Assembly (NCBI GenBank): GCA_014879535.1
Contig: JACSRX010000009.1
Location: 1 to 53,383 of the forward strand
DNA from: Chthoniobacterales bacterium
GTDB taxonomy: Bacteria > Verrucomicrobiota > Verrucomicrobiia > Chthoniobacterales > JACTMZ01
Length of the DNA stretch: 53,383 nucleotides
Direction of reading: 5' to 3'
In this document: positions 1 to 53,383 of the stretch, piece by piece
Numbering within the stretch: position 1 is the stretch's first letter
How the letters are laid out: the number at the start of each line of letters is the position of its first letter
Notes under the pieces: model-generated
What the model saw: only the letters and a program-made list of their open reading frames with translations
The model's database searches: none
Told to the model about the DNA's origin: nothing
Made by a program: the position numbers and the translations under genes

Positions 1-320
<320 letters not shown>

Positions 321-470
321 TTTTTTTCCTCTGCCCTCGTGGCATGAAATTCATGACTTTACTAACAAATTGCGGTTGTGCCTCTATGCAGATGTCAGCG
401 AACAACGGTTCTTTTACAGTTGATTCTGATAGGTCGGCAGAATCTGTCCCATCACATGCAGTGGGCCAGA

Positions 471-588
471 TTCTGGTGATCTTAGCGCAGTGGTCCCACC
501 CGTTCCCATCCCGAACACGGAAGTGAAACGCTGCAGCCCCGATGGTAGTGCATCTTTAGGTTGCGCGAGAGTAGGACATCGCCAGAAT
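471..588 (+). rRNA. 5S ribosomal RNA
   Basis: A ~118-nt segment about 150 nt after the 23S end carries the 5S hallmarks 'cccatcccgaacacggaagtg' (shortened here to the core CCCATCCCGAACACGGAAG) and 'gagagtaggacatcgcca'. The ends pair as TTCTGG with CCAGAA, which sets the boundaries to within a base or two. The order 23S-5S is that of a normal rRNA operon. The 321-470 spacer holds nothing else I can support. Confidence 0.96.
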
Positions 589-593
589 CCATA

Positions 594-625
594 CCCTCCT
601 CACGGTTTCCGTGGGGAGGGTTTTT
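594..625 (+). terminator. Rho-independent terminator of the rRNA operon
   Basis: CCCTCC-t-CACGG, a TTT loop and CCGTG-GGGAGGG form a strong stem followed by TTTTT, starting 6 nt after the 5S end. It ends the rRNA operon. Confidence 0.9.
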
Positions 626-724
626 GCGTTCGTCGGGATGGGGAGCGCGTCTGATCCAAGGGTTCAAGGGCAACTGTGCGGCCTGTGGATGAAGGCATCC
701 ATCATTGAAGTGGCCCAAGCGGGC

Positions 725-767
725 AAAAAAAAGCCCGGTGAGTTTCTGATCCAGAAACCCACCGGGC
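725..767 (-). terminator. Rho-independent terminator of the SWIB gene
   Basis: Read on the minus strand, GCCCGGTGGGTTTCTG, a GATC loop and its near-perfect complement are followed by eight T residues. It lies 20 nt beyond the SWIB stop codon. The 626-724 stretch between the two convergent terminators shows no gene. Confidence 0.92.
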
Positions 768-786
768 GGAAAACGTCACTTGGTCG

Positions 787-1122
787 TTACTTGATATGCT
801 TCGAGACAAGTTTGGTCATCTCGAACATGCTGACGGACTTTTTGCCTCCGAAGACGACCTTGAGATTGTCATCCGCATTGATCTGCGTGCGCTTCTTGGC
901 GTCCTGGAGCTTGTTCTTCTTGATGTAGTCCCACAGCTTTTTGGTCAACTGTCCCCGCGGTACGGGCTTGGAGCCAACGATGACTGCGAGCACAGCATCA
1001 GGCTGGACCGGCTTCATCAAGGCGGGGTTCACTTTGCGTTTGGCCTTTTTGGCAGGCTTCTTTGCAACTTTTTTGGCGGCCTTTTTGACGGGCTTGCGGG
1101 TGGTTTTCTTTTTGGTAGGCAT
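787..1122 (-). CDS. SWIB-domain protein with lysine/alanine-rich N-terminal tail
   Basis: This is a 111-residue basic protein. Residues 1 to about 35 are an almost pure Lys/Ala/Arg/Pro tail (starting MPTKKKTTRK) that resembles histone H1 or chlamydial Hc1 tails. Residues ~36-111 form a SWIB/MDM2-like domain, with the family signatures 'LTKKLWDYIKKNKLQD', 'INADDNLKVVFG' and 'VSMFEMTKLVSKHI'. SWIB proteins of this size are typical of Chlamydiae and Verrucomicrobiota. The tail suggests DNA binding or compaction, which is inferred. The start at 1122 is preferred because the tail begins MPTKKK; an upstream ATG at 1137 would add MLMLL. The gene is monocistronic with its own terminator. Confidence 0.9.
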   Translation of the reverse strand: MPTKKKTTRKPVKKAAKKVAKKPAKKAKRKVNPALMKPVQPDAVLAVIVGSKPVPRGQLTKKLWDYIKKNKLQDAKKRTQINADDNLKVVFGGKKSVSMFEMTKLVSKHIK

Positions 1123-1173
1123 AAGAAGCATAAGCATTTGGCAGATTTGAAGGATTTCGGCAACAGCAATCCT

Positions 1174-2823
1174 TCATGCAAAGCCGCTTCCAGCTGCCTC
1201 GAAGGCTCGGGAAATCATGGTGCACCGCTTGGAAGTTGCTGAGACGGCGGAGCGCACGGCAGCGAGGTCTCCTGCAATCCACAGATTCCTGCGGGCACGC
1301 GTGATCGCGGTGTAGAGCAGTTCACGCGTTGCCAGCGGACTTTCCTCGCGCGGAAGTGATACGAACACGTCGTCATATTCGCTGCCTTGAGATCGATGAA
1401 TGGTGATCGCCCATGCCGGATTGTGATCGGGGAGTTTGGACACGGGCAAACTGCGGAGGGCTCCAGCAGCATCCTCGAACCATGCGCGCTGTGTTCCATC
1501 GAGTTCCCTGTGGATGATGCCGACAGATCCGTTGTGGAGATCCGTTGCGGGATCGTTCGTGCTGATGATGATGGGGCGATTGCGCACGTGGCCTGATTTG
1601 ACGAAGTGCCGATCGATCCGCAAATTGATGGCATCGGCGCCGATAGCAAAGCGGCGTTGCGCCGAGAGAACGCACACGCGGGACAAAAGCCTCAATGCTT
1701 CTTCCGGAGTCGCCGCAGCGGCGACGCCTTCCAATTGCTCTCGCACCGGCGGTGGAAGCTGATCCACGGACAGGGGTTGGTCTTCGGAGTCGACCCAGCA
1801 AAGTCCGGAAGTGCCGCTGCCGGAACGGGCGTTGGCCAACATTGCAACGACGCCGTCGGCATCACCAGCGCGAATCATCTGTCCGAGCTGTCCAAGCGCG
1901 GACTGACTTTCGAAGCGGTGAAATGTGCCGAGTTCGACAATGCAATCGGCGAGAGGGCCGCTGCCGGAAACCCTCCACTCTACAAGTTCACGGAAGACAT
2001 TCCCAATACCGACACTTTCGAGTTGGCACGAGTCGCCGACCAGGACCAACCGGGCATCGTCGGGAAGTGCGTCGAGAACCGCGCGCCATGCAAACACATC
2101 GACCATGGAACATTCGTCGATGAGCAAGACCGAACACGGCAGCCTGTTGGCGGTGTTGTATCGGCATCGGCCGAGGACAGGGTTGTATGCCAGCAGTCGA
2201 TGAAGTGTTCCGCACGACTCTGCGACTGAACGCAATGCCCGGGGGTCGACAGGGAAATCGACAGGAAGTGTTCGCATGGTTGCGCTGACCGAAGACCTCA
2301 CACGGTCAGCCGCTTTGCCCGTCGGCGCGGCGATCCGGATGGCGGAAGGCTTTGTGCCCTGCGCGAGGAGGTATGCCAGTGCGCGGGTGCTGGTGAATGT
2401 CTTCCCGGTTCCCGGGCCACCGCTGATAACGGTCAAGCGGCGTTCCTTGACCATGCGGACGGCGCGCCGTTGCATGTCATCGTGTCCGTCATGGGGAAAC
2501 AAGGTGCCCAACAACGCCTCGTCCGCGGATTCAAGTGTTCGTGAAGCGAATGCAGCGAGCTTGCGGGCAATCGTGCTTTCCGCGTCGAACAATCGCCGAG
2601 ACTGCAAATAGGTGTGGCCGTTCGCCTTGATGAGCACCAATGGGGTGATGGCGTCCGCTTCTGCATCAGCGGCTGCGTTTCCCCATTCTGGAAGAGGTTC
2701 AGTGACGATGCAGGCGGTGCTTCCCTCCGCTGCCGCGGCAGTGAGGCTCATTACCGCCCTCGCGGCCTCAGAGGGCAATCCCCACTCCGTGGAGAGCCAT
2801 GGAATGTCCGGGGTCTGGTTCAT
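1174..2823 (-). CDS. recD: Exodeoxyribonuclease V alpha subunit (RecD helicase)
   Basis: A 549-residue superfamily 1B helicase. The Walker A motif GGPGTGKT is at residues ~135-142 and Walker B LLIDECSM at ~233-240. The late helicase motifs 'AITIHRSQGSEYDDVFV' and 'LLYTAITRARRNLW' are near the C-terminus, matching RecD in order and spacing (E. coli RecD is ~608 aa). RecD is the 5'-3' motor of RecBCD, which processes double-strand breaks for RecA loading. The ATG overlaps the recB stop in an ATGA, so translation is probably coupled. It is the last gene of the recC-recB-recD operon. Confidence 0.93.
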   Translation of the reverse strand: MNQTPDIPWLSTEWGLPSEAARAVMSLTAAAAEGSTACIVTEPLPEWGNAAADAEADAITPLVLIKANGHTYLQSRRLFDAESTIARKLAAFASRTLESADEALLGTLFPHDGHDDMQRRAVRMVKERRLTVISGGPGTGKTFTSTRALAYLLAQGTKPSAIRIAAPTGKAADRVRSSVSATMRTLPVDFPVDPRALRSVAESCGTLHRLLAYNPVLGRCRYNTANRLPCSVLLIDECSMVDVFAWRAVLDALPDDARLVLVGDSCQLESVGIGNVFRELVEWRVSGSGPLADCIVELGTFHRFESQSALGQLGQMIRAGDADGVVAMLANARSGSGTSGLCWVDSEDQPLSVDQLPPPVREQLEGVAAAATPEEALRLLSRVCVLSAQRRFAIGADAINLRIDRHFVKSGHVRNRPIIISTNDPATDLHNGSVGIIHRELDGTQRAWFEDAAGALRSLPVSKLPDHNPAWAITIHRSQGSEYDDVFVSLPREESPLATRELLYTAITRARRNLWIAGDLAAVRSAVSATSKRCTMISRAFEAAGSGFA

Positions 2824-5800
2824 GGGGAGCCTGCGCGAAACAACCCGTCGAGATCGTCCAGCAATGATGCGTCCGGAAGAATCTCAAGAATGCCTTCAGA
2901 GGATCCTGTCCGGACACCTCGCAAAAATACCAGCCATGCCGGAGGTGACGCCACCTGGCGCCCGAGGAAACGGCGCAGAGCCACAAGATAGAGGTGCATT
3001 TGCAGCAGATAGTGGCCGGCCATCGCGCAGGCCATGAGCCTTGAGGGATCGCGATGACAACCCTCGACGGTCCCCAGCTTGTTGGTCTTCCAGTCGATCA
3101 CTCCCCATTCGTCGCGCCAAAAGGCAATGCGGTCGATGAATCCATGAAGGTAGCCGCTGATCTCATCCTGTTCCATGGATTCCAACATCGGCGCATAGTC
3201 CCTGTGCCCGTGCTTTGCAAAAATTTCCGCCAACTTGCTTGGGCTGATGGAATCACGGAGTGGCAACTGAAAATGCCACTCTGATGCGGCCAGTTGGGAG
3301 CACGCATCTGCAATCGGGCACTGCCAATGTGGGAGGATGGCCTCGCGAAGTTCCCCCAACATGCCGGTGATCTGGCGACCGAAAACAGGAAGATTTGGAA
3401 ATGCGTAGGCTGCGATATGCCGCCGCACCGCCTCCTCATCAGGTGGTGCAAAGTCCCACTTCTCGATCCAATCATGGACAGCAGACCCGACGAGCAGCCC
3501 TCCCGGGGCCGTGGCGAAAGTGTTATCCTCCAGCGAGGGCCCCTGCAGGGCATCTTCCATAGCGTGCTCCGACGTGTCGGCGTCCCCCTTGGAATGCTTC
3601 TCCCGCGTGAGGCTGGAGAACGAGGTCATTGTCCAAACATTGGAACAAGGAGGAGCCGAGAGGGCGCGGCACTCTTCCGAGTCCGTCTGTGCGTCGGAGG
3701 TCCAATGTGTGTTGTCGGCAGGGGGAGGATGCCGGACGCAAATCACATCACTTGCCCCGCCGGCAGCGGCCAATGTGGAGATTGCTGCGGCGTGCATCTC
3801 CCCCGGATTGGACGCATCGCCTCCCAGCATCCAGTCCAACACGGAGTTGCCATCCATTCTTGAGCCGCAGGCTGGACCGGCATAAATCCACAATTTGACC
3901 TTCGCCCGTGTCATGGCGACGTAGGCCAAGCGCAATCGATCCTCGAGATCCGAATCGTCCAAGGCCAGCTTGATCTCGGGCTGGGGGTTGCTGGTTCTGA
4001 CAATTTGGGGGATGGAGGCCCCCCGCGGAGCGAACTTACGGCACGACTGCCGCCAGCCATTGATGGGCATTCCCAGAAATGGGACAAATACCAGAGGGTA
4101 TTCCAAACCTTTCGCCGCATGCATTGTGACGATGTTCACGGCTTTCGCATCCCTTTCAAGTTGCTGCTGCCGTTCCTCGACCGTGGTTGGGTCTCCGTTG
4201 GTCGCACGGGCAATCTCGGCCGTGAACCATCCCAGCAATCGCTGCGGACGGCTTCCGTGCTCCAGAAATGCGGCCTGAAGGATGTCGGTCAACTGGCGAA
4301 CATTCGTGATCCGGCGTTCGCCGTTCTTGGTTGCTGCGATACGCACGCCGATGTGCTGTGAGCGGTCGATTTCTGCCAGTGCCGCGGCGATGCCGTGCCG
4401 GCTCATGGTCGCCCGCCATGCGGAAAATTCGGCCAGCATGGCGTCCTCGCTTTGCGCCAACGTGTCGAGGTCGTGATCACTGCGTCCGAGAAGCCTTGTG
4501 GCGAGGGCCGCGAAGCGCAGATCACGCCGGTGTGGTTCCTCCAGCGCTGCAAGAATGCAGAGCAATTCCGAAGCCTCCTCCGTGGCCATGACATCCTTCC
4601 CGCCGGATGCGACGCAGGGAATCCCGCGCGAGAGGAGGGCCGTCCGCACGGATTCCGCCTCATCATGACGACCGACGAGCACCGCAAAATCGCCGGGCTG
4701 AACCTTGCGCTCCACAAGCGATTCGCCGGACCGATCGACGATCTTGGCGGTGTTCGAGATCAAACGGGTGATTTCGGAGGCTACCTCCGAGGAGATTCTG
4801 TCCAGCCGTCTGGCTTTGCTGGAGTAGCTCTTGGCCTCGCTGTCGGGAGCGATCCAAACCTCAACCCGCCGACTCTCCGAGCCTTTGCCGTCATCCAGCC
4901 ATATGTCGCGGTCTGCGAGGCCCGACACGGCCGGCGTGAACTGGATCGCCGGGTTCCGGAAAGCATTCTCACGGAGAAAAAATGCGTTGACGGCGCGCAC
5001 CAAGTTTCCAGGGGCTCTGAATGTGCGATTCAGGGTGGAAATATTCTCGTCCGGAGCCAGTTCCCTTGCATCAAGGTAGGTATTGAGGTCGGCGCCCCGG
5101 AACGCGTAGATGGCCTGCTTCGGATCTCCAACCAGCACCAACCGATGCTGGTTCGGGCTGCGGTCACCGCCATCCCCGAGAAAAATCTCCCGGAAAATCT
5201 CGAATTGTTTCGGGTCGGTGTCCTGCGACTCGTCCACGAGGGCCACCTTGAAGCGTTGCCGCAAGCGCCCACAAAGAATGTGACGGTCGGGTGATCGCAA
5301 CAAGGCGGCATGGACTTGCGCAATGAGCCCGTCATACGTGAGAAGGCGGTCGGCCTTGAGATTTTGCTCCAGCAACTTGGTGGTTTCCCGGGCGCAATGA
5401 ATCTGCCAAGTCCATGAAAGTTCATCCAACGCCTGTGTCGCGTCGTGTGCCAACTTTGCGGCTTCCAAGTCCTTTGCTGCACTGGATATAGCCCGGCCTT
5501 CATTGCTTGTGCCCTTGATCAGGCCCCCTTTCGGAAGGTCCAGTTTGGTCACCCATTCCACAGCTTCGCACCATGCTGCGAGAGGCGCCTCTGGTGACAG
5601 CGAGGCGATGCGGTCTGCACGCGAGACGGGAAGCGACGCGGCTTTGCTCCACAATTTTTCCGGAACTCTGGAAACAAAGTCATTGAGATCTGTCCGCACG
5701 GAGGACGTGAATGACGACCGGCACTGTTGCAGCCGGGCAAGACCTTCTGCCAAGGTGGACGGTTCGGGGTTGGCCGCGAAGGACCCCAAGCTGGCAGCCA

Positions 5801-6365
5801 GAGACGCTGCGTCCTCATCCTGTCGCAACGACAATTTTTTCGCGGCAGCCAGTGAGGCCAAAGTTTCATCGCTGCCCATGTGCGATTCCCACACGTCGTG
5901 GAGCGTATTGAGCAGCACCTCGTTGCGATCGGGCAGGATGTCCGGCATCACCGGCAACCCGCACAAAGTGGATTCATCCAACAGGATTCGCTGGCAGAAG
6001 GAATGGATCGTGGAGACGCTCAGTTGGTCGATGTCGAGAAGGGCTTTCCCGATGGTCTCGCGCACGCGATCGGGATGGTGTCTTTGTCTCAATTCGAACA
6101 AATCGGGATGCCTTTGGTGCTCATCTTCCGCTGGCGGTTCGTGCAACACCTCAAGAACATGCCTGACGCGCTCGGCCAATTCGCCGGCCGCATCATTCGT
6201 GAATGTCACCAGAAGAATTTCCGAGAGGTGAGCCACCGTTTCATCAAGCAGCATCCGCGGAACAAGATGAGTGAGCGTGTAGGTCTTGCCGGTGCCGGCG
6301 CTGGCTTCAATCACCGACAATCCCGGGTTCAGGGCCGTCTTGTTGACATCGAAATTCCGGCTCAT
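2820..6365 (-). CDS. recB: Exodeoxyribonuclease V beta subunit (RecB helicase-nuclease)
   Basis: A UvrD-like helicase of 1181 residues with a C-terminal nuclease. Walker A (EASAGTGKTYTL) is near the N-terminus. Further on are 'VALVDESQDTDPKQFEIF', 'VGDPKQAIYAFRGAD', 'VTMHAAKGLEYPLVF' and 'YVAMTRAKVKLWI'. The C-terminal RecB-type nuclease shows 'GSAVHDWIEKW' (metal-binding His), 'GFIDRIAFW' and 'VIDWKTNK' (catalytic Asp and Lys), so both activities look intact. The start at 6365 is chosen over an ATG 15 nt upstream because it makes an exact ATGA overlap with the recC stop. The same ATGA overlap links its stop to recD. Confidence 0.94.
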   Translation of the reverse strand: MSRNFDVNKTALNPGLSVIEASAGTGKTYTLTHLVPRMLLDETVAHLSEILLVTFTNDAAGELAERVRHVLEVLHEPPAEDEHQRHPDLFELRQRHHPDRVRETIGKALLDIDQLSVSTIHSFCQRILLDESTLCGLPVMPDILPDRNEVLLNTLHDVWESHMGSDETLASLAAAKKLSLRQDEDAASLAASLGSFAANPEPSTLAEGLARLQQCRSSFTSSVRTDLNDFVSRVPEKLWSKAASLPVSRADRIASLSPEAPLAAWCEAVEWVTKLDLPKGGLIKGTSNEGRAISSAAKDLEAAKLAHDATQALDELSWTWQIHCARETTKLLEQNLKADRLLTYDGLIAQVHAALLRSPDRHILCGRLRQRFKVALVDESQDTDPKQFEIFREIFLGDGGDRSPNQHRLVLVGDPKQAIYAFRGADLNTYLDARELAPDENISTLNRTFRAPGNLVRAVNAFFLRENAFRNPAIQFTPAVSGLADRDIWLDDGKGSESRRVEVWIAPDSEAKSYSSKARRLDRISSEVASEITRLISNTAKIVDRSGESLVERKVQPGDFAVLVGRHDEAESVRTALLSRGIPCVASGGKDVMATEEASELLCILAALEEPHRRDLRFAALATRLLGRSDHDLDTLAQSEDAMLAEFSAWRATMSRHGIAAALAEIDRSQHIGVRIAATKNGERRITNVRQLTDILQAAFLEHGSRPQRLLGWFTAEIARATNGDPTTVEERQQQLERDAKAVNIVTMHAAKGLEYPLVFVPFLGMPINGWRQSCRKFAPRGASIPQIVRTSNPQPEIKLALDDSDLEDRLRLAYVAMTRAKVKLWIYAGPACGSRMDGNSVLDWMLGGDASNPGEMHAAAISTLAAAGGASDVICVRHPPPADNTHWTSDAQTDSEECRALSAPPCSNVWTMTSFSSLTREKHSKGDADTSEHAMEDALQGPSLEDNTFATAPGGLLVGSAVHDWIEKWDFAPPDEEAVRRHIAAYAFPNLPVFGRQITGMLGELREAILPHWQCPIADACSQLAASEWHFQLPLRDSISPSKLAEIFAKHGHRDYAPMLESMEQDEISGYLHGFIDRIAFWRDEWGVIDWKTNKLGTVEGCHRDPSRLMACAMAGHYLLQMHLYLVALRRFLGRQVASPPAWLVFLRGVRTGSSEGILEILPDASLLDDLDGLFRAGSP

Positions 6366-9300
6366 CGGAAGTTCCCCCACGTCGCAAGTGGGATTGCAAA
6401 TTTATAGGTCCAGTCGCGCCACGATTTCCAATCCTCGAGCGCATTCTTGTCGCGCCAAGCAAGCTGATACTCCGCGCTCTCACCCTGCTGAGGGTTCCAA
6501 GAAGATGCATCCTTTTCTGCCGCCTGTCTGAGGAGTCCGGGGTCATCCTCCCCTGTCGGCAACAGCTTGCCGTATTGGTGGGAAAGGCTGGGCAGATAGC
6601 AAAGCGGTTTGGAATGCCCCTCGCGGAAACCTGCGATGAGGCTGGAAAGCATCGAGAGCGCTTGGTCGCGGGGGATGGCGTCATGGAGGGAGTGAGTGCC
6701 GTCGGTTGAGAAGATCAATGATGGTAACTCCAATCCTGCGGCCCCGGAGACGACGGCATTGATCCACGGACCGATGTAATGCTTCGCGGATTTGAAATCC
6801 CCCGGCCTCCAGACGAGAAGATGACGACCGTCCTTCGACAAGATGACATGCGAGGTGACTGTCAGGGGAGGTTGACCGGCGATCACGGCCACGAACGAGT
6901 GGTTTCCCCTGTGCTCCAGAATCATCCGGCCGAGCGCGCGTGTCTCGTCGCACAGGCGCGCCCAATGCTCGTCACCCAAATGACCGGATGGCAGCAGTCG
7001 TTGCCCGAGGGCTTCCGCCTTTGATCGGTCGAGGTCGCTGTCATCCCGGAGCATTTCGCCGAGGATGAAGTTTTGAAGTTTCCACCGGTCCAAGGCTTCC
7101 AATTCCAAGGGAAGCCGGTCGAGTCCTTGATTGTCATCCTCCGAGTGAGGCAATCGCACGTCATGTGCTCTGATGAAAGCCGCTGCAGGGTCTTTCCAAA
7201 ATCGCACAAGATCCACGGCATCAAGACTTTCCGGCTCCTCGTGCTCCTGTTCGCCAGAAGGATGGTCGCTCCAAAAGGGTATTCCCTCCAAGGGATCGGG
7301 TTTTCGGACTGCGGTGGCGATGCTGGCGCTGTTTTGGTCGAACGAGGACAGCTCCTTGCGTTCCCCCGTGAAATACTCGGAGGAGAACGGTTGGAGCGGG
7401 TGGCTCACCACAACGTCGGTGCGCGGGCATCCCATCCGGGCAAGCACGCGCAGCAGCTCGTCCACGCACGATGAGAAGGGACGTTCCTTCAGCGTGCGAG
7501 GATTCCGGGTTGACGCCGTGATGACGAGCCTGTCTGTGGGTGTGAGCACCGCATCGAGGAATTGCTGCCGGTCATCCACGCGGGCATTGCGATCCCAAGA
7601 GCGGGGATCGCAGCGCAGCAAATCCCACGGAGGCTCAATGCTCCGCGAGGGGAATTCTCCATCCTGCATCCCAGTGATGATGAGAACGCGGCACGGGATA
7701 TTCTGGAGCTGCTTGAGGCGGCCGCACAGAACACCGCCCCAGGGGGCAGAGCGCCTGCCGCGCTGCCCGGTGTCCTGGGCGAGCCAATCACCCGCCGTTG
7801 CGGCATCGATGTTCTCGCTGCAGGAGAGGCCGGCGAGAAACTCCAGATTCGGCCGCAAGCCCAGCATCGCGTCGCTTTCCCCGCCGAGGAGAGACTGCGC
7901 CGCGGAAAGCAGTCGCTCCGCCCACGCGGACGGTGTAGCGGGGTGGCTCCAGAGGCACATGGCCTCCTGGAGCTTCGCAAACCATTCCAAGAATTGATCG
8001 CGCAGTTCGGCGCCGCCATCGAGATCGTCCGCCAAAGGCAGAACGAAGGCGCCGTCGGGATAGCGGGCGTCATGATTCGTTCCGAACCAACTCCCCGCAA
8101 CGAGTCTGTTGCGCGCATGCATCCAGGAGCCGGGCGTATCACGTTCGCCCAAGCCGCGTGTGAGCCCGCTGTCGGTGATCCATCTCCGTATCCGCTCGAT
8201 CCCGAGATCCTCGTCGCTGATGTTCAATGCGGCCTGCACGCAACGGAGGTTGAGCAACTCGATCACGTCGATTGCCGTGAACACCCCCTTCCTTGCGACT
8301 TCCAGCAGAGCGAGCAGACCCTCGGTGATCGCATTGCCTTCCGATGGCGCCAACTCGGTGACGCGGACCGGCAGGCGGGTCTGATCCCACAGTTGGAGGA
8401 CGGCCGAGATGTAAGGCCGGTAAGCATCATGGGAGACGGTGGCGATATGAATGTCTTCAGGGCGGAGTCCATCAATCTCGACCAAGGCGCGCAAGACCTC
8501 GTCCCGGACTGTCTCCATTTCCCGTCGCGGACCGTAGCAGGCATGGACACGGATGCTGGAGTCATCGCCCCGCGTCCTGACGGGCCGGGGTGTTTGGAGG
8601 CCGCGTATGTCCGACTGCAACGAGTGGAGCAAGGAGGAGCCATCCCCGGAGATCCGCTCGATGAAGGCGGGCCAGTTCGCATATTGCTCGTCGAGTTGTC
8701 CAAGCAGGAGAAACGAACCGATGGAGTGGCGTCCCATCGAGGCGAGGAGGCTGTGAACCACAACGGGAGTGAATTCTTCCGCGAAGATGTTGGACTCGGG
8801 CATGGCCCGACGCCGGTGCAGATCTCCAAGAAACGCCAAAGTCGGCAAGATGACATGCACTTGGATCTCACTGCCCGCGGTGGAGAGAAGTCCGAGAACT
8901 TCGACGAGCAGCGGGTCGATGGAGCCGGTGCCGATCACCATCAGGTTGGGGAACTGCCGGCGCAGGTCCTGCAGGAGGTCGCCATCTTGACTCGCGTTGT
9001 GCAGAGCCAAGGCTGGGTGCAATTCATCCGTTTCCCGTGCGAGAATCGCCCACAGCCGTTTTTGCCATTTCTCCTTGGCCTTGTCTTCCCCGGAAGCACT
9101 TCGCGGAAGCCAGTCCGCACCCGTTGCCCATTTGCGAACCATGTCCGGACGGAAATGTCCGTATTGGTCGATGCGGTCAGCCAACTGCATCGACAAGGCA
9201 AAGCGGTCACGCGGAGAGTCCGTCTCCAGTCCGAGCGCCCGCTCGAACGTGCTCACATGGGGGAGGATGCGCCATGTCAGGGAGCGCTTTGACCAAGCGC

Positions 9301-9538
9301 TCTCGCTGTGGCCGCGGGTCCCAGCAATGATGCGGTGGATGAACGTCTGGGGCATCACAAAGTCGTAGCCCATGCAAATGCCCGTGACATCGGCAATGCG
9401 CCGCTGCAAATGGTCGCTGAATTGCAGCGAGGGGATGACCGCTATCCGGGGGATCGGGCCCTGATCCGCCTGCGGACGGTCCTGCGCCACTGCTGCGAGC
9501 AGGGAGTCAAACGTCTCGTGGGGAAAAACGGTGATCAT
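6362..9538 (-). CDS. recC: Exodeoxyribonuclease V gamma subunit (RecC)
   Basis: 1058 residues, close to the usual RecC length (~1120). The N-terminus holds the inactive-helicase region with 'MGYDFVMPQTFIHRI'. The middle includes 'EFPSRSIEPPWDLL', and the C-terminus has the nuclease-like fold that recognises Chi in E. coli RecC. The identification also rests on its position directly before recB and recD with ATGA coupling. No degeneration is visible. The LuxE-like gene ends 9 nt upstream, so the four genes are probably one transcript. Confidence 0.9.
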   Translation of the reverse strand: MITVFPHETFDSLLAAVAQDRPQADQGPIPRIAVIPSLQFSDHLQRRIADVTGICMGYDFVMPQTFIHRIIAGTRGHSESAWSKRSLTWRILPHVSTFERALGLETDSPRDRFALSMQLADRIDQYGHFRPDMVRKWATGADWLPRSASGEDKAKEKWQKRLWAILARETDELHPALALHNASQDGDLLQDLRRQFPNLMVIGTGSIDPLLVEVLGLLSTAGSEIQVHVILPTLAFLGDLHRRRAMPESNIFAEEFTPVVVHSLLASMGRHSIGSFLLLGQLDEQYANWPAFIERISGDGSSLLHSLQSDIRGLQTPRPVRTRGDDSSIRVHACYGPRREMETVRDEVLRALVEIDGLRPEDIHIATVSHDAYRPYISAVLQLWDQTRLPVRVTELAPSEGNAITEGLLALLEVARKGVFTAIDVIELLNLRCVQAALNISDEDLGIERIRRWITDSGLTRGLGERDTPGSWMHARNRLVAGSWFGTNHDARYPDGAFVLPLADDLDGGAELRDQFLEWFAKLQEAMCLWSHPATPSAWAERLLSAAQSLLGGESDAMLGLRPNLEFLAGLSCSENIDAATAGDWLAQDTGQRGRRSAPWGGVLCGRLKQLQNIPCRVLIITGMQDGEFPSRSIEPPWDLLRCDPRSWDRNARVDDRQQFLDAVLTPTDRLVITASTRNPRTLKERPFSSCVDELLRVLARMGCPRTDVVVSHPLQPFSSEYFTGERKELSSFDQNSASIATAVRKPDPLEGIPFWSDHPSGEQEHEEPESLDAVDLVRFWKDPAAAFIRAHDVRLPHSEDDNQGLDRLPLELEALDRWKLQNFILGEMLRDDSDLDRSKAEALGQRLLPSGHLGDEHWARLCDETRALGRMILEHRGNHSFVAVIAGQPPLTVTSHVILSKDGRHLLVWRPGDFKSAKHYIGPWINAVVSGAAGLELPSLIFSTDGTHSLHDAIPRDQALSMLSSLIAGFREGHSKPLCYLPSLSHQYGKLLPTGEDDPGLLRQAAEKDASSWNPQQGESAEYQLAWRDKNALEDWKSWRDWTYKFAIPLATWGNFR

Positions 9539-9547
9539 GCCGGACTG

Positions 9548-10570
9548 TCATGTTGCGCGCGGCGCAAAAAACTCATCCGCAGCACGCGAGCAGCCGCGGG
9601 GCAGTGCGGAAGGATCCCGGCCCAGGAGTTCGAAAGCGTTGCCCCGGCGCACCGCGAGATCCCGTGTGCGGATGGCACAGACCGAGCCAGTGTTCGCGGC
9701 GTCGTAGATGAGAACAATGCCGGGTTGCCCATCAGGCACTTCCTGCAGTGTGGCGGGGTCGGCGATCACGGCTTTTGCCCACGGCGGACCTTGGTGCAGG
9801 CCTTTGGGCCCCCGGGCATAAAACTGCGAACTCAATTCCGTCATTCCGTATTCATTGATGATCCGATCTCCGGGTATGCCAAGTATGTCCTCGAACATGG
9901 CATAGAGCTCGGGGCGGGAGATTTCACGTCGGCTGCCTTTGTAGCCGCCGGTTTCCATGACCGATGATCCCTCGGGAAGCCTGATTCCCTTCGACTTGAG
10001 CACTTCGAACAATCGCAGGAAGCCAAGCGCGGTGCCAAGAAGGCAGACTGGAGTTGCAAGATCGCCGAGACGGGCAAGGTCAATGCTTCCGCCCCATGCG
10101 ATGAAATTCTCCCTTGGCACGAGGGTGGCGAGCATGTGGCTCAGCGAGGAATGAGGCGCCTCGTCGGGGTGGGGCGCGAGCGCCAAGTATGGCGCCCTTG
10201 GAAGTTTGGCGTGGTGCCAACCGGCGAGGATGGCGGCTTCGTAGATGGCAAGAGTGCGGAAATGGTGGCGTCCGTAGCCTTCCCCGGTCGTTCCGCTGGT
10301 GTGGAAGGTTCCGATCGTCTGCCCCGGCGGGAAGGCCCGCAGATCCGCATGCTTGAAGGCCTCTTGAGGAAGAGCAGGGATCTCGCGCCAATGGGTGACA
10401 TCCTCCCCAACACCGAGTGCTTGGCAGAACTCACGATAAGGCGCATTCCCGCGGAAATGGAGCGCGTGCAATTCCGGGAGAACCTGATCGAGAGACTCCA
10501 CCCCGGTCCCGTTGATCCACCCGAGGATCCGGGCTTCCATTGGATCAAGTCCGGTTGCAGGATGGGCCAT
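9548..10570 (-). CDS. LuxE-like acyl-protein synthetase / AMP-dependent ligase
   Basis: A 340-residue protein of the LuxE/acyl-adenylating superfamily. The adenylation signature 'FHTSGTTGEGYGRHHF' is followed by 'PHPDEAPHSSLSHML' and, later, 'ETGGYKGSRREISRPELY' and 'INEYGMTELSSQFY', the family's ATP-binding A5-like motif. LuxE enzymes activate a fatty acid as acyl-AMP and pass it to a protein thiol; the substrate here is unknown. The start at 10570 has a GGCAGGA ribosome site 8 nt upstream, and an upstream in-frame ATG lacks one. It precedes recC by 9 nt, an unusual partner for recBCD. It is divergent from the TPR operon. Confidence 0.8.
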   Translation of the reverse strand: MAHPATGLDPMEARILGWINGTGVESLDQVLPELHALHFRGNAPYREFCQALGVGEDVTHWREIPALPQEAFKHADLRAFPPGQTIGTFHTSGTTGEGYGRHHFRTLAIYEAAILAGWHHAKLPRAPYLALAPHPDEAPHSSLSHMLATLVPRENFIAWGGSIDLARLGDLATPVCLLGTALGFLRLFEVLKSKGIRLPEGSSVMETGGYKGSRREISRPELYAMFEDILGIPGDRIINEYGMTELSSQFYARGPKGLHQGPPWAKAVIADPATLQEVPDGQPGIVLIYDAANTGSVCAIRTRDLAVRRGNAFELLGRDPSALPRGCSRAADEFFAPRAT

Positions 10571-10654
10571 GGCGGGTATCCTGCCATCAGTTGTGACGGC
10601 AGGAATGCAATTTTCACCTCGCGCAAACCGAAGTAACAGGCACATTTTTCACCG

Positions 10655-13489
10655 GTGACTGCGATTGGAAATTTTGTGCGCCTGATGGTGGCGGCCCTGG
10701 CTGTCACGGCGGCTGTCTGCAGGCTTCCAGCGCAGGAGCCCGCGGAACCTGCCGCGGAGGTCGGCACAGCCAGGGATCTGATCTTCAAGGCGGATTCCGA
10801 ATACAGTGCCAAGCGCTACCCGGAGGCGGTGAAGGGGTATGAGAAGTTTTTGGCTGATTACGGCGCCTCGGAAGAAGCCAAGGAATATTTGCCGCATGTG
10901 CGCTACAATCTTTCGGCGGCCTTGATGCAGAGCCAGAAGTTTGATGCCGCCGCCGAGGCGATCGCTGCAGCGAAGAAGATCGAAGGGATGTCCCAGGAGA
11001 AGCGCGAGAATCTTGCCTTCTGGCTCGGCGTCGCGCTCTTGCAGACGGACGACCATGCAAAGGCGCAGGAGGCACTGAAGGCCTTCATGCAGGAATTCCC
11101 CAAATCCAGACGCCGGCAGGATGCCGCCATGCTCGCCGCCACGTCGCTGCTTGCCCAAGATAAGTTCAAAGAGGCCGCAGAGGCAATGAAGGTGATCCGA
11201 CAGGATCCCAACAACGTGCACCGTGGCCGCGCGGTCGTGATGGAGCTGCACAGCCTGATAGAGACGGGGCAGGATGCGGCCGCGTTGGAGTTGCTGGCGG
11301 CGGAAGGAGCCAACCAAGACAGCATCATCCAGATTGCCACCTTCCAGACGCTTGCAATGCAGTTGGGCGAGAAATTGCTGGAGGAAGAGAAACCCCGCGA
11401 GGCGATCCGCGCGCTGCAAACGATCTGGAGCAGGGAGCGTTTGATTGCCCACCAAAAGCGCCGGCTCGCGGATATCCAGAAACGGCTTCAGGCGCTGGAT
11501 GCCTCCCAAACCCCGGATATTTTCGAGCGGGCGCACGCAAGGCAAGTTGCGCGGGAAATCGAGCAGGAGTTGAAGAACCTCGAGAAAATACCCTCCTTCG
11601 ATGCGTCGGTCCGATTCCGCATGGCCAGTGCCTTCCATCAGATGGACCGTTATCGCGAATGTGCGTTGCTGCTGGACGACATGTTGCGGGAGATGCCTCC
11701 GGACAAGGTGGTCGAGCAGGCATCAATGACCGCCCTTCAAAGCTGGATGGCGATCGAGAGTTATGAGAAGGCGGTGCTGGACGCCGATTTCTTCGCTCAA
11801 CGGTTTCCCGCCTCGAAGCAGCTTCCTCTGGTGCTTTACCTCAAGGGCATCGCCCAGCAACAGGCGCGTGATTACGACGGGGCGCTGGCAACGTTCGATG
11901 AAATCGGTTTGAAGTTTCCAGAAACGCCGCAGGCTCCTCGGGCGTTGTTCATGAAAGGGTTCACGCAGTTGCTGGCTGAAAACAACGATGCAGCTTCCGA
12001 GCTGTTCGCTGCATTCCGTGAAAAATACCCCGGTGACGAGTTGGAGGAATCCGCAATCTATTGGCAGGGTTCGGCTCTGGCCTTTGCCAAGAAGTTCCCC
12101 GAGGCGCGCGAGGTTCTTGCGATCGTTCCGGAAAAATTTCCGCAAGGAGCGCTTCTTGGCCCATCGGCATTCCGTCGCGCCTACTGTGCGCAATCCATGC
12201 GCGACTACGAAACGGCGGAACAGGAACTCAAATCCTATCTGGGCGAATTTCCCGATGGAGAGGAAAATGCCGAGGCGCGCATTCTCCTGGGAGATGCCCT
12301 GCTCGCCCAAGCGAAGTCCGACGAAGGCAAGGAGGTTTATTCATCGGTGCCGGAAGAGTCCGGGCGTTTCCATGAGGAAGCGCAATTCAAGCTGGCCAAG
12401 GTGCTCAAGTTGGAGGAGGACTACGAGGGGTTGCGTGCATTGATGCAGGAGTTCCTTGCACAGCACCCCAACAGCCCGCGTGCGGCCGAGGCGCTTTTCC
12501 TGATCGGCCAAGCTTGGCGGCAAGAGGACCAGCAGGACAAGGCCATCGAGGAGTATTGGAAGGCCATCAAGAAGTTCGGCAATGACCCGAATTCCTACTC
12601 CGTCGAGGACCTTTTCCTGGCACTGGGGAGGCTTTACCGTGGGGATTCGGAAAAGCAGGATTATCTGGCGGATTTGCGCGCGCTGCGCCAGCAGGCCGAG
12701 GCGGATGGTCAGAAGGTTCTCGCCGTGCGGACGATTTGGGCTTTGGCTCAGGCCGTCAAAAAAACCGACCCAAGTCTCGCGCAGGCCTTGCTCCGGGAGG
12801 CCTCGGTGCAAATCGAGCCTTCGGTGACCAGCCCGGCCGTGCTCGCGGACTGCGCCGAGGCCCAGGTGGTGACGGCCGAACAGCAAACCGACCCGGCGGA
12901 GTCCGCGCGGCGTCAGGAATTGGCGACGGACATTTACCGGGATCTCCTGAAGTGGCATCCGCGTGCCCCGCAGAAGGACAAAGCGCTCGGCGCGTTGGCA
13001 AGGCTGGCCCTTGCAAAGGGCGACAAGCAAACCGCACTCGACTATTATGCGCGGATCGAGCGGGATACTCCGTGGTCCCCGTTGATGGGCGAAGTGCTGA
13101 TGACCCGCGCACAACTCGAAATCGGAGAGGGACGGCTCGATGAGGCGGCAGATTCCTACACCCGACTGCTTGCGGCGGAGAACGTTTCGGGGAAAACCAA
13201 GGCCGAAGCGTTGCTGGCACTTGGCGAATTGGAGATGCAGCGGGACCGTCCCAAGGCGGCCATCCCCTACTACCAGCGCATCTACATCCTCTACGGAAAG
13301 TGGCGCAATTCGGTGGCCAAGGCCTATCTTCGCAGCGGAGAGGCGTTTGAAAAAATCGACGATCTCGAAGCCGCACGCAAGACCTACGAGGAGTTGGCAA
13401 ACAGCGAGGATCTTGCGTCCATGCCCGAGGCCGACCAGGCGCGGGAACGACTCAAGAAATTCGCCCCACCCAAGGAGGCCTCGTCATGA
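10655..13489 (+). CDS. Large secreted TPR-repeat protein
   Basis: 944 residues from a GTG start; an ATG at 10685 would give 934. The hydrophobic N-terminus ending '...AAVCRLPAQ' is a signal peptide, so the protein is probably periplasmic. The rest is a long array of helical TPR units, recognisable by recurring patterns such as 'YPEAVKGYEKFLADYG', 'YDGALATFDEIGLKFP' and 'FLIGQAWRQEDQQDKAIEEYW'. Such arrays are protein-binding scaffolds, as in YbgF/CpoB or BamD. It heads a chained operon with ExbB/ExbD-like genes, overlapping the next gene in an ATGA. An energised envelope complex is the likely context, but no exact function can be read. Confidence 0.85.
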   Translation: MTAIGNFVRLMVAALAVTAAVCRLPAQEPAEPAAEVGTARDLIFKADSEYSAKRYPEAVKGYEKFLADYGASEEAKEYLPHVRYNLSAALMQSQKFDAAAEAIAAAKKIEGMSQEKRENLAFWLGVALLQTDDHAKAQEALKAFMQEFPKSRRRQDAAMLAATSLLAQDKFKEAAEAMKVIRQDPNNVHRGRAVVMELHSLIETGQDAAALELLAAEGANQDSIIQIATFQTLAMQLGEKLLEEEKPREAIRALQTIWSRERLIAHQKRRLADIQKRLQALDASQTPDIFERAHARQVAREIEQELKNLEKIPSFDASVRFRMASAFHQMDRYRECALLLDDMLREMPPDKVVEQASMTALQSWMAIESYEKAVLDADFFAQRFPASKQLPLVLYLKGIAQQQARDYDGALATFDEIGLKFPETPQAPRALFMKGFTQLLAENNDAASELFAAFREKYPGDELEESAIYWQGSALAFAKKFPEAREVLAIVPEKFPQGALLGPSAFRRAYCAQSMRDYETAEQELKSYLGEFPDGEENAEARILLGDALLAQAKSDEGKEVYSSVPEESGRFHEEAQFKLAKVLKLEEDYEGLRALMQEFLAQHPNSPRAAEALFLIGQAWRQEDQQDKAIEEYWKAIKKFGNDPNSYSVEDLFLALGRLYRGDSEKQDYLADLRALRQQAEADGQKVLAVRTIWALAQAVKKTDPSLAQALLREASVQIEPSVTSPAVLADCAEAQVVTAEQQTDPAESARRQELATDIYRDLLKWHPRAPQKDKALGALARLALAKGDKQTALDYYARIERDTPWSPLMGEVLMTRAQLEIGEGRLDEAADSYTRLLAAENVSGKTKAEALLALGELEMQRDRPKAAIPYYQRIYILYGKWRNSVAKAYLRSGEAFEKIDDLEAARKTYEELANSEDLASMPEADQARERLKKFAPPKEASS

Positions 13490-14385
13490 AACGCCTCATA
13501 CCGCTTTTTCTCCTGGGTGTGGCGGTCGCGAAGCCGGTTCTCGCCCAAGACGTGATTGAGTTTGCGGACGGCACCACGCGCGAAGGGCAGGTGGTGGGTG
13601 CGGACGAAAAATTTTTCCGCCTGCGGATTCCTCCCCCGATGCCGGGACAGACATCAGCCACGGTGTCGATCAACCGGGCCGACGTGGATAAGATCGTGTT
13701 TGGGCCCGACGCGGAGCTTGAAGTCCTGCGCAACGACATTTCGATCGGGCGCACGGCTGCGGCGAGGGTCGCATGGCAGAAGCGCGAGCCGTTTCTTGCC
13801 GTGCCGGAATCACATGCCGCCGAGGCGGGCGTGCTCTATGCGCAAATCCTGCTGCTTTCCTCCGATCCCAAACGCCATGAAGAGGCGCTTGAACTCTGCA
13901 GCCGCATCGAGAAGGAGGCGTGGAACCAGCATGATCGAGAGCGGGCCACGAGGGGAAGGCTGGGCGCCATGCTCAAGCTGGGGCGCGTCGATGAGGTCTC
14001 CAAGGAGGCGCAATCCATTGCAGAGGCTGCGGAGGATCCCGAACTGCTGCTGGAGACCAAACTGCTTCTCGCCCAGACACGGATTGCCGCATTGCAGGAA
14101 TTGCTGGAAGAGAACCCCCGATGGAGCGAGGACCCGCCCGTGAGGGATCAAAGGAACCGGCTGTTGAACGAGGCGCTCGACATGGCTTTGTATCCGTTCC
14201 TGTTCCACGGCACCGAGCACGAGCAGGCTGCCGAGGGGCTTTGGCTGGCCCGTGAAGCTTATACGCTGGCCGGGAACGACAAATCCGCCCGCGAAGTTGC
14301 CACCGACATCGTCACCATATATCCCAAGACGCGGCGGGCTGGCGCCGCCGGACAAGCACTCAAAGAAACCAATCCCGAATCATGA
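13486..14385 (+). CDS. Secreted repeat protein of the ExbB/ExbD operon
   Basis: 299 residues with a clear signal peptide (MKRLIPLFLLGVAVAKPVLAQ). After it comes a small beta-rich segment (VIEFADGTTREGQVVG...RLRIPPP), which looks like a surface-adhesion or SH3-like barrel. The remainder is an alpha-helical, TPR-like solenoid (residues ~110-299). It overlaps both neighbours by ATGA, so it is translationally coupled and probably acts with the upstream TPR protein at the periplasmic face. I do not recognise a named family. Confidence 0.75.
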   Translation: MKRLIPLFLLGVAVAKPVLAQDVIEFADGTTREGQVVGADEKFFRLRIPPPMPGQTSATVSINRADVDKIVFGPDAELEVLRNDISIGRTAAARVAWQKREPFLAVPESHAAEAGVLYAQILLLSSDPKRHEEALELCSRIEKEAWNQHDRERATRGRLGAMLKLGRVDEVSKEAQSIAEAAEDPELLLETKLLLAQTRIAALQELLEENPRWSEDPPVRDQRNRLLNEALDMALYPFLFHGTEHEQAAEGLWLAREAYTLAGNDKSAREVATDIVTIYPKTRRAGAAGQALKETNPES

Positions 14386-15191
14386 GAACTCCAACCCTCC
14401 GTTCCTTCACCCTCATTGTCTCCATCATTCTTCTGGCGGCTGCGTTTCCCGCGTCGGCCCAGGAAAATGCCGCCGAAGGAGCAACGCCCGCCCCGCCGCC
14501 GGTGGTGGAGAAAAGCCTGCTTGATCTTTTCAACGCGGGAGGGGCCCTCATGTGGCCGATCCTCCTGTGTTCGATCGGGACGATTGCGGTCGGTGTCTAT
14601 TGCTTCCTCCAGATCAGTCCCAAAAAGATGATGCCTCCCGCGCAGGTGGCTGCCGTGTCGCAATACATGCAGCGGCATGATGCCAACTCCGCCTACCAGT
14701 TGACCCAGAGTTCACCCAATGTCTTTGCCAACACGATGAGTTCGGCGCTTTTGAAGGTGAATTTCGAGCGCGAACTAGCCAACAAAGTCTCCATGGAGCA
14801 GGCCGCAGGCGAAACCCTTGTTCAGGAGGAGACACGCCTGATGATCTGGGTCAATTACCTCAACATCTTCGCCACGATTGCCCCAATGCTCGGTCTTCTC
14901 GGCACGGTGACCGGCATGATCCAGAGCTTCGATCAACTGGCTGCCGGCCGCAGTGAGCCGCAGGATCTGGCAGGCGGCATCGGAGAGGCGATGCTGACGA
15001 CAGCAGGCGGCCTCATCGTCGGCATCCCCGCCATGTTTCTCTATTTCTACTTCCGCAACCTCTTGCAGGTTGTCATTGGGAACATCCAGAAGTCTGTCAC
15101 GTTCATGATCGACGTGCTCTCGGGTGAACTCAAACTTGACAGCGCGGCGCACGCCTACGAGCAGGCCGAGCCGGAACAGACCGCGGAATAA
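14382..15191 (+). CDS. MotA/TolQ/ExbB-family proton channel protein
   Basis: 269 residues. There is a signal-like hydrophobic N-terminus, then a Pro/Ala-rich linker, then a transmembrane helix 'GGALMWPILLCSIGTIAVGVY' (about 53-73). A long cytoplasmic segment follows, and two C-terminal helices around 'LNIFATIAPMLGLLGTVTGMI' and 'EAMLTTAGGLIVGIPAMFLYFYF' carry the ExbB/TolQ signatures (GLLGTVTGM; TTAGGLIVGIP). The family forms proton-driven motors with ExbD/TolR, and two such partners follow directly. The extra N-terminal leader compared with E. coli ExbB is common in PVC bacteria. Confidence 0.9.
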   Translation: MRTPTLRSFTLIVSIILLAAAFPASAQENAAEGATPAPPPVVEKSLLDLFNAGGALMWPILLCSIGTIAVGVYCFLQISPKKMMPPAQVAAVSQYMQRHDANSAYQLTQSSPNVFANTMSSALLKVNFERELANKVSMEQAAGETLVQEETRLMIWVNYLNIFATIAPMLGLLGTVTGMIQSFDQLAAGRSEPQDLAGGIGEAMLTTAGGLIVGIPAMFLYFYFRNLLQVVIGNIQKSVTFMIDVLSGELKLDSAAHAYEQAEPEQTAE

Positions 15192-15196
15192 GGAGC

Positions 15197-15604
15197 ATGA
15201 AGATTGTCCGTCGAGCCGAAGAGAACGTGGGCTTCCAGCTCGCGCCGATGATCGACATGACTTTTCTGCTGCTCGTTTTCTTCATGGTCACCACGAAGAT
15301 CTCCAAGGAGCAGATCAAGCAAGAGATCAAACTGCCCACAGCAAGCAATGCAATCATTCCCCCCGAAGTAAGCAACCGTGACATCATCAGCATTGATGCT
15401 GGTGGGCGCTATTTCATCGGGCAGACTCCGGCAGGCAAGAAGGAACTTGCCGATTACCTCAAGAAACGATTTGAGAAGAACCCCCCGCTGCGGCTCTACA
15501 TCCGCGCCGACAAATCGACGCCCGGGAAAAAAATCAAAGAGGTTATGAAAATGGCCGCCGATGCCGGGGCTCTGGATGTGATTTTCGGAAGTTACCAATC
15601 CTGA
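15197..15604 (+). CDS. ExbD/TolR-family biopolymer transport protein (first copy)
   Basis: 135 residues with a short cytoplasmic N-terminus and one transmembrane helix containing the conserved Asp of the proton path ('LAPMIDMTFLLLVFFMV', Asp24). A periplasmic alpha/beta domain ends 'YIRADKSTPGKKIKEVM...ALDVIFG'. An AAGGAG ribosome site precedes the ATG. It is the partner of the ExbB protein that ends 5 nt upstream. Paired with the second ExbD copy next to it, this suggests a heteromeric ExbD dimer in the motor. Confidence 0.92.
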   Translation: MKIVRRAEENVGFQLAPMIDMTFLLLVFFMVTTKISKEQIKQEIKLPTASNAIIPPEVSNRDIISIDAGGRYFIGQTPAGKKELADYLKKRFEKNPPLRLYIRADKSTPGKKIKEVMKMAADAGALDVIFGSYQS

Positions 15605-15608
15605 TGCC

Positions 15609-16058
15609 ATGAAAATCCGCCGTCGCGACAGCGAGCTCGTCGAGATGCAGATGGGACCCATGATTGACATGGTCTTCCTGCTTCTGGTGTTCTTCATGGT
15701 CACGGCGAAGCCGATCAAGCAGGAAAGCGATATCAGCCTCGGCCTCCCCGGCACAGTGTCAGCCGAAGAAAGCGTTGATTTGCCCGACGAACAGCGCATT
15801 CGCATCGAGGATGACGGGCGCATTGTGCTCAACGACGCCACCCTCGCCGAGCCGGGGGACACGGGACTGACCGAATTGGTCGCCACGCTCAAGCGTTTCA
15901 AGGAGTCGGCGGATGCCAACAAGGCTGACGCCCTGGTCACGCTGGATGCGGCGGATGGAACCAACCATCAACGCATTGTCGATGTGCTCAACGCCTGTGC
16001 TCGGGCGGACATCACCGGGGTGACGTTCTCGGACAGCACTGCAGGGGAGGAAATGTGA
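15609..16058 (+). CDS. ExbD/TolR-family biopolymer transport protein (second copy)
   Basis: 149 residues with the same architecture as the previous gene: a basic N-terminus (MKIRRRDSELVEMQ), a transmembrane helix with the proton-path Asp ('MGPMIDMVFLLLVFFMV', Asp21), then a periplasmic domain ending 'NACARADITGVTFSD'. The two ExbDs are clearly paralogous in the membrane segment but divergent in the periplasmic domain, so they may bind different partners. The start lies 4 nt after the previous stop, and translation is probably coupled. Confidence 0.92.
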   Translation: MKIRRRDSELVEMQMGPMIDMVFLLLVFFMVTAKPIKQESDISLGLPGTVSAEESVDLPDEQRIRIEDDGRIVLNDATLAEPGDTGLTELVATLKRFKESADANKADALVTLDAADGTNHQRIVDVLNACARADITGVTFSDSTAGEEM

Positions 16059-16062
16059 TGCC

Positions 16063-17109
16063 ATGACCCAAGCCGTGCTCGATCCACAAGTCCAAGCGCG
16101 CCTGCGGCGCCGGCGGATCATCATTTCCGTCATCGTTGCCAGCATTCTCGTGCACTTCGCGGGTGCGATTGTCGCAGGCATCTGGATTGTTGCGCGTTAC
16201 TTGCTGCCGACGCCCGCCACCTTCGAGGTGAAAAAGGAGATCCGCATTGCTGCCGAGGAGCGCCAGCACCGGATGAACATGGACGAGTTCGACGCGTTGA
16301 AGCCCAAACCCTCTTTCCAAGACAAACTTTCCACAGCGCGGCCCACGGAGTTCTCCCTCCCCGATCTGCCAACCATGCCGCTTGATGCGGTTTCCACCGT
16401 GGATCCGAGCGACATCGTTTCCGACCAAATCGACGGGTTGGCCTCCGCGGCGGGGGACGGCTCGGGATCCGGCACCGGCGGGGGAAAGGGGGGCTCGATC
16501 TCGTTCCTTGGGGTCACCAGCACCGGGCGAAGGATTGTGCTTCTCTTCGACATTTCCACCACGGTGACCAAGGCGGTTGATCGGGCCGGGGTGCCTATGG
16601 AGAAGATCAAGGAGAAGACGGTCGAGCTTGTCAACTCGCTGGGCATCAACACGACGTTTGGAATCGGTCAGTTCGCCCGGAATTACGCCTTCTTCAACAA
16701 CGAGCTGCTTCCTGCCACCGATCCGAACAAGGCCAAGGTCAAGGCTTGGCTGGACGAATGGTTCACCACAAGCGGCTCGATGAAGCCCAACACCCCGCAC
16801 GCGGTGCGGGGCAGTCCCGGATTCATCGAAGTGCTCAAGGCTGCGTTCAAGCTCAAGCCGGACTTGATCTACATCATTTCGGACGGAGGGTTCTACCGAG
16901 GTTCGTCCTCCTCGGGTGAAAACACGCACGGGGAGAAAATTCCCTATGAAGAGATCAACCGGACCTTGAGAGAGCTGCAGGAGGAACTTCCCATGCCGGC
17001 CAACATCAACTTCATCGGTGTCGGAATGAAGAAGGATGATCTTTCCGGCATGAAGTCCATCATCCGCACGCGCGGCGGAAGCGGGAAATTCCGCCAGCTG
17101 GAAGAGTGA
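16063..17109 (+). CDS. Membrane-anchored von Willebrand factor A domain protein
   Basis: 348 residues: a basic N-terminus, one transmembrane helix (IIISVIVASILVHFAGAIVAG, ~20-40), an extended linker rich in Gly/Ser (~140-160), then a vWA domain beginning 'GRRIVLLFDISTTVT'. The metal-site motif reads DISTT rather than the canonical DxSxS, with Thr in the last place, which may still bind metal. 'LIYIISDGGFYRG' is the later MIDAS-loop strand. The ribosome site GGAGGA is ~13 nt upstream. As the last gene of the TPR-ExbB-ExbD-ExbD chain it takes the slot where TonB/TolA-like energy transducers usually sit. Confidence 0.85.
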   Translation: MTQAVLDPQVQARLRRRRIIISVIVASILVHFAGAIVAGIWIVARYLLPTPATFEVKKEIRIAAEERQHRMNMDEFDALKPKPSFQDKLSTARPTEFSLPDLPTMPLDAVSTVDPSDIVSDQIDGLASAAGDGSGSGTGGGKGGSISFLGVTSTGRRIVLLFDISTTVTKAVDRAGVPMEKIKEKTVELVNSLGINTTFGIGQFARNYAFFNNELLPATDPNKAKVKAWLDEWFTTSGSMKPNTPHAVRGSPGFIEVLKAAFKLKPDLIYIISDGGFYRGSSSSGENTHGEKIPYEEINRTLRELQEELPMPANINFIGVGMKKDDLSGMKSIIRTRGGSGKFRQLEE

Positions 17110-17169
17110 CTTTTCGCCGGCCCTGTTGATGGGCTCGCCAAACCGCCCGCATTCGTTCAAGTATCGGGA

Positions 17170-17814
17170 ATGCAGCGTTTGATGGAAGGCATTCACCGCT
17201 TTCAGAGCGAGGTGTTCGGCGAATACAGGGAGTTGTTCCAGCGGCTGTCCGCGGAGGGGCAGAATCCCCACACTCTGTTCATCACATGCTCCGATTCAAG
17301 GGTGCTCGCGGAACTGATCACCCACAGTCAGCCGGGCGACCTCTTTGTGGTGAAAAATGTCGGCAACATCGTTCCTCCCGCCGGAGTGAAGGGTGCAACC
17401 AATTCGACGGCGGCGGCCATCGAATTTGCCGTGTCGGCCTTGGGCGTCGAGGATGTTGTCGTCTGCGGACACACCCAATGCGGCGCCATGCGGGCTCTTC
17501 TCGAACCACCCGCGGACCTCGCGGCGATGCCCCACCTGGCCGAGTGGCTTGAGGTTGCGGCGCCAGTCCGCAGCGTCCTGGAGACGCATTACAGTCACAT
17601 CGAGAGCATCGAGGAGCGCGTCAATGCCGCCGCAGAGGAAAATGCCCTTCACGCGCTGGAGAATCTGCAGAGCTACCCTGTTGTCCGCGAGCGGTTGCTG
17701 GACGGGCGCCTGCGGCTGCACGCATGGTTCTTCAAGATCGCGACGGGTCAGCTTTACGCCTATCGTCCTGAAACGTTCCAATACGAGCCGCTTGGCGGTG
17801 ATGAGGCGTTGTAA
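17170..17814 (+). CDS. Beta-class carbonic anhydrase
   Basis: 214 residues. Zinc ligands and catalytic residues are visible: C40-S-D42-S-R44 (the Asp-Arg dyad) and H101-TQ-C104. Also present are 'GDLFVVKNVGNIVPP' and a C-terminal 'LHAWFFKIATGQLYAY'. The enzyme interconverts CO2 and bicarbonate and is likely cytoplasmic. Other possible functions of the family, such as cyanate-linked CynT, cannot be separated by sequence. The start at 17170 could instead be the ATG at 17182. Confidence 0.94.
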   Translation: MQRLMEGIHRFQSEVFGEYRELFQRLSAEGQNPHTLFITCSDSRVLAELITHSQPGDLFVVKNVGNIVPPAGVKGATNSTAAAIEFAVSALGVEDVVVCGHTQCGAMRALLEPPADLAAMPHLAEWLEVAAPVRSVLETHYSHIESIEERVNAAAEENALHALENLQSYPVVRERLLDGRLRLHAWFFKIATGQLYAYRPETFQYEPLGGDEAL

Positions 17815-17822
17815 CCCCGGCG

Positions 17823-18593
17823 TCATTCCTCCCCGAGTTTGATGGTGACAACGTAGCGCCACGTCTGGAGAAACTCCGCGCCGGGATGTGACGCCCATGT
17901 GCGGAGGGTTCCCGCATGTCCGTGGGAGCCGGCTTCCTCAAGCTGGCTGGCGATGAAGCCCGCAATCCGGTGCGGCGAATTGCAGCGCTCCGTCCAGACA
18001 CCCGTCGAAATGGGAGAGAACCCGGCATCCGCCATCCAGCCACCAAGGAGGGCCCCTGCCTGTGTGCAGCCTCCGTTGTCGTCATGGAGGCGGCGGTAGG
18101 CGCTGATCGCCTCCGTGACCGCGCCCGGGCACGGAGCCATCTCGAACCTGTCCCAATCGGGACTGCACACAGCGGCGAAGCCGCCCGGTCGTGTCACGCG
18201 GTGGAACTCGCGCAGCACGCGCTGCGGCTCGAGCAATTGTTCGAGCAACGCGTGCGAGAACACGAGGTCGAACGAGGAATCCTGGAAGGGAATCCCGTAG
18301 GCCGAGCCGTGGATGAAGCTTGCGTTGACGATTTCGCGGCCCTGCGAAAGCCGGCGTGCGCGTTCGAGGTGGCCCGGTGAGATGTCCAAGCCGGTGACCC
18401 GTCCGGGGAAGACGCGTTCGGCGATGTCATTCGTGATCGTGCCGGGGCCGCAGCCGGCATCAAGCACGTCGAATCCCGGCTGCAGGAGCGGGGCGAGGAA
18501 AAACCCGTGGCTTTCCAGATCGCGGGCCGCCATCGAGGCGGTCGCATCCGGATCGTGACCGGGTGTGCGGGTGTGTTCTTGTGTCAGGGTCAT
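17823..18593 (-). CDS. SAM-dependent class I methyltransferase
   Basis: 256 residues from the ATG at 18593, where the conserved part begins (MTLTQEHTRTPG). SAM-binding motif I is 'VLDAGCGPGTITNDIA', motif II 'VTGLDISPGHLERAR', and later 'FDLVFSHALLEQL' and 'FHRVTRPGGFAAVCSPDW', typical of UbiE/Methyltransf_11 proteins. The acceptor is unknown. It lies downstream of cfa on the same strand but is separated from it by a terminator-like hairpin, so it may be transcribed alone. The open frame extends upstream without a ribosome site and I did not use that extension. Confidence 0.85.
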   Translation of the reverse strand: MTLTQEHTRTPGHDPDATASMAARDLESHGFFLAPLLQPGFDVLDAGCGPGTITNDIAERVFPGRVTGLDISPGHLERARRLSQGREIVNASFIHGSAYGIPFQDSSFDLVFSHALLEQLLEPQRVLREFHRVTRPGGFAAVCSPDWDRFEMAPCPGAVTEAISAYRRLHDDNGGCTQAGALLGGWMADAGFSPISTGVWTERCNSPHRIAGFIASQLEEAGSHGHAGTLRTWASHPGAEFLQTWRYVVTIKLGEE

Positions 18594-18644
18594 GGTGCTT
18601 TCGTGGTTGCGACCCGGAACCGTCCCGCCGTGGAAAATGAAAAT

Positions 18645-18668
18645 CCCACGACCGGGGCCGGCCGTGGG
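18645..18668 (-). terminator. Terminator-like hairpin between cfa and the methyltransferase gene
   Basis: CCCACG...CGTGGG with an inner CCGG/CCGG stem (one A-C mismatch) is followed on the minus strand by ATTTTCATTTTC. It lies 167 nt after the cfa stop and could end the lipid operon. The loop is very tight, so the call is tentative. The rest of 18669-18834 shows only a 26-codon frame that I could not support as a gene. Confidence 0.45.
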
Positions 18669-18834
18669 TCTTCGATTTGTTCGGTTGATGAGGGCGTCAA
18701 CGCGGCAAAATCCCCACGGCTCCACGGCCTACGGCCACGGAGACGATGGAAATCTTGACGGCGTTGAGGAGACTCATTGCGCCCCAACTCATGCGCCATC
18801 GCCGTGCAGCGTGCAAGTGGAAAATGCGGCTTCG

Positions 18835-19947
18835 TCAGCGCACGGCTTCGTAGCCCCCGGGAACGCCCCCCTTGGAGAGGACGAACTGGAAGAGGTGGAG
18901 GCTTCGTGCGCGGAAGGCGCCGGCGCACCCGAGCAGGTAATACCGCCACATCCGGTGGAAGCGGTCGCCGTAGCGGTCCCGGAACTGCGGCCATGCCGCC
19001 TGGAAATTGCGCTCCCATGCCATGAGCGTCGGGTCGTAATACGCCCCGAAGTTGTGCACGTCCTCGATGAGGAAGATCCCATCGGCCGCCCGCGCGACCA
19101 GCGCCGCCGAGGGCAGCTCGGAATTGGGGAAAATGTAGCGTATGATCCATGGGTCCGCGCGCTCGTGCGTCGCCGATCCGCAGATTGTGTGGCAGAGAAA
19201 CAGTCCGTCGCTGCGCAGGCAGCGGGCCGCGCACTCCATGTAGTGCCGGTAGTTGCGCGCACCGACGTGCTCCATCATCCCCACGCTCACAATGCGGTCG
19301 AAGTGTTCGTTCACATCCCGGTAATCCTGCAGGCGGATCTTGACGGACAGGCCGCGGCACGCTTCCTGCGCGTGGGCGCATTGCTGTCCGGAGATGGTGA
19401 CGCCCGTCACATCGCATCCACAATGCTCCGCGGCATGGCGGGCGAAGCCGCCCCAGCCGCAGCCGATGTCGAGCAGGCGCATGCCGGGTCGGAGCCCGAG
19501 TTTGCGGCAGATGAGGTCCATCTTCTGGCGCTGTGCGGTCTCGAGGTCCGCGGTGCCACGGAAATAGCCGCAGGAATACTGCATTGCGGGGTCGAGCATC
19601 GCCGCAAAGAAATCGTTGCCCAGATCATAGTGCTTCTCCCCCACGACGCGCGCCCGCTGCCGGCTTTGGGGATTGAAGCTCGCCCGTGCCAGCAACGCGG
19701 CGAGCATCGCGCGCTTTTTCCCCGGAAGCAGGTCCTCCAGACGGACACGCGCGGCATGGCAACTCATCTCATCCAGTGCATCGCAATCCCACCATCCCTC
19801 CATGTAGGACTCGCCCATCCCCAAGGTTCCGTTTGCCAGGACACGGCGGAAAAAGTCCGGATTGTGGACACGAATGTCCCATGCCCGCTTGCCATCGATC
19901 GCGATGTCCGCGGCGGCAAAAAGTTCCTCGATTGCAGTTCTGTGCAC
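18835..19947 (-). CDS. cfa: Cyclopropane-fatty-acyl-phospholipid synthase
   Basis: About 370 residues, closely resembling E. coli Cfa along its length. Visible signatures: 'IRVHNPDFFRRVLANGTLGMGESYMEGWWDCD', quoted here only in part, 'VVGEKHYDLGNDFFAAMLD', SAM motif 'RLLDIGCGWGGFARH', 'VSVGMMEHVGARNY', and the end 'CAGAFRARSLHLFQFVLSKG'. Cfa methylenates unsaturated acyl chains of membrane lipids using SAM. The GTG at 19947 is chosen because the alignable region begins right after it (HRTAIEELFAAADIAIDG). ATGs at 20109 and 20169 would run back into the upstream gene and add sequence with no Cfa likeness. A small CCCCG/CGGGG hairpin sits at 19976-19990. Confidence 0.93.
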   Translation of the reverse strand: MHRTAIEELFAAADIAIDGKRAWDIRVHNPDFFRRVLANGTLGMGESYMEGWWDCDALDEMSCHAARVRLEDLLPGKKRAMLAALLARASFNPQSRQRARVVGEKHYDLGNDFFAAMLDPAMQYSCGYFRGTADLETAQRQKMDLICRKLGLRPGMRLLDIGCGWGGFARHAAEHCGCDVTGVTISGQQCAHAQEACRGLSVKIRLQDYRDVNEHFDRIVSVGMMEHVGARNYRHYMECAARCLRSDGLFLCHTICGSATHERADPWIIRYIFPNSELPSAALVARAADGIFLIEDVHNFGAYYDPTLMAWERNFQAAWPQFRDRYGDRFHRMWRYYLLGCAGAFRARSLHLFQFVLSKGGVPGGYEAVR

Positions 19948-20044
19948 GGCGCTTGCGGGGTTGGTGCAACAGCAGCCCCGTTTTGCGGGGACACGAGTCA
20001 AGTCTGCCCCAGCTTTCCGCGCCGGGAAAGCCAATGTTCCCGTC

Positions 20045-21016
20045 TCAGGGTTGATTTTCCGGATGGCGATGCCGTTTTCTCCAACGGGCACAGAGATCCC
20101 TGCTGGCATCAGCCCAGTCCGGAAACCCGAAGGAAAAGCCCGAAGCTGCCAACCTTGAAGGAGCCACACGCCGGCTCTTGAGGATCAGTTCGGTTTCCGT
20201 CCGCAGAAGAACCGCCCCCACCTCAAGCATCCAATCCGCCGCCGGCAGACCCACCGGGATTCCCCATGCCCCGCGCAGGGCACGCATGAACTCCGAATTG
20301 GGCAACGGATTCGGAGAGCAAAGGTTGACCGGCCCCTCCATCTCCGGATGCTCCAGAATCCAGAATATGGAACGCACAAAATCCCGGTCATGAATCCATG
20401 AGACATATTGCCGTCCGTCACCTGAACGGCCGCCCAAGCCGAAGCGCACGAGGCGCAGAAGTATGTCGAATGGTCCGCCCTCGCCGGGGCTCATGAGAAT
20501 CGCGGAACGAAGGAGCACTTTGCGCGTCGAAGGAGTTGACGTCCCATTCATCGTCTGCTCCCAGCGTGTCGCCACGTCGATGCTGAATCTCCATGTATCC
20601 GGCGCGCCCGGTTCGGTTCCGCCGATGAGCCCGGAGAATTCGTCATTTGGCGCGTCATAACGGTGCTCGTAAATAGTCGCCGTGCCCGCCTGCAGCCAGA
20701 CCTTCGGCGGCGCGGAGGCTCCGGAAATCGCCTTGCCGACAATGCGGGTGGATTCCACCCTTGAATCCATGATCTCGCGCCGGTTCTTTGCGCCATAGCG
20801 GCAGTTCACACTCCGCCCGGCAAGGTTGATCACGGCGTCGGCCCCTTCGAGTTCCGACGCCCAGGGCCCGGAAGTCCGACCGTCCCAATGCACCATGCGC
20901 CACGGCGCGGGCCTCGGGCTGCGGCTCAACACGACCACGTCATGGCAGGCCTCGTGGAATGCACGCGCAAGAACCGTTCCGACATGACCCGTGCCGCCGG
21001 GAATGACGATTTTCAC
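20045..21016 (-). CDS. TIGR01777-type NAD(P)-dependent epimerase/SDR
   Basis: 323 residues of the extended short-chain dehydrogenase family, TIGR01777/SDR39U1 type. The N-terminal nucleotide motif is 'IVIPGGTGHVGTVLARAF', followed by 'ADAVINLAGRSVNCRYG', 'NRREIMDSRVESTRIVGKAI', and the C-terminal 'EGPVNLCSPNPLPNSEFMRALRGAW' segment with 'SRRVAPSRLAASGFSF'. The GTG at 21016 overlaps the stop of the SRPBCC gene as GTGA; an upstream ATG would only add non-conserved residues. Its substrate is unknown. Its place between an SRPBCC protein and Cfa suggests a lipid or polyketide-like intermediate. Confidence 0.88.
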   Translation of the reverse strand: MKIVIPGGTGHVGTVLARAFHEACHDVVVLSRSPRPAPWRMVHWDGRTSGPWASELEGADAVINLAGRSVNCRYGAKNRREIMDSRVESTRIVGKAISGASAPPKVWLQAGTATIYEHRYDAPNDEFSGLIGGTEPGAPDTWRFSIDVATRWEQTMNGTSTPSTRKVLLRSAILMSPGEGGPFDILLRLVRFGLGGRSGDGRQYVSWIHDRDFVRSIFWILEHPEMEGPVNLCSPNPLPNSEFMRALRGAWGIPVGLPAADWMLEVGAVLLRTETELILKSRRVAPSRLAASGFSFGFPDWADASRDLCARWRKRHRHPENQP

Positions 21017-21954
21017 CGTTCGCCCTCCGACTGCCTTTTGATCTCCCGCAGCACCCGCAGGTGGATCTCGTGGATGATCCCATCGGACAGCCGGTGCCAA
21101 TACCAATCAGGGGTGATCCGTTGGAAATACCATGTGGTTCCCTCGAGGATCACTGTTCCATTTTCCTCCCAGAGCCGGAACCTGCCCCGCGTGGAAACGA
21201 AGGTGTCATGAAGGTGCGGCGTGTCGAGATGCCCGTGGGGACTGAATTCCTTCATCGGGGGCGGATTGGATGTGACGGAGAATTCCAATGTGTGCGGGGA
21301 ATCCCAGACGGTGATCGGTTCGACGAAAGGCCCCGTGGAGAAGACACAATGCCGGATGGCGCCCACGCCCTCTCCGTCGATGCGCGCACTCACCGGATAG
21401 GCTATGCCGAGGCGGAAAATGCCGCGCGGCAGCTCCTCGATGCGGTCGAATTCGATCACATTTTTCCACACCTCATGGATCGGGGCCTCGATTTCCACGC
21501 GCGAGGCAACCTCGTGCAAAGCCGGCTCCGGAGGCTGCATGTATTCAAAGCCGAGAAGAGCCGGAAACACTGCCACCAGCAAGAGAGGCATGAGAAAAGT
21601 CGCCCGCGCGGAGAGATTGCGGCCCAGCAAATATCCCAAAGCCGCCCCGACCAAGCAGAGTGCCGCAGCCAAGGGGAATGCCATGACAAGGCAGATCAAC
21701 CCATCGATTGCGAAGACGAGAATGAATCCACCCAGAGCCAGAATCGCGAGCAGCGCGACGCCATAGCACGCTCCCCACGAGGCATTGCGCCACTTTCGGA
21801 ATATCAGGGCTGAGAGGAAGGATACCAGAACCGGCAATCCCAAGAACAGAGCCCATCCATAGGTTCCGAGCAGGCGGACTGCCACGAACGCTCCTCCGAG
21901 ACCGATCACAGCCGGAAGAAAAACGGCCGTGAGAACGGGAGCCTTACCTCGCAT
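21013..21954 (-). CDS. Membrane protein with C-terminal SRPBCC (START-like) domain
   Basis: 313 residues. The N-terminal ~150 are four to five hydrophobic helices (starting MRGKAPVLTAVFLPAVIG). Residues ~160-305 form a polyketide-cyclase/SRPBCC-like ligand-binding domain ('VEIEAPIHEVWKNVIEFDRIEELPRG', quoted in part; 'GAIRHCVFSTGPFVEPITVWD'; 'WHRLSDGIIHEIHLRVL'). SRPBCC domains bind hydrophobic ligands, so a membrane-tethered lipid-binding role is inferred. The ATG at 21954 has a perfect GGAGG six bases upstream (21961-21965). It overlaps its upstream neighbour by 11 nt and the epimerase gene by 4. Confidence 0.82.
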   Translation of the reverse strand: MRGKAPVLTAVFLPAVIGLGGAFVAVRLLGTYGWALFLGLPVLVSFLSALIFRKWRNASWGACYGVALLAILALGGFILVFAIDGLICLVMAFPLAAALCLVGAALGYLLGRNLSARATFLMPLLLVAVFPALLGFEYMQPPEPALHEVASRVEIEAPIHEVWKNVIEFDRIEELPRGIFRLGIAYPVSARIDGEGVGAIRHCVFSTGPFVEPITVWDSPHTLEFSVTSNPPPMKEFSPHGHLDTPHLHDTFVSTRGRFRLWEENGTVILEGTTWYFQRITPDWYWHRLSDGIIHEIHLRVLREIKRQSEGER

Positions 21955-22408
21955 GAACCGCCTCCATAGGATTTTTTGTGTCGCTTCCAATTCCCGGAAG
22001 CATTCCCACGGAGAGATACAGGACGGCCCACGAGGAATAGACCGCCAAAAGGATCACGTGGACAACGGTGCGTGAAGGAATTCCGCGCCAATGGCTGCTG
22101 CTGTAGTAACAAACCTGCAGCATGGCGCGAACACCCCAGAAAATCCCGATGGCACAGGCAAGCCAGCGATACACCGGATCACCTCCCGCAGCAATTTGGG
22201 GGGCAAACCGCCATGTCAACACGGCAAAGATGAGAAGCGCTGCCGAAACGAACCACGTGTGGACGTGGAAAACCTGCCGGACCAGGAGCGGCATCCGTTC
22301 GATGTCCGATTGCCACCGCATGATGCGCGCGACATTCAGGTTGAGCACCGCCAGACAAGCCTGCCCTGCGGCCGCCAGCAACAATCCGGTCTCGAGCATC
22401 CGGTTCAT
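21944..22408 (-). CDS. Four-helix membrane protein, paralogue A
   Basis: 154 residues with four predicted transmembrane helices (about 6-24, 45-65, 82-102 and 113-135). The ATG at 22408 overlaps the stop of the upstream paralogue in an ATGA. It shares with that neighbour the pattern VRQVFHVHTWFV...VLTW...AAGGDPVYRWLA...IFWGVRAMLQ, so the two arose by tandem duplication. I do not recognise a named family. The context suggests a role in the membrane-lipid operon, perhaps as a heteromeric subunit of the acyltransferase. Confidence 0.75.
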   Translation of the reverse strand: MNRMLETGLLLAAAGQACLAVLNLNVARIMRWQSDIERMPLLVRQVFHVHTWFVSAALLIFAVLTWRFAPQIAAGGDPVYRWLACAIGIFWGVRAMLQVCYYSSSHWRGIPSRTVVHVILLAVYSSWAVLYLSVGMLPGIGSDTKNPMEAVHAR

Positions 22409-22815
22409 CGTGCGGGAAAGATTGCGACCCAACCGTAGATGATGGTCAGGCCGATGAAGGCGCACGTCAGCGCGTGATAGCCCGCGATCCGGAAACCATT
22501 TGTGAGAAATGGCCGGGCATCGAAGACAAACCATTGCACACCCAGCCGGGCCAGCCAGAACACGGCGATGAAGGCGCCGAGTGACCGCGCCACCGGATCA
22601 CCGGAGGCCATGGCTTCCGCGTTGAGGAGCGTGAGCACGCCGAATCCCGCGATGACCAGAACGATGAATGCCCCATAGACCCAGAAGAGACGACGCATGA
22701 AGGGATGCAGCCCTGCGAGGTTTCCGCGCCAATCGAGGGCATGCGGTGTCAGTGCGCTGGCGATGAGGATCGCGAAGTGAAGGACGCCCGCCGTCTGGAT
22801 CATCAGGGTTTTCAT
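22405..22815 (-). CDS. Four-helix membrane protein, paralogue B
   Basis: 136 residues, four hydrophobic helices, beginning MKTLMIQTAGVLHFAILIAS. It shares with paralogue A the patterns MRRLFWVYGAFI / VLTLLNAEAMASGDPVARSLGAF / FWLARLGVQW, aligned without large gaps. ATGA overlaps link it to the acyltransferase upstream and to paralogue A downstream, so all three are co-translated. The function is unknown. Confidence 0.75.
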   Translation of the reverse strand: MKTLMIQTAGVLHFAILIASALTPHALDWRGNLAGLHPFMRRLFWVYGAFIVLVIAGFGVLTLLNAEAMASGDPVARSLGAFIAVFWLARLGVQWFVFDARPFLTNGFRIAGYHALTCAFIGLTIIYGWVAIFPAR

Positions 22816-23741
22816 AAGGCATGAATGACCTGCAGGAACGGAAGCATCACGCGCTCGACGAAGATGGGCGGAAACAGCAGCCCCGCCGGGGCCGCTGTCA
22901 CAACCAGAACGAACATCCTGCCCCGCACCCCACGCTGCAGTCCGACCGCTCTTCCGAATGCCGAACGTTCTGCAAGGACACCTGCCCCCTGCAGCAGGAA
23001 ATACAAAGTGGGCAATCCATAACCCCCGCGCGCCGGCAGAGAGATGGCCGCCTCATGCACCAGTCCCGAGGCAAGGAACGTCAGCAGCGTCGCCGTCGCG
23101 ATTCCGCACGGTCGCCGCAGCGGCTCGAAGATGTTGCGGCGGACCAAGTCATTGAACCCCCGGTTCCAGCGCAGCCCCCAGAATTCCCCCAAGGAACGCG
23201 CCGCGATCGGCATCCTCATGATCGGACGCGCGTCGATCCCCGCCGACTGCCAGGCAAGCGCCAGCAAATGGAATGCGCCGAAATGCAGCAGAATGATCAA
23301 CCCGACCATTCCGGTCCACCCCTGCAGCAAGGCGCCGGGAAGCAGGCGCGCGACTCCCCAGACGAGGAACCCTCCAAACAGGATTTTCAGACCGGCAAAG
23401 AACCACGCGCGCCTCTCCGGCTTTTCCGGACGGCTGCGCGCATTGAGAAAGGCTCCGGCATCCATCCCGGGCCAGAGCAGAAGGTAGGCGAGCGAACGCC
23501 TCCACGCAACCCCCCCGACCACTTCCCGTCCGTCACACCATGTCAGCCATTTGCACCCGGCGAAAATCGCAAGGGCGATGGCCCACATGAGCACCCATGC
23601 AGGCAGCGGCCACGCAACCAGAACGGCAGCCGACGGAAGCAAGAGCAGGGGCAGCCAGCGTGCTCTCCCGACCAACAAGGCTCCGTCCGCAGCCCCATGC
23701 GGAGTGATGGCTGGACCTTTCGCCATGTGCAATGGGTTCAT
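22812..23741 (-). CDS. MBOAT / wax-synthase-like membrane O-acyltransferase
   Basis: 309 residues from the ATG at 23741; an ATG at 23726 is an alternative. There are about eight hydrophobic helices. The MBOAT hallmark 'SLGEFWGLRWNRGFNDLVRR' and the catalytic-His segment 'FLASGLVHEAAISLP' match the wax-synthase-like branch (PF13813 type) also found in plants and fungi. These enzymes transfer an acyl chain from acyl-CoA to a hydroxyl; the acceptor here is unknown. It starts 13 nt after the preceding stop and overlaps the next gene in an ATGA. It is the likely catalytic core of the operon. Confidence 0.82.
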   Translation of the reverse strand: MNPLHMAKGPAITPHGAADGALLVGRARWLPLLLLPSAAVLVAWPLPAWVLMWAIALAIFAGCKWLTWCDGREVVGGVAWRRSLAYLLLWPGMDAGAFLNARSRPEKPERRAWFFAGLKILFGGFLVWGVARLLPGALLQGWTGMVGLIILLHFGAFHLLALAWQSAGIDARPIMRMPIAARSLGEFWGLRWNRGFNDLVRRNIFEPLRRPCGIATATLLTFLASGLVHEAAISLPARGGYGLPTLYFLLQGAGVLAERSAFGRAVGLQRGVRGRMFVLVVTAAPAGLLFPPIFVERVMLPFLQVIHAL

Positions 23742-23754
23742 ATGCCGGGGCGCT

Positions 23755-24129
23755 TCATGCCGGAAGCGGCGGAGGGGTGGTTCCGGCCCTGGCGCGGCGG
23801 CGCAGTTTGGCGAGAACAAGCAGGTTGAAGAAATGCATGACCCCGAGCGTCAGCAGCACGACTCCCATCTTGCCGCTCAGGGCTTCGAATACTTCCTTCG
23901 GACTATCAACCCGGATGCCAAGTTTCAGAAACAGGCAGATGAAGCCCAGGTTGATCAGGTAGAATCCCACGACCAACAGATGGTTGATGCTGTCGGCCAA
24001 TGGCTCGTTCCGATGGAAACAATCCACCAGAAAAACCCGGCCGTTCTTGAACAGGGTGTGCGCCACCCAGACGGTCAGGGCGATGCTGATGACCAGATAC
24101 AGGCTGTAGGTGAGGAGGATGTGGTTCAT
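23755..24129 (-). CDS. Small integral membrane protein, first gene after the GbsR-like regulator
   Basis: 124 residues with three hydrophobic helices (MNHILLTYSLYLVISIALTVWV; HLLVVGFYLINLGFICLFLKL; MGVVLLTLGVMHFFNLLVLAKL, each quoted up to its core) and a basic, proline-rich tail. No family is recognised. It has no Shine-Dalgarno sequence, only an A-rich leader. One of the two operator-like repeats (24147-24170) lies 17 nt upstream of its ATG, so the regulator upstream probably controls this gene and those following it. Confidence 0.75.
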   Translation of the reverse strand: MNHILLTYSLYLVISIALTVWVAHTLFKNGRVFLVDCFHRNEPLADSINHLLVVGFYLINLGFICLFLKLGIRVDSPKEVFEALSGKMGVVLLTLGVMHFFNLLVLAKLRRRARAGTTPPPLPA

Positions 24130-24146
24130 GGTTTTTGTGTTTTTTG

Positions 24147-24170
24147 TATTTCCGATAAATAATGAAAATT
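24147..24170 (-). promoter_or_regulatory. Putative GbsR-type operator, copy 2
   Basis: The plus-strand reading TATTTCCG-ATAAATAA-TGAAAATT matches copy 1 (24715-24738, TATTTTCA-ATAAATAC-TGAAAATA) at 20 of 24 positions, including the eight-base spacer. It sits in the 55-nt gap between the regulator stop and the next start. A repeat this well conserved in two leaders of one locus is most simply read as a binding site for the regulator itself. Confidence 0.65.
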
Positions 24171-24184
24171 ATGGGCAAAATTTT

Positions 24185-24715
24185 TCATCCCGCGAAAAGC
24201 TTGGCGGCCAGCTTCATGATCTTGCTTTGTTCGGAGGACGCCGCCGTCTCCAGAATGCGCTCGGCCAGCCGGAGAAACTCCTGGAGGGCGTCGATCTGAT
24301 CGGAAAAGTCCTTCGCCTCCCGGCTTTTGAGCCCGCGGGTCTTGTCCCGGCATCTCTGCAGAATCTCCATGGCCGGGGTGATCTCCCGGCGTTTCCGCTC
24401 GCGGGCGATGATGCAGAACATCTTCCACACATCCTTCTCCGCCACGAAGTATTCCTTGCGCTCCCCGGGCCGGAGCACAGAGCGGATCAACCCCCAGCCG
24501 ACAAGATCGCGCAGATTCGTGTTGGCGTTGCCGCGGCTGATCCGAAGCTCCGCCATGATCTCGTCCGTGGTCAGCGGCTCCGGGCTCGTGATCAGCAAGG
24601 CATGGATCTGCGCCATCGTGCGGTTGATCCCCCACGCATTGCCGATCGCGCCCCACTGGGACACGAAATCCTGCCGCGCTTCGCGGAGGGTGGAGGATGT
24701 CTCATCGTTTTTCAT
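24185..24715 (-). CDS. GbsR/MarR-family transcriptional regulator
   Basis: 176 residues with a winged helix-turn-helix at about 22-90 ('MAQIHALLITSPEPLTTDEIM', 'LRISRGNANTNLRDLVGWGLI', 'GERKEYFVAEKDVWKMF', each quoted within its core). A helical C-terminal dimerisation region follows. This pattern is typical of the GbsR family, known for choline/betaine control in Bacillus and for lipid or membrane genes elsewhere. The ATG has no Shine-Dalgarno, and the predicted transcript starts at or next to it. It overlaps its own putative operator, suggesting autoregulation. Confidence 0.85.
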   Translation of the reverse strand: MKNDETSSTLREARQDFVSQWGAIGNAWGINRTMAQIHALLITSPEPLTTDEIMAELRISRGNANTNLRDLVGWGLIRSVLRPGERKEYFVAEKDVWKMFCIIARERKRREITPAMEILQRCRDKTRGLKSREAKDFSDQIDALQEFLRLAERILETAASSEQSKIMKLAAKLFAG

Positions 24716-24750
24716 ATTTTCAATAAATACTGAAAATACAATCTGGTCAA
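24715..24750 (-). promoter_or_regulatory. Regulator promoter with overlapping operator, copy 1
   Basis: Minus strand: -35 TTGACC (24745-24750), a 17-nt spacer, and -10 TTTATT (24722-24727). A perfect 8+8 inverted repeat TATTTTCA-N8-TGAAAATA (24715-24738) covers the -10 box and touches the start codon. The inferred +1 is at about the ATG, giving a leaderless message. A protein bound here would block RNA polymerase. Confidence 0.65.
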
Positions 24751-24846
24751 TGGAAAGATTTCCAGCGCTTCCGCGGCCTCCCTGACGTTCGTGCGGGGGC
24801 GGTTTTTGCCTCGCGCGGGCGGGGCGCGGGGAACCATGGTGGCGGC

Positions 24847-25437
24847 ATGGATTCGTCCGGCCTGCGCTGGTTGCTGCGGGAGTGGCCGTATGCGGCGCTT
24901 TTCACCGCGGGATTCCTGCTGGCGCTTGCCCCGTTCTTTGGTGAGTTGGGGCTGCCTCTGCTGCTTGTTTACCTGCAGCTTCCACTCTACATGGTGCACC
25001 AGTTCGAGGAGCACCGGCAGGACCGCTTCCGGAAGTTCTTCAATGAGGTCCTTGGGGGTGGACGGGAGGCGCTGACTCCGGGCGCCGTCTTCGTGATCAA
25101 TTCCGTCGGGGTATGGGGCGTCGATCTTGCCTCGCTCTATCTCGCGTGGAGCGTCGGATTGGGCTGGGGCTTGGTTGCGGTTTACCTCACGCTCGTCAAT
25201 GCCGTGGTGCACATTGTCATGTCCGTGGCGTTGCGGCGCTACAACCCCGGGCTCTGGACCGCCGTCTTCGTGTTTCTCCCCGCGGGGCTCTGGGCTCTGG
25301 TCGTCGTGTCTGCTGCCAGCGGGGCCTCATGGCACGCACATGGGCTTGCGGCGGGGGCGGTCGTTCTCCTGCATGTGCTCATCATGGTTTGGGCCCGGAT
25401 GAGACTGTTTCGGTTCAGGCGCCGCGGGGCGACCTAA
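24847..25437 (+). CDS. HXXEE-domain membrane protein
   Basis: 196 residues with about five hydrophobic helices. The family-defining motif H51-QF-E54-E55 ('LYMVHQFEEHRQDRFRKF') follows the first helices, and a later 'LTLVNAVVHIVMSVALRRYNPG' supplies the second conserved His region. HXXEE proteins (PF13787) are of unknown function; the His/Glu set suggests metal binding or catalysis in the membrane. It is divergent from the GbsR-like gene (131-nt gap 24716-24846), so the regulator might also affect it. Its last four bases overlap the convergent acyltransferase gene. Confidence 0.82.
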   Translation: MDSSGLRWLLREWPYAALFTAGFLLALAPFFGELGLPLLLVYLQLPLYMVHQFEEHRQDRFRKFFNEVLGGGREALTPGAVFVINSVGVWGVDLASLYLAWSVGLGWGLVAVYLTLVNAVVHIVMSVALRRYNPGLWTAVFVFLPAGLWALVVVSAASGASWHAHGLAAGAVVLLHVLIMVWARMRLFRFRRRGAT

Positions 25438-26573
25438 GCCCCGCGGGATTTCGGATGTCCGACCAAGGCCGGTTTGAGGCGTGCCAGAGGCTGCTCGAAA
25501 AGGTGCCAGGACAGCGCGGCGGCGCCGATGGAGAGGGCGGTGAGCAGCAGGACGCGCACGGTGTTGTCCTGCACGGGATCGATGCCCGCGCGATCGAGCA
25601 TGGGGCCGAACACGATGTGCACGAGCACATGGAAGAGATAGATGCCGAGACTGATCTTTCCCATGTAAACCAGCGGCGGCAGCGACAGGAACCAGCCGAT
25701 GGGACCGCGCCATCCTTGGGCCGTTGCCAAGATCACCCATCCGATGAAAACCGCCTCGAGGAGCTCAATGGTTGCGATCCATTCATTCGTCTGCGGCATG
25801 TAGCGCAGGGAGCGGGCCATGAGGAGGCATGCAAAGGCAAACGCACCCCACCCCCAGCGCTGGCGCTCCGTCATCACTTGAACGCCGACCTTCCCCCCTG
25901 CGAGCCACGCGACAAAGCCCCCGGTTGCGAATGAATCGAGAGACCCGAAAAGCATCGTCCAGCGGATGATGGGATTCACCTCCCACACGATGCAGGCCAG
26001 GCGAAAGCCGAAGGCGATCGTCACCGCGCCCGCGAGGACCCCGGGAAACCAGCGCCGGGGCGTGAGGAGCAGCACCACCGGCCACAGGAGATAGAATTGC
26101 TCCTGCACGGAAAGTGACCACAGGTGCGCCATCGCATCGGGCCAATATCCGGTTTTGGCGGCGTAGAAATTCGACAGAAAGGCGACATGCCACAGGAAGT
26201 CGCTCCGCACGGCGCCGACGCCGAGCACCGCGGCCAGCAGTAGCGACAGGTAAAGCGGCGGCACAATGCGCAGAAGGCGCCGCCCGTGGAAGACCGGAAG
26301 CTCGCGCCATACGCTCACGCCGCCCGCGTTCGCCGTGTCCTCGGCCTTCCACAGCCACAGGGTGATGAAATAGCCGGTCAGGGCAAAGAACAGCCGCACC
26401 GAGATGGGCCCGTATTCCAGAAAATCCGGGATGTGCATCCCGAAGTGGTGGAAAAGCACGCCCGTGATGGCGACGGCCCGCAAGCCGTCCAATTGTGGTT
26501 GATACACCCCGCCCATGCTCCGACCGGAAGGCGGCGGGGTGGTGCTGGCTGCGGTGCGGAGGGAGGCGCTCAT
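25434..26573 (-). CDS. Acyltransferase 3 family membrane protein
   Basis: 379 residues from the ATG at 26573; GGAG lies close upstream, and an ATG at 26597 is possible. The N-terminal signature 'YQPQLDGLRAVAITGVLFHHF' contains the family's conserved region with catalytic His residues. 'EYGPISVRLFFALTGYFIT' follows, as do about ten transmembrane helices and 'LWSLSVQEQFYLLWPVVLLL', all typical of PF01757 proteins such as OafA. They acylate surface polysaccharides or lipids. The acceptor is unknown, and no sugar-polymer genes are nearby. Confidence 0.9.
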   Translation of the reverse strand: MSASLRTAASTTPPPSGRSMGGVYQPQLDGLRAVAITGVLFHHFGMHIPDFLEYGPISVRLFFALTGYFITLWLWKAEDTANAGGVSVWRELPVFHGRRLLRIVPPLYLSLLLAAVLGVGAVRSDFLWHVAFLSNFYAAKTGYWPDAMAHLWSLSVQEQFYLLWPVVLLLTPRRWFPGVLAGAVTIAFGFRLACIVWEVNPIIRWTMLFGSLDSFATGGFVAWLAGGKVGVQVMTERQRWGWGAFAFACLLMARSLRYMPQTNEWIATIELLEAVFIGWVILATAQGWRGPIGWFLSLPPLVYMGKISLGIYLFHVLVHIVFGPMLDRAGIDPVQDNTVRVLLLTALSIGAAALSWHLFEQPLARLKPALVGHPKSRGA

Positions 26574-26675
26574 GTGCTCCGGGGGCAAACGGTGCATTTT
26601 TTCCACGCGTGCCGGAATGGAAAGCCTCGAAGTCAGGGGGAGGAAAACGGCGGCGGCCTCCGGCACCCCGCAAGA

Positions 26676-28967
26676 TCAATCCGGCAAGGGAACGAGTTCC
26701 GCGTGCTGCCCCGTGATGAAGCCTTTGAGCTCCGCGCCTGCGGCATGGAACGTGGCGATGACGGCCCCGCATTGCTGCTGGTCGAAGATCTCGGCACCCG
26801 TGGCGTCGAGGCGGCCGCGAAGCGCCGGTTCGCCGCTGCCATCGCGGAACGGATCGGCGGCCGCGACAATGATGGCCCGGGGCCGGACGGCCTCAAGGAA
26901 CTCGGAGGTGGCGAAGATGTCGTCTCCGTGGCGCCCGAGAACGAGGATGTCGGCACGGAGGTCGCGGGCGCGGAACTCCAGAAGATGCTGTTCGGTGGCC
27001 AGCCCGGCATCCGACATGAGCAACACCCGGAATCCGTTCGTGTCGATACGGATGGCCACCGCTTGGTCGTCGGAAACGCGGGCCTTTTGTGCGGGGCTCG
27101 GGGTCAGAAGGACGAGGGAGGAGCCGTCCCCCAGCGTCACGCGGTCCCCGGGCAGGATCAGCCATTTCGGCTGGCTCCGGGCGCGGAGCAGGTCATGGAC
27201 CGCCTTGCGGGCGGGCGAGCGGTCGCGCAGCACGGAGTCGAGCACGCGCCGCGGGGGGTTGGATGCCAGCACTCCGGGAGCACCGCCGACATGCTCGTTG
27301 TCACCGTGGGTGAGGATGAGTCCGTCGAGACGGCCGACCCCTGCGGATCGCAGGGCGGGCTCGATGATGCGGGCGAAGTCGTAGGCTGTTCCGCTGTCGA
27401 TGAGCCATGCCTTGTGTGGTGTGCGCAGCAATTGCGCGCCACCGGTTGCCAGATCGAATACGGTCAGGCGCGCAGGCGGCTGCATCCATCCGGGGGGCAT
27501 GTGGAACCATGCGCCGGGCAGCGCTGCGGTCCATTGGACGCCCGCGAGAAGCGCGGAAGCCAGACCCCAATTCGTGTGGTTGAATACAGCGGCCAGCCAC
27601 GTGCTGAACAGTCCGCCGACGATGGCCAGCATGGACACGCTGAGAATGGCGAAGGCGACAGGCACGGCGAGCAGGTTGACCGGCACGGCAAGCAGGGGCA
27701 CGAGGTGGAACAGCATGATCGTGAGCGGGAGGCTCCCGACCCATGACGATGTCGAGACGGCGAGGGCAGCAGCTGCCATTCGGCCTGACGAGGCCTGGGA
27801 ACGCTGCCACCGAGTGAAAAGCTTTTGGGGAATGAAGGGATCCGGCCGCAGGCGGACGGCGAGCCAACGGTCGAGAGGCTGGGCAAGCAGGATGATGGAC
27901 GCGACCACGCAGAAGGAGAGCTGGAAGCCCGGCTGGAAAAGCTGGTTGGTGTCGATCCCCAGCAGGACGAGCGCGGCGGCCGCCAAGCTGTTGCCTGCGG
28001 CCGGCGCACGGTCGAGGAGGAAACCTCCGAGTGCAATGGCGATCATTGTCGCCGCGCGGAGGCTCGAGGGTTTTGCCCCCGTGACGAGCGAATAGAAAAA
28101 CAGAAGGGGTATGATGACGAGGATTGCCTGGTGGCGGTTCAGGCCCAACGGACGCAGCACGAACCAGAGCAGAAGCCCGAACATGCCGACATGCAGACCG
28201 CTCACGGCAAACAGGTGCAGTGTTCCGGTCTGCCGGAAGGCGGGAACAAACTCGTCGGCGCCGTCGTCGCGGGCCCCGAGTGTGATTCCTGCGATGACAG
28301 CGCGGATCCCCGGGTCCTGTTCGAGTCCGAGCCCGAGCGTGCGCATGATCCAATCGCGCGTGGCGAGCGCGGCAGCCTTGATCGAGGATCCCCGGTCTCG
28401 GGCGAGAAGCCGGGAATCCTGAGGATATCGGGATCGCAGTTCGAGGAACACTCCCTGCCTCGCCAACCACGCCGCTGCATCGAAGGCCCCTGGATTTCGG
28501 GGGGCACGCGGACGCTCGACGACGCCTTCCACGGTCCACCGGTCCCCGTAGCGGGGGATATCCTCGCCCCGCCAGCGGACCATGATCGTCTGCTCCATGG
28601 CGAAGGTCTGTGTGTCGAGGTTCCATTCTTCCGTGCGCATCCTCGACCGCCACGCATTGCCCGTCTGGACCGGTTCATCGAGGAGGACGCCGGTGACCCG
28701 GGCGGAGTTCGGTGCGGCGGCATCCGCCCAGAGGCGTGCCGGGGCATCCTGCCACTGCCAGGCATGGACTGCCGCGAACGCCCCCGCGGTTGCGAGGACG
28801 GGGGAGATCCATCCGCCGCGCCACAGCATCCGCAAGAGGGCGGCCGCGGAAATGCCGGCTGCGAGCAGGGGCTCGGGGGCGAATCGGTCCGCGATCAGGA
28901 TGCCTGCCACGGCGCTCAGGGCCATTCCTGCCAGCGGCAGGCGCGACGGCGCAGCGGGATTGGTCAT
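26676..28967 (-). CDS. comEC: ComEC/Rec2-family DNA uptake channel
   Basis: 763 residues from the ATG at 28967. In order: an N-terminal hydrophobic region and DUF4131-like OB domain, a central competence domain with many helices ('FRQTGTLHLFAVSGLHVGMFG' is the hallmark, quoted in part), and a C-terminal metallo-beta-lactamase-like domain with 'LILTHGDNEHVGG' (metal motif THxDxxHxGG with Asn at the second Asp position). ComEC transports single-stranded DNA across the inner membrane, so natural transformation is possible here. That is relevant to the integron at the right edge. Full length suggests it is functional. Confidence 0.92.
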   Translation of the reverse strand: MTNPAAPSRLPLAGMALSAVAGILIADRFAPEPLLAAGISAAALLRMLWRGGWISPVLATAGAFAAVHAWQWQDAPARLWADAAAPNSARVTGVLLDEPVQTGNAWRSRMRTEEWNLDTQTFAMEQTIMVRWRGEDIPRYGDRWTVEGVVERPRAPRNPGAFDAAAWLARQGVFLELRSRYPQDSRLLARDRGSSIKAAALATRDWIMRTLGLGLEQDPGIRAVIAGITLGARDDGADEFVPAFRQTGTLHLFAVSGLHVGMFGLLLWFVLRPLGLNRHQAILVIIPLLFFYSLVTGAKPSSLRAATMIAIALGGFLLDRAPAAGNSLAAAALVLLGIDTNQLFQPGFQLSFCVVASIILLAQPLDRWLAVRLRPDPFIPQKLFTRWQRSQASSGRMAAAALAVSTSSWVGSLPLTIMLFHLVPLLAVPVNLLAVPVAFAILSVSMLAIVGGLFSTWLAAVFNHTNWGLASALLAGVQWTAALPGAWFHMPPGWMQPPARLTVFDLATGGAQLLRTPHKAWLIDSGTAYDFARIIEPALRSAGVGRLDGLILTHGDNEHVGGAPGVLASNPPRRVLDSVLRDRSPARKAVHDLLRARSQPKWLILPGDRVTLGDGSSLVLLTPSPAQKARVSDDQAVAIRIDTNGFRVLLMSDAGLATEQHLLEFRARDLRADILVLGRHGDDIFATSEFLEAVRPRAIIVAAADPFRDGSGEPALRGRLDATGAEIFDQQQCGAVIATFHAAGAELKGFITGQHAELVPLPD

Positions 28968-29031
28968 CGTTGCGGTTGTAAAAGCAGAGGCCGCTTCCCG
29001 CAACCCTCGCGGCCGGAGGGCACCGGCCGGG

Positions 29032-29592
29032 TTATTGTCCGGTGAACTTCAGCAGGGCCAGCTCGCTGCGCTGGTCGTCGTCGAAATAAAACCGCACGGC
29101 ACCGTCGCGTCCGCGGAGATCCTCATGCACGGCGGCGCTCGCCCGGCGCGAGTGGATCTGGTGGATCCCGGGGTGAACCCGCTGGTAGGGGACGCCCCAC
29201 GCCTCGACCAGCCGGCAGTTGGCGCAATGCAGCGTGAAATATTCCTCCATGCCCGCGCGGTCGAGCACATGGTATTCGACATTCTCGAGCAGCTCGACGG
29301 TCTCGTAGTCGAAGAACCCGAGCGGATAAAGTCCGCGTGGGGGCAGGTGTGTCCAGCGCCACCGCAGCGTGCCGAGCCGGATGCGCGGATCGTGGCCCGC
29401 CACGCGGTTGCGGAAGGACAGGGTGTTGATCGAGAGGGTGACCGGCGTGCCCAGCCTCGCATCGAGGGTCACGAACACATGATCGATGTTCTCCTCGCGG
29501 GCGGAATTCTCCAACTCGACATCGACGACCGAGCCGACGACGCGGACCAGCGGTGTGGAGGGGAAAGCGATCCCCGTCGCACGCGCAGGCAT
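29032..29592 (-). CDS. Conserved-looking protein of unknown function
   Basis: 186 residues from the ATG at 29592, which has AGGAAG upstream and begins 10 nt after the lipoprotein gene's stop. It is predicted soluble and beta-rich with charged loops. A single CxxC (HCANC) lies in the middle, and the sequence ends '...RFYFDDDQRSELALLKFTGQ'. No signal peptide or family is recognised. Its GC content and codon use match its neighbours, so it looks native. It is probably co-transcribed with the lipoprotein gene. Confidence 0.6.
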   Translation of the reverse strand: MPARATGIAFPSTPLVRVVGSVVDVELENSAREENIDHVFVTLDARLGTPVTLSINTLSFRNRVAGHDPRIRLGTLRWRWTHLPPRGLYPLGFFDYETVELLENVEYHVLDRAGMEEYFTLHCANCRLVEAWGVPYQRVHPGIHQIHSRRASAAVHEDLRGRDGAVRFYFDDDQRSELALLKFTGQ

Positions 29593-29602
29593 GGGGTGCT
29601 TC

Positions 29603-30082
29603 CTATTCTGACGAGAACGGGCTGTAGAGCGACTCTTCGTAACCGGAATTGAAGAAAGTATCCACCTCCGGGGGCGCGTAGGCAAACGGTGCCTCAAGGT
29701 TGTAGCGATCGTCGGTGTAATACGGGTGGTTCTGCGGGACGGCATGAGGGCCCTTGCCGTAGAAGTTATACGAGCGCTGCATGTAGCTGATCACCGGAGC
29801 CGGGGTTCCCGCCGCGCGCAGGGTGCTGATGTCGGTGTTGCTGAGGTTGTAGGCCTTGCGCGTGCTCTGCATATAGCTGACCAGCCCCGGTCCGGGCACT
29901 CCCTTTCCGGCGGCTTCCGCCACTTGGGAAACACTGAGGGGAAGCCCCTCGCGGACCTTGTCCACGGTGAGGGCGGAGACGCCGCGCGAGGAGAATTCGT
30001 TGAGGATTTTCGGATCAACCTGGGATTGATTGGTGGCGCATCCGGTGACGGCCAGGACAAGCAGCAGGGCGAGGAACTTCAT
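29603..30082 (-). CDS. Putative lipoprotein
   Basis: 159 residues starting MKFLALLLVLAVTGCATNQ, with a lipobox (AVTG-C at position 15) at the end of the hydrophobic stretch, so it is probably lipidated after cleavage. The mature part has two short similar segments, 'VSQVAEAAGKGVPGPGLVSYMQST' and 'DISTLRAAGTPAPVISYMQRS' (core patterns only). Such repeats occur in small secreted proteins of unknown role. The start at 30082 is set by the signal peptide. Confidence 0.75.
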   Translation of the reverse strand: MKFLALLLVLAVTGCATNQSQVDPKILNEFSSRGVSALTVDKVREGLPLSVSQVAEAAGKGVPGPGLVSYMQSTRKAYNLSNTDISTLRAAGTPAPVISYMQRSYNFYGKGPHAVPQNHPYYTDDRYNLEAPFAYAPPEVDTFFNSGYEESLYSPFSSE

Positions 30083-30144
30083 ATGCGCGGCATGGTGTCC
30101 GGCAGCCCGCCTCTTGGCAAATGCAAAACCCCCCCGGAAATCGC

Positions 30145-30173
30145 TTGCCACAGGGCGCCACGTTGCGTAAGGT
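30145..30173 (+). promoter_or_regulatory. Probable promoter of rplU-rpmA
   Basis: TTGCCA (30145-30150), a 17-nt spacer and TAAGGT (30168-30173) form a sigma-70-type pair ending 27 nt before the rplU start codon. An AGGAG ribosome site lies at about 30189-30193. It is divergent from the lipoprotein gene. Confidence 0.5.
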
Positions 30174-30200
30174 GGCCGACCCTTTTACAGGAGTAATTCT

Positions 30201-30518
30201 ATGGCTTACGCAATTATCCAGACCGGCGGCCGCCAGTTCCGCGTGCAACCCGGCGATGTGGTCGACGTCGAGCTGCTCGGCGCCGAGGCCGGGCAGAAAA
30301 CGTCATTCGACGAGGTGCTGCTGGCGGCGGACGATTCCGGCGTCAAGATCGGCACCCCGCTGATCAAGGGCGCTTCGGTCAAGGCCGAGGTCATCGAGGA
30401 GGGCCGCAAGGCGCCGAAGGTCGTTTCTTTCAAGTTCCGCCGCCGCAAAGGATACCACCGCACGGTCGGCCATCGGCAGAAGCTCACCCGCGTGAAAGTC
30501 GGCGAGATCCTCGCCTAA
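30201..30518 (+). CDS. rplU: 50S ribosomal protein L21
   Basis: 105 residues, normal length. Start [15 protein letters not shown] and end '[28 protein letters not shown]' (core only) are the L21 signatures. L21 binds 23S rRNA in the large subunit. An AGGAG ribosome site is 7-8 nt upstream. rpmA follows 15 nt later, the standard rplU-rpmA pair. Confidence 0.98.
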
Positions 30519-30533
30519 CCAACCCACCCGCAT

Positions 30534-30785
30534 ATGGCCCATAAAAAAGGACAAGGCAGTGTCAAGAACGGCCGCGACAGCGTCAGCAAGCGTCTCGGCG
30601 TGAAAAAATTCGGCGGCCAGGAGGTTCTGGCCGGCAACATCCTCATCCGCCAGCGCGGCCGCAAATTCGTGCCCGGTCGCAACGTCGGCCTCGGCCGCGA
30701 TTTCACGCTTTTTGCGCTGGAAAGCGGCAAGGTGGAGTTCGACCGCGGCGGTCGCCGTGTCAACGTCGTCCCGGCGGCCAACTGA
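30534..30785 (+). CDS. rpmA: 50S ribosomal protein L27
   Basis: 83 residues beginning [16 protein letters not shown], then '[20 protein letters not shown]' and '[18 protein letters not shown]', the L27 core near the peptidyl-transferase centre. The N-terminus starts directly with the mature tail (AHKKGQGS), with no Firmicutes-type leader. The usual obg gene does not follow; a terminator does. Confidence 0.98.
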
Positions 30786-30804
30786 CCGATTTCCTCCTCG
30801 GGAA

Positions 30805-30838
30805 AGACCGGAGCCCGTTTGGGTTCCGGTCTTTTTTT
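30805..30838 (+). terminator. Rho-independent terminator of rplU-rpmA
   Basis: AGACCGGA-g-CCC, GTTT loop, GGG-t-TCCGGTCT, then seven T residues. It starts 20 nt after the rpmA stop. Confidence 0.93.
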
Positions 30839-30909
30839 CGGCCCGGCACCGCGCCGGCGCGCAAATCTGGGATTGCCGCGGAAGGCGTCCGTTTGAATGA
30901 TGCGTGGCA

Positions 30910-31569
30910 ATGCTTGAATTGATGCAAAAAGGGGGGCCCGTCATGTGGGTGATCCTCGCCTTGAGCGTGTTGGGGTTGGCGGTGTTTCTGGAGCGTCTGG
31001 TCTTTTTGCACCGCGTGCAGATCCGGGTGGGCGAATTTCTCCGCGGGTTGGCGAATCTCGTGCGCGAGGACCGTTTTGACGAGGCGCGCCGGCAGTGCCT
31101 GTCCACTCCGGGTCCGGCGGCAAGGGTGGCCTTGAGCGCGGTGCTGGCGCGCGAGGCGCCGCGCGAGGAACTGCGCGACATCGTGCAGGAGGCTGGCCAG
31201 CTGGAGGTGCCCCGGCTGGAGCGGCACATGCTCCTCCTCCACCTGGTGGCTTACGCGGCGCCCCTGCTCGGTCTGCTCGGCACGGTGCTCGGCCTGCTCG
31301 AGGCGTTTTATCTGGTCTCCTCGCAGGGTGGATACGCCACGGTTGCCGATCTTTCGGGGGCCGTTTACCAGAGCCTGATCTCGGCGGCGGCCGGTCTCGC
31401 CGTTGCCATAGCCGCGCTGGCCGCGGTCACCTACCTCTCTTCCCGGGTCAAGGACTTGCTGCACGACATGGAGCGGACAGGAATCGAGATGGTGAACCTT
31501 CTGAAGAACCGGATGCTGCCCGCTGCGGAAATACTTGCAGAGGACAGCGTGCCCGCCGACGAGGGATGA
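30910..31569 (+). CDS. MotA/TolQ/ExbB-family proton channel protein (second cluster)
   Basis: 219 residues. The N-terminal helix '[22 protein letters not shown]', the long cytoplasmic loop with conserved Arg, and the two C-terminal helices around '[20 protein letters not shown]' and '[21 protein letters not shown]' identify the family. The ATG at 30910 is preferred over a GTG six bases upstream. It overlaps its ExbD partner in an ATGA and heads a four-gene chain through 32925. It lacks the long periplasmic leader of the copy at 14382. Confidence 0.9.
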
Positions 31570-31973
31570 AGCTCGACTCGACGGTGCGCTTGCAGGGGTG
31601 GGTGCCGGTGCTGGCGGCTTCCGTCACGGTGGTGCTGTTGCTTGTGTATTTTCTCCTGCTGTCCACGACATTCCTGCTTCAGCCCGGAATCGCCGTCGAG
31701 TTGCCGCCCTCGCGATTTCTTCTGCCGGCGATGCAGGATCCGCTCGTGGTCGCCATCACCGGGGATCCCGGAGCTGCGATTTACTTCGAGGACCGCGTGG
31801 TGGAGCCGGACCACCTTGTCGCCCGTTTGGAGGCCCGCCGCACCGTGTCGCGCCAGGTCGTGATCACCGCCGATGGCAATGCGCCGAATGCCCTTGTGGC
31901 CAAGGTCACGGAATTGGCGCTCGCAAACGGATTTTCGGTGGCCTTGGCCGCGGCACGGCCACCCCAGCCATGA
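31566..31973 (+). CDS. ExbD/TolR-family protein (second cluster)
   Basis: 135 residues: a short N-terminus ([12 protein letters not shown]), one transmembrane helix (VPVLAASVTVVLLLVYFLLL), then a periplasmic domain 'GIAVELPPSRFLLPAMQ...VITADGNAPNALVAKV'. The usual Asp of the ExbD transmembrane helix (PMIDM...) is absent; the segment reads LAASVTVVLLLVYF. This may mean a non-motile or differently powered partner. It overlaps both neighbours in ATGA. Confidence 0.82.
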   Translation: MKLDSTVRLQGWVPVLAASVTVVLLLVYFLLLSTTFLLQPGIAVELPPSRFLLPAMQDPLVVAITGDPGAAIYFEDRVVEPDHLVARLEARRTVSRQVVITADGNAPNALVAKVTELALANGFSVALAAARPPQP

Positions 31974-32689
31974 TGCTTGCCGAGCGGCTGCTGCACGTTT
32001 TCCACTGGCCGGCCAAGCACCAGATACGCCTGCTGCTGCCGGCAATGGTCCTCGCGTCGCTCCTGGTGCACGCCGCCGGCATATACCTGGTCCGGGCCCC
32101 GGCTCCGGCCCGGGAGATCGCGCTGCCCCCCCTTCCGGCGAAGATCGGGTTGCTGCCCGTTGCCGACTCCGTGCTGCTGGCGGCCCGCGATCCCTCGTGG
32201 ATCCGGCCAGGACGATTTCGCGACCGTATGCTTCCCGCGCCACCAGTCCGGCGCATGTGGCGGGCATTGGATTCCGATCTGCCTCCTCTTGTTCCTGTTC
32301 CGCCGGAAGTCCTCCCACAGACGTGGGTGCCCTCGCTTCCCCCCTTGGCGGACTCCCCGCGGTTTGAACCCGGGATGCGGCCCGCGGCGCCGGAGTTGGC
32401 GCCGCTCACCGCGCGCTTCGACCAAGGCGGTCCGGCGGTCACCGAGGATGTGTTGTCGCGTCTTCGCTCGGCAGCTCCCCTGCAACCTCCGGGGGTGGCA
32501 ACCGAGTTGCTCGTGGTGCTTGATCCCGCCGGCGAGGCCCGGCATGTCTGGCTCCTGCGCAGCTGCGGTGTGCCTGCGCTGGATTTTTCCGCGCGCAGGG
32601 CCGTCCAGCTTTCGCGCTTCGGGCCGTCCGCGCAGGGCCATCGCGGCGTGCTGAGGATCAACTGGGGGGTGGGAGGGCCGAAACCGTGA
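31970..32689 (+). CDS. TonB-like energy-transduction protein
   Basis: 239 residues. A single N-terminal helix (LLLPAMVLASLLVHAAGIYLV) is followed by a long proline-rich periplasmic linker and a C-terminal domain resembling TonB_C ('ELLVVLDPAGEARHVWLLRS', 'GVPALDFSARRAVQLSRFGP'). The architecture and its place after ExbB and ExbD give the call. Starts ATG-ATG at 31970/31973; the first overlaps the ExbD stop. It overlaps the next gene in GTGA. Confidence 0.78.
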   Translation: MMLAERLLHVFHWPAKHQIRLLLPAMVLASLLVHAAGIYLVRAPAPAREIALPPLPAKIGLLPVADSVLLAARDPSWIRPGRFRDRMLPAPPVRRMWRALDSDLPPLVPVPPEVLPQTWVPSLPPLADSPRFEPGMRPAAPELAPLTARFDQGGPAVTEDVLSRLRSAAPLQPPGVATELLVVLDPAGEARHVWLLRSCGVPALDFSARRAVQLSRFGPSAQGHRGVLRINWGVGGPKP

Positions 32690-32925
32690 TCCGGGCGGAG
32701 ATCTTCGTCCTCCCGCTGCTTTACGCGGGTGTTTTCCTTGCTGCGGTCCTCGCGCTTTGGCTACTCTCCGAGTGGAAACGGTCAAGGCGCAGACGGAAGG
32801 AGTTACGCCGCCTGTGCCAATGTCGGCTTTGCGCGGCGTGGATCCGGCATGGAGAAAACGAGGATCTTTTCACATGCCCGTCCTGCGGTGCGCTCAACGA
32901 ACCAAACCTTCTCAACGACATCTAA
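32686..32925 (+). CDS. Small membrane-anchored zinc-ribbon protein
   Basis: 79 residues from a GTG that overlaps the TonB-like stop (GTGA). One transmembrane helix (LPLLYAGVFLAAVLALWLL) is followed by a basic Arg-rich stop-transfer and a cytoplasmic zinc ribbon with Cys pairs CQCRLC and CPSCG. Such proteins occur in PVC ExbBD clusters. The role is unknown; it ends the four-gene chain. Confidence 0.7.
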   Translation: MIRAEIFVLPLLYAGVFLAAVLALWLLSEWKRSRRRRKELRRLCQCRLCAAWIRHGENEDLFTCPSCGALNEPNLLNDI

Positions 32926-32931
32926 AACATC

Positions 32932-34107
32932 ATGGGCATGTGGATCGGACGGAACCGCAAAGCGCGGGTGACTTACGGATTCGACGAAATCGCACTGGTG
33001 CCGGGTGCGGTGACCATCAATCCCAACGAGGTTGACATCACCTGGCAGATCCCGCGGCCCGACGGCGGGGCGATCAAGCTGGCTCTGCCGGTCCTTGCCA
33101 GCGCCATGGACGGCGTGGTGGATGCGAGGTTTGCCATCGCCATGGGCAAGCTCGGCGGTTTGGCCGTGCTCAATCTGGAGGGCGTGCAGGTGCGCTACGA
33201 GGATGCCGATGCCGTGCTGGCGGAGGTGCTGGCGGAGGACAAGGACACGGTCACCGCCCTTTTGCAGAAGATTTACCAGGAACCGGTCAAGGAGGAGCTC
33301 ATCGGGCGCCGCATCCGTGAGATCAAGGAAGCCGGTGTCATCGCGGCGGTCAGCGCCATCCCGCAGAAGGCCGAGCGTTGCGGAGCCATCGCGCAGGAGG
33401 CCGGTGTCGATGTGTTCGTCGTGCAGAGCACGGTTTCGACGGCGCGGCACATTTCCACGGAATACAAGATGCTCGATCTGGCCGAATTCTGCCGCGGGAT
33501 GAAATGCCCTGTCATCGTCGGCAACACGGTCACTTACGGGACGACGCTGGAGATCATGGAATGCGGGGTCTCGGGCGTGCTGGTCGGCGTGGGTCCCGGC
33601 GCGGCCTGCACCTCGCGTGGCGTCCTCGGATTGGGTGTTCCTCAGGTCACGGCGACGGTTGATTGCGCCGCGGCGCGCGATGCGAACTTCAAGAAGACCG
33701 GTCGCTACGTCCCGATCATCACCGACGGGGGGATGAGCAAGGGCGGCGATGTCTGCAAGGCGCTGGCCTGCGGCGCGGATGCGGTCATGGTCGGCAGTGC
33801 TTTCGCCAAGGCCGAGGAGGCGCCGGGCCGAGGGTTCCACTGGGGCATGGCGACCCCCCATGCGAATCTTCCCCGCGGAACCCGGATCAAGGTGGGGGTT
33901 TCCGGCACTCTCGAGCAGATTTTGTTCGGGCCCGCGGTGGTGGACGATGGCAGCCAGAATCTCATCGGGGCCATCACCACCTGCATGGGCAACGTGGGTG
34001 CGGCTGATCTGGGGGAATTCCAAGAAACGGAAATCATCATTGCTCCCTCGATCAAATCGGAGGGCAAGCTCTTCCAGATGGTGCAGAACGTGGGGATGGC
34101 GCGCTGA
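32932..34107 (+). CDS. guaB3: GuaB3-type IMP dehydrogenase-family protein
   Basis: 391 residues, TIM barrel without the CBS domains of normal GuaB (~490 aa). 'FDEIALVPG', 'LPVLASAMDGVVD' and the catalytic loop 'GVGPGAACTSRGVLG' (Cys226) fit GuaB3, the actinobacterial/cyanobacterial paralogue. In cyanobacteria GuaB3 has been reported to act as a GMP reductase rather than an IMP dehydrogenase; which it is here cannot be read. It belongs to purine-nucleotide balance. The start at 32932 lies 6 nt after the zinc-ribbon stop. Confidence 0.85.
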   Translation: MGMWIGRNRKARVTYGFDEIALVPGAVTINPNEVDITWQIPRPDGGAIKLALPVLASAMDGVVDARFAIAMGKLGGLAVLNLEGVQVRYEDADAVLAEVLAEDKDTVTALLQKIYQEPVKEELIGRRIREIKEAGVIAAVSAIPQKAERCGAIAQEAGVDVFVVQSTVSTARHISTEYKMLDLAEFCRGMKCPVIVGNTVTYGTTLEIMECGVSGVLVGVGPGAACTSRGVLGLGVPQVTATVDCAAARDANFKKTGRYVPIITDGGMSKGGDVCKALACGADAVMVGSAFAKAEEAPGRGFHWGMATPHANLPRGTRIKVGVSGTLEQILFGPAVVDDGSQNLIGAITTCMGNVGAADLGEFQETEIIIAPSIKSEGKLFQMVQNVGMAR

Positions 34108-34171
34108 TGAGGGGGCGATTTGCGCCTCGCCAAGCCTTGCCGGGGTGCGTTACGAGTTTAACCTTTGATTT

Positions 34172-35416
34172 ATGAGCGAACGGCGCGTCGTCATCACAGG
34201 CATCGGGGTGGTCAGTCCGGTGGGCAACGATTTGCAGACTTTCTGGGAAAGTCTCAAGTCGGGCCGCAGCGGCATCAGGCGCTTCACGGCTTTTGATTCG
34301 GAGAAATTCGACTGCAAGATTGCGGGCGAGGTGACCGGCTTCGAGGCGGCGCCCTTCTACAAGACGCCCAAGGACGTGAAGCGCACCGACCGCTACACCC
34401 AGCTGGCGGTTGCCGCCACGAAGATGAGCCTGGAAGACTCGGGTCTCGATCTTGATGCCATCGACCGTGACCGGGCCGGCGTCATGATCGGCAGCGGCGT
34501 TGGCGGCTTGGCAACCATGGAGGAACAGGTCGCCAAGACGTTGACGCGCGGTCCGGACCGCACGTCGCCGTTCATGATCGCGATGATGATCAGCAACATG
34601 GCCAGCGGTTTCGTTTCCATGGAGCACGGGCTGCGCGGCCCGAACATGGCCATCGTCACGGCCTGTGCCACGGCCAACCACTGCATGGGTGAGGCATGGC
34701 GCATCATCAAATTCGGCGATGCCGACGTGATGCTCACCGGTGGCAGCGAGGCATGCATCGTTCCCGTGGGTATGGCGGGGTTTTCCGCCATGCGGGCGAT
34801 GAGTGTGCGCAATGACGAGCCCGAGAAGGCTTCCCGCCCGTTCGACAAGGATCGTGACGGCTTCGTCATGGGCGAAGGCGCCGGGGTGCTGATCCTCGAG
34901 GAATACGAGCACGCGAAAAAGCGCGGGGCGAAGATCTACTGCGAAGTTGTCGGCTACGGTCTCACCGCCGATGCCTACCACATGACCGCTCCTTCGCCGG
35001 AAGGCGAGGGGGCGGCGCGCTGCATGCGCATGGCCCTTAACCACGCCAAGCTCAATCCTGAGGATGTCGATTACATCAACGCCCACGGGACCTCCACGCC
35101 CATCGGGGATGCCTGTGAGACCAAGGCGGTGAAGGCGGCCTTCGGGGCGCACGCGCACAACGGCCTCCTCGTCAGCTCCACCAAATCCATGACAGGCCAC
35201 CTGCTCGGTGCCGCCGGCGCCGTGGAGATGGCCGCCTGTGTGATGGCCATGCAGGACGGCATCGTGCCCCCGACCATCAATCTCGACAATCCCGACCCCG
35301 AGTGCGACCTCGATTACGTGCCGAACAAGGCCCGGGAGCACAAGGTGAGGGTGGCGATCAGCAATTCGTTCGGCTTCGGGGGCCACAACTCCTCCGTTCT
35401 GATCAAGGCAATTTGA
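34172..35416 (+). CDS. fabF: Beta-ketoacyl-ACP synthase II
   Basis: 414 residues, the standard FabF length. The catalytic triad is Cys165 ('[13 protein letters not shown]'), His305 ('[13 protein letters not shown]') and His343 ('[17 protein letters not shown]'). The N-terminus '[17 protein letters not shown]' is typical. It condenses malonyl-ACP with growing acyl-ACP in fatty-acid elongation. acpP and fabG are not next to it. There is no Shine-Dalgarno in front of the ATG. The 64-nt gap from guaB3 can hold a promoter. Confidence 0.95.
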
Positions 35417-35422
35417 CCGGCC

Positions 35423-36238
35423 ATGTCAGCGCCCTCCCCCCGGACGGATGAATTCCCGCAGGTTCCTGCCGAGCTGGCGGATTTCCGTCCTCGGGTGGCG
35501 CTGGTGCTCGGCTCCGGACTTGGCAGTTTCGCCGACGCCTGCGACAGGATTTTCGAGGTTCCGTATGCGGACGTTCCGGGGTTGCCGCAATCGAAGGTCC
35601 CGGGGCACGCAGGCAAATTCGTGGGGGCCACCTTGGGGGGCGTGCCGCTGCTCCTCGCCATGGGTCGGGTGCATTACTACGAGGGTCACACGGCCAGGCA
35701 GATTGCGGCGCATGTGCGGCTGATGGCCTCGCTTGGGCCGGATGCGCTTATCCTGACCAATGCCGCCGGCACATTGAATCCTGAGTTCAGTCCCGGCGAG
35801 TGGATGATGCTCAGCGACCACCTGAACCTCACGGCAGTTTCGCCGATGTTCGGGGGGCCCAATTTTTTCGACATGTCCGGAGTTTACGCCCCCGAACTGC
35901 GCGCCGTGTTCCGCGAGTTGGCGCGCCGGAGGGCCATGGACCTGCACGAAGGGGTCTATGCGTGCGTGCCCGGGCCGCAATACGAGACACCTGCCGAGGT
36001 GCGGATGCTGCGCACGTTGGGTGCCGATGCCGTGGGCATGTCCACGGTGTTCGAGGCCATCCAGGCGCGGGCCCTGGGTGTGAGGGTTGCGGCGTTCTCC
36101 TGCCTGACCAACTGGGCGGCGGGTGTGATCGATGCACCGCTCTCGCATGAGGAAGTGATGGAAACTGGAAAGCATGCCGCCTCGGTGCTCAGTTCGCTTC
36201 TCGAGGAGGCGCTCCGCCGCGGGCTCCCGGAAAGTTGA
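35423..36238 (+). CDS. Purine nucleoside phosphorylase
   Basis: 271 residues of the trimeric PNP family (inosine/guanosine type). 'PRVALVLGSGLGSFAD' carries the phosphate loop. 'LLLAMGRVHYYEGHTARQI', 'LILTNAAGTLNPEF' and 'MSTVFEAIQARALGVRVAAFS' (substrate pocket Glu and Met) follow. It cleaves purine nucleosides with phosphate for salvage. It starts 6 nt after fabF and is probably co-transcribed; the functional link is to the purine gene guaB3 two genes upstream. Confidence 0.93.
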   Translation: MSAPSPRTDEFPQVPAELADFRPRVALVLGSGLGSFADACDRIFEVPYADVPGLPQSKVPGHAGKFVGATLGGVPLLLAMGRVHYYEGHTARQIAAHVRLMASLGPDALILTNAAGTLNPEFSPGEWMMLSDHLNLTAVSPMFGGPNFFDMSGVYAPELRAVFRELARRRAMDLHEGVYACVPGPQYETPAEVRMLRTLGADAVGMSTVFEAIQARALGVRVAAFSCLTNWAAGVIDAPLSHEEVMETGKHAASVLSSLLEEALRRGLPES

Positions 36239-36298
36239 CGTTGCATCACGAGTCCGGCTTCCCCCTGTGCCGGGGCCTCTGGTAGGGTCGTTCCTTTC

Positions 36299-36895
36299 AT
36301 GGCTGAAGTTGCCGCAGAGCAGGAAGTGAATGACGCCGAGCTGGTCTCCCGAACCCAAGGGGGCGATCCGCGCGCTTTCGATGACCTTGTGCGCAAATAC
36401 AGCCCCCGTCTCTACGGGTTGGTTTACAACATGACCTCCAACCACGAGGACACCAACGACCTGTTGCAGGACATCTTCGCCAAGGCTTACCGGTCCATCA
36501 AAGGGTTCCGGGGCAGATCGAGCTTCTACACATGGCTTCACACGATCGCCACAAACATGACGATCAATTTCCTCAAGAAGCGGTCCCGCAGCTACAGCAT
36601 GAGCCTTGATGATCTGGACAACGGAATCCATCACGATCCGGATTTCATTGAGATGACCTCCGGGCCCGACGCAATACGAGAAGTGAATCTCAAAGAACTC
36701 CAGCAAAGATTGAACGAGGCCATGATGAAGCTGTCGAACGAACACAGAGCCGTTGTGACCATGTTTGACATTCAAGGTATGCCCCATGCGGAGATCGGAA
36801 AGATTCTCGGATGTTCCGAGGGGACGGTTCGGTCCCGGCTCTTTTACGCCCATCGCCAGCTGCAAAACCATCTGCAGGAATTTCTGGCCGCCTGA
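36299..36895 (+). CDS. ECF-type RNA polymerase sigma factor
   Basis: 198 residues with region 2 'FDDLVRKYSPRLYGLVYNMT', 'DLLQDIFAKAYRSIKGFRGRSSFYTWLHTIATN' (core only) and region 4 'MFDIQGMPHAEIGKILGCSEGTVRSRLFYAHRQL' (core only, HTH). Sigma-70 family, RpoE-like with no extra domains. The next gene (a 140-aa membrane protein) and the third (HtrA-like) look like an anti-sigma factor and an envelope sensor or effector. That gives an envelope-stress module, inferred from order and spacing. Confidence 0.94.
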   Translation: MAEVAAEQEVNDAELVSRTQGGDPRAFDDLVRKYSPRLYGLVYNMTSNHEDTNDLLQDIFAKAYRSIKGFRGRSSFYTWLHTIATNMTINFLKKRSRSYSMSLDDLDNGIHHDPDFIEMTSGPDAIREVNLKELQQRLNEAMMKLSNEHRAVVTMFDIQGMPHAEIGKILGCSEGTVRSRLFYAHRQLQNHLQEFLAA

Positions 36896-36898
36896 ACA

Positions 36899-37321
36899 AT
36901 GAACAACGAGATCCACAAACTTCTCCGGCTGAAACGCCACGAGCATCCGACGCCCGATTATTTCGAGCGCTTCCTCGACGAGTTCCGTGAGCGCCAGCGC
37001 GCCGAGCTTCTCCAGCAGCCGACGCTCACCCTTCTATGGGAGCGGATCGTCAATGCGTTTCCAAATTTCCATGTGCCGCGGCTGGCCTATGCGGGCGTGG
37101 GGGTGGCGGCCGTGATTTTGTCCACGGTGATTCTTGTAAGCCAGCAGGGTGGGGAGACCGGAAGGTCATCATTCGCCCTGAACGATCCGACACCCACGGT
37201 CAACGTGCTGCCGACCGGCGAGGGAAATATCCGCATGCCTGTTTCCTCGCGTTCCGACTTCCCGCCTCATTATGTTCTCGAGGCACGGCCGGTAAGCTAT
37301 GAATCACCCTACAGTTTTTAG
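36899..37321 (+). CDS. Single-helix membrane protein, putative anti-sigma factor
   Basis: 140 residues: a charged N-terminal cytoplasmic part (MNNEIHKLLRLKRHEHPTPDYFERFLDEF), one transmembrane helix (LAYAGVGVAAVILSTVILV, ~61-79), and a disordered periplasmic tail. The topology and its place 3 nt after the ECF sigma gene suggest an anti-sigma factor. No zinc-binding HxxxCxxC motif is seen, so it would be a non-ZAS type. It overlaps the next start by 23 nt. The call rests on context. Confidence 0.65.
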   Translation: MNNEIHKLLRLKRHEHPTPDYFERFLDEFRERQRAELLQQPTLTLLWERIVNAFPNFHVPRLAYAGVGVAAVILSTVILVSQQGGETGRSSFALNDPTPTVNVLPTGEGNIRMPVSSRSDFPPHYVLEARPVSYESPYSF

Positions 37322-38363
37322 CATTTGTGCCGCGCTGGTTGTCGCGGCGCAGGTTGGCTCCGCCGGGACCCCCCCGGCGGAGCCGCCGCAGTCTCCGGCC
37401 CTCGATGAGGCGTCCATGGCGGATGCCATAGAGACCACGGTCGGCAATATCTTCCGGCGCCATTCCCCGGCGGTTGTGCGTGTCGAGTCCGCCGACGAAC
37501 TGGGCAAAGTCGCCGGCACGGGGTTTTTCATCGATGCCGACGGTCTCATCTACACCCTGGCCTCGGTGGTCGGCGACGGGCTGGATCTCACCGTGACGCA
37601 TGAGGACCGAAAATTGCCGGCGCGGCTTCTCACCAAGGACGCGCGAAGCGGTGTCGCCCTCATCAAGGTTGACGGGGTTGTCTCGCCTCATTTCCTTCTC
37701 CAAGGCGACTGCAGCGCCCTCAAGGCCTCGTCGCCGCTCGTGGTCATTGGCTTTCCTTTCGACCACGAAGTGACCCCGAGTTTCGGTGTGGTGGGAGGGT
37801 TTGACAGGAAGTCGAAGGGACGATTTTTCGCCACGACCCACATCCGTGCGAACATCCCCGTGCAGCGCGGGCAGGGGGGCAGCCCGGTGTTGAATCTTTC
37901 CGGACAGGTGATCGGCGTTTTGGTCAGCGGGTTCGAGGAGGGTGCCGGTTGCTACGTGCTTCCGATCCGTGCCGCGGAGAAGGTGCGGGCGGATTTCGCC
38001 AAATTCGGGGGTGTCCGCCACGGATGGGCGGGCGTGACGGTGCAGCAGATTCCCCTCGAGGTGAAGGGTTCGCGCATGGCCATCGATCTCGTGGATCCCT
38101 CGGGGCCTGCGGCATCCGACTTCCGTTCGGGCGACGTCGTCCTTCAGGTCGGAGACATCGCCATCCACGAACCGGAGGATGCGCTTGATGCCTCGTTTTT
38201 CCTCACCGCGGGCGAACCGGTCTCCGTGCGCGTCGCCCGGGGCGATGAAGTCCTCACGTTTCCCCTCACTCCCGCCGTGCACCCGATGGAGCGCCAAGCC
38301 GATCTTCAGGCGCTTGGCGGCCCAAGCAGTCTCGCGACCCCCTCGCTGCCGCCGACCCCATGA
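37299..38363 (+). CDS. HtrA-like PDZ protein with all three catalytic residues replaced
   Basis: 354 residues with a signal peptide, a trypsin-like domain (~50-215) and one PDZ domain (~235-325, 'GWAGVTVQQIP' to 'VSVRVARGDEVLTF'). Aligned by eye to DegP: the His motif TNNHVV reads TLASVV (Ser89), the Asp motif RSDIAL reads RSGVAL (Gly118), and the nucleophile motif RGNSGG reads RGQGGS (Gly193; the nearby Ser195 is two places off). The fold-defining residues around them are kept, so this looks like a selected pseudo-protease. Following sigma and anti-sigma genes, it may bind misfolded envelope proteins as a sensor or chaperone. Confidence 0.82.
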   Translation: MNHPTVFSICAALVVAAQVGSAGTPPAEPPQSPALDEASMADAIETTVGNIFRRHSPAVVRVESADELGKVAGTGFFIDADGLIYTLASVVGDGLDLTVTHEDRKLPARLLTKDARSGVALIKVDGVVSPHFLLQGDCSALKASSPLVVIGFPFDHEVTPSFGVVGGFDRKSKGRFFATTHIRANIPVQRGQGGSPVLNLSGQVIGVLVSGFEEGAGCYVLPIRAAEKVRADFAKFGGVRHGWAGVTVQQIPLEVKGSRMAIDLVDPSGPAASDFRSGDVVLQVGDIAIHEPEDALDASFFLTAGEPVSVRVARGDEVLTFPLTPAVHPMERQADLQALGGPSSLATPSLPPTP

Positions 38364-38381
38364 GGGGGGCGGTTGCGGCTG

Positions 38382-39338
38382 CTATTCGCTGAACACGCCG
38401 ATGCGGCGGAATTTCTCGTAGCGGCCCTCGAGCAGCTTCGGAACGGCGACCTTGTCGAGGGCCGCAAGATTCTCGATGAGGGAAGTCTTCAGCATTTCCG
38501 CCGCCGCCTTGTGGTCATGGTGCGCGCCGCCCTTCGGTTCGGGGACGATGCCGTCCACCACACCGAGTTCCTTGAGGTCGCCGGCGGTGAGTTTGAGGGC
38601 TTCGGCCGCCTCGGGCGCGTGGCTGCGGTGCTTCCATAGAATGGCCGCGCAGCCTTCGGGACTGATCACGGAGTAGTAGGCGTTTTCCATGACAAGCACG
38701 CGGTCGGCGACACCGATGCCCAAGGCTCCTCCCGAGCCGCCTTCCCCGATGATCACGGAGATGATGGGAATCTTGAGGAGCATCATCTCGCGGAGATTCA
38801 CGGCGATGGACTCGGCGATGTGCCGCTCCTCGGCCCCGATGCCGGGGAAGGCCCCGGGGGTGTCCACGAGGGCGATCACCGGGAGCTTGAACTTCTCTGC
38901 CATGCGCATGACGCGCAGCGCCTTGCGGTAGCCTTCCGGATGCGCGCTGCCGAAGTTGCGGAGGAGGTTTTCCTTCGTGTCGCGGCCCTTCTGGTTGGTC
39001 ACGACGGCGACCGGGCGGCCATCGAGATTGGCGAGGCCGCACGGCATCGAGGCGTCGTCACCAAACAGGCGGTCCCCGTGCAGTTCGGTGAAATCCGTGA
39101 AACACAGGCCGAGGTAGTCCAAGGCGAATGGCCGGGCCGTGTGGCGGGCGATCTGCACCCGCTGCCAGGCGGTCAGGTTGTCGTAAATCTCCTTTCGCAG
39201 CGCGCCGATCTTCTGCTCGATCTTTCGAACCTCGGGAGTGACGCCCAGATCCTGCCCGTCCGCCTTGACCCGCAGGCTTTCCAAGCGGTCCTCCAACTCG
39301 GCGATCGGCTTCTCAAAATCCAAGGGTTGGACCTTCAT
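38382..39338 (-). CDS. accA: Acetyl-CoA carboxylase carboxyltransferase subunit alpha
   Basis: 318 residues, the usual length. 'LDFEKPIAELEDRLESL' at the N-terminus, 'ELHGDRLFGDDASMPCGLA', 'RNFGSAHPEGYRKALRVMR', 'LPVIALVDTPGAFPGIGAEER' (core only) and 'SPEGCAAILWK' are hallmark stretches. It works with AccD in malonyl-CoA synthesis; accD is not in the window. The ATG at 39338 is separated by a single base from the stop of the LysM gene upstream, so translation is coupled. Confidence 0.96.
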   Translation of the reverse strand: MKVQPLDFEKPIAELEDRLESLRVKADGQDLGVTPEVRKIEQKIGALRKEIYDNLTAWQRVQIARHTARPFALDYLGLCFTDFTELHGDRLFGDDASMPCGLANLDGRPVAVVTNQKGRDTKENLLRNFGSAHPEGYRKALRVMRMAEKFKLPVIALVDTPGAFPGIGAEERHIAESIAVNLREMMLLKIPIISVIIGEGGSGGALGIGVADRVLVMENAYYSVISPEGCAAILWKHRSHAPEAAEALKLTAGDLKELGVVDGIVPEPKGGAHHDHKAAAEMLKTSLIENLAALDKVAVPKLLEGRYEKFRRIGVFSE

Positions 39339-39339
39339 G

Positions 39340-40188
39340 TCACCTGATTGTGACCGGAACCCCGCGCGTGAGGAGCACAAAAATGTCAGCCATGTCACGG
39401 TCCTTGACAACGATGCCCGGGGGAAGTTGGTTCTCCGGGGTGTCGTCCGCGGCGCTGCTGATGGTGAAGCCCGGGGAGGAAAGGATGAGGACTCGGCGTC
39501 CTTCCTTGTATCCCTTCTGGCCGTAAGTCACGCGCTTGCCATCGCCCTCGACCACGGCGTCCGAGACCTTGGCTTGGATTTCGTGCCCGGCGCCCGCGGG
39601 GGGCACATTCACCGAGAGGAGAGGATATTCGCGGAGAAACCTGCCCCCATTGTCGAGCCGCAGGGTCTTGGCGGAGCGGTCTATGGCGGCGGTGATCTCC
39701 ACCTTCGGCACGACAAGCTGCTGCCCGATCTGAAGCATGGTTCCCTCGAGGTTGTTCGCCCGCGCAATGAGGTCGATGGTCACGCCCTGCTTGCGGGCGA
39801 TCTTGTAGAGGGAGTCGCCCTTGGCCACCGTATGGACTTCCCGGTTCTCCCGGGAGGCCGGGTCGAAAAGTGCGGCCATGTTGGAAGGTCCGAGAACCGC
39901 GCGGGCCTCGGCGGCGCGGGGGGAGTCGGGGTAAGCCCCGAGAAATTCCGCCCAGCGCGCCTGCAGGGTCGCCGGGGATGCATCCTGCAATTGTTGCACC
40001 AAGGCGGTGTAGGCCGCCTCGTCCGGCGACACGGCCGCAGCCTCGCTTTCCGCAACCTTTGCCAGTTGCTTCTGCTCGGCGCGCAACGCGACTCTCGGCT
40101 GCACGTAAAGCGCATAAAAGAACCAAGCGGAGCCGCCCACCACGAGGAGGGCGACCAGCGCGACAATGGCAATGTGAATCCGGCTCAT
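39340..40188 (-). CDS. LysM protein with a decayed L,D-transpeptidase (YkuD-like) domain
   Basis: 282 residues: an N-terminal helix (IAIVALVALLVVGGSAWFFY), a helical linker, a LysM domain at ~117-161 ('VHTVAKGDSLYKIARKQGVT'), then a YkuD-like region starting 'AAIDRSAKTLRLDNGGRFLREYPL' (core only). At the active-site position, where active enzymes read SHGCIRM, this protein has LPPGIVV (256-262), followed by the well-kept 'KDRDMADIFVLLTRGVPVTI'. Catalytic His and Cys are therefore missing. It probably binds peptidoglycan without cross-linking it. It is co-translated with accA. Confidence 0.78.
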   Translation of the reverse strand: MSRIHIAIVALVALLVVGGSAWFFYALYVQPRVALRAEQKQLAKVAESEAAAVSPDEAAYTALVQQLQDASPATLQARWAEFLGAYPDSPRAAEARAVLGPSNMAALFDPASRENREVHTVAKGDSLYKIARKQGVTIDLIARANNLEGTMLQIGQQLVVPKVEITAAIDRSAKTLRLDNGGRFLREYPLLSVNVPPAGAGHEIQAKVSDAVVEGDGKRVTYGQKGYKEGRRVLILSSPGFTISSAADDTPENQLPPGIVVKDRDMADIFVLLTRGVPVTIR

Positions 40189-40231
40189 GATCTGGTGATT
40201 GCTTCCGGGTCAATAATGGCCCGACCGGCGC

Positions 40232-40753
40232 TCAGATCAAACCGCGTTTCTTCCACTCCCCGAGATTGCCGTCGGCGGAGCGTTTGGCGGTATCGACAGC
40301 CAGTTTGAGAAGGGAAACCTCCCAGGCGTCGTCAACACTCTCGATGACGGCGCGGCGGGAGCCTTCGGCGGTCCTTGCCTCGTCTGAGGCCTGGGCGATG
40401 ATCTTCTCGAGGTTTCCGCTGACGACTTCCTCGCGCAAGTCGCTTTTGGTGAACTGGAAGCCGTATCGCAGGAACTGGAGGTCGCCGCCGTTCTCCTCGA
40501 GCCAATCGGCGAACTCACGGGCCTTTTCCCCGAAGCCGTCGAGCAGGATCTTTGAAAAATGGTGGGGGGCGACGATGCGCGGGCGCTCGGCCTGAAGCGT
40601 CCCGCGCCGCAGCCGGACGCGGTTGACCTCGTCCATGAGCTCGCTGATCAGCACGAAGTCGAACACCGTGGAACCGAAGGTCTCGATCAGCCCCGTCGGC
40701 TCCACGTGCGTGCGCGTGTTTTCCAGCGCGTAATAAAAACTCTCCCGGTCCAT
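40232..40753 (-). CDS. Protein of unknown function
   Basis: 173 residues, starting MDRESFYYALENTR, soluble and helical, with 'GSTVFDFVLISELMDEVNRVRLRRG' (core) and 'NGGDLQFLRYGFQFTKSDLREEVVSG' (core). No domain family recognised and no signal peptide. It follows the same strand as the LysM-accA pair 43 nt away, and is divergent from ispH. The codon use fits its neighbours. The ATG at 40753 is chosen because the frame upstream has no ribosome site. Confidence 0.6.
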   Translation of the reverse strand: MDRESFYYALENTRTHVEPTGLIETFGSTVFDFVLISELMDEVNRVRLRRGTLQAERPRIVAPHHFSKILLDGFGEKAREFADWLEENGGDLQFLRYGFQFTKSDLREEVVSGNLEKIIAQASDEARTAEGSRRAVIESVDDAWEVSLLKLAVDTAKRSADGNLGEWKKRGLI

Positions 40754-40848
40754 GGCGAACCGGAAACGATAGCCCCGCTTCGGGCGGATGCAAGGGCGGG
40801 GACAGGTTCCCATTGGACGCGGTGGTGTCTGCCGCTACATTGGCGCTC

Positions 40849-42074
40849 ATGGCATCAACCGCCGCTCCAGCCACCTCCAAACGAGTCAATCTCCGCACGC
40901 CCGAGGTGATGGAGGCGGTGCAGGCGGCCGTGGAGTCGCATTACCACAGTCCGATGGTCGAAAAGCTGAGGGGTGCGGGCGGAGTGATGAAGTTCGGCGA
41001 TGTGACGGTGCGTTTGGCCAAGCAATTCGGATTCTGCTACGGCGTCGAGAGGGCCATCGACCTCGCCTACGCCGCACGGAAGGTGTTCGCCGACCGCGAT
41101 CTCTACCTCGTGGGCGAGATCATCCACAACCCGGAGGTGAATGCGCAACTTGCCGCCATGGGCATCCGGAATCTCACAGGCAAAGGAGCGGCCCTGGAGG
41201 TCGACCGGCTGGGGCCTGACGATGTGGTGATCATTCCCGCCTTCGGGGCGGAGGTTTCCGTGCAGGAGCGCATCAGGGAACGCGGATGCCAGATCGTCGA
41301 TACCACCTGCGGCGACGTGATGAGCGTGTGGAAGCGTGTCCGCCAATATGCCAATGACGGTGTCACCTCGATCATCCACGGTAAGGCCGACCACGAGGAG
41401 ACGCGCGCGACCAGCTCCCGCGCCCGTCCTGCAAGCGGGGGCTCGGGCCATTTCCTCGTGGTTTACGACTTGGCCGAGACGGACGTCGTCTGCGGTTACA
41501 TCCGCGCCGGCGGCGACAAGGAGACCTTTCTCGAAAGGTTCCGCAGCAGCTGTTCGCCGGGTTTCGACCCGGAACTCCATCTGCAGAAAATCGGCGTGGC
41601 CAACCAGACCACCATGTTGCGATCCGAGACCGAAGAGGTGCAGAGCCGCCTGCGTGACGCGGTGACCGCACGCGACGGGTCCGATGAGAACTTCCGCGTG
41701 TTCGACACGATCTGCGGCGCGACCCAGGAACGCCAGGACGCGCTGATCGACCTGCTGAAGAGCCCGCCCGATCTCATGCTGGTGGTCGGAGGTTACAACA
41801 GCTCGAACACGACGCACCTCGCCGACATGGGCAAGGAGAAGGCGCCGACGTATTTCGTCCTCAATGCCTCCTGTCTGGAATCCCCGCAGGCGATCCGCCA
41901 CTTCGACACGCACCGGCGCGAAGAGGTTGTTGCGGCGGATTGGCTGCCCCCGGGGCCGGTCACCGTGGGAATCACGGCCGGAGCGTCGTGCCCGAGCAAC
42001 CTGATCGAGGATGTCCTGCGCCGGTTGCTCGAACTGCGGGGCATCCCGCTGGACACCGGCGGCGCGGCGGCCGG

Positions 42075-42084
<10 letters not shown>
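40849..42084 (+). CDS. ispH: 4-hydroxy-3-methylbut-2-enyl diphosphate reductase, long type
   Basis: 411 residues, about 95 longer than E. coli IspH, and like the plant/cyanobacterial form with an N-terminal extension. Fe-S cluster cysteines are in 'FGFCYGVERAID', 'VDTTCGDVMSVW' and 'ITAGASCPSNLIE'. Catalytic-pocket residues 'GEIIHNPEV', 'IIHGKADHEET' and 'GGYNSSNTTHL' are present. It makes IPP and DMAPP in the MEP pathway, feeding isoprenoids including the menaquinone tail. The ATG at 40849 is preferred over a TTG at 40813. The end overlaps manA by 10 nt, convergent. Confidence 0.93.
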
Positions 42085-43009
<925 letters not shown>

Positions 43010-43013
<4 letters not shown>

Positions 43014-43702
43014 GAACGGGGATCGTCGCCGGATTTCTCCGCAGTGTAGATGGAGACAATCCCGGCGGCCAGCGGGATGGCTCGCGGCGCACGGAAGCCG
43101 CTGTCACCGATCAGGCGGCACATGCTCGCGCCGGACGGGAACGCCTCGATCGACTCGCCGAGGTATTCGTAGCCGGAGCGGTTGCCGGTGATCAGTCCGG
43201 CGGCCAGCGGAAGCACGCGGTGCAGGTAGAACCTGTAGATCGCCGCGAAGGGCTGTCGAGGCATCGAGAAGTCGAGCACCAGCAGATGGCCGCCCTCGCG
43301 GAGCACGCGGCACATTTCGCGCAGGGCGCGCGGCCACGACTCCATGTTGCGCAGGCCGAAGGCGACGGTGACGGCGTCGAACGACCTGTCGGCGAACGGC
43401 AAGCGGGTGCCGTCCGCCACCACCAAGGATCGCAATCCTTTGCGCGCGGCCATTTTCAACATCGGCAGGCAGAAGTCCGCGCCGACGATGCGCGCCTGCG
43501 GGAGCGCCCTTTGCATTGCCAGGACGAGGTCGCCGCTCCCGGTGGCCAGATCGAGGATGTCCCGGGGTTGCCACGCGGCCACCATGCGCGCCGCCCGGGC
43601 GCGCCACAGGAAATCGAGGCCGCCGCAGAGGACATGGTTGGCCACGTCGTAGCGGCCGGCGATGCTGCTGAAAATTCCGCGGACCTTGGCGGGGTTTTGC
43701 AT
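43010..43702 (-). CDS. menG: Demethylmenaquinone methyltransferase (MenG/UbiE)
   Basis: 230 residues. UbiE-type motifs: 'VRGIFSSIAGRYDVANHVL', SAM motif 'ILDLATGSGDLVLAM', 'VTVAFGLRNMESWPRALREM', 'LLVLDFSMPRQPF', 'SIEAFPSGASMCRLIGDSGF'. It performs the last methylation of menaquinone (MenC and MenA are encoded at 49370-51210). The ATG at 43702 (MQNPAKVRG) is the only sensible start, as the frame upstream runs through tRNA-Leu. There is no Shine-Dalgarno; the leader from the tRNA end is just 8 nt. Confidence 0.93.
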
Positions 43703-43710
43703 GGGAAAAA

Positions 43711-43792
43711 TGCTCACGAGAGGACTCGAACCTCCACGGGTCACCCCATGCGCTTCTGAGACGCACGCGTCTGCCAGTTCCGCCACGTGAGC
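43711..43792 (-). tRNA. tRNA-Leu(CAG)
   Basis: A class II tRNA of 82 nt. Acceptor stem GCTCACG/CGTGAGC with discriminator A at 43711, D-arm GCGGAACTGGCAGACGC (the leucine identity pattern), anticodon loop CTCAGAA with anticodon CAG, a long variable arm, and T-arm GGTTCGAGTCC. CCA is not encoded; TTTTT follows directly. The ATG of menG comes 8 nt after its 3' end. Confidence 0.93.
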
Positions 43793-43962
43793 GGCAGTAG
43801 GTCGCTCAAAATGCACGTGCGGGGACGACTTGTCCACCGGGAAAACCGGCCGGGTGCCGGCGGGGAGACAACTTGGGTTGCGCGTTCCCGTTCTTTGAAC
43901 TTATCTAAGCCATCGCACTGCAGCACTACATCAATGCCGCCCAGGGGTATCTCGAACTGGGC

Positions 43963-44379
43963 ATGACGGACGAGGCGCTGGCCGAACTGGGCCGGATCCC
44001 GGAGGCCGACCGCCAGCACGACGATGTGGCGCAGTTGCATGTTTACATCCTGATGAGGGCGCGGCGTTGGCAGGAGGCCCTCGAAGCCTGCGAGGCGCTC
44101 CGCGATCAGCGGCCCGACTTGAGCCTCGGCTACATCCATGGGGCGTTCTGCCTGCATGAACTCGGCCGCACCGAGGAGGCGATGAAGCTGCTCATGGAGG
44201 GGCCGACGTCCCTGCTGCGGGAGCCTGTGTATTTTTACAATCTCGGGTGCTATCACGCGGTGCTCGGCAATCCCGAGGAGGCGCAGAACTGCCTGCAGAT
44301 GAGCTTCAACATGGACGAGAAATTCCGAGAGATCGCGCGCTACGATCCCGATCTCGAGGGAGTGATGGGCAAATTCTGA
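43963..44379 (+). CDS. TPR-repeat protein, start codon unclear
   Basis: 138 residues from the first ATG (43963); the TPR pattern extends in-frame upstream to a stop at 43906. The codons before the ATG spell a good TPR helix (LQHYINAAQGYLELG), so the true start is probably a rare codon such as CTG at 43918 (153 aa) or ATC at 43912. No ATG, GTG or TTG exists in that stretch. TPR helices continue through 'RWQEALEACEALRDQRPD' and 'EPVYFYNLGCYHAVLGNPEEAQNCL' (core). It probably mediates protein contacts. It overlaps the hydrolase gene by one base (TGATG). Divergent from the tRNA. Confidence 0.72.
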   Translation: MTDEALAELGRIPEADRQHDDVAQLHVYILMRARRWQEALEACEALRDQRPDLSLGYIHGAFCLHELGRTEEAMKLLMEGPTSLLREPVYFYNLGCYHAVLGNPEEAQNCLQMSFNMDEKFREIARYDPDLEGVMGKF

Positions 44380-45524
44380 TGCGGGAGATCGGCGGCGCCG
44401 CGGTCGGGCGCGTGCGCAAGGCGTTCGAGGAGAATTTCGCCCGCGGGGAGGAAATCGGCTCCGAGGTCTGCGTCTGGCAGCAGGGGCGCGAAGTGTTGCG
44501 TTTCGGCGGCGGCTGGCGCGATGTGTCGGCGACGGTTCCCTGGAGGGACGACACCCTTGTGCTGGTGTGGTCCGCGACGAAGGGACCCGCGGCGGCATGT
44601 GTGCTCCATGCACTGCAGCAGACCGGGATCGCTCTGGATGCCCCGGTGGCTTCGGTGTGGCCCGAGTTTTCCGCCGGTGGAAAAGGTGGTGTCACATTCG
44701 CGGCACTGCTTGCACACCGCGCCGGGCTTGCGGCGTTGGAGCGCGAAGGTCCGGACATTTTCGACTTGGAAGCCGTTGCCTCCGCTCTTGCCGCGCAGGC
44801 GCCTCTATGGACTCCGGACACCGCGCATGGCTACGCGCCCCGCACATTCGGGTATCTTCTCGATGCGATTATCCGCCGTGTGGCCGGAATCCCCTTGGGG
44901 GAATATTGGTGGCGTGAGTTCGGCAAACCGCTGGGGTTGGAGTTCTGGATCGGATTGCCGGGGCAACTCGACGGGCGTGTGGCCAGAATGCATGCAGCAC
45001 GCGCGCAGGACCTGAAGGAGCCGGGCCCCTTCGAACAGGCGCTGGCCGATCCGGCGTCGCTGACCGCGGCGTCCTTCGCCCGGCCCGCCGGCGTGGCCGG
45101 GGCGGCGGCGACCAATCGTCCCGAGGTCTGGCATTGGGCGAATCCGTCGTTCGGCGGCATCGGCAATGCGCGTTCACTCGCCCGATTCTACGACCACCTC
45201 GCCGCGGGCGGCGCGTTCCACGGCCCGTGGGGTTGCGCCCTCACGCAGCGTGTCAGCAACGGCCCGGACCTTGTCCTTCGCCAACCGACGGCGTTCTCGG
45301 CGGGATTCATGATGGATCCCGTCGATGATGAGGGGACCAAGCTGCGTTCAACCCTCGGGCCGTCCGTGACGGCATTCGGTCATCCCGGCGCGGGAGGGAG
45401 CCTTGCTTTCGCCGATCCCGAGAACCGGATCGGCTTTGCCTATGTGATGAACCGCATGGAAAATGGTGTCCTGCGCGAGACGCGGCCCGCACGGCTGGTC
45501 CGTGCGCTTTACGGAATGCCATGA
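44379..45524 (+). CDS. Beta-lactamase-fold serine hydrolase (class C / EstB type)
   Basis: 381 residues. SxxK motif S65-ATK68 ('VWSATKGPAAA'), the region 'HGYAPRTFGYLLDAIIRRVAG' where class C enzymes have YxN (here YAP), and the C-terminal 'FGHPGAGGSLAFADP' (HxG). This places it with the esterase/DD-peptidase-like branch, not true antibiotic beta-lactamases. No signal peptide, so it is probably cytoplasmic. The start overlaps the TPR stop in TGATG, and the end overlaps the YjbQ start in ATGA. Confidence 0.85.
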   Translation: MREIGGAAVGRVRKAFEENFARGEEIGSEVCVWQQGREVLRFGGGWRDVSATVPWRDDTLVLVWSATKGPAAACVLHALQQTGIALDAPVASVWPEFSAGGKGGVTFAALLAHRAGLAALEREGPDIFDLEAVASALAAQAPLWTPDTAHGYAPRTFGYLLDAIIRRVAGIPLGEYWWREFGKPLGLEFWIGLPGQLDGRVARMHAARAQDLKEPGPFEQALADPASLTAASFARPAGVAGAAATNRPEVWHWANPSFGGIGNARSLARFYDHLAAGGAFHGPWGCALTQRVSNGPDLVLRQPTAFSAGFMMDPVDDEGTKLRSTLGPSVTAFGHPGAGGSLAFADPENRIGFAYVMNRMENGVLRETRPARLVRALYGMP

Positions 45525-45940
45525 AAGCCCAAAAGGAATTCTTCACGGTCGCAACGCGCGGACGCGGAAGCTACGAGATCACCCGCGAGGTGGCGCGTCT
45601 CGTTGCGGCGTCCGGAGTGGGCGAAGGGTTGGTCACCGTGTTCGTGCGCCACACCAGCGCGAGCCTTGTCATCTTCGAGAATGCCGATCCCTCCGCCCGC
45701 GAGGACCTTCACGCCTTTCTCGACCGTCTGGCACCCGATGGCGAGGACTGGCATGTGCATACCTTGGAGGGGCCCGATGACACCGCCAGTCATCTGCGCA
45801 TGAGCGTGACCCGCACCAGCGAGACGATCCCGGTCAGCGACGGCCGGATGGTCCTCGGCACATGGCAGGGCATCTTTCTCCTCGAACACCGCCATGATCC
45901 GCACCGCAGGGAGATTGCGGTGTCGGTGCTCGGCGTGTAA
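45521..45940 (+). CDS. YjbQ-family protein (UPF0047)
   Basis: 139 residues, full family length. 'VTVFVRHTSASLVIFENADP' holds the conserved His/Ser/Glu pocket, followed by 'DDTASHLRMSVTRTSETIPV' and 'MVLGTWQGIFLLEHRHDPH'. YjbQ from E. coli has weak thiamine-phosphate synthase activity, and its true role is unclear. It is coupled to the hydrolase gene in front by ATGA. Confidence 0.93.
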   Translation: MKAQKEFFTVATRGRGSYEITREVARLVAASGVGEGLVTVFVRHTSASLVIFENADPSAREDLHAFLDRLAPDGEDWHVHTLEGPDDTASHLRMSVTRTSETIPVSDGRMVLGTWQGIFLLEHRHDPHRREIAVSVLGV

Positions 45941-45949
45941 AGCCGGGGC

Positions 45950-47104
45950 GTGTTCTCCTGTCCGCATTGCCGCACGCATCTCGCGCGGGTCAACAGTCCG
46001 CAGGGGGTCTTCTGGCGTTGTGAATCCTGCGAGGGGCGCATGGTCTCGGTTGGCGTCCTGCGCAAGATTTTGCAGCCCGGCGCAGTGAATTCGCTCTGGC
46101 AGTCCGCGCGCGTCAATCCGGTCGATTCCAACGTCGCGTGCCCGCTCTGCCGCAATCGGATGAAGGGGGCGGTCCATCTCGTGCCCGACGGCGGCAGCGG
46201 CTCCGTTGATGTCGATGTGTGCACGTTGTGTCCCGCGGTTTGGTTCGACACACACGAGCTTGAAACCATCGGGCGGCATTATGCGCGGCCCGCAGAGCCG
46301 GTTCCGCCTGAGATGCCGGAAAGGGCCCGGGAAATCATGGCGCTTGCCGAGATTGAAATGATCCGGCGGCGTGCGGAGGAGAAAGAGCAGATCGAAGGGC
46401 TTCCTCCGTCCAGCGGGTGGCAGACCATCCTGACGATGTTCGGGATTCCCGTGGAGGAGCGCCCGTCAGCGTTGTCACGATGGCCCTTTGTCACATGGGG
46501 CACCATCCTGCTCATGGTGCTCGGGACTGTGTGGAGATGGCATGCCGGCTCCGGAGTGGCGGATGAGTGGGGACTGTCCCCCGCGGATCCCGGGCGGTCT
46601 GGAGGGCTGACCTTCCTGACATCCTTCTTTCTCCATGCGGGGTTCCTGCATCTTTTCGTCAACGCGGCGTTTCTCGCCATGTTCGGCGACGATGCCGAGG
46701 ATTACCTTGGACACGGGAAATTTTTGCTGCTGCTGCTCGGGGCGACATTGGCCGGCGACTTCGTCCACCTGCTGCTCGACCCGCGTGTTGACATGCCATT
46801 GGTCGGCGCCAGCGGGGGAATTTCCGGGGTGATCGCGTTCTACGCGCTGCAGTTTCCGAGGGCGAGATTGGTCGCGATGATCCGTTTCGGCGTCATCATC
46901 ATCCATTGGGTCCGCTTCAACGCGGCCACGGGCTTCGTGCTCTGGCTGCTGCTGCAGGCCGTGGGCATCTACATGCAGATGGGCCAACTGACCTTGGTTT
47001 CCAGCCTCGCCCATGTCGGCGGCGCGTTGTTCGGGGTCGTTTTCTGGTTTGGATTCTCCGGGGCGGAGTGTCGCCGGGAAAACGCCGCCAAGCGCGTGCC
47101 TTGA
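45950..47104 (+). CDS. Zinc-ribbon / rhomboid intramembrane protease fusion
   Basis: 384 residues from a GTG at 45950. The N-terminus carries two zinc-ribbon units: C4-PHC7 with C24-ESC27, and C64-PLC67 with C91-TLC94. After a helical linker (~115-175) come six to seven transmembrane helices with rhomboid motifs: 'LHAGFLHLFVNAAFLAMFG' (H229, H234, N238), catalytic Ser288 in 'GASGGISGV' and His355 in 'SSLAHVGGALFG'. Both catalytic residues are present, so it should be active. The zinc ribbons resemble those fused to rhomboids in several PVC genomes and may bind substrates or nucleic acid. Confidence 0.9.
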   Translation: MFSCPHCRTHLARVNSPQGVFWRCESCEGRMVSVGVLRKILQPGAVNSLWQSARVNPVDSNVACPLCRNRMKGAVHLVPDGGSGSVDVDVCTLCPAVWFDTHELETIGRHYARPAEPVPPEMPERAREIMALAEIEMIRRRAEEKEQIEGLPPSSGWQTILTMFGIPVEERPSALSRWPFVTWGTILLMVLGTVWRWHAGSGVADEWGLSPADPGRSGGLTFLTSFFLHAGFLHLFVNAAFLAMFGDDAEDYLGHGKFLLLLLGATLAGDFVHLLLDPRVDMPLVGASGGISGVIAFYALQFPRARLVAMIRFGVIIIHWVRFNAATGFVLWLLLQAVGIYMQMGQLTLVSSLAHVGGALFGVVFWFGFSGAECRRENAAKRVP

Positions 47105-47134
47105 GGCGCGGGGTTTCACGGATAGGATACGGCC

Positions 47135-49363
47135 ATGCCGCGCTTTGCCCGAGTGATTCTCGACCGTTCGACCGGCAAGGAGCTGGATTACGAAATCCCG
47201 GAGCCTTGGCGCGGACGTGTGACCGAGGGATCACGGGTGCGCGTGCCCTTGCGGAACCGGCAGATGCTTGCGACGGTCGTTTCGACATCGGATGCCACGG
47301 ATGCCAAAGGCGTGCGGCCGCTGGCAGGCATCATGGACGAAAAGCCCCAGATGACGCCTGTGCTCATGCGTCTGGCCAAGTGGATGGCGGAATACTACGC
47401 CTGCGACGAGCAGGATGCACTCCGCTGCATCCTGCCGCGTGCGGTGCGCGAAACGGGAAATGCGCCCCTCCGCCGGAAATTCGCGGCGCTCGCGCGTGAG
47501 GTGAGCGCGGCGGAAATTTCGGCCCTCCAGGCCAAGGCACCGCGGCAGGCGGCCGCCGTGGGGTATCTGCAGAACGCCCGCGGGGCGGTTCCGGTTGCAA
47601 AACTCGAGGCGCAAACGGGTGCGACGGCCGCCACGTTGAATACGCTGGCCCGGCGCGGCCTTGTCGAGATCATAGTCGAGGCGGTGCGGCGTGCGCCGCG
47701 CGGATCCCATGAGTTTGTGGTGTCGGAGCCGCCCCTGCTGAGCGGGGAGCAGGAGAAGGCGTTGCAGGGAATCCGCCCTGCGCTTGCCGATCCCGCGGCG
47801 CACAAGCCGATCGTTCTCAAGGGCATCACGGGAAGCGGCAAGACGGAGGTCTATCTGCGCGCCATTGCGGAGGTGCTGGAGGCCGGGAAAACGGCGCTCG
47901 TCCTCGTGCCGGAGATTTCCCTCACGCCGCAGACGGTCGAGAGGTTCAGCTCGCGCTTCTCGCCCAAGGGCATCGGGGTCGCCGTCCTTCACAGCCACCT
48001 GGGCGAGGGGGAGCGCCACGACGAATGGCACCGGGTGCGCGATGGCAAGGCGCGGATCGTCATCGGGGCGCGCGGTGCGGTTTTCGCCCCGTTGGAAAAA
48101 CTCGGACTCATCGTCATCGACGAGGAGCACGACAATTCCTACAAGCAGGACGACGGTCCGCGCTACCACGCGCGCGACCTCGCCGTGGTGCGCGGCAGGA
48201 TGGAGCCTTGTGCGGTGCTTCTGGGCTCCGCGACGCCGTCGCTCGAAAGTTTCGAGAACTTCCGGAAGGGGAAATACGACCTCCTCGAGCTGACGCATCG
48301 GCACGACGGCTGCACTCTGCCTGTCTTCCGCGTGGTGGACATGCGCCTGCGGAGCAAGGATGGCGAGCGCAACCGCCAGTTCCTTTCCCCCAAGCTCTGC
48401 AACGCGATCGAGGCGCGACTTGCCAAGGGCGAGCAGACAATTCTTTTCCTCAACCGCCGCGGCTTCTTCACGGTCCTGACGTGCAGCGCCTGCGGGAAAG
48501 CGGTGCAGTGTCCGCATTGCAGCGTGTCGCTCGCGCTCCACCGCGCGGAAGATGCCGCCCGGTGCCACCTGTGCGGTTACTCGCGCAAGCCCCCGAAGTG
48601 CTGTCCGGAATGCAAGGACCCCAGGATCGCGTTCACCGGCATCGGCACGGAGAAGGTCGAGGCCGCGGTCAGGAAGCTGTTTCCGAAGGCGCGGGTGGCG
48701 CGGATGGATTCCGACACGATGACGCACAAGAACGCCTACCATGAGACGCTCGGCGCGTTCCGCAGCCGCAAGATCGACATCCTCGTCGGAACCCAGATGA
48801 TCGCGAAGGGCCTCCATTTTCCCGGCGTCACGCTTGTCGGGATCGTCAGCGCGGATTCCGCGCTGCATCTTCCGGATTTCCGCGCCGGGGAAAGGACATT
48901 CCAGCTCCTCGTGCAGGTTGCGGGGCGCGCCGGCCGCGGCGATGCCGCCGGCGAGGTGATCGTGCAGACGTTCACGCCGTTCCATCCGTCGCTGCAATTC
49001 GCCAAGTCGCACGACTTCGACGGCTTCGCCGAACAGGAGCTGGAGATGCGTCGGAACTTCGGTCACCCGCCGTATTCGCACATCGTGCTCCTGACCGTCC
49101 GGGCGGATACCGCGCAGAAGGCCGAGTTTGTGGCCCGCACGCTGTCGCACCAGCTTGCGGCAGCCGTGCCGTCCTCCGTGATGGTCAGCCCCGCAGCCCC
49201 GGCACCCCTGGCAAGGGTCCGGGGGATGTATCGTTACCAGGTGGTGGCGCGCGGGCGTCAGATCCGCGCGCTGACAAAAGCCATCAAGGCGACGATGGAT
49301 GCGATCAAGCTGCCCAAGGACACCCACATCGTCGTCGATGTGGACCCGATGGCGGTTCTTTGA
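47135..49363 (+). CDS. priA: Primosomal replication protein N' (PriA helicase)
   Basis: 742 residues, normal length. N-terminal DNA-binding domain ('RFARVILDRSTGKELDYEIP'), Walker A 'KGITGSGKTEVYLRAIAEVL', DEEH box 'IVIDEEHDNSYKQDDG', 'LLGSATPSLESFENF', zinc-binding cysteines in 'CSACGKAVQCPHC' and 'CHLCG...CCPEC', and the C-terminal helicase half ending 'MVGTQM...VAGRAGRGDAAGEVIVQTF'. PriA reloads the replisome at stalled forks and recombination intermediates, so it partners functionally with RecBCD in this window. The start at 47135 is 30 nt after the rhomboid stop. Confidence 0.97.
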   Translation: MPRFARVILDRSTGKELDYEIPEPWRGRVTEGSRVRVPLRNRQMLATVVSTSDATDAKGVRPLAGIMDEKPQMTPVLMRLAKWMAEYYACDEQDALRCILPRAVRETGNAPLRRKFAALAREVSAAEISALQAKAPRQAAAVGYLQNARGAVPVAKLEAQTGATAATLNTLARRGLVEIIVEAVRRAPRGSHEFVVSEPPLLSGEQEKALQGIRPALADPAAHKPIVLKGITGSGKTEVYLRAIAEVLEAGKTALVLVPEISLTPQTVERFSSRFSPKGIGVAVLHSHLGEGERHDEWHRVRDGKARIVIGARGAVFAPLEKLGLIVIDEEHDNSYKQDDGPRYHARDLAVVRGRMEPCAVLLGSATPSLESFENFRKGKYDLLELTHRHDGCTLPVFRVVDMRLRSKDGERNRQFLSPKLCNAIEARLAKGEQTILFLNRRGFFTVLTCSACGKAVQCPHCSVSLALHRAEDAARCHLCGYSRKPPKCCPECKDPRIAFTGIGTEKVEAAVRKLFPKARVARMDSDTMTHKNAYHETLGAFRSRKIDILVGTQMIAKGLHFPGVTLVGIVSADSALHLPDFRAGERTFQLLVQVAGRAGRGDAAGEVIVQTFTPFHPSLQFAKSHDFDGFAEQELEMRRNFGHPPYSHIVLLTVRADTAQKAEFVARTLSHQLAAAVPSSVMVSPAAPAPLARVRGMYRYQVVARGRQIRALTKAIKATMDAIKLPKDTHIVVDVDPMAVL

Positions 49364-49369
49364 GTCGGG

Positions 49370-50344
49370 CTAAGCCGAAAGCGGCTGCCATTCGAGTTCC
49401 GCCAACAACCCGTCGAACCCGAAGCCCGTGCCCTCGGGGAAGGAGACTTGAGGCCCCCGTTCCGGAAGGCAGTCGCTGAAGTTGTCCGCAGCATAGAGCC
49501 CGGCAGCCTGCAGTCCGCCCTCGCGCACAAGATCGCCGTGCCGCTGGCGCAGGCGCATCGCGGTCCAAAGGGCCGTGGCCCGGCCCAAGGGATGATCCAT
49601 GCTGTGTGTGACGATGATGTCCGTCCCCGCGCGTGCAGCGTCCGCAGCGAGGGTGAAAGCGTCTTGGCAGGAGGGTTTGAGGACAACCAGGGGCGCTCCG
49701 GGCCATGGTGGCGGTGTGTCGGGGAGTTGCCAGTCCAATGCCAATGGAATGACCTGGGCTGTCGCGCTCCATGCCGCGGGCTCGTAGGGGAAGGGATCCT
49801 CGAGGAACTCGATCTGCGCCCGCACATGCGGGTTCAGCAGGTCCAGCCACCTGCGGAAATCCGCCTCGGGGAACAGGGCATTCGCATCGAGCCGCCAGCG
49901 GAGGGGAAGATCTGCGAGGGAGTTGAGGGCGGCCGCCTCCTCCGCGGGAGAGCGTCCGACTTTCAACTTCACGGAGGTGTATCCGGCGTCGGCACATTGT
50001 TGGAACTCGGAGCGGGGAGCCTTTGTCCAATCGGTGAAAAGCGCGTGGCTGCGGACCCCGGGAAGTCCCTTGAACAACGAAACCCCGGCGCGCCGGGCCG
50101 CGGCATCCGTGCGGGCGTGCCTCAAGGCCAGGGAGACCATGGCGGTCGGCGTCGATCCCAAAAGGGAGGAAAGATGTCCGGCCAAGGCGGGGTGGCCGAA
50201 TTCGGTCCAAGGGTGCAAATCGGCATGGCCGACGGCGCCGTCGTCGAATTCGATCTTCAGCAGGCATCCCCTCCGTGCTTCCGTGGCCGCGCGGAAGCGA
50301 TCCGGTCCCGGCACCAACTCATAGGGATGAGTCCAGACCTTCAC
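49370..50344 (-). CDS. menC: o-Succinylbenzoate synthase
   Basis: 324 residues of the enolase superfamily. KxK motif 'YTSVKLKVGRSPAEE', metal ligands Asp ('WRLDANALF'), Glu ('IEFLEDPFP') and Asp ('LALDWQLP'), then the second Lys in 'LVVLKPSCQD'. The enzyme dehydrates SHCHC to o-succinylbenzoate in menaquinone synthesis. The GTG at 50344 overlaps the menA stop in a GTGA, and the conserved N-terminus VWTHPYEL begins there. A longer frame upstream lies inside menA in another frame and is not used. Confidence 0.88.
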   Translation of the reverse strand: MKVWTHPYELVPGPDRFRAATEARRGCLLKIEFDDGAVGHADLHPWTEFGHPALAGHLSSLLGSTPTAMVSLALRHARTDAAARRAGVSLFKGLPGVRSHALFTDWTKAPRSEFQQCADAGYTSVKLKVGRSPAEEAAALNSLADLPLRWRLDANALFPEADFRRWLDLLNPHVRAQIEFLEDPFPYEPAAWSATAQVIPLALDWQLPDTPPPWPGAPLVVLKPSCQDAFTLAADAARAGTDIIVTHSMDHPLGRATALWTAMRLRQRHGDLVREGGLQAAGLYAADNFSDCLPERGPQVSFPEGTGFGFDGLLAELEWQPLSA

Positions 50345-51210
50345 GGCAGAAGAAATCCCAGGGAAAGGAGCAAGCCGAACGCGGCATGCAGGGCGCCGGC
50401 TTGGGCGAGAAGCTGGTTCACGGTCCGGTCCGGCTGGGCGGCAAGGCAGGCGCGTGCCAGCCACCAAGCCAGGGGCAGTGCGGCCAAGGGGAGAACGAAC
50501 GCCCAGAAATATCCGAAACCGAGCCACCCGGCGCCGAGCGCGAACGGCACCAGGACCAGCGCCGCGGTTTCCCGGCGGGCGAACCCGAGGCCGAACCGCG
50601 CCGCCAGCGTGTGCTTGCCCGCGGCACGATCCCCGTCGATGTCCCGCAGGTTGTTGACCGCCAGGAGAACGCTTGCGTGGAGTCCGATCTGGAGACCAGC
50701 CAGCAGCGTGGCGGCGGAAAACCCGAGCGCATTGAGGTAATAGGTTCCGGCCACCGCGATCAGGCCGAAGAACAACACGACGAAAACTTCGCCCAGTCCG
50801 AGGTAGGCGAGCGGAAACGGACCGCCTGTGTAAAGCCATGCGCAGAGCAGGGAGGCGAGACCGATGGACAGGATCACAAGACCGCCGCGTGCGACCAGGG
50901 GAATCGCCACCACCGCGGCCAGGACGAGACAGAGGATGCCCCCGGCCATGACATGCCGCGGGGACAGCAGACCGGCCGCCGTGACGCGGGTCGGACCGAG
51001 CCGCTCCGGCGTGTCGGCACCCTTGGCATGGTCGATGGCATCGTTGAAAAAATTCGTGGCGATCTGGATGAGGATGGCGCACGCGAGCACCAAGGCCGAG
51101 ATCCCCGCGTCGAAGCTGTCCGAGGCGGAAGCCAGGGCTGCGCCGGCCAGAACGGGAACAACCGCCGCCCCCAGCGTGCGGGGCCTTGCAGCAAGAATCC
51201 ACGGGTTCAT
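50341..51210 (-). CDS. menA: 1,4-Dihydroxy-2-naphthoate polyprenyltransferase
   Basis: 289 residues, integral membrane prenyltransferase of the UbiA family. First Asp-rich motif 'NFFNDAIDHAKGAD', second 'NNLRDIDGDRAAGKHTLAARFG', about nine hydrophobic helices. It attaches the isoprenoid tail to DHNA. The ATG at 51210 (MNPWILAARPRT) is the start; upstream codons have no similarity. It is coupled to menC by GTGA and divergent from the esterase. Confidence 0.94.
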   Translation of the reverse strand: MNPWILAARPRTLGAAVVPVLAGAALASASDSFDAGISALVLACAILIQIATNFFNDAIDHAKGADTPERLGPTRVTAAGLLSPRHVMAGGILCLVLAAVVAIPLVARGGLVILSIGLASLLCAWLYTGGPFPLAYLGLGEVFVVLFFGLIAVAGTYYLNALGFSAATLLAGLQIGLHASVLLAVNNLRDIDGDRAAGKHTLAARFGLGFARRETAALVLVPFALGAGWLGFGYFWAFVLPLAALPLAWWLARACLAAQPDRTVNQLLAQAGALHAAFGLLLSLGFLLP

Positions 51211-51307
51211 CGGGATGCCATGCGACGCGGGAGCCGCGGAGAGGTCAATCTTTTGCGGCGGATCGGGGTTGACGCCACCCCGTCCAAAGCGCACACCAAA
51301 GGGCAAG

Positions 51308-52183
51308 ATGAGGCCCGGTGCCATCACACGTTTGCTTGCAGGAGGAGTCCTGTGGGCGGTTGCGGCCGGCGCCGCGCTGGCCGAGGGGCGTATCGAATCC
51401 ATGGAGGTCGCCTCGGACGATCCGGCCATCCCGTCGCGGGAAGTGCGTGTCTGGCTGCCGCCGGGCTACGATGGGGACGGCGACGGGCGTTACCCGGTGA
51501 TCTATTTCCACGACGGCCAGAATGTGTTCCGCCCGGGAGGACCCTTCGGCTGCTGGCTCGCGGAGGATGCCGCGACGGAAGAAATCCGATCCGGCCGCAT
51601 GCGCAAGGCGATCCTTGTGGCGGTGGGCAACAACCCCGCGGATTTCGGAAACGCCCGCATCACCGAATACCAGCCGCCGGGGGATTTCAATCCGCGCAAT
51701 CCCTCACAGCCGGAGGGCCGCTGTGATCGCTATGCCGAATTCCTTCTCGGCAAAGTGAAATCCGCCATCGACGCCAGATACCGGACGCTGCCGGACAAGG
51801 ACAATACCGCCGTCGCGGGCTCGTCGATGGGCGGGCTGGTCTCGCTCTGGCTCGGCCTCAACACGGAGGCCTTCGGATCAGTCGGGGTGTTTTCCCCGGC
51901 ATTCTGGACGAGTCCGAACTTCATGGACGCGGTGATGTCCGGAAAGAAAAAGCCAGGGCTGCGGATTTACATGGACATGGGCACGAAGGAGACGGGCAAC
52001 ACCCGTGGGGATTACTGGGAGGATGCGCTCGCTGTCCGCGCAGCGCTGCGGAAGCAGGGGTGGGCTGAAGGTGAAGACTTACTGTGGAACCCGGGGGAAG
52101 GGGACGAGCACAACGAGAAAGCCTGGGCGCGCCGCCTGCCCGTGGCGCTCCGGTTTTTGCTGCCACCGGATCAGGGCGACTGA
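51308..52183 (+). CDS. Secreted alpha/beta-hydrolase, esterase D/Fes-like
   Basis: 291 residues. Signal peptide (MRPGAITRLLAGGVLWAVAAGAALA). The alpha/beta-hydrolase fold shows 'SREVRVWLPPGYDGDGDGRY', 'PVIYFHDGQNVF' and the nucleophile elbow 'VAGSSMGGLVSLWLG' (GSSMGG), with a C-terminal His in 'GDEHNEKAWARRLP'. It belongs to the esterase PF00756 family (putative esterase/IroE/Fes). It could hydrolyse sugar esters or siderophores. A GGGCAAG stretch precedes the ATG. It is the last gene before the integron. Confidence 0.87.
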   Translation: MRPGAITRLLAGGVLWAVAAGAALAEGRIESMEVASDDPAIPSREVRVWLPPGYDGDGDGRYPVIYFHDGQNVFRPGGPFGCWLAEDAATEEIRSGRMRKAILVAVGNNPADFGNARITEYQPPGDFNPRNPSQPEGRCDRYAEFLLGKVKSAIDARYRTLPDKDNTAVAGSSMGGLVSLWLGLNTEAFGSVGVFSPAFWTSPNFMDAVMSGKKKPGLRIYMDMGTKETGNTRGDYWEDALAVRAALRKQGWAEGEDLLWNPGEGDEHNEKAWARRLPVALRFLLPPDQGD

Positions 52184-52235
52184 CGCGCTACGGAGCCAGA
52201 ATTTCAATGTCCGGCGCCGCAGGCAGAAAACGTCC

Positions 52236-52333
52236 CTGCGAACGTCCGCGATCACCGGTGCTCACCCGTGGCGCGATCCGTGGCGGGAGCGGAGCGACCA
52301 AGCACGGAGCGTGATGCGGGTGAGCGTTCGGGG
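52236..52333 (-). other. Candidate distal attC-like site / long inverted repeat
   Basis: On the minus strand CCCGAAC (near 52327-52333) and GTTCGC (52238-52243) frame ~98 nt that fold in two ways: a perfect 9-bp GCTCACCCG/CGGGTGAGC stem with inner CCGTG/CACGG, or ATCAC/GTGAT with CCGC/GCGG. CCGAAC pairs with GTTCGG, which begins the cassette immediately upstream, as an attC should. The spacing does not fit the classic attC model as well as the site at 52709-52766. The 52184-52352 interval holds no gene. Confidence 0.4.
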
Positions 52334-52352
52334 ATCGCATTGCTCGGCATTC

Positions 52353-52703
52353 TTATCGCATGAATGCTACGTAGGCAATCCGGACTAGAATTAGTGAGAA
52401 AGGGAGAAGTAGAATGTAGCTTGAATATCTCAACCAAGATCTGGGGATTCCCTTCTGAAAAGCGACCACAATCCCGAGGTAAAGAAAACTGATCGAAGAA
52501 ATAGCGACGGTAAGGAAGGCCAAGAAGATTAGAAATATATTTGCGGAAAATCCTGCGCCGCCTTCGTTGGGAACATGACCACCGTAGATATAATCGGTGT
52601 AAAAATAGTTTCCCGCAGCGGCTGCTAACGTAAGGGCAGATAATCCGCAAAGAACTAGCAACCCTAGTTCAATTAAAAGCTGCGAATGCCTGGAATCGTT
52701 CAT
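52353..52703 (-). CDS. Integron cassette 2: small membrane protein
   Basis: 116 residues with three to four hydrophobic helices (e.g. 'LLIELGLLVLCGLSALTLAA', 'NIFLIFLAFLTVAISSISFL', 'YILLLPFSLILVRIAYVAFM'). AT-richer than the rest of the window. The ATG lies 11 nt inside the cassette after TTCGGC, with no Shine-Dalgarno. No family recognised. Gene orientation and position within 52243-52714 fit a single-gene cassette. Membrane proteins of unknown role are common cargo in chromosomal integrons. Confidence 0.6.
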   Translation of the reverse strand: MNDSRHSQLLIELGLLVLCGLSALTLAAAAGNYFYTDYIYGGHVPNEGGAGFSANIFLIFLAFLTVAISSISFLYLGIVVAFQKGIPRSWLRYSSYILLLPFSLILVRIAYVAFMR

Positions 52704-52708
52704 TTTAT

Positions 52709-52766
52709 GCCGAACGTCATTCAGCAGCCGCGCGCGAAGCGCGTTGGCTGACTGAACTGGTTCGAT
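52709..52766 (-). other. attC recombination site of cassette 1
   Basis: Minus strand: R'' ATCGAAC, then 11 nt to GCC, a central short hairpin with GCGC arms, GGC then 11 nt to R' GTTCGGC. The inner arms pair as TTCAG-t-CAGCC with GGCTG-CTGAA, leaving one unpaired T on the first arm, where canonical attC sites keep their extrahelical base. R'' is the exact complement of the GTTCGAT at cassette 1's own 5' junction. Total 58 bp. The cleavage point is between G and TT of GTTCGGC. Confidence 0.8.
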
Positions 52767-53169
52767 TTTTTATTTTGGTGATCTTAGGCCAGAATACACA
52801 AGTTAAAGCCAGAAGAATCCAGGCGGCATTTCCTACATATCTCCAAGCGGCAACTTCGCGGGTATCGTTCAAATAGGTATGCATGGCGGCCGATCCGGCC
52901 AAGAAAAGCAATGAAAACGAAAGAACGAGGGATGGAATAATCAGCGCTGGATATAAAATAGGGCTCCTCCATGCAATGATTCCCGCGAGTGCTGGAATAA
53001 TAATAAAATTGATCTCCAGTGGGGCTAAGGAGTCGCAAATGTAGTAAAAGGGAGGTAAAGGCTTGCCCTCGTATAAATCTGAAATCAGCTCGCAACCCGA
53101 ATTCAGAAGAAATAGCCCTGAAAGCGTTAGAAGTGCAATCAGAACGCTTGATGTGGCTTTCGAAATCAT
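52717..53169 (-). CDS. Integron cassette 1: four-helix membrane protein
   Basis: 150 residues with four hydrophobic stretches ('VLIALLTLSGLFLLNSGCEL', 'INFIIIPALAGIIAW', 'LYPALIIPSLVLSFSLLFLAG', 'GNAAWILLALTCVFW'). The last residues (SSVSQRASRAAAE) and the stop codon are encoded by the attC site itself. The ATG lies 13 nt inside the cassette; a three-codon frame ATG-AAG-ATA-TGA in front of it ends in an ATGA overlap with the start. No family recognised. GC content is clearly below the chromosomal background. Confidence 0.62.
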   Translation of the reverse strand: MISKATSSVLIALLTLSGLFLLNSGCELISDLYEGKPLPPFYYICDSLAPLEINFIIIPALAGIIAWRSPILYPALIIPSLVLSFSLLFLAGSAAMHTYLNDTREVAAWRYVGNAAWILLALTCVFWPKITKIKNRTSSVSQRASRAAAE

Positions 53170-53175
53170 ATCTTC

Positions 53176-53182
53176 ATCGAAC
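53176..53182 (-). other. attI-type recombination junction
   Basis: G/TTCGAT on the minus strand marks the insertion point between the integrase-proximal sequence and cassette 1. It is the counterpart of the attC R'' box ATCGAAC at 52760-52766. The remaining attI sequence would be in 53183-53236, which contains no gene. Direct repeats for accessory integrase sites are not obvious. Confidence 0.6.
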
Positions 53183-53215
53183 GTATTTTAGAATGATATG
53201 TGGATTTATTGGGAA

Positions 53216-53231
53216 AGCATGATATCATGCT
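53216..53231. promoter_or_regulatory. 16-bp perfect palindrome upstream of the integrase gene
   Basis: AGCATGATATCATGCT is its own reverse complement and ends 5 nt before the integrase ATG. The position is right for an operator controlling the integrase or for protein binding in attI. It does not match the enterobacterial LexA box (CTG-N10-CAG). Confidence 0.5.
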
Positions 53232-53236
53232 AAACC

Positions 53237-53383
53237 ATGAAGACAGACACCAAAAGTCATGCGGTGAAGGTGTGGGAAGATCGTTGGGCGCGGTTTGCGT
53301 TGGGATTGGCCCGCCGTGGGGTCGATCCGCAGAAGCACGAGTTCTGTCGTGCCTGGGTGCGCGGGTTTGTGGCTTTCATAAAG
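53237..53383 (+). CDS. intI: Integron-integrase-like tyrosine recombinase, N-terminal fragment
   Basis: 49 codons open to the window edge, MKTDTKSHAVKVWEDRW..., with 'ARFALGLARRGVDPQKHEFC' and 'RAWVRGFVAFIK'. The pattern of aromatic and basic residues (W..RF...L.R.GV...K..FC.AWVR.FV.F) resembles the N-terminal SAM-like arm-binding domain of IntI from PVC and other environmental integrons. The catalytic domain lies outside. Its position, divergent from the cassettes and next to the attI junction, is what an intI gene should have. The identity rests on this short stretch plus context. Confidence 0.6.
   Translation, partial: MKTDTKSHAVKVWEDRWARFALGLARRGVDPQKHEFCRAWVRGFVAFIK

Follow-up and report, generated by a model that had tools for sequence, protein, structure and literature searches.

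The 53,383-nucleotide stretch of DNA from a Chthoniobacterales bacterium analysed here, referred to as the window, contains a gene for a GbsR-family regulator flanked by two related sites. Judging from sequence comparisons, both sites are very probably operators of the protein encoded between them, which would act as an autorepressor and as the repressor of an adjacent membrane/lipid operon. The sites are read as landing sites of this regulator because they recur beside the same regulator and membrane-lipid-type genes across the phylum, and because their core is that of the footprinted site of CydE, a distant GbsR-type protein. We infer physical binding, repression rather than activation, and the presence of an inducer. 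Autoregulation and co-regulation by one protein had been predicted in an earlier note on this DNA and are now supported at the level of the sequence, since the sites are conserved, are placed at the regulator and at the operon, and are found in trans when the operon has moved.

The regulator gene (24185..24715, minus strand) encodes a protein of 176 aa with a MarR-type winged helix and the recognition helix ISRGNANTNLRDL. Its N-terminal winged helix-turn-helix was matched by Pfam MarR_2 at 29.2 bits (cut-off 27). The CudC equivalog NF047500 scored 51.8 bits, below its cut-off of 218; the protein is related to CudC, yet stands outside that equivalog. Its best match in the PDB was Mj223 (1ku9; profile E 1.3e-17), the modelling template used for GbsR, and the same structure ranked first when the AF2 model (pLDDT 87) was searched with Foldseek (E 3.6e-10). 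As modelled, the window protein appears to have the GbsR/Mj223 fold, and its conserved aromatic residues include F17, W21, and W28. Three marks of the GbsR subfamily were present, namely the MarR-type winged helix-turn-helix, the relation to Mj223 in sequence and fold, and a predicted A/T-rich inverted repeat in the own or target promoter. As for the CydE/CioR type, the operator was found, the consensus of 77 aligned sites being the core of CydE site 1, but adjacency to cydAB/cydCD was not: the neighbours are DUFa, MBOAT, DCC, SRPBCC-like, TIGR01777, and Cfa genes.

The first site (operator 1, predicted to be autoregulatory; 24715..24738, minus strand) is TATTTTCAATAAATACTGAAAATA, which reads TATTTTCAGTATTTATTGAAAATA on the minus strand, and its last base is the A of the regulator's start codon ATG (24715). 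Its arms form a perfect 8-bp inverted repeat (8/8 paired; 10/12 pairs across the 24-mer), and its core, TTTCAG-TATTTA-TTGAAA (24718-24735, minus strand), has one mismatch to the consensus TTTCAG-N6-CTGAAA, with an A/T spacer, obtained from the orthologs. The second site (operator 2, predicted; 24147..24170, minus strand), TATTTCCGATAAATAATGAAAATT or AATTTTCATTATTTATCGGAAATA on the minus strand, is a degenerate copy. By direct reading it is identical to site 1 at 20 of the 24 bases, but just 5/8 of its arm positions are paired (7/12 pairs across the 24-mer) and it has four mismatches to the TTTCAG-N6-CTGAAA core. The two matching inverted repeats of the earlier note do exist as 24-mers flanking the gene, and the first is a full repeat; for the second, this label was overstated. 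The distance of 17 nt between the end of site 2 and the ATG of the next gene (24129), also noted before, was confirmed by reading. When the 55-nt intergenic region was shuffled 20,000 times with its composition preserved, a likeness of 20/24 to site 1 was reached just twice (~1e-4), and the next-best 24-mer in the window (score 16) overlaps site 2. The genome scan that had been called for showed the two sites to be the sole good matches in the 3.17 Mb of the bacterium's own genome (up to three mismatches to the arms), beside two weak matches with unrelated spacers; the reversed-pattern control gave 0 matches.

The condition of site 2 brings in another reading, in which operator 2 has decayed and is functionless here, so that the regulator controls only its own gene directly and RNA polymerase reads through from the regulator promoter into the operon, which is thereby under the control of operator 1 alone. 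Such an arrangement would suit the four core mismatches and the 5/8 arm pairs, the lack of a clear promoter beside operator 2, and the closeness and common direction of the regulator and operon genes. We nevertheless consider it unlikely. Site 2 still resembles site 1 at a level that chance reaches in about 1e-4 of cases, and its right half, TCG[AG]AAA, has similar counterparts in loci L048, L055, L057, L058, and L062, so that this variant has been kept elsewhere; the orthologs and the sites in trans described below speak against it as well.

Ahead of the regulator, a putative sigma70 promoter, TTGACC-N17-TTTATT (24722..24750, minus strand), can be read, with TTGACC at 24750-24745 and TTTATT at 24727-24722. 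Both boxes proposed earlier are present and TTTATT lies within site 1, which covers the -10 box as had been claimed. The pair was not listed by a simple promoter scan, whose -10 rule is stricter. In the 77 orthologous loci aligned on the site, T was found at -14 in 81%, within a TTG-rich flank, and WWTACT-like letters occupy +8 to +13 of the site, which would be fitting for a -10 box whose final letters also belong to the operator. Because operator 1, the -10 box, and the start codon overlap or abut (24713-24738), we predict that the mRNA of the regulator is likely leaderless or has a very short leader. The ATG directly follows the site in several orthologs too.

This geometry also bears on whether the regulator could be an activator or a dual regulator at these sites. 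MarR-type proteins are, as is generally known, able to activate, and the second site lies close to the next gene, where the promoter geometry is unclear. However, operator 1 overlaps both the -10 box and the start codon and lies at the promoter in the orthologs as well, and CydE, CioR, GbsR, and OpcR are all repressors, several of them autoregulatory (PMC6096048, PMC11837568, PMC7396694). Activation is accordingly rated as very improbable here.

The predicted target operon lies on the minus strand and begins with DUFa, a small membrane protein of 124 aa that belongs to no Pfam family (23755..24129). It is followed by a gene for an MBOAT_2-type membrane-bound O-acyltransferase (22812..23819; Pfam MBOAT_2 35.3 bits), whose start codon is uncertain and which overlaps DUFa, and by the genes of two small membrane proteins, sm1 (22405..22815), which recurs in the trans operons of L186, L190, and L151, and sm2 (21944..22534, start uncertain). 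The run continues with a membrane protein having a weak SRPBCC-like C-terminal part (21013..21990; Polyketide_cyc2 below cut-off) and a TIGR01777/YfcH-type NAD(P)-binding oxidoreductase (20045..21106; TIGR01777 218.9 bits, above cut-off), and its last overlapping gene encodes the cyclopropane fatty acyl phospholipid synthase Cfa (18835..20169; NF008686 567 bits, cut-off 400). For this operon, DUFa-MBOAT-sm1-sm2-SRPBCC-TIGR01777-Cfa, we infer a lipid role. On the plus strand, a divergent HXXEE-domain gene (24847..25437) starts 109 bp beyond operator 1 and, sharing the intergenic region with it, is possibly a second, co-regulated target.

The regulator was absent from all ten same-genus genomes examined, and, as congeners lack the gene, conservation was judged across families. 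This absence (locus 18835-24715) suggests gain by transfer or repeated loss. For the wider comparison, 80 named orthologous loci were used, mostly from Verrucomicrobiota together with the myxobacterium Nannocystis. With up to two mismatches, the regulator-promoter site was found in 76 of the 80 orthologs against 0.8% of shuffles, and with up to one mismatch in 65 (0.05% of shuffles), counts that are inflated by the common descent of the orthologs. TTTCAG/CTGAAA forms the invariant part, with A/T letters outside it that vary. The earlier arms, TATTTTCA-N8-TGAAAATA, were replaced by TTTCAG-N6-CTGAAA as the consensus, following the orthologs. A consensus for the regulator type was indeed to be had from such sites, as the earlier note had expected, but with revised arms and for the group with an S-R-[G/S]-N helix only.

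In the orthologs, the regulator gene is typically followed by those for DUFa, a DCC/DUF393 protein, and the TIGR01777 oxidoreductase. A second site (up to two mismatches, no more than 330 nt beyond the regulator gene) was found at 44 of the 57 loci with a target gene next versus 4 of the 21 loci without one (Fisher p 9e-6; shuffles 1%). The window itself is among the 13 of 57 without a recognisable second site, its copy having drifted, and some of the others carry similar drifted copies. That most orthologs with the operon carry another site in the corresponding position argues against autoregulation alone. Within the order, the sample comprised eight genomes with an ortholog; one is that of the window, the remaining seven belong to different families (59-73% identity), and nearly all of these sequences have both sites in place. 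Of the 197 genomes of the order, 20 were found to contain DUFa; the regulator adjoins it in 20/20, the promoter site is present in 20/20, and a recognisable second site in 17/20. The sites are present in most relatives that keep the genes, both in the order and among the 80 orthologs; the absence that had been proposed as decisive against the prediction was not observed.

Several observations concern more distant relatives. In Nannocystis (L067, Myxococcota), the regulator, DUFa, and DCC genes occur with both sites, an apparent case of transfer between phyla. The distant homologs L014-L034 (25-38%) have no common palindrome, and viral contigs yielded just two relatives.

The strict pattern TTTCAGNAWWWNYTGAAA was used for sites away from the regulator. 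Across 50 genomes with the regulator it matched 57 distinct sites, compared with a single match of the reversed control. Of the 54 genomes around the window, those with matches were 6/8 regulator-bearing genomes and 5/46 others, as single matches. A loose pattern with one mismatch allowed stayed near the control level and was of no use for listing a regulon. In Verrucomicrobia LW23 (L146), a strict site precedes TIGR01777 in an operon detached from the regulator. Others precede DCC/DUF393 genes that head a DCC-sm2-DUFa-sm1-MBOAT-like run (L186, L190), further DCC/DUF393 genes (L189, L194), DUFa (L182, L192), DUF2071 (L187), and an SRPBCC-like membrane gene (L150, L197; likeness judged by eye). 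A site also lies before a TetR_C gene (L147, L188), followed by an ABC1 kinase gene in one genome. Among the remaining exact matches, some seem to be due to chance, e.g., one with a GC spacer on contig 32 of genome G000. Sites directly ahead of the same genes in trans indicate that the operon is normally served by a separate operator, which again weakens the case for a functionless operator 2.

At L152 (genome G074), the core lies within a long palindrome ahead of an SDR gene and a photolyase-related (DPRP) gene, a hint of a light or photo-oxidative link. A literature search for TIGR01777/DUF393 linked with photolyase, or for GbsR with Verrucomicrobia, returned nothing useful. The LitR and RpoE-ChrR lipid/photo-oxidative stress regulons contain overlapping kinds of genes (Cfa, TIGR01777, SDR, photolyase-related), which is a mere lead: LitR is of the MerR type and RpoE-ChrR is an ECF sigma system, both unrelated to the GbsR-type regulator.

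CydE of Alishewanella sp. WH16-1 is an autoregulatory GbsR-type repressor of cydEAB, and its binding site 1, TATTTCAGAAATTTCTGAAAGTTCA, is known from a DNase footprint and EMSA (PMC6096048). The footprinted TTTCAG-AAATTT-CTGAAA has a core identical to the consensus described here, a likeness between operators. As in the window, the regulator gene heads the controlled operon; CydE, however, controls cytochrome bd and is reportedly sulfate-responsive (PMC6096048), whereas the window operon encodes membrane/lipid-type enzymes. CioR of Chromobacterium violaceum is likewise a repressor with autorepression, and its target is a cytochrome bd operon (PMC11837568), unlike that of the window. Bacillus subtilis GbsR and OpcR belong to the same MarR subfamily and resemble the system proposed here in having A/T-rich operators, that of GbsR being an inverted repeat, and in acting by repression (PMC7396694). 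Their operators are described as differing in sequence and spacing, and their targets are choline/osmoprotectant genes; the GbsR half sites are 4 bp apart and form a roadblock downstream of the start, and the OpcR operator lies over the -35 box (PMC7396694).

The footprint also bears on whether the repeats are sites for a protein at all. That they might instead be terminators, hairpins in the RNA, or A/T palindromes arisen by chance would suit their A/T-richness and the T-rich stretch ahead of the second site in the orthologs. The conservation of TTTCAG/CTGAAA around a variable spacer, also upstream of genes in trans, the nearly empty reversed control, and the identity of the core with a footprinted operator make such an explanation extremely improbable. 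The terminator or RNA-hairpin version was rejected also on its own terms, the repeats having no GC stem and not being listed by the terminator scan.

GbsR/MarR regulators at cydDC/cydAB in Rhizobium, Chelatococcus, Pseudochrobactrum, and Microvirga have TTTCAG-N6-CTGAAA upstream of the regulator and an S-R-S-N helix; they are ~35-45% identical to the window protein, and their targets are cytochrome bd genes. Among homologs with an S-R-[G/S]-N helix, including these alphaproteobacterial cyd-gene regulators, TTTCAG-N6-CTGAAA was found in 44/44 with an unambiguous site, and among those with an A-R-S-N helix, TTTCTG-N6-CAGAAA was found in 25/26, again counting unambiguous sites. L282 is an exception, and L285, L288, and L295 have mixed half sites. 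These figures are suggestive of a rule by which Ser before the helix Arg would read TTTCAG and Ala TTTCTG. On a tree built with the helix columns retained, there are just 2 helix-state changes and 1-2 independent pairs, and the association is not significant when descent is allowed for. The verrucomicrobial paralogs and the Methylobacterium homologs are of the same family and have a palindrome at the same place, but differ by A-R-S-N and TTTCTG-N6-CAGAAA. Most of the GbsR-type A-R-S-N paralogs (L042, L043, L044, L276-L293) have TTTCTG-N6-CAGAAA upstream, and L043 also heads an MBOAT-sm1-TIGR01777-sm2 cluster. The Methylobacterium plasmid homologs L234, L236, and L237 have long perfect palindromes across the gene start (arms of 15-17 bp in L234 and L236), with DUF4166 and SDR genes next in L236 and L237.

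In the mechanism that we propose, a dimer of the winged-helix regulator most likely binds TTTCAG-N6-CTGAAA. Bound at operator 1, it would cover the -10 box and the start of its own gene and block RNA polymerase, giving autorepression. Bound more weakly at operator 2, it would repress the operon from DUFa to Cfa, by acting on a local promoter or by standing as a roadblock in the way of read-through. Once the regulator is released by an inducer, its own level and that of the membrane-lipid enzymes would rise together.

The predicted targets are genes of the kinds TIGR01777, DCC, MBOAT, SRPBCC-like, and Cfa, and in single genomes also a desaturase, an ABC1 kinase, and a photolyase-related protein. 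We tentatively suggest, as a possibility somewhat short of even, that they form a phylum-wide GbsR-family regulon of Verrucomicrobiota for membrane-lipid remodelling, possibly with light/oxidative-stress genes, and that the Ser/Ala helix-operator rule holds for the family. The regulator class and the operator type were already known; as far as the literature consulted goes, the regulon is new to them. For a phylum with little experimental data on regulation, the analysis provides a consensus of the operator together with a regulon that can be tested. It connects the regulator with an operator footprinted in a distant relative, and it brings several uncharacterised membrane genes together as a single functional unit. 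How GbsR-type proteins of similar sequence read different operators is a question raised in PMC6207618, and the covariation of the helix residue with the operator base would offer a direct test of it.

Follow-up and report, generated by a model that had tools for sequence, protein, structure and literature searches.

The right end of the window, by which we mean the whole 53,383-nucleotide stretch analysed (the entire contig C59 of a 97-contig, 3.17 Mb draft genome of a Chthoniobacterales bacterium), raises the question of whether it carries a chromosomal integron and, if so, which integrase would operate it. The original prediction had placed here a fragment of an integron integrase gene (intI), an attI junction, two minus-strand gene cassettes and an attC site, all of which are present where they were predicted. 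The features, in window coordinates, are as follows.

51308–52183, plus strand: esterase-like gene, the chromosomal flank outside the integron, within a PriA-MenC-MenA-esterase block
52237–52348, minus strand: attC of cassette 2, 112 bp, 36.0 bits, E 2.2e-7, the final site of the array
52243–52714, minus strand: cassette 2, with R' GTTCGGC at 52709–52715 and R'' GCCGAGC at 52342–52348
52353–52703, minus strand: cassette 2 gene, an open reading frame of 116 aa
52709–52766, minus strand: attC of cassette 1, 58 bp, 46.8 bits, E 2.8e-10, scored with a model built without it
52715–53181, minus strand: cassette 1, 467 bp if excised
52717–53169, minus strand: cassette 1 gene, 150 aa, whose final codons extend into the attC
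53176–53236, no strand assigned: attI and intI leader region, with the junction ATAC|GTT (G of GTT at 53182 on the minus strand); predicted site
53217–53230, no strand assigned: 14-bp palindrome GCATGATATCATGC, directly upstream of the intI start
53237–53383, plus strand: 5' end of intI, 49 codons (MKTDTKSHAVKVWEDRW...GFVAFIK), frame intact and open at the contig end

The GC content is 45% in the cassette block, compared to 62% over the window and 66% in the DNA directly upstream, in agreement with the AT-richer block noticed earlier. The 112-bp attC, which the original prediction did not include, closes the array and is related to the final attC of the array on contig C15. As intI begins 54 bp from the first cassette, a CALIN, i.e. 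an attC cluster without an integrase close by, was rejected. The ATAC|GTT motif of the junction is common to seven other loci in the genome, and its position beside intI together with its conservation across the eight loci mark it as a putative attI. In the leader, ATGATATCAT occurs once in the window compared to 0.01 expected, and also precedes the intI start on C15; the core of the palindrome is common to the C15 copy. The palindrome is a possible candidate for an operator, a role on which we place little weight. A scan of the cassette strand for the sigma-70 consensus gave no match, although such scans miss promoters of other types.

The attC sites were assessed with a covariance model made from nine sites on other contigs (C15, C38 with four, C24, C46, C1, and C93), which were aligned and modelled on the classical stem arrangement with the window sites left out. 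Searching the window with such a model had been proposed as a check on the original prediction; both sites were recovered with the scores listed above, whereas the next best match in the 53 kb reached 13.0 bits (E 0.29), and a chance origin of the two matches is excluded. Over all eleven attC sites, 85% of the pair cells are formed, compared to 66.8% in shuffles, and 39 cells carry double-sided changes, compared to 13.2 in shuffles. The pairing signal is lost when the partner is slid by one to three columns, a control that is partly circular because the structure was drawn by eye from the same sequences; a stronger argument is that 12 of the 13 inner-helix pairs have changed on both sides. The sites show R''/R' and L''/L' pairing, extrahelical bases and a variable centre. 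An Rfam search gave no attC match. The attC sites in the window are 86–89% identical to the C15 and C38 sites and one covariance model covers them, in a comparison made within this genome only; such within-genome similarity has been named as a hallmark of chromosomal integrons (PMC9668308).

A second layer of evidence comes from the relation between the two ends of each cassette. The 58-bp site is confirmed at 52709–52766, and its R'' box ATCGAAC (52760–52766, minus strand) matches at every base, as had been claimed, the complement of GTTCGAT, which opens its own cassette (R', 53176–53182, minus strand). The R'' of cassette 2 is complementary to its own R' at six of seven bases. Among the 11 cassettes of the genome in which the relation was read, it is perfect in nine and six-of-seven in the other two; random re-pairing of the R'' and R' boxes gave a mean of 1.5 perfect pairs and never nine in 100,000 trials. 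Complementarity of R'' to the R' of the same cassette is the mark of circular cassettes, and it is found here. A two-gene cassette on C15 (L009:1372–2442), with genes of 133 and 218 aa and no attC between them, is spanned by the exact complements GTTAGAC and GTCTAAC.

The gene to the right of the array was predicted to be the 5' end of an integron integrase. Its frame is homologous to the start of a complete paralogue on C38 (469 aa, gene at L011:1983–3392), which scores 429 bits against the NCBIfam integron integrase model TIGR02249 (cut-off 265); the right-hand gene therefore belongs to the IntI family. Residues 154–467 of the C38 protein align with Vibrio cholerae IntI4 (PDB 2a3v; E 1.7e-82), its best structure match, and cover nearly the whole chain without a break, with all catalytic residues kept. 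A second intact frame, of 406 aa, terminates contig C70 (L023:5560–6780) and is cut off from its start by the contig end. In both proteins the catalytic R, K, HxxR, H, and Y could be read, as well as the IntI-specific region (alpha-I2, or patch III). The catalytic residues that the original prediction expected beyond the right-hand edge are therefore present in the C70 and C38 frames; the window itself holds 49 codons, which are linked to C70 by synteny as described below. That the gene instead encodes a Xer- or phage-type tyrosine recombinase, the hairpins being ordinary interspersed repeats, would fit the recurrence of related GC-rich hairpin sequences in the genome. However, the IntI-specific family model is passed, 2a3v is the best structure match, and the hairpins terminate one-gene units whose own R'' and R' boxes correspond, and follow one another behind attI-like junctions. 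We regard the chance of such an explanation as negligible. The anatomy, the attC sites and the IntI identity of the paralogues are strongly supported.

The intI in the window is truncated solely by the end of the contig, and its continuation would lie on another contig. There are two candidates for C59 and C15, namely C47, which carries a frameshifted intI relic, and C70, which is intact. C47 opens with exactly the last 49 bases of C59, and four other intI genes in the genome are decayed (C15/C47, C93, C24, and C5/C88). These observations would suit an integron that is dead in cis, in which intI runs into the C47 relic and the array is an orphan that only another integrase could mobilize. However, C59 and C15 end in the identical 49-bp sequence, and in seven congeners the NupC gene flanking C15 directly adjoins the flanking gene of C47, so that on the simplest reading C15 joins C47 and C70 is left for C59. 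We therefore consider death in cis improbable, and the window intI most likely continues into the intact C70 frame, a join that we infer from synteny with good confidence. About 17 bp are absent from the assembly at this join, and the preservation of the frame across the gap is presumed from the C47 relic. In the congeners G003 and G010, the esterase (C59 side) and a MidA-like gene (C70 side) point towards each other on a single contig, as would be expected from the join; their separation of about 22 and 43 kb, respectively, means that some rearrangement would be required.

The genomic setting bears on whether the element is sedentary or a recent arrival. The flank is an ordinary chromosomal block of core genes, PriA-MenC-MenA-esterase, colinear with G003. 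Recent insertion of a mobile integron, on a transposon or plasmid, could account for the AT-rich cassettes and for the lack of an array behind the esterase gene in both G003 and G010. Against this stand the colinear flank, the similarity of the attC sites to the sites in other arrays of this genome, and the lack of a transposase among the frames listed for 47–53 kb, the C70 side having been covered in part; we give a recent mobile origin only a slight chance. The window end is therefore, with a probability of roughly 0.93, a chromosomal (sedentary-type) integron with two cassettes. This reading draws on direct observations, i.e. the anatomy, the attC structure with compensatory changes, the R''/R' relation, the ordinary chromosomal neighbours, and the presence in the genome of intact IntI frames with all catalytic residues. 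The original prediction of a chromosomal integron is thus supported, since the right-hand gene is a tyrosine recombinase gene of the IntI family and the attC scores stand well above background.

Elsewhere in the genome, attI-like ATAC|GTT junctions start cassettes at at least eight loci (C59, C15, C38, C83, C24, C93, C46, and C5), and about 24 attC sites with E < 0.05 were found on about fourteen contigs, in a census that passed through a first-look filter of the genome search. Contigs break inside arrays, so that some contigs without an attI may belong to the eight loci. Two intI genes are intact, on C38 and on C70 (assigned to C59); beside the C83 and C46 junctions none was recognised. The two intact integrases are about 52% identical and each is closer to an IntI of another organism, the C70 protein being sister to two IntI from Verrucomicrobiota records; a recent duplication was rejected on these grounds. 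This sister relation is the best evidence for a host in Verrucomicrobiota, a likely placement that it supports weakly, as integron integrase genes are able to move between lineages. Related genomes of the order also contain scattered attC sites and IntI. A DNA search of ten congeners for the C38-type attI and intI leader found none, indicating that attI loci of this type are not shared at the DNA level. In the congener G002, contig C23 (L186:1–3200) has the same layout, with an IntI of long N-terminus and diverging cassettes, the first of which resembles by eye a type I signal peptidase gene.

Both intact integrases (C38 and C70) contain a second core-binding (SAM-like) domain ahead of the usual one, and the 49 codons in the window encode the initial part of this extra N-terminal domain. 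Residues 46–109 of the C38 protein match the Pfam integrase SAM-like domain PF13495 at 29.7 bits (cut-off 27), and a profile built from 21 extra-domain regions aligns with that of the usual core-binding domain at E 9e-12 (hhalign). The AlphaFold model of the extra domain has a mean pLDDT of 82, and of about 90 or more over the first 80 residues. Its best VIA-align match is the core-binding domain of 2a3v (chain residues 5–103; Z 12.5, rmsd 3.1, 98 residues aligned), followed by the core-binding domains of Xer, Cre, and lambda Int. A Z of around 13 is not enough by itself where helical bundles are compared, but the top of the list is a single domain type and the sequence tests concur; Foldseek gave weak matches, with a best E of 0.35. 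Taking Pfam, hhalign and VIA-align together, we conclude that the extra domain is a core-binding domain.

Among 80 related IntI from named records, a sample skewed towards carriers, the query itself having the domain, 30 possess the extra domain, 48 lack it and two are undecided. On a quick tree of the other IntI domains the trait needs two changes, compared to 25.5 in shuffles, and it sits to one side of a supported split; the sole exception, L104, has an in-frame stop within its translated match range. On this tree, which has no fixed root, the distribution may reflect gain or loss of the domain. By record title, some of which are doubtful labels, carriers belong to Pseudomonadota, Thermodesulfobacteriota, Nitrospirota, Nitrospinota, and Verrucomicrobiota. 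A literature search that covered few subscription journals returned no description of an N-terminal extension or additional N-terminal domain in IntI. The double core-binding domain is the least familiar feature of the system and the one worth following.

The cargo was expected to lack known families, and this holds: neither cassette protein has a significant match in Pfam, NCBIfam or PADLOC. Both the 150-aa and the 116-aa protein contain about three hydrophobic segments. No clear relative of either was found in 212 other genomes of the order, with one marginal match, and a plasmid search with the 150-aa protein only gave no significant match. Other cassettes of the genome carry genes for GYF_2, DUF4279, and HTH proteins, and matches to SLBB and GIY-YIG fall slightly under the cut-offs; a cassette gene on C5 (L056:1857–2408) combines an HTH domain with a weak GIY-YIG nuclease match just under the Pfam cut-off. 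Any function of the cassettes can be proposed only weakly. A competence channel in the window had been suggested as a possible source of incoming cassettes. The gene is real, encoding a full-length ComEC-like protein (26676–29003, minus strand; PF03772), but there is no evidence tying it to cassette uptake.

A plausible mechanism follows the established integron scheme. IntI, transcribed rightward, would recombine attI at 53182/53181 with the folded single-stranded attC of a circular cassette as it comes in, and the newcomer would land beside intI with its gene on the minus strand, as seen. Cassettes could also be excised by attC x attC recombination. A promoter in the attI/intI region, for which the support is weak, may drive the two resident cassettes. 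IntI is presumably active, and decayed neighbouring arrays may be served in trans. Integrase-less arrays are mobilisable in this way (PMC12444791). A more speculative extension, which we hold only tentatively and think doubtful, is that the window integrase is a member of a deep clade, spread across phyla, whose integrases have two core-binding domains in tandem, that the extra domain alters binding of attI or folded attC, and that in this genome a pair of such integrases acts in trans on many dispersed attI sites, making up a distributed integron. Any function assigned to the extra domain is likewise weakly supported.

Verrucomicrobiota are among the phyla with reported integrons (PMC8618304), and a 2008 study described genomes with several intI genes, along with pseudo-integrons that arise by duplication (PMC2426708). 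With integrons in the phylum, multiple intI and decayed intI already reported, the element in the window is not new in kind. Like the sedentary chromosomal integrons of V. cholerae and Xanthomonas, it has an intI divergent from the array, an attI between them and one-gene cassettes ending in attC hairpins, with attC sites that are alike within the genome and some arrays beside a decayed intI (PMC9668308, PMC12444791). What sets the genome apart is that, in place of a single main array, many short ones are spread over at least eight attI loci, and that a further core-binding domain is present in its integrases; 2a3v has one such domain, whereas C38 and C59/C70 have two. The two intact and four decayed intI genes resemble the multi-intI and pseudo-integron genomes, but here the intact pair are not recent duplicates, in contrast to the duplication-derived cases (PMC2426708). 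In summary, the integron system of this bacterium, which lies outside the usual model groups, appears to be intact and combines divergent integrases with many short arrays. As many integron integrases have a second core-binding domain, a possible role of the domain in attI or attC specificity is open to direct test.
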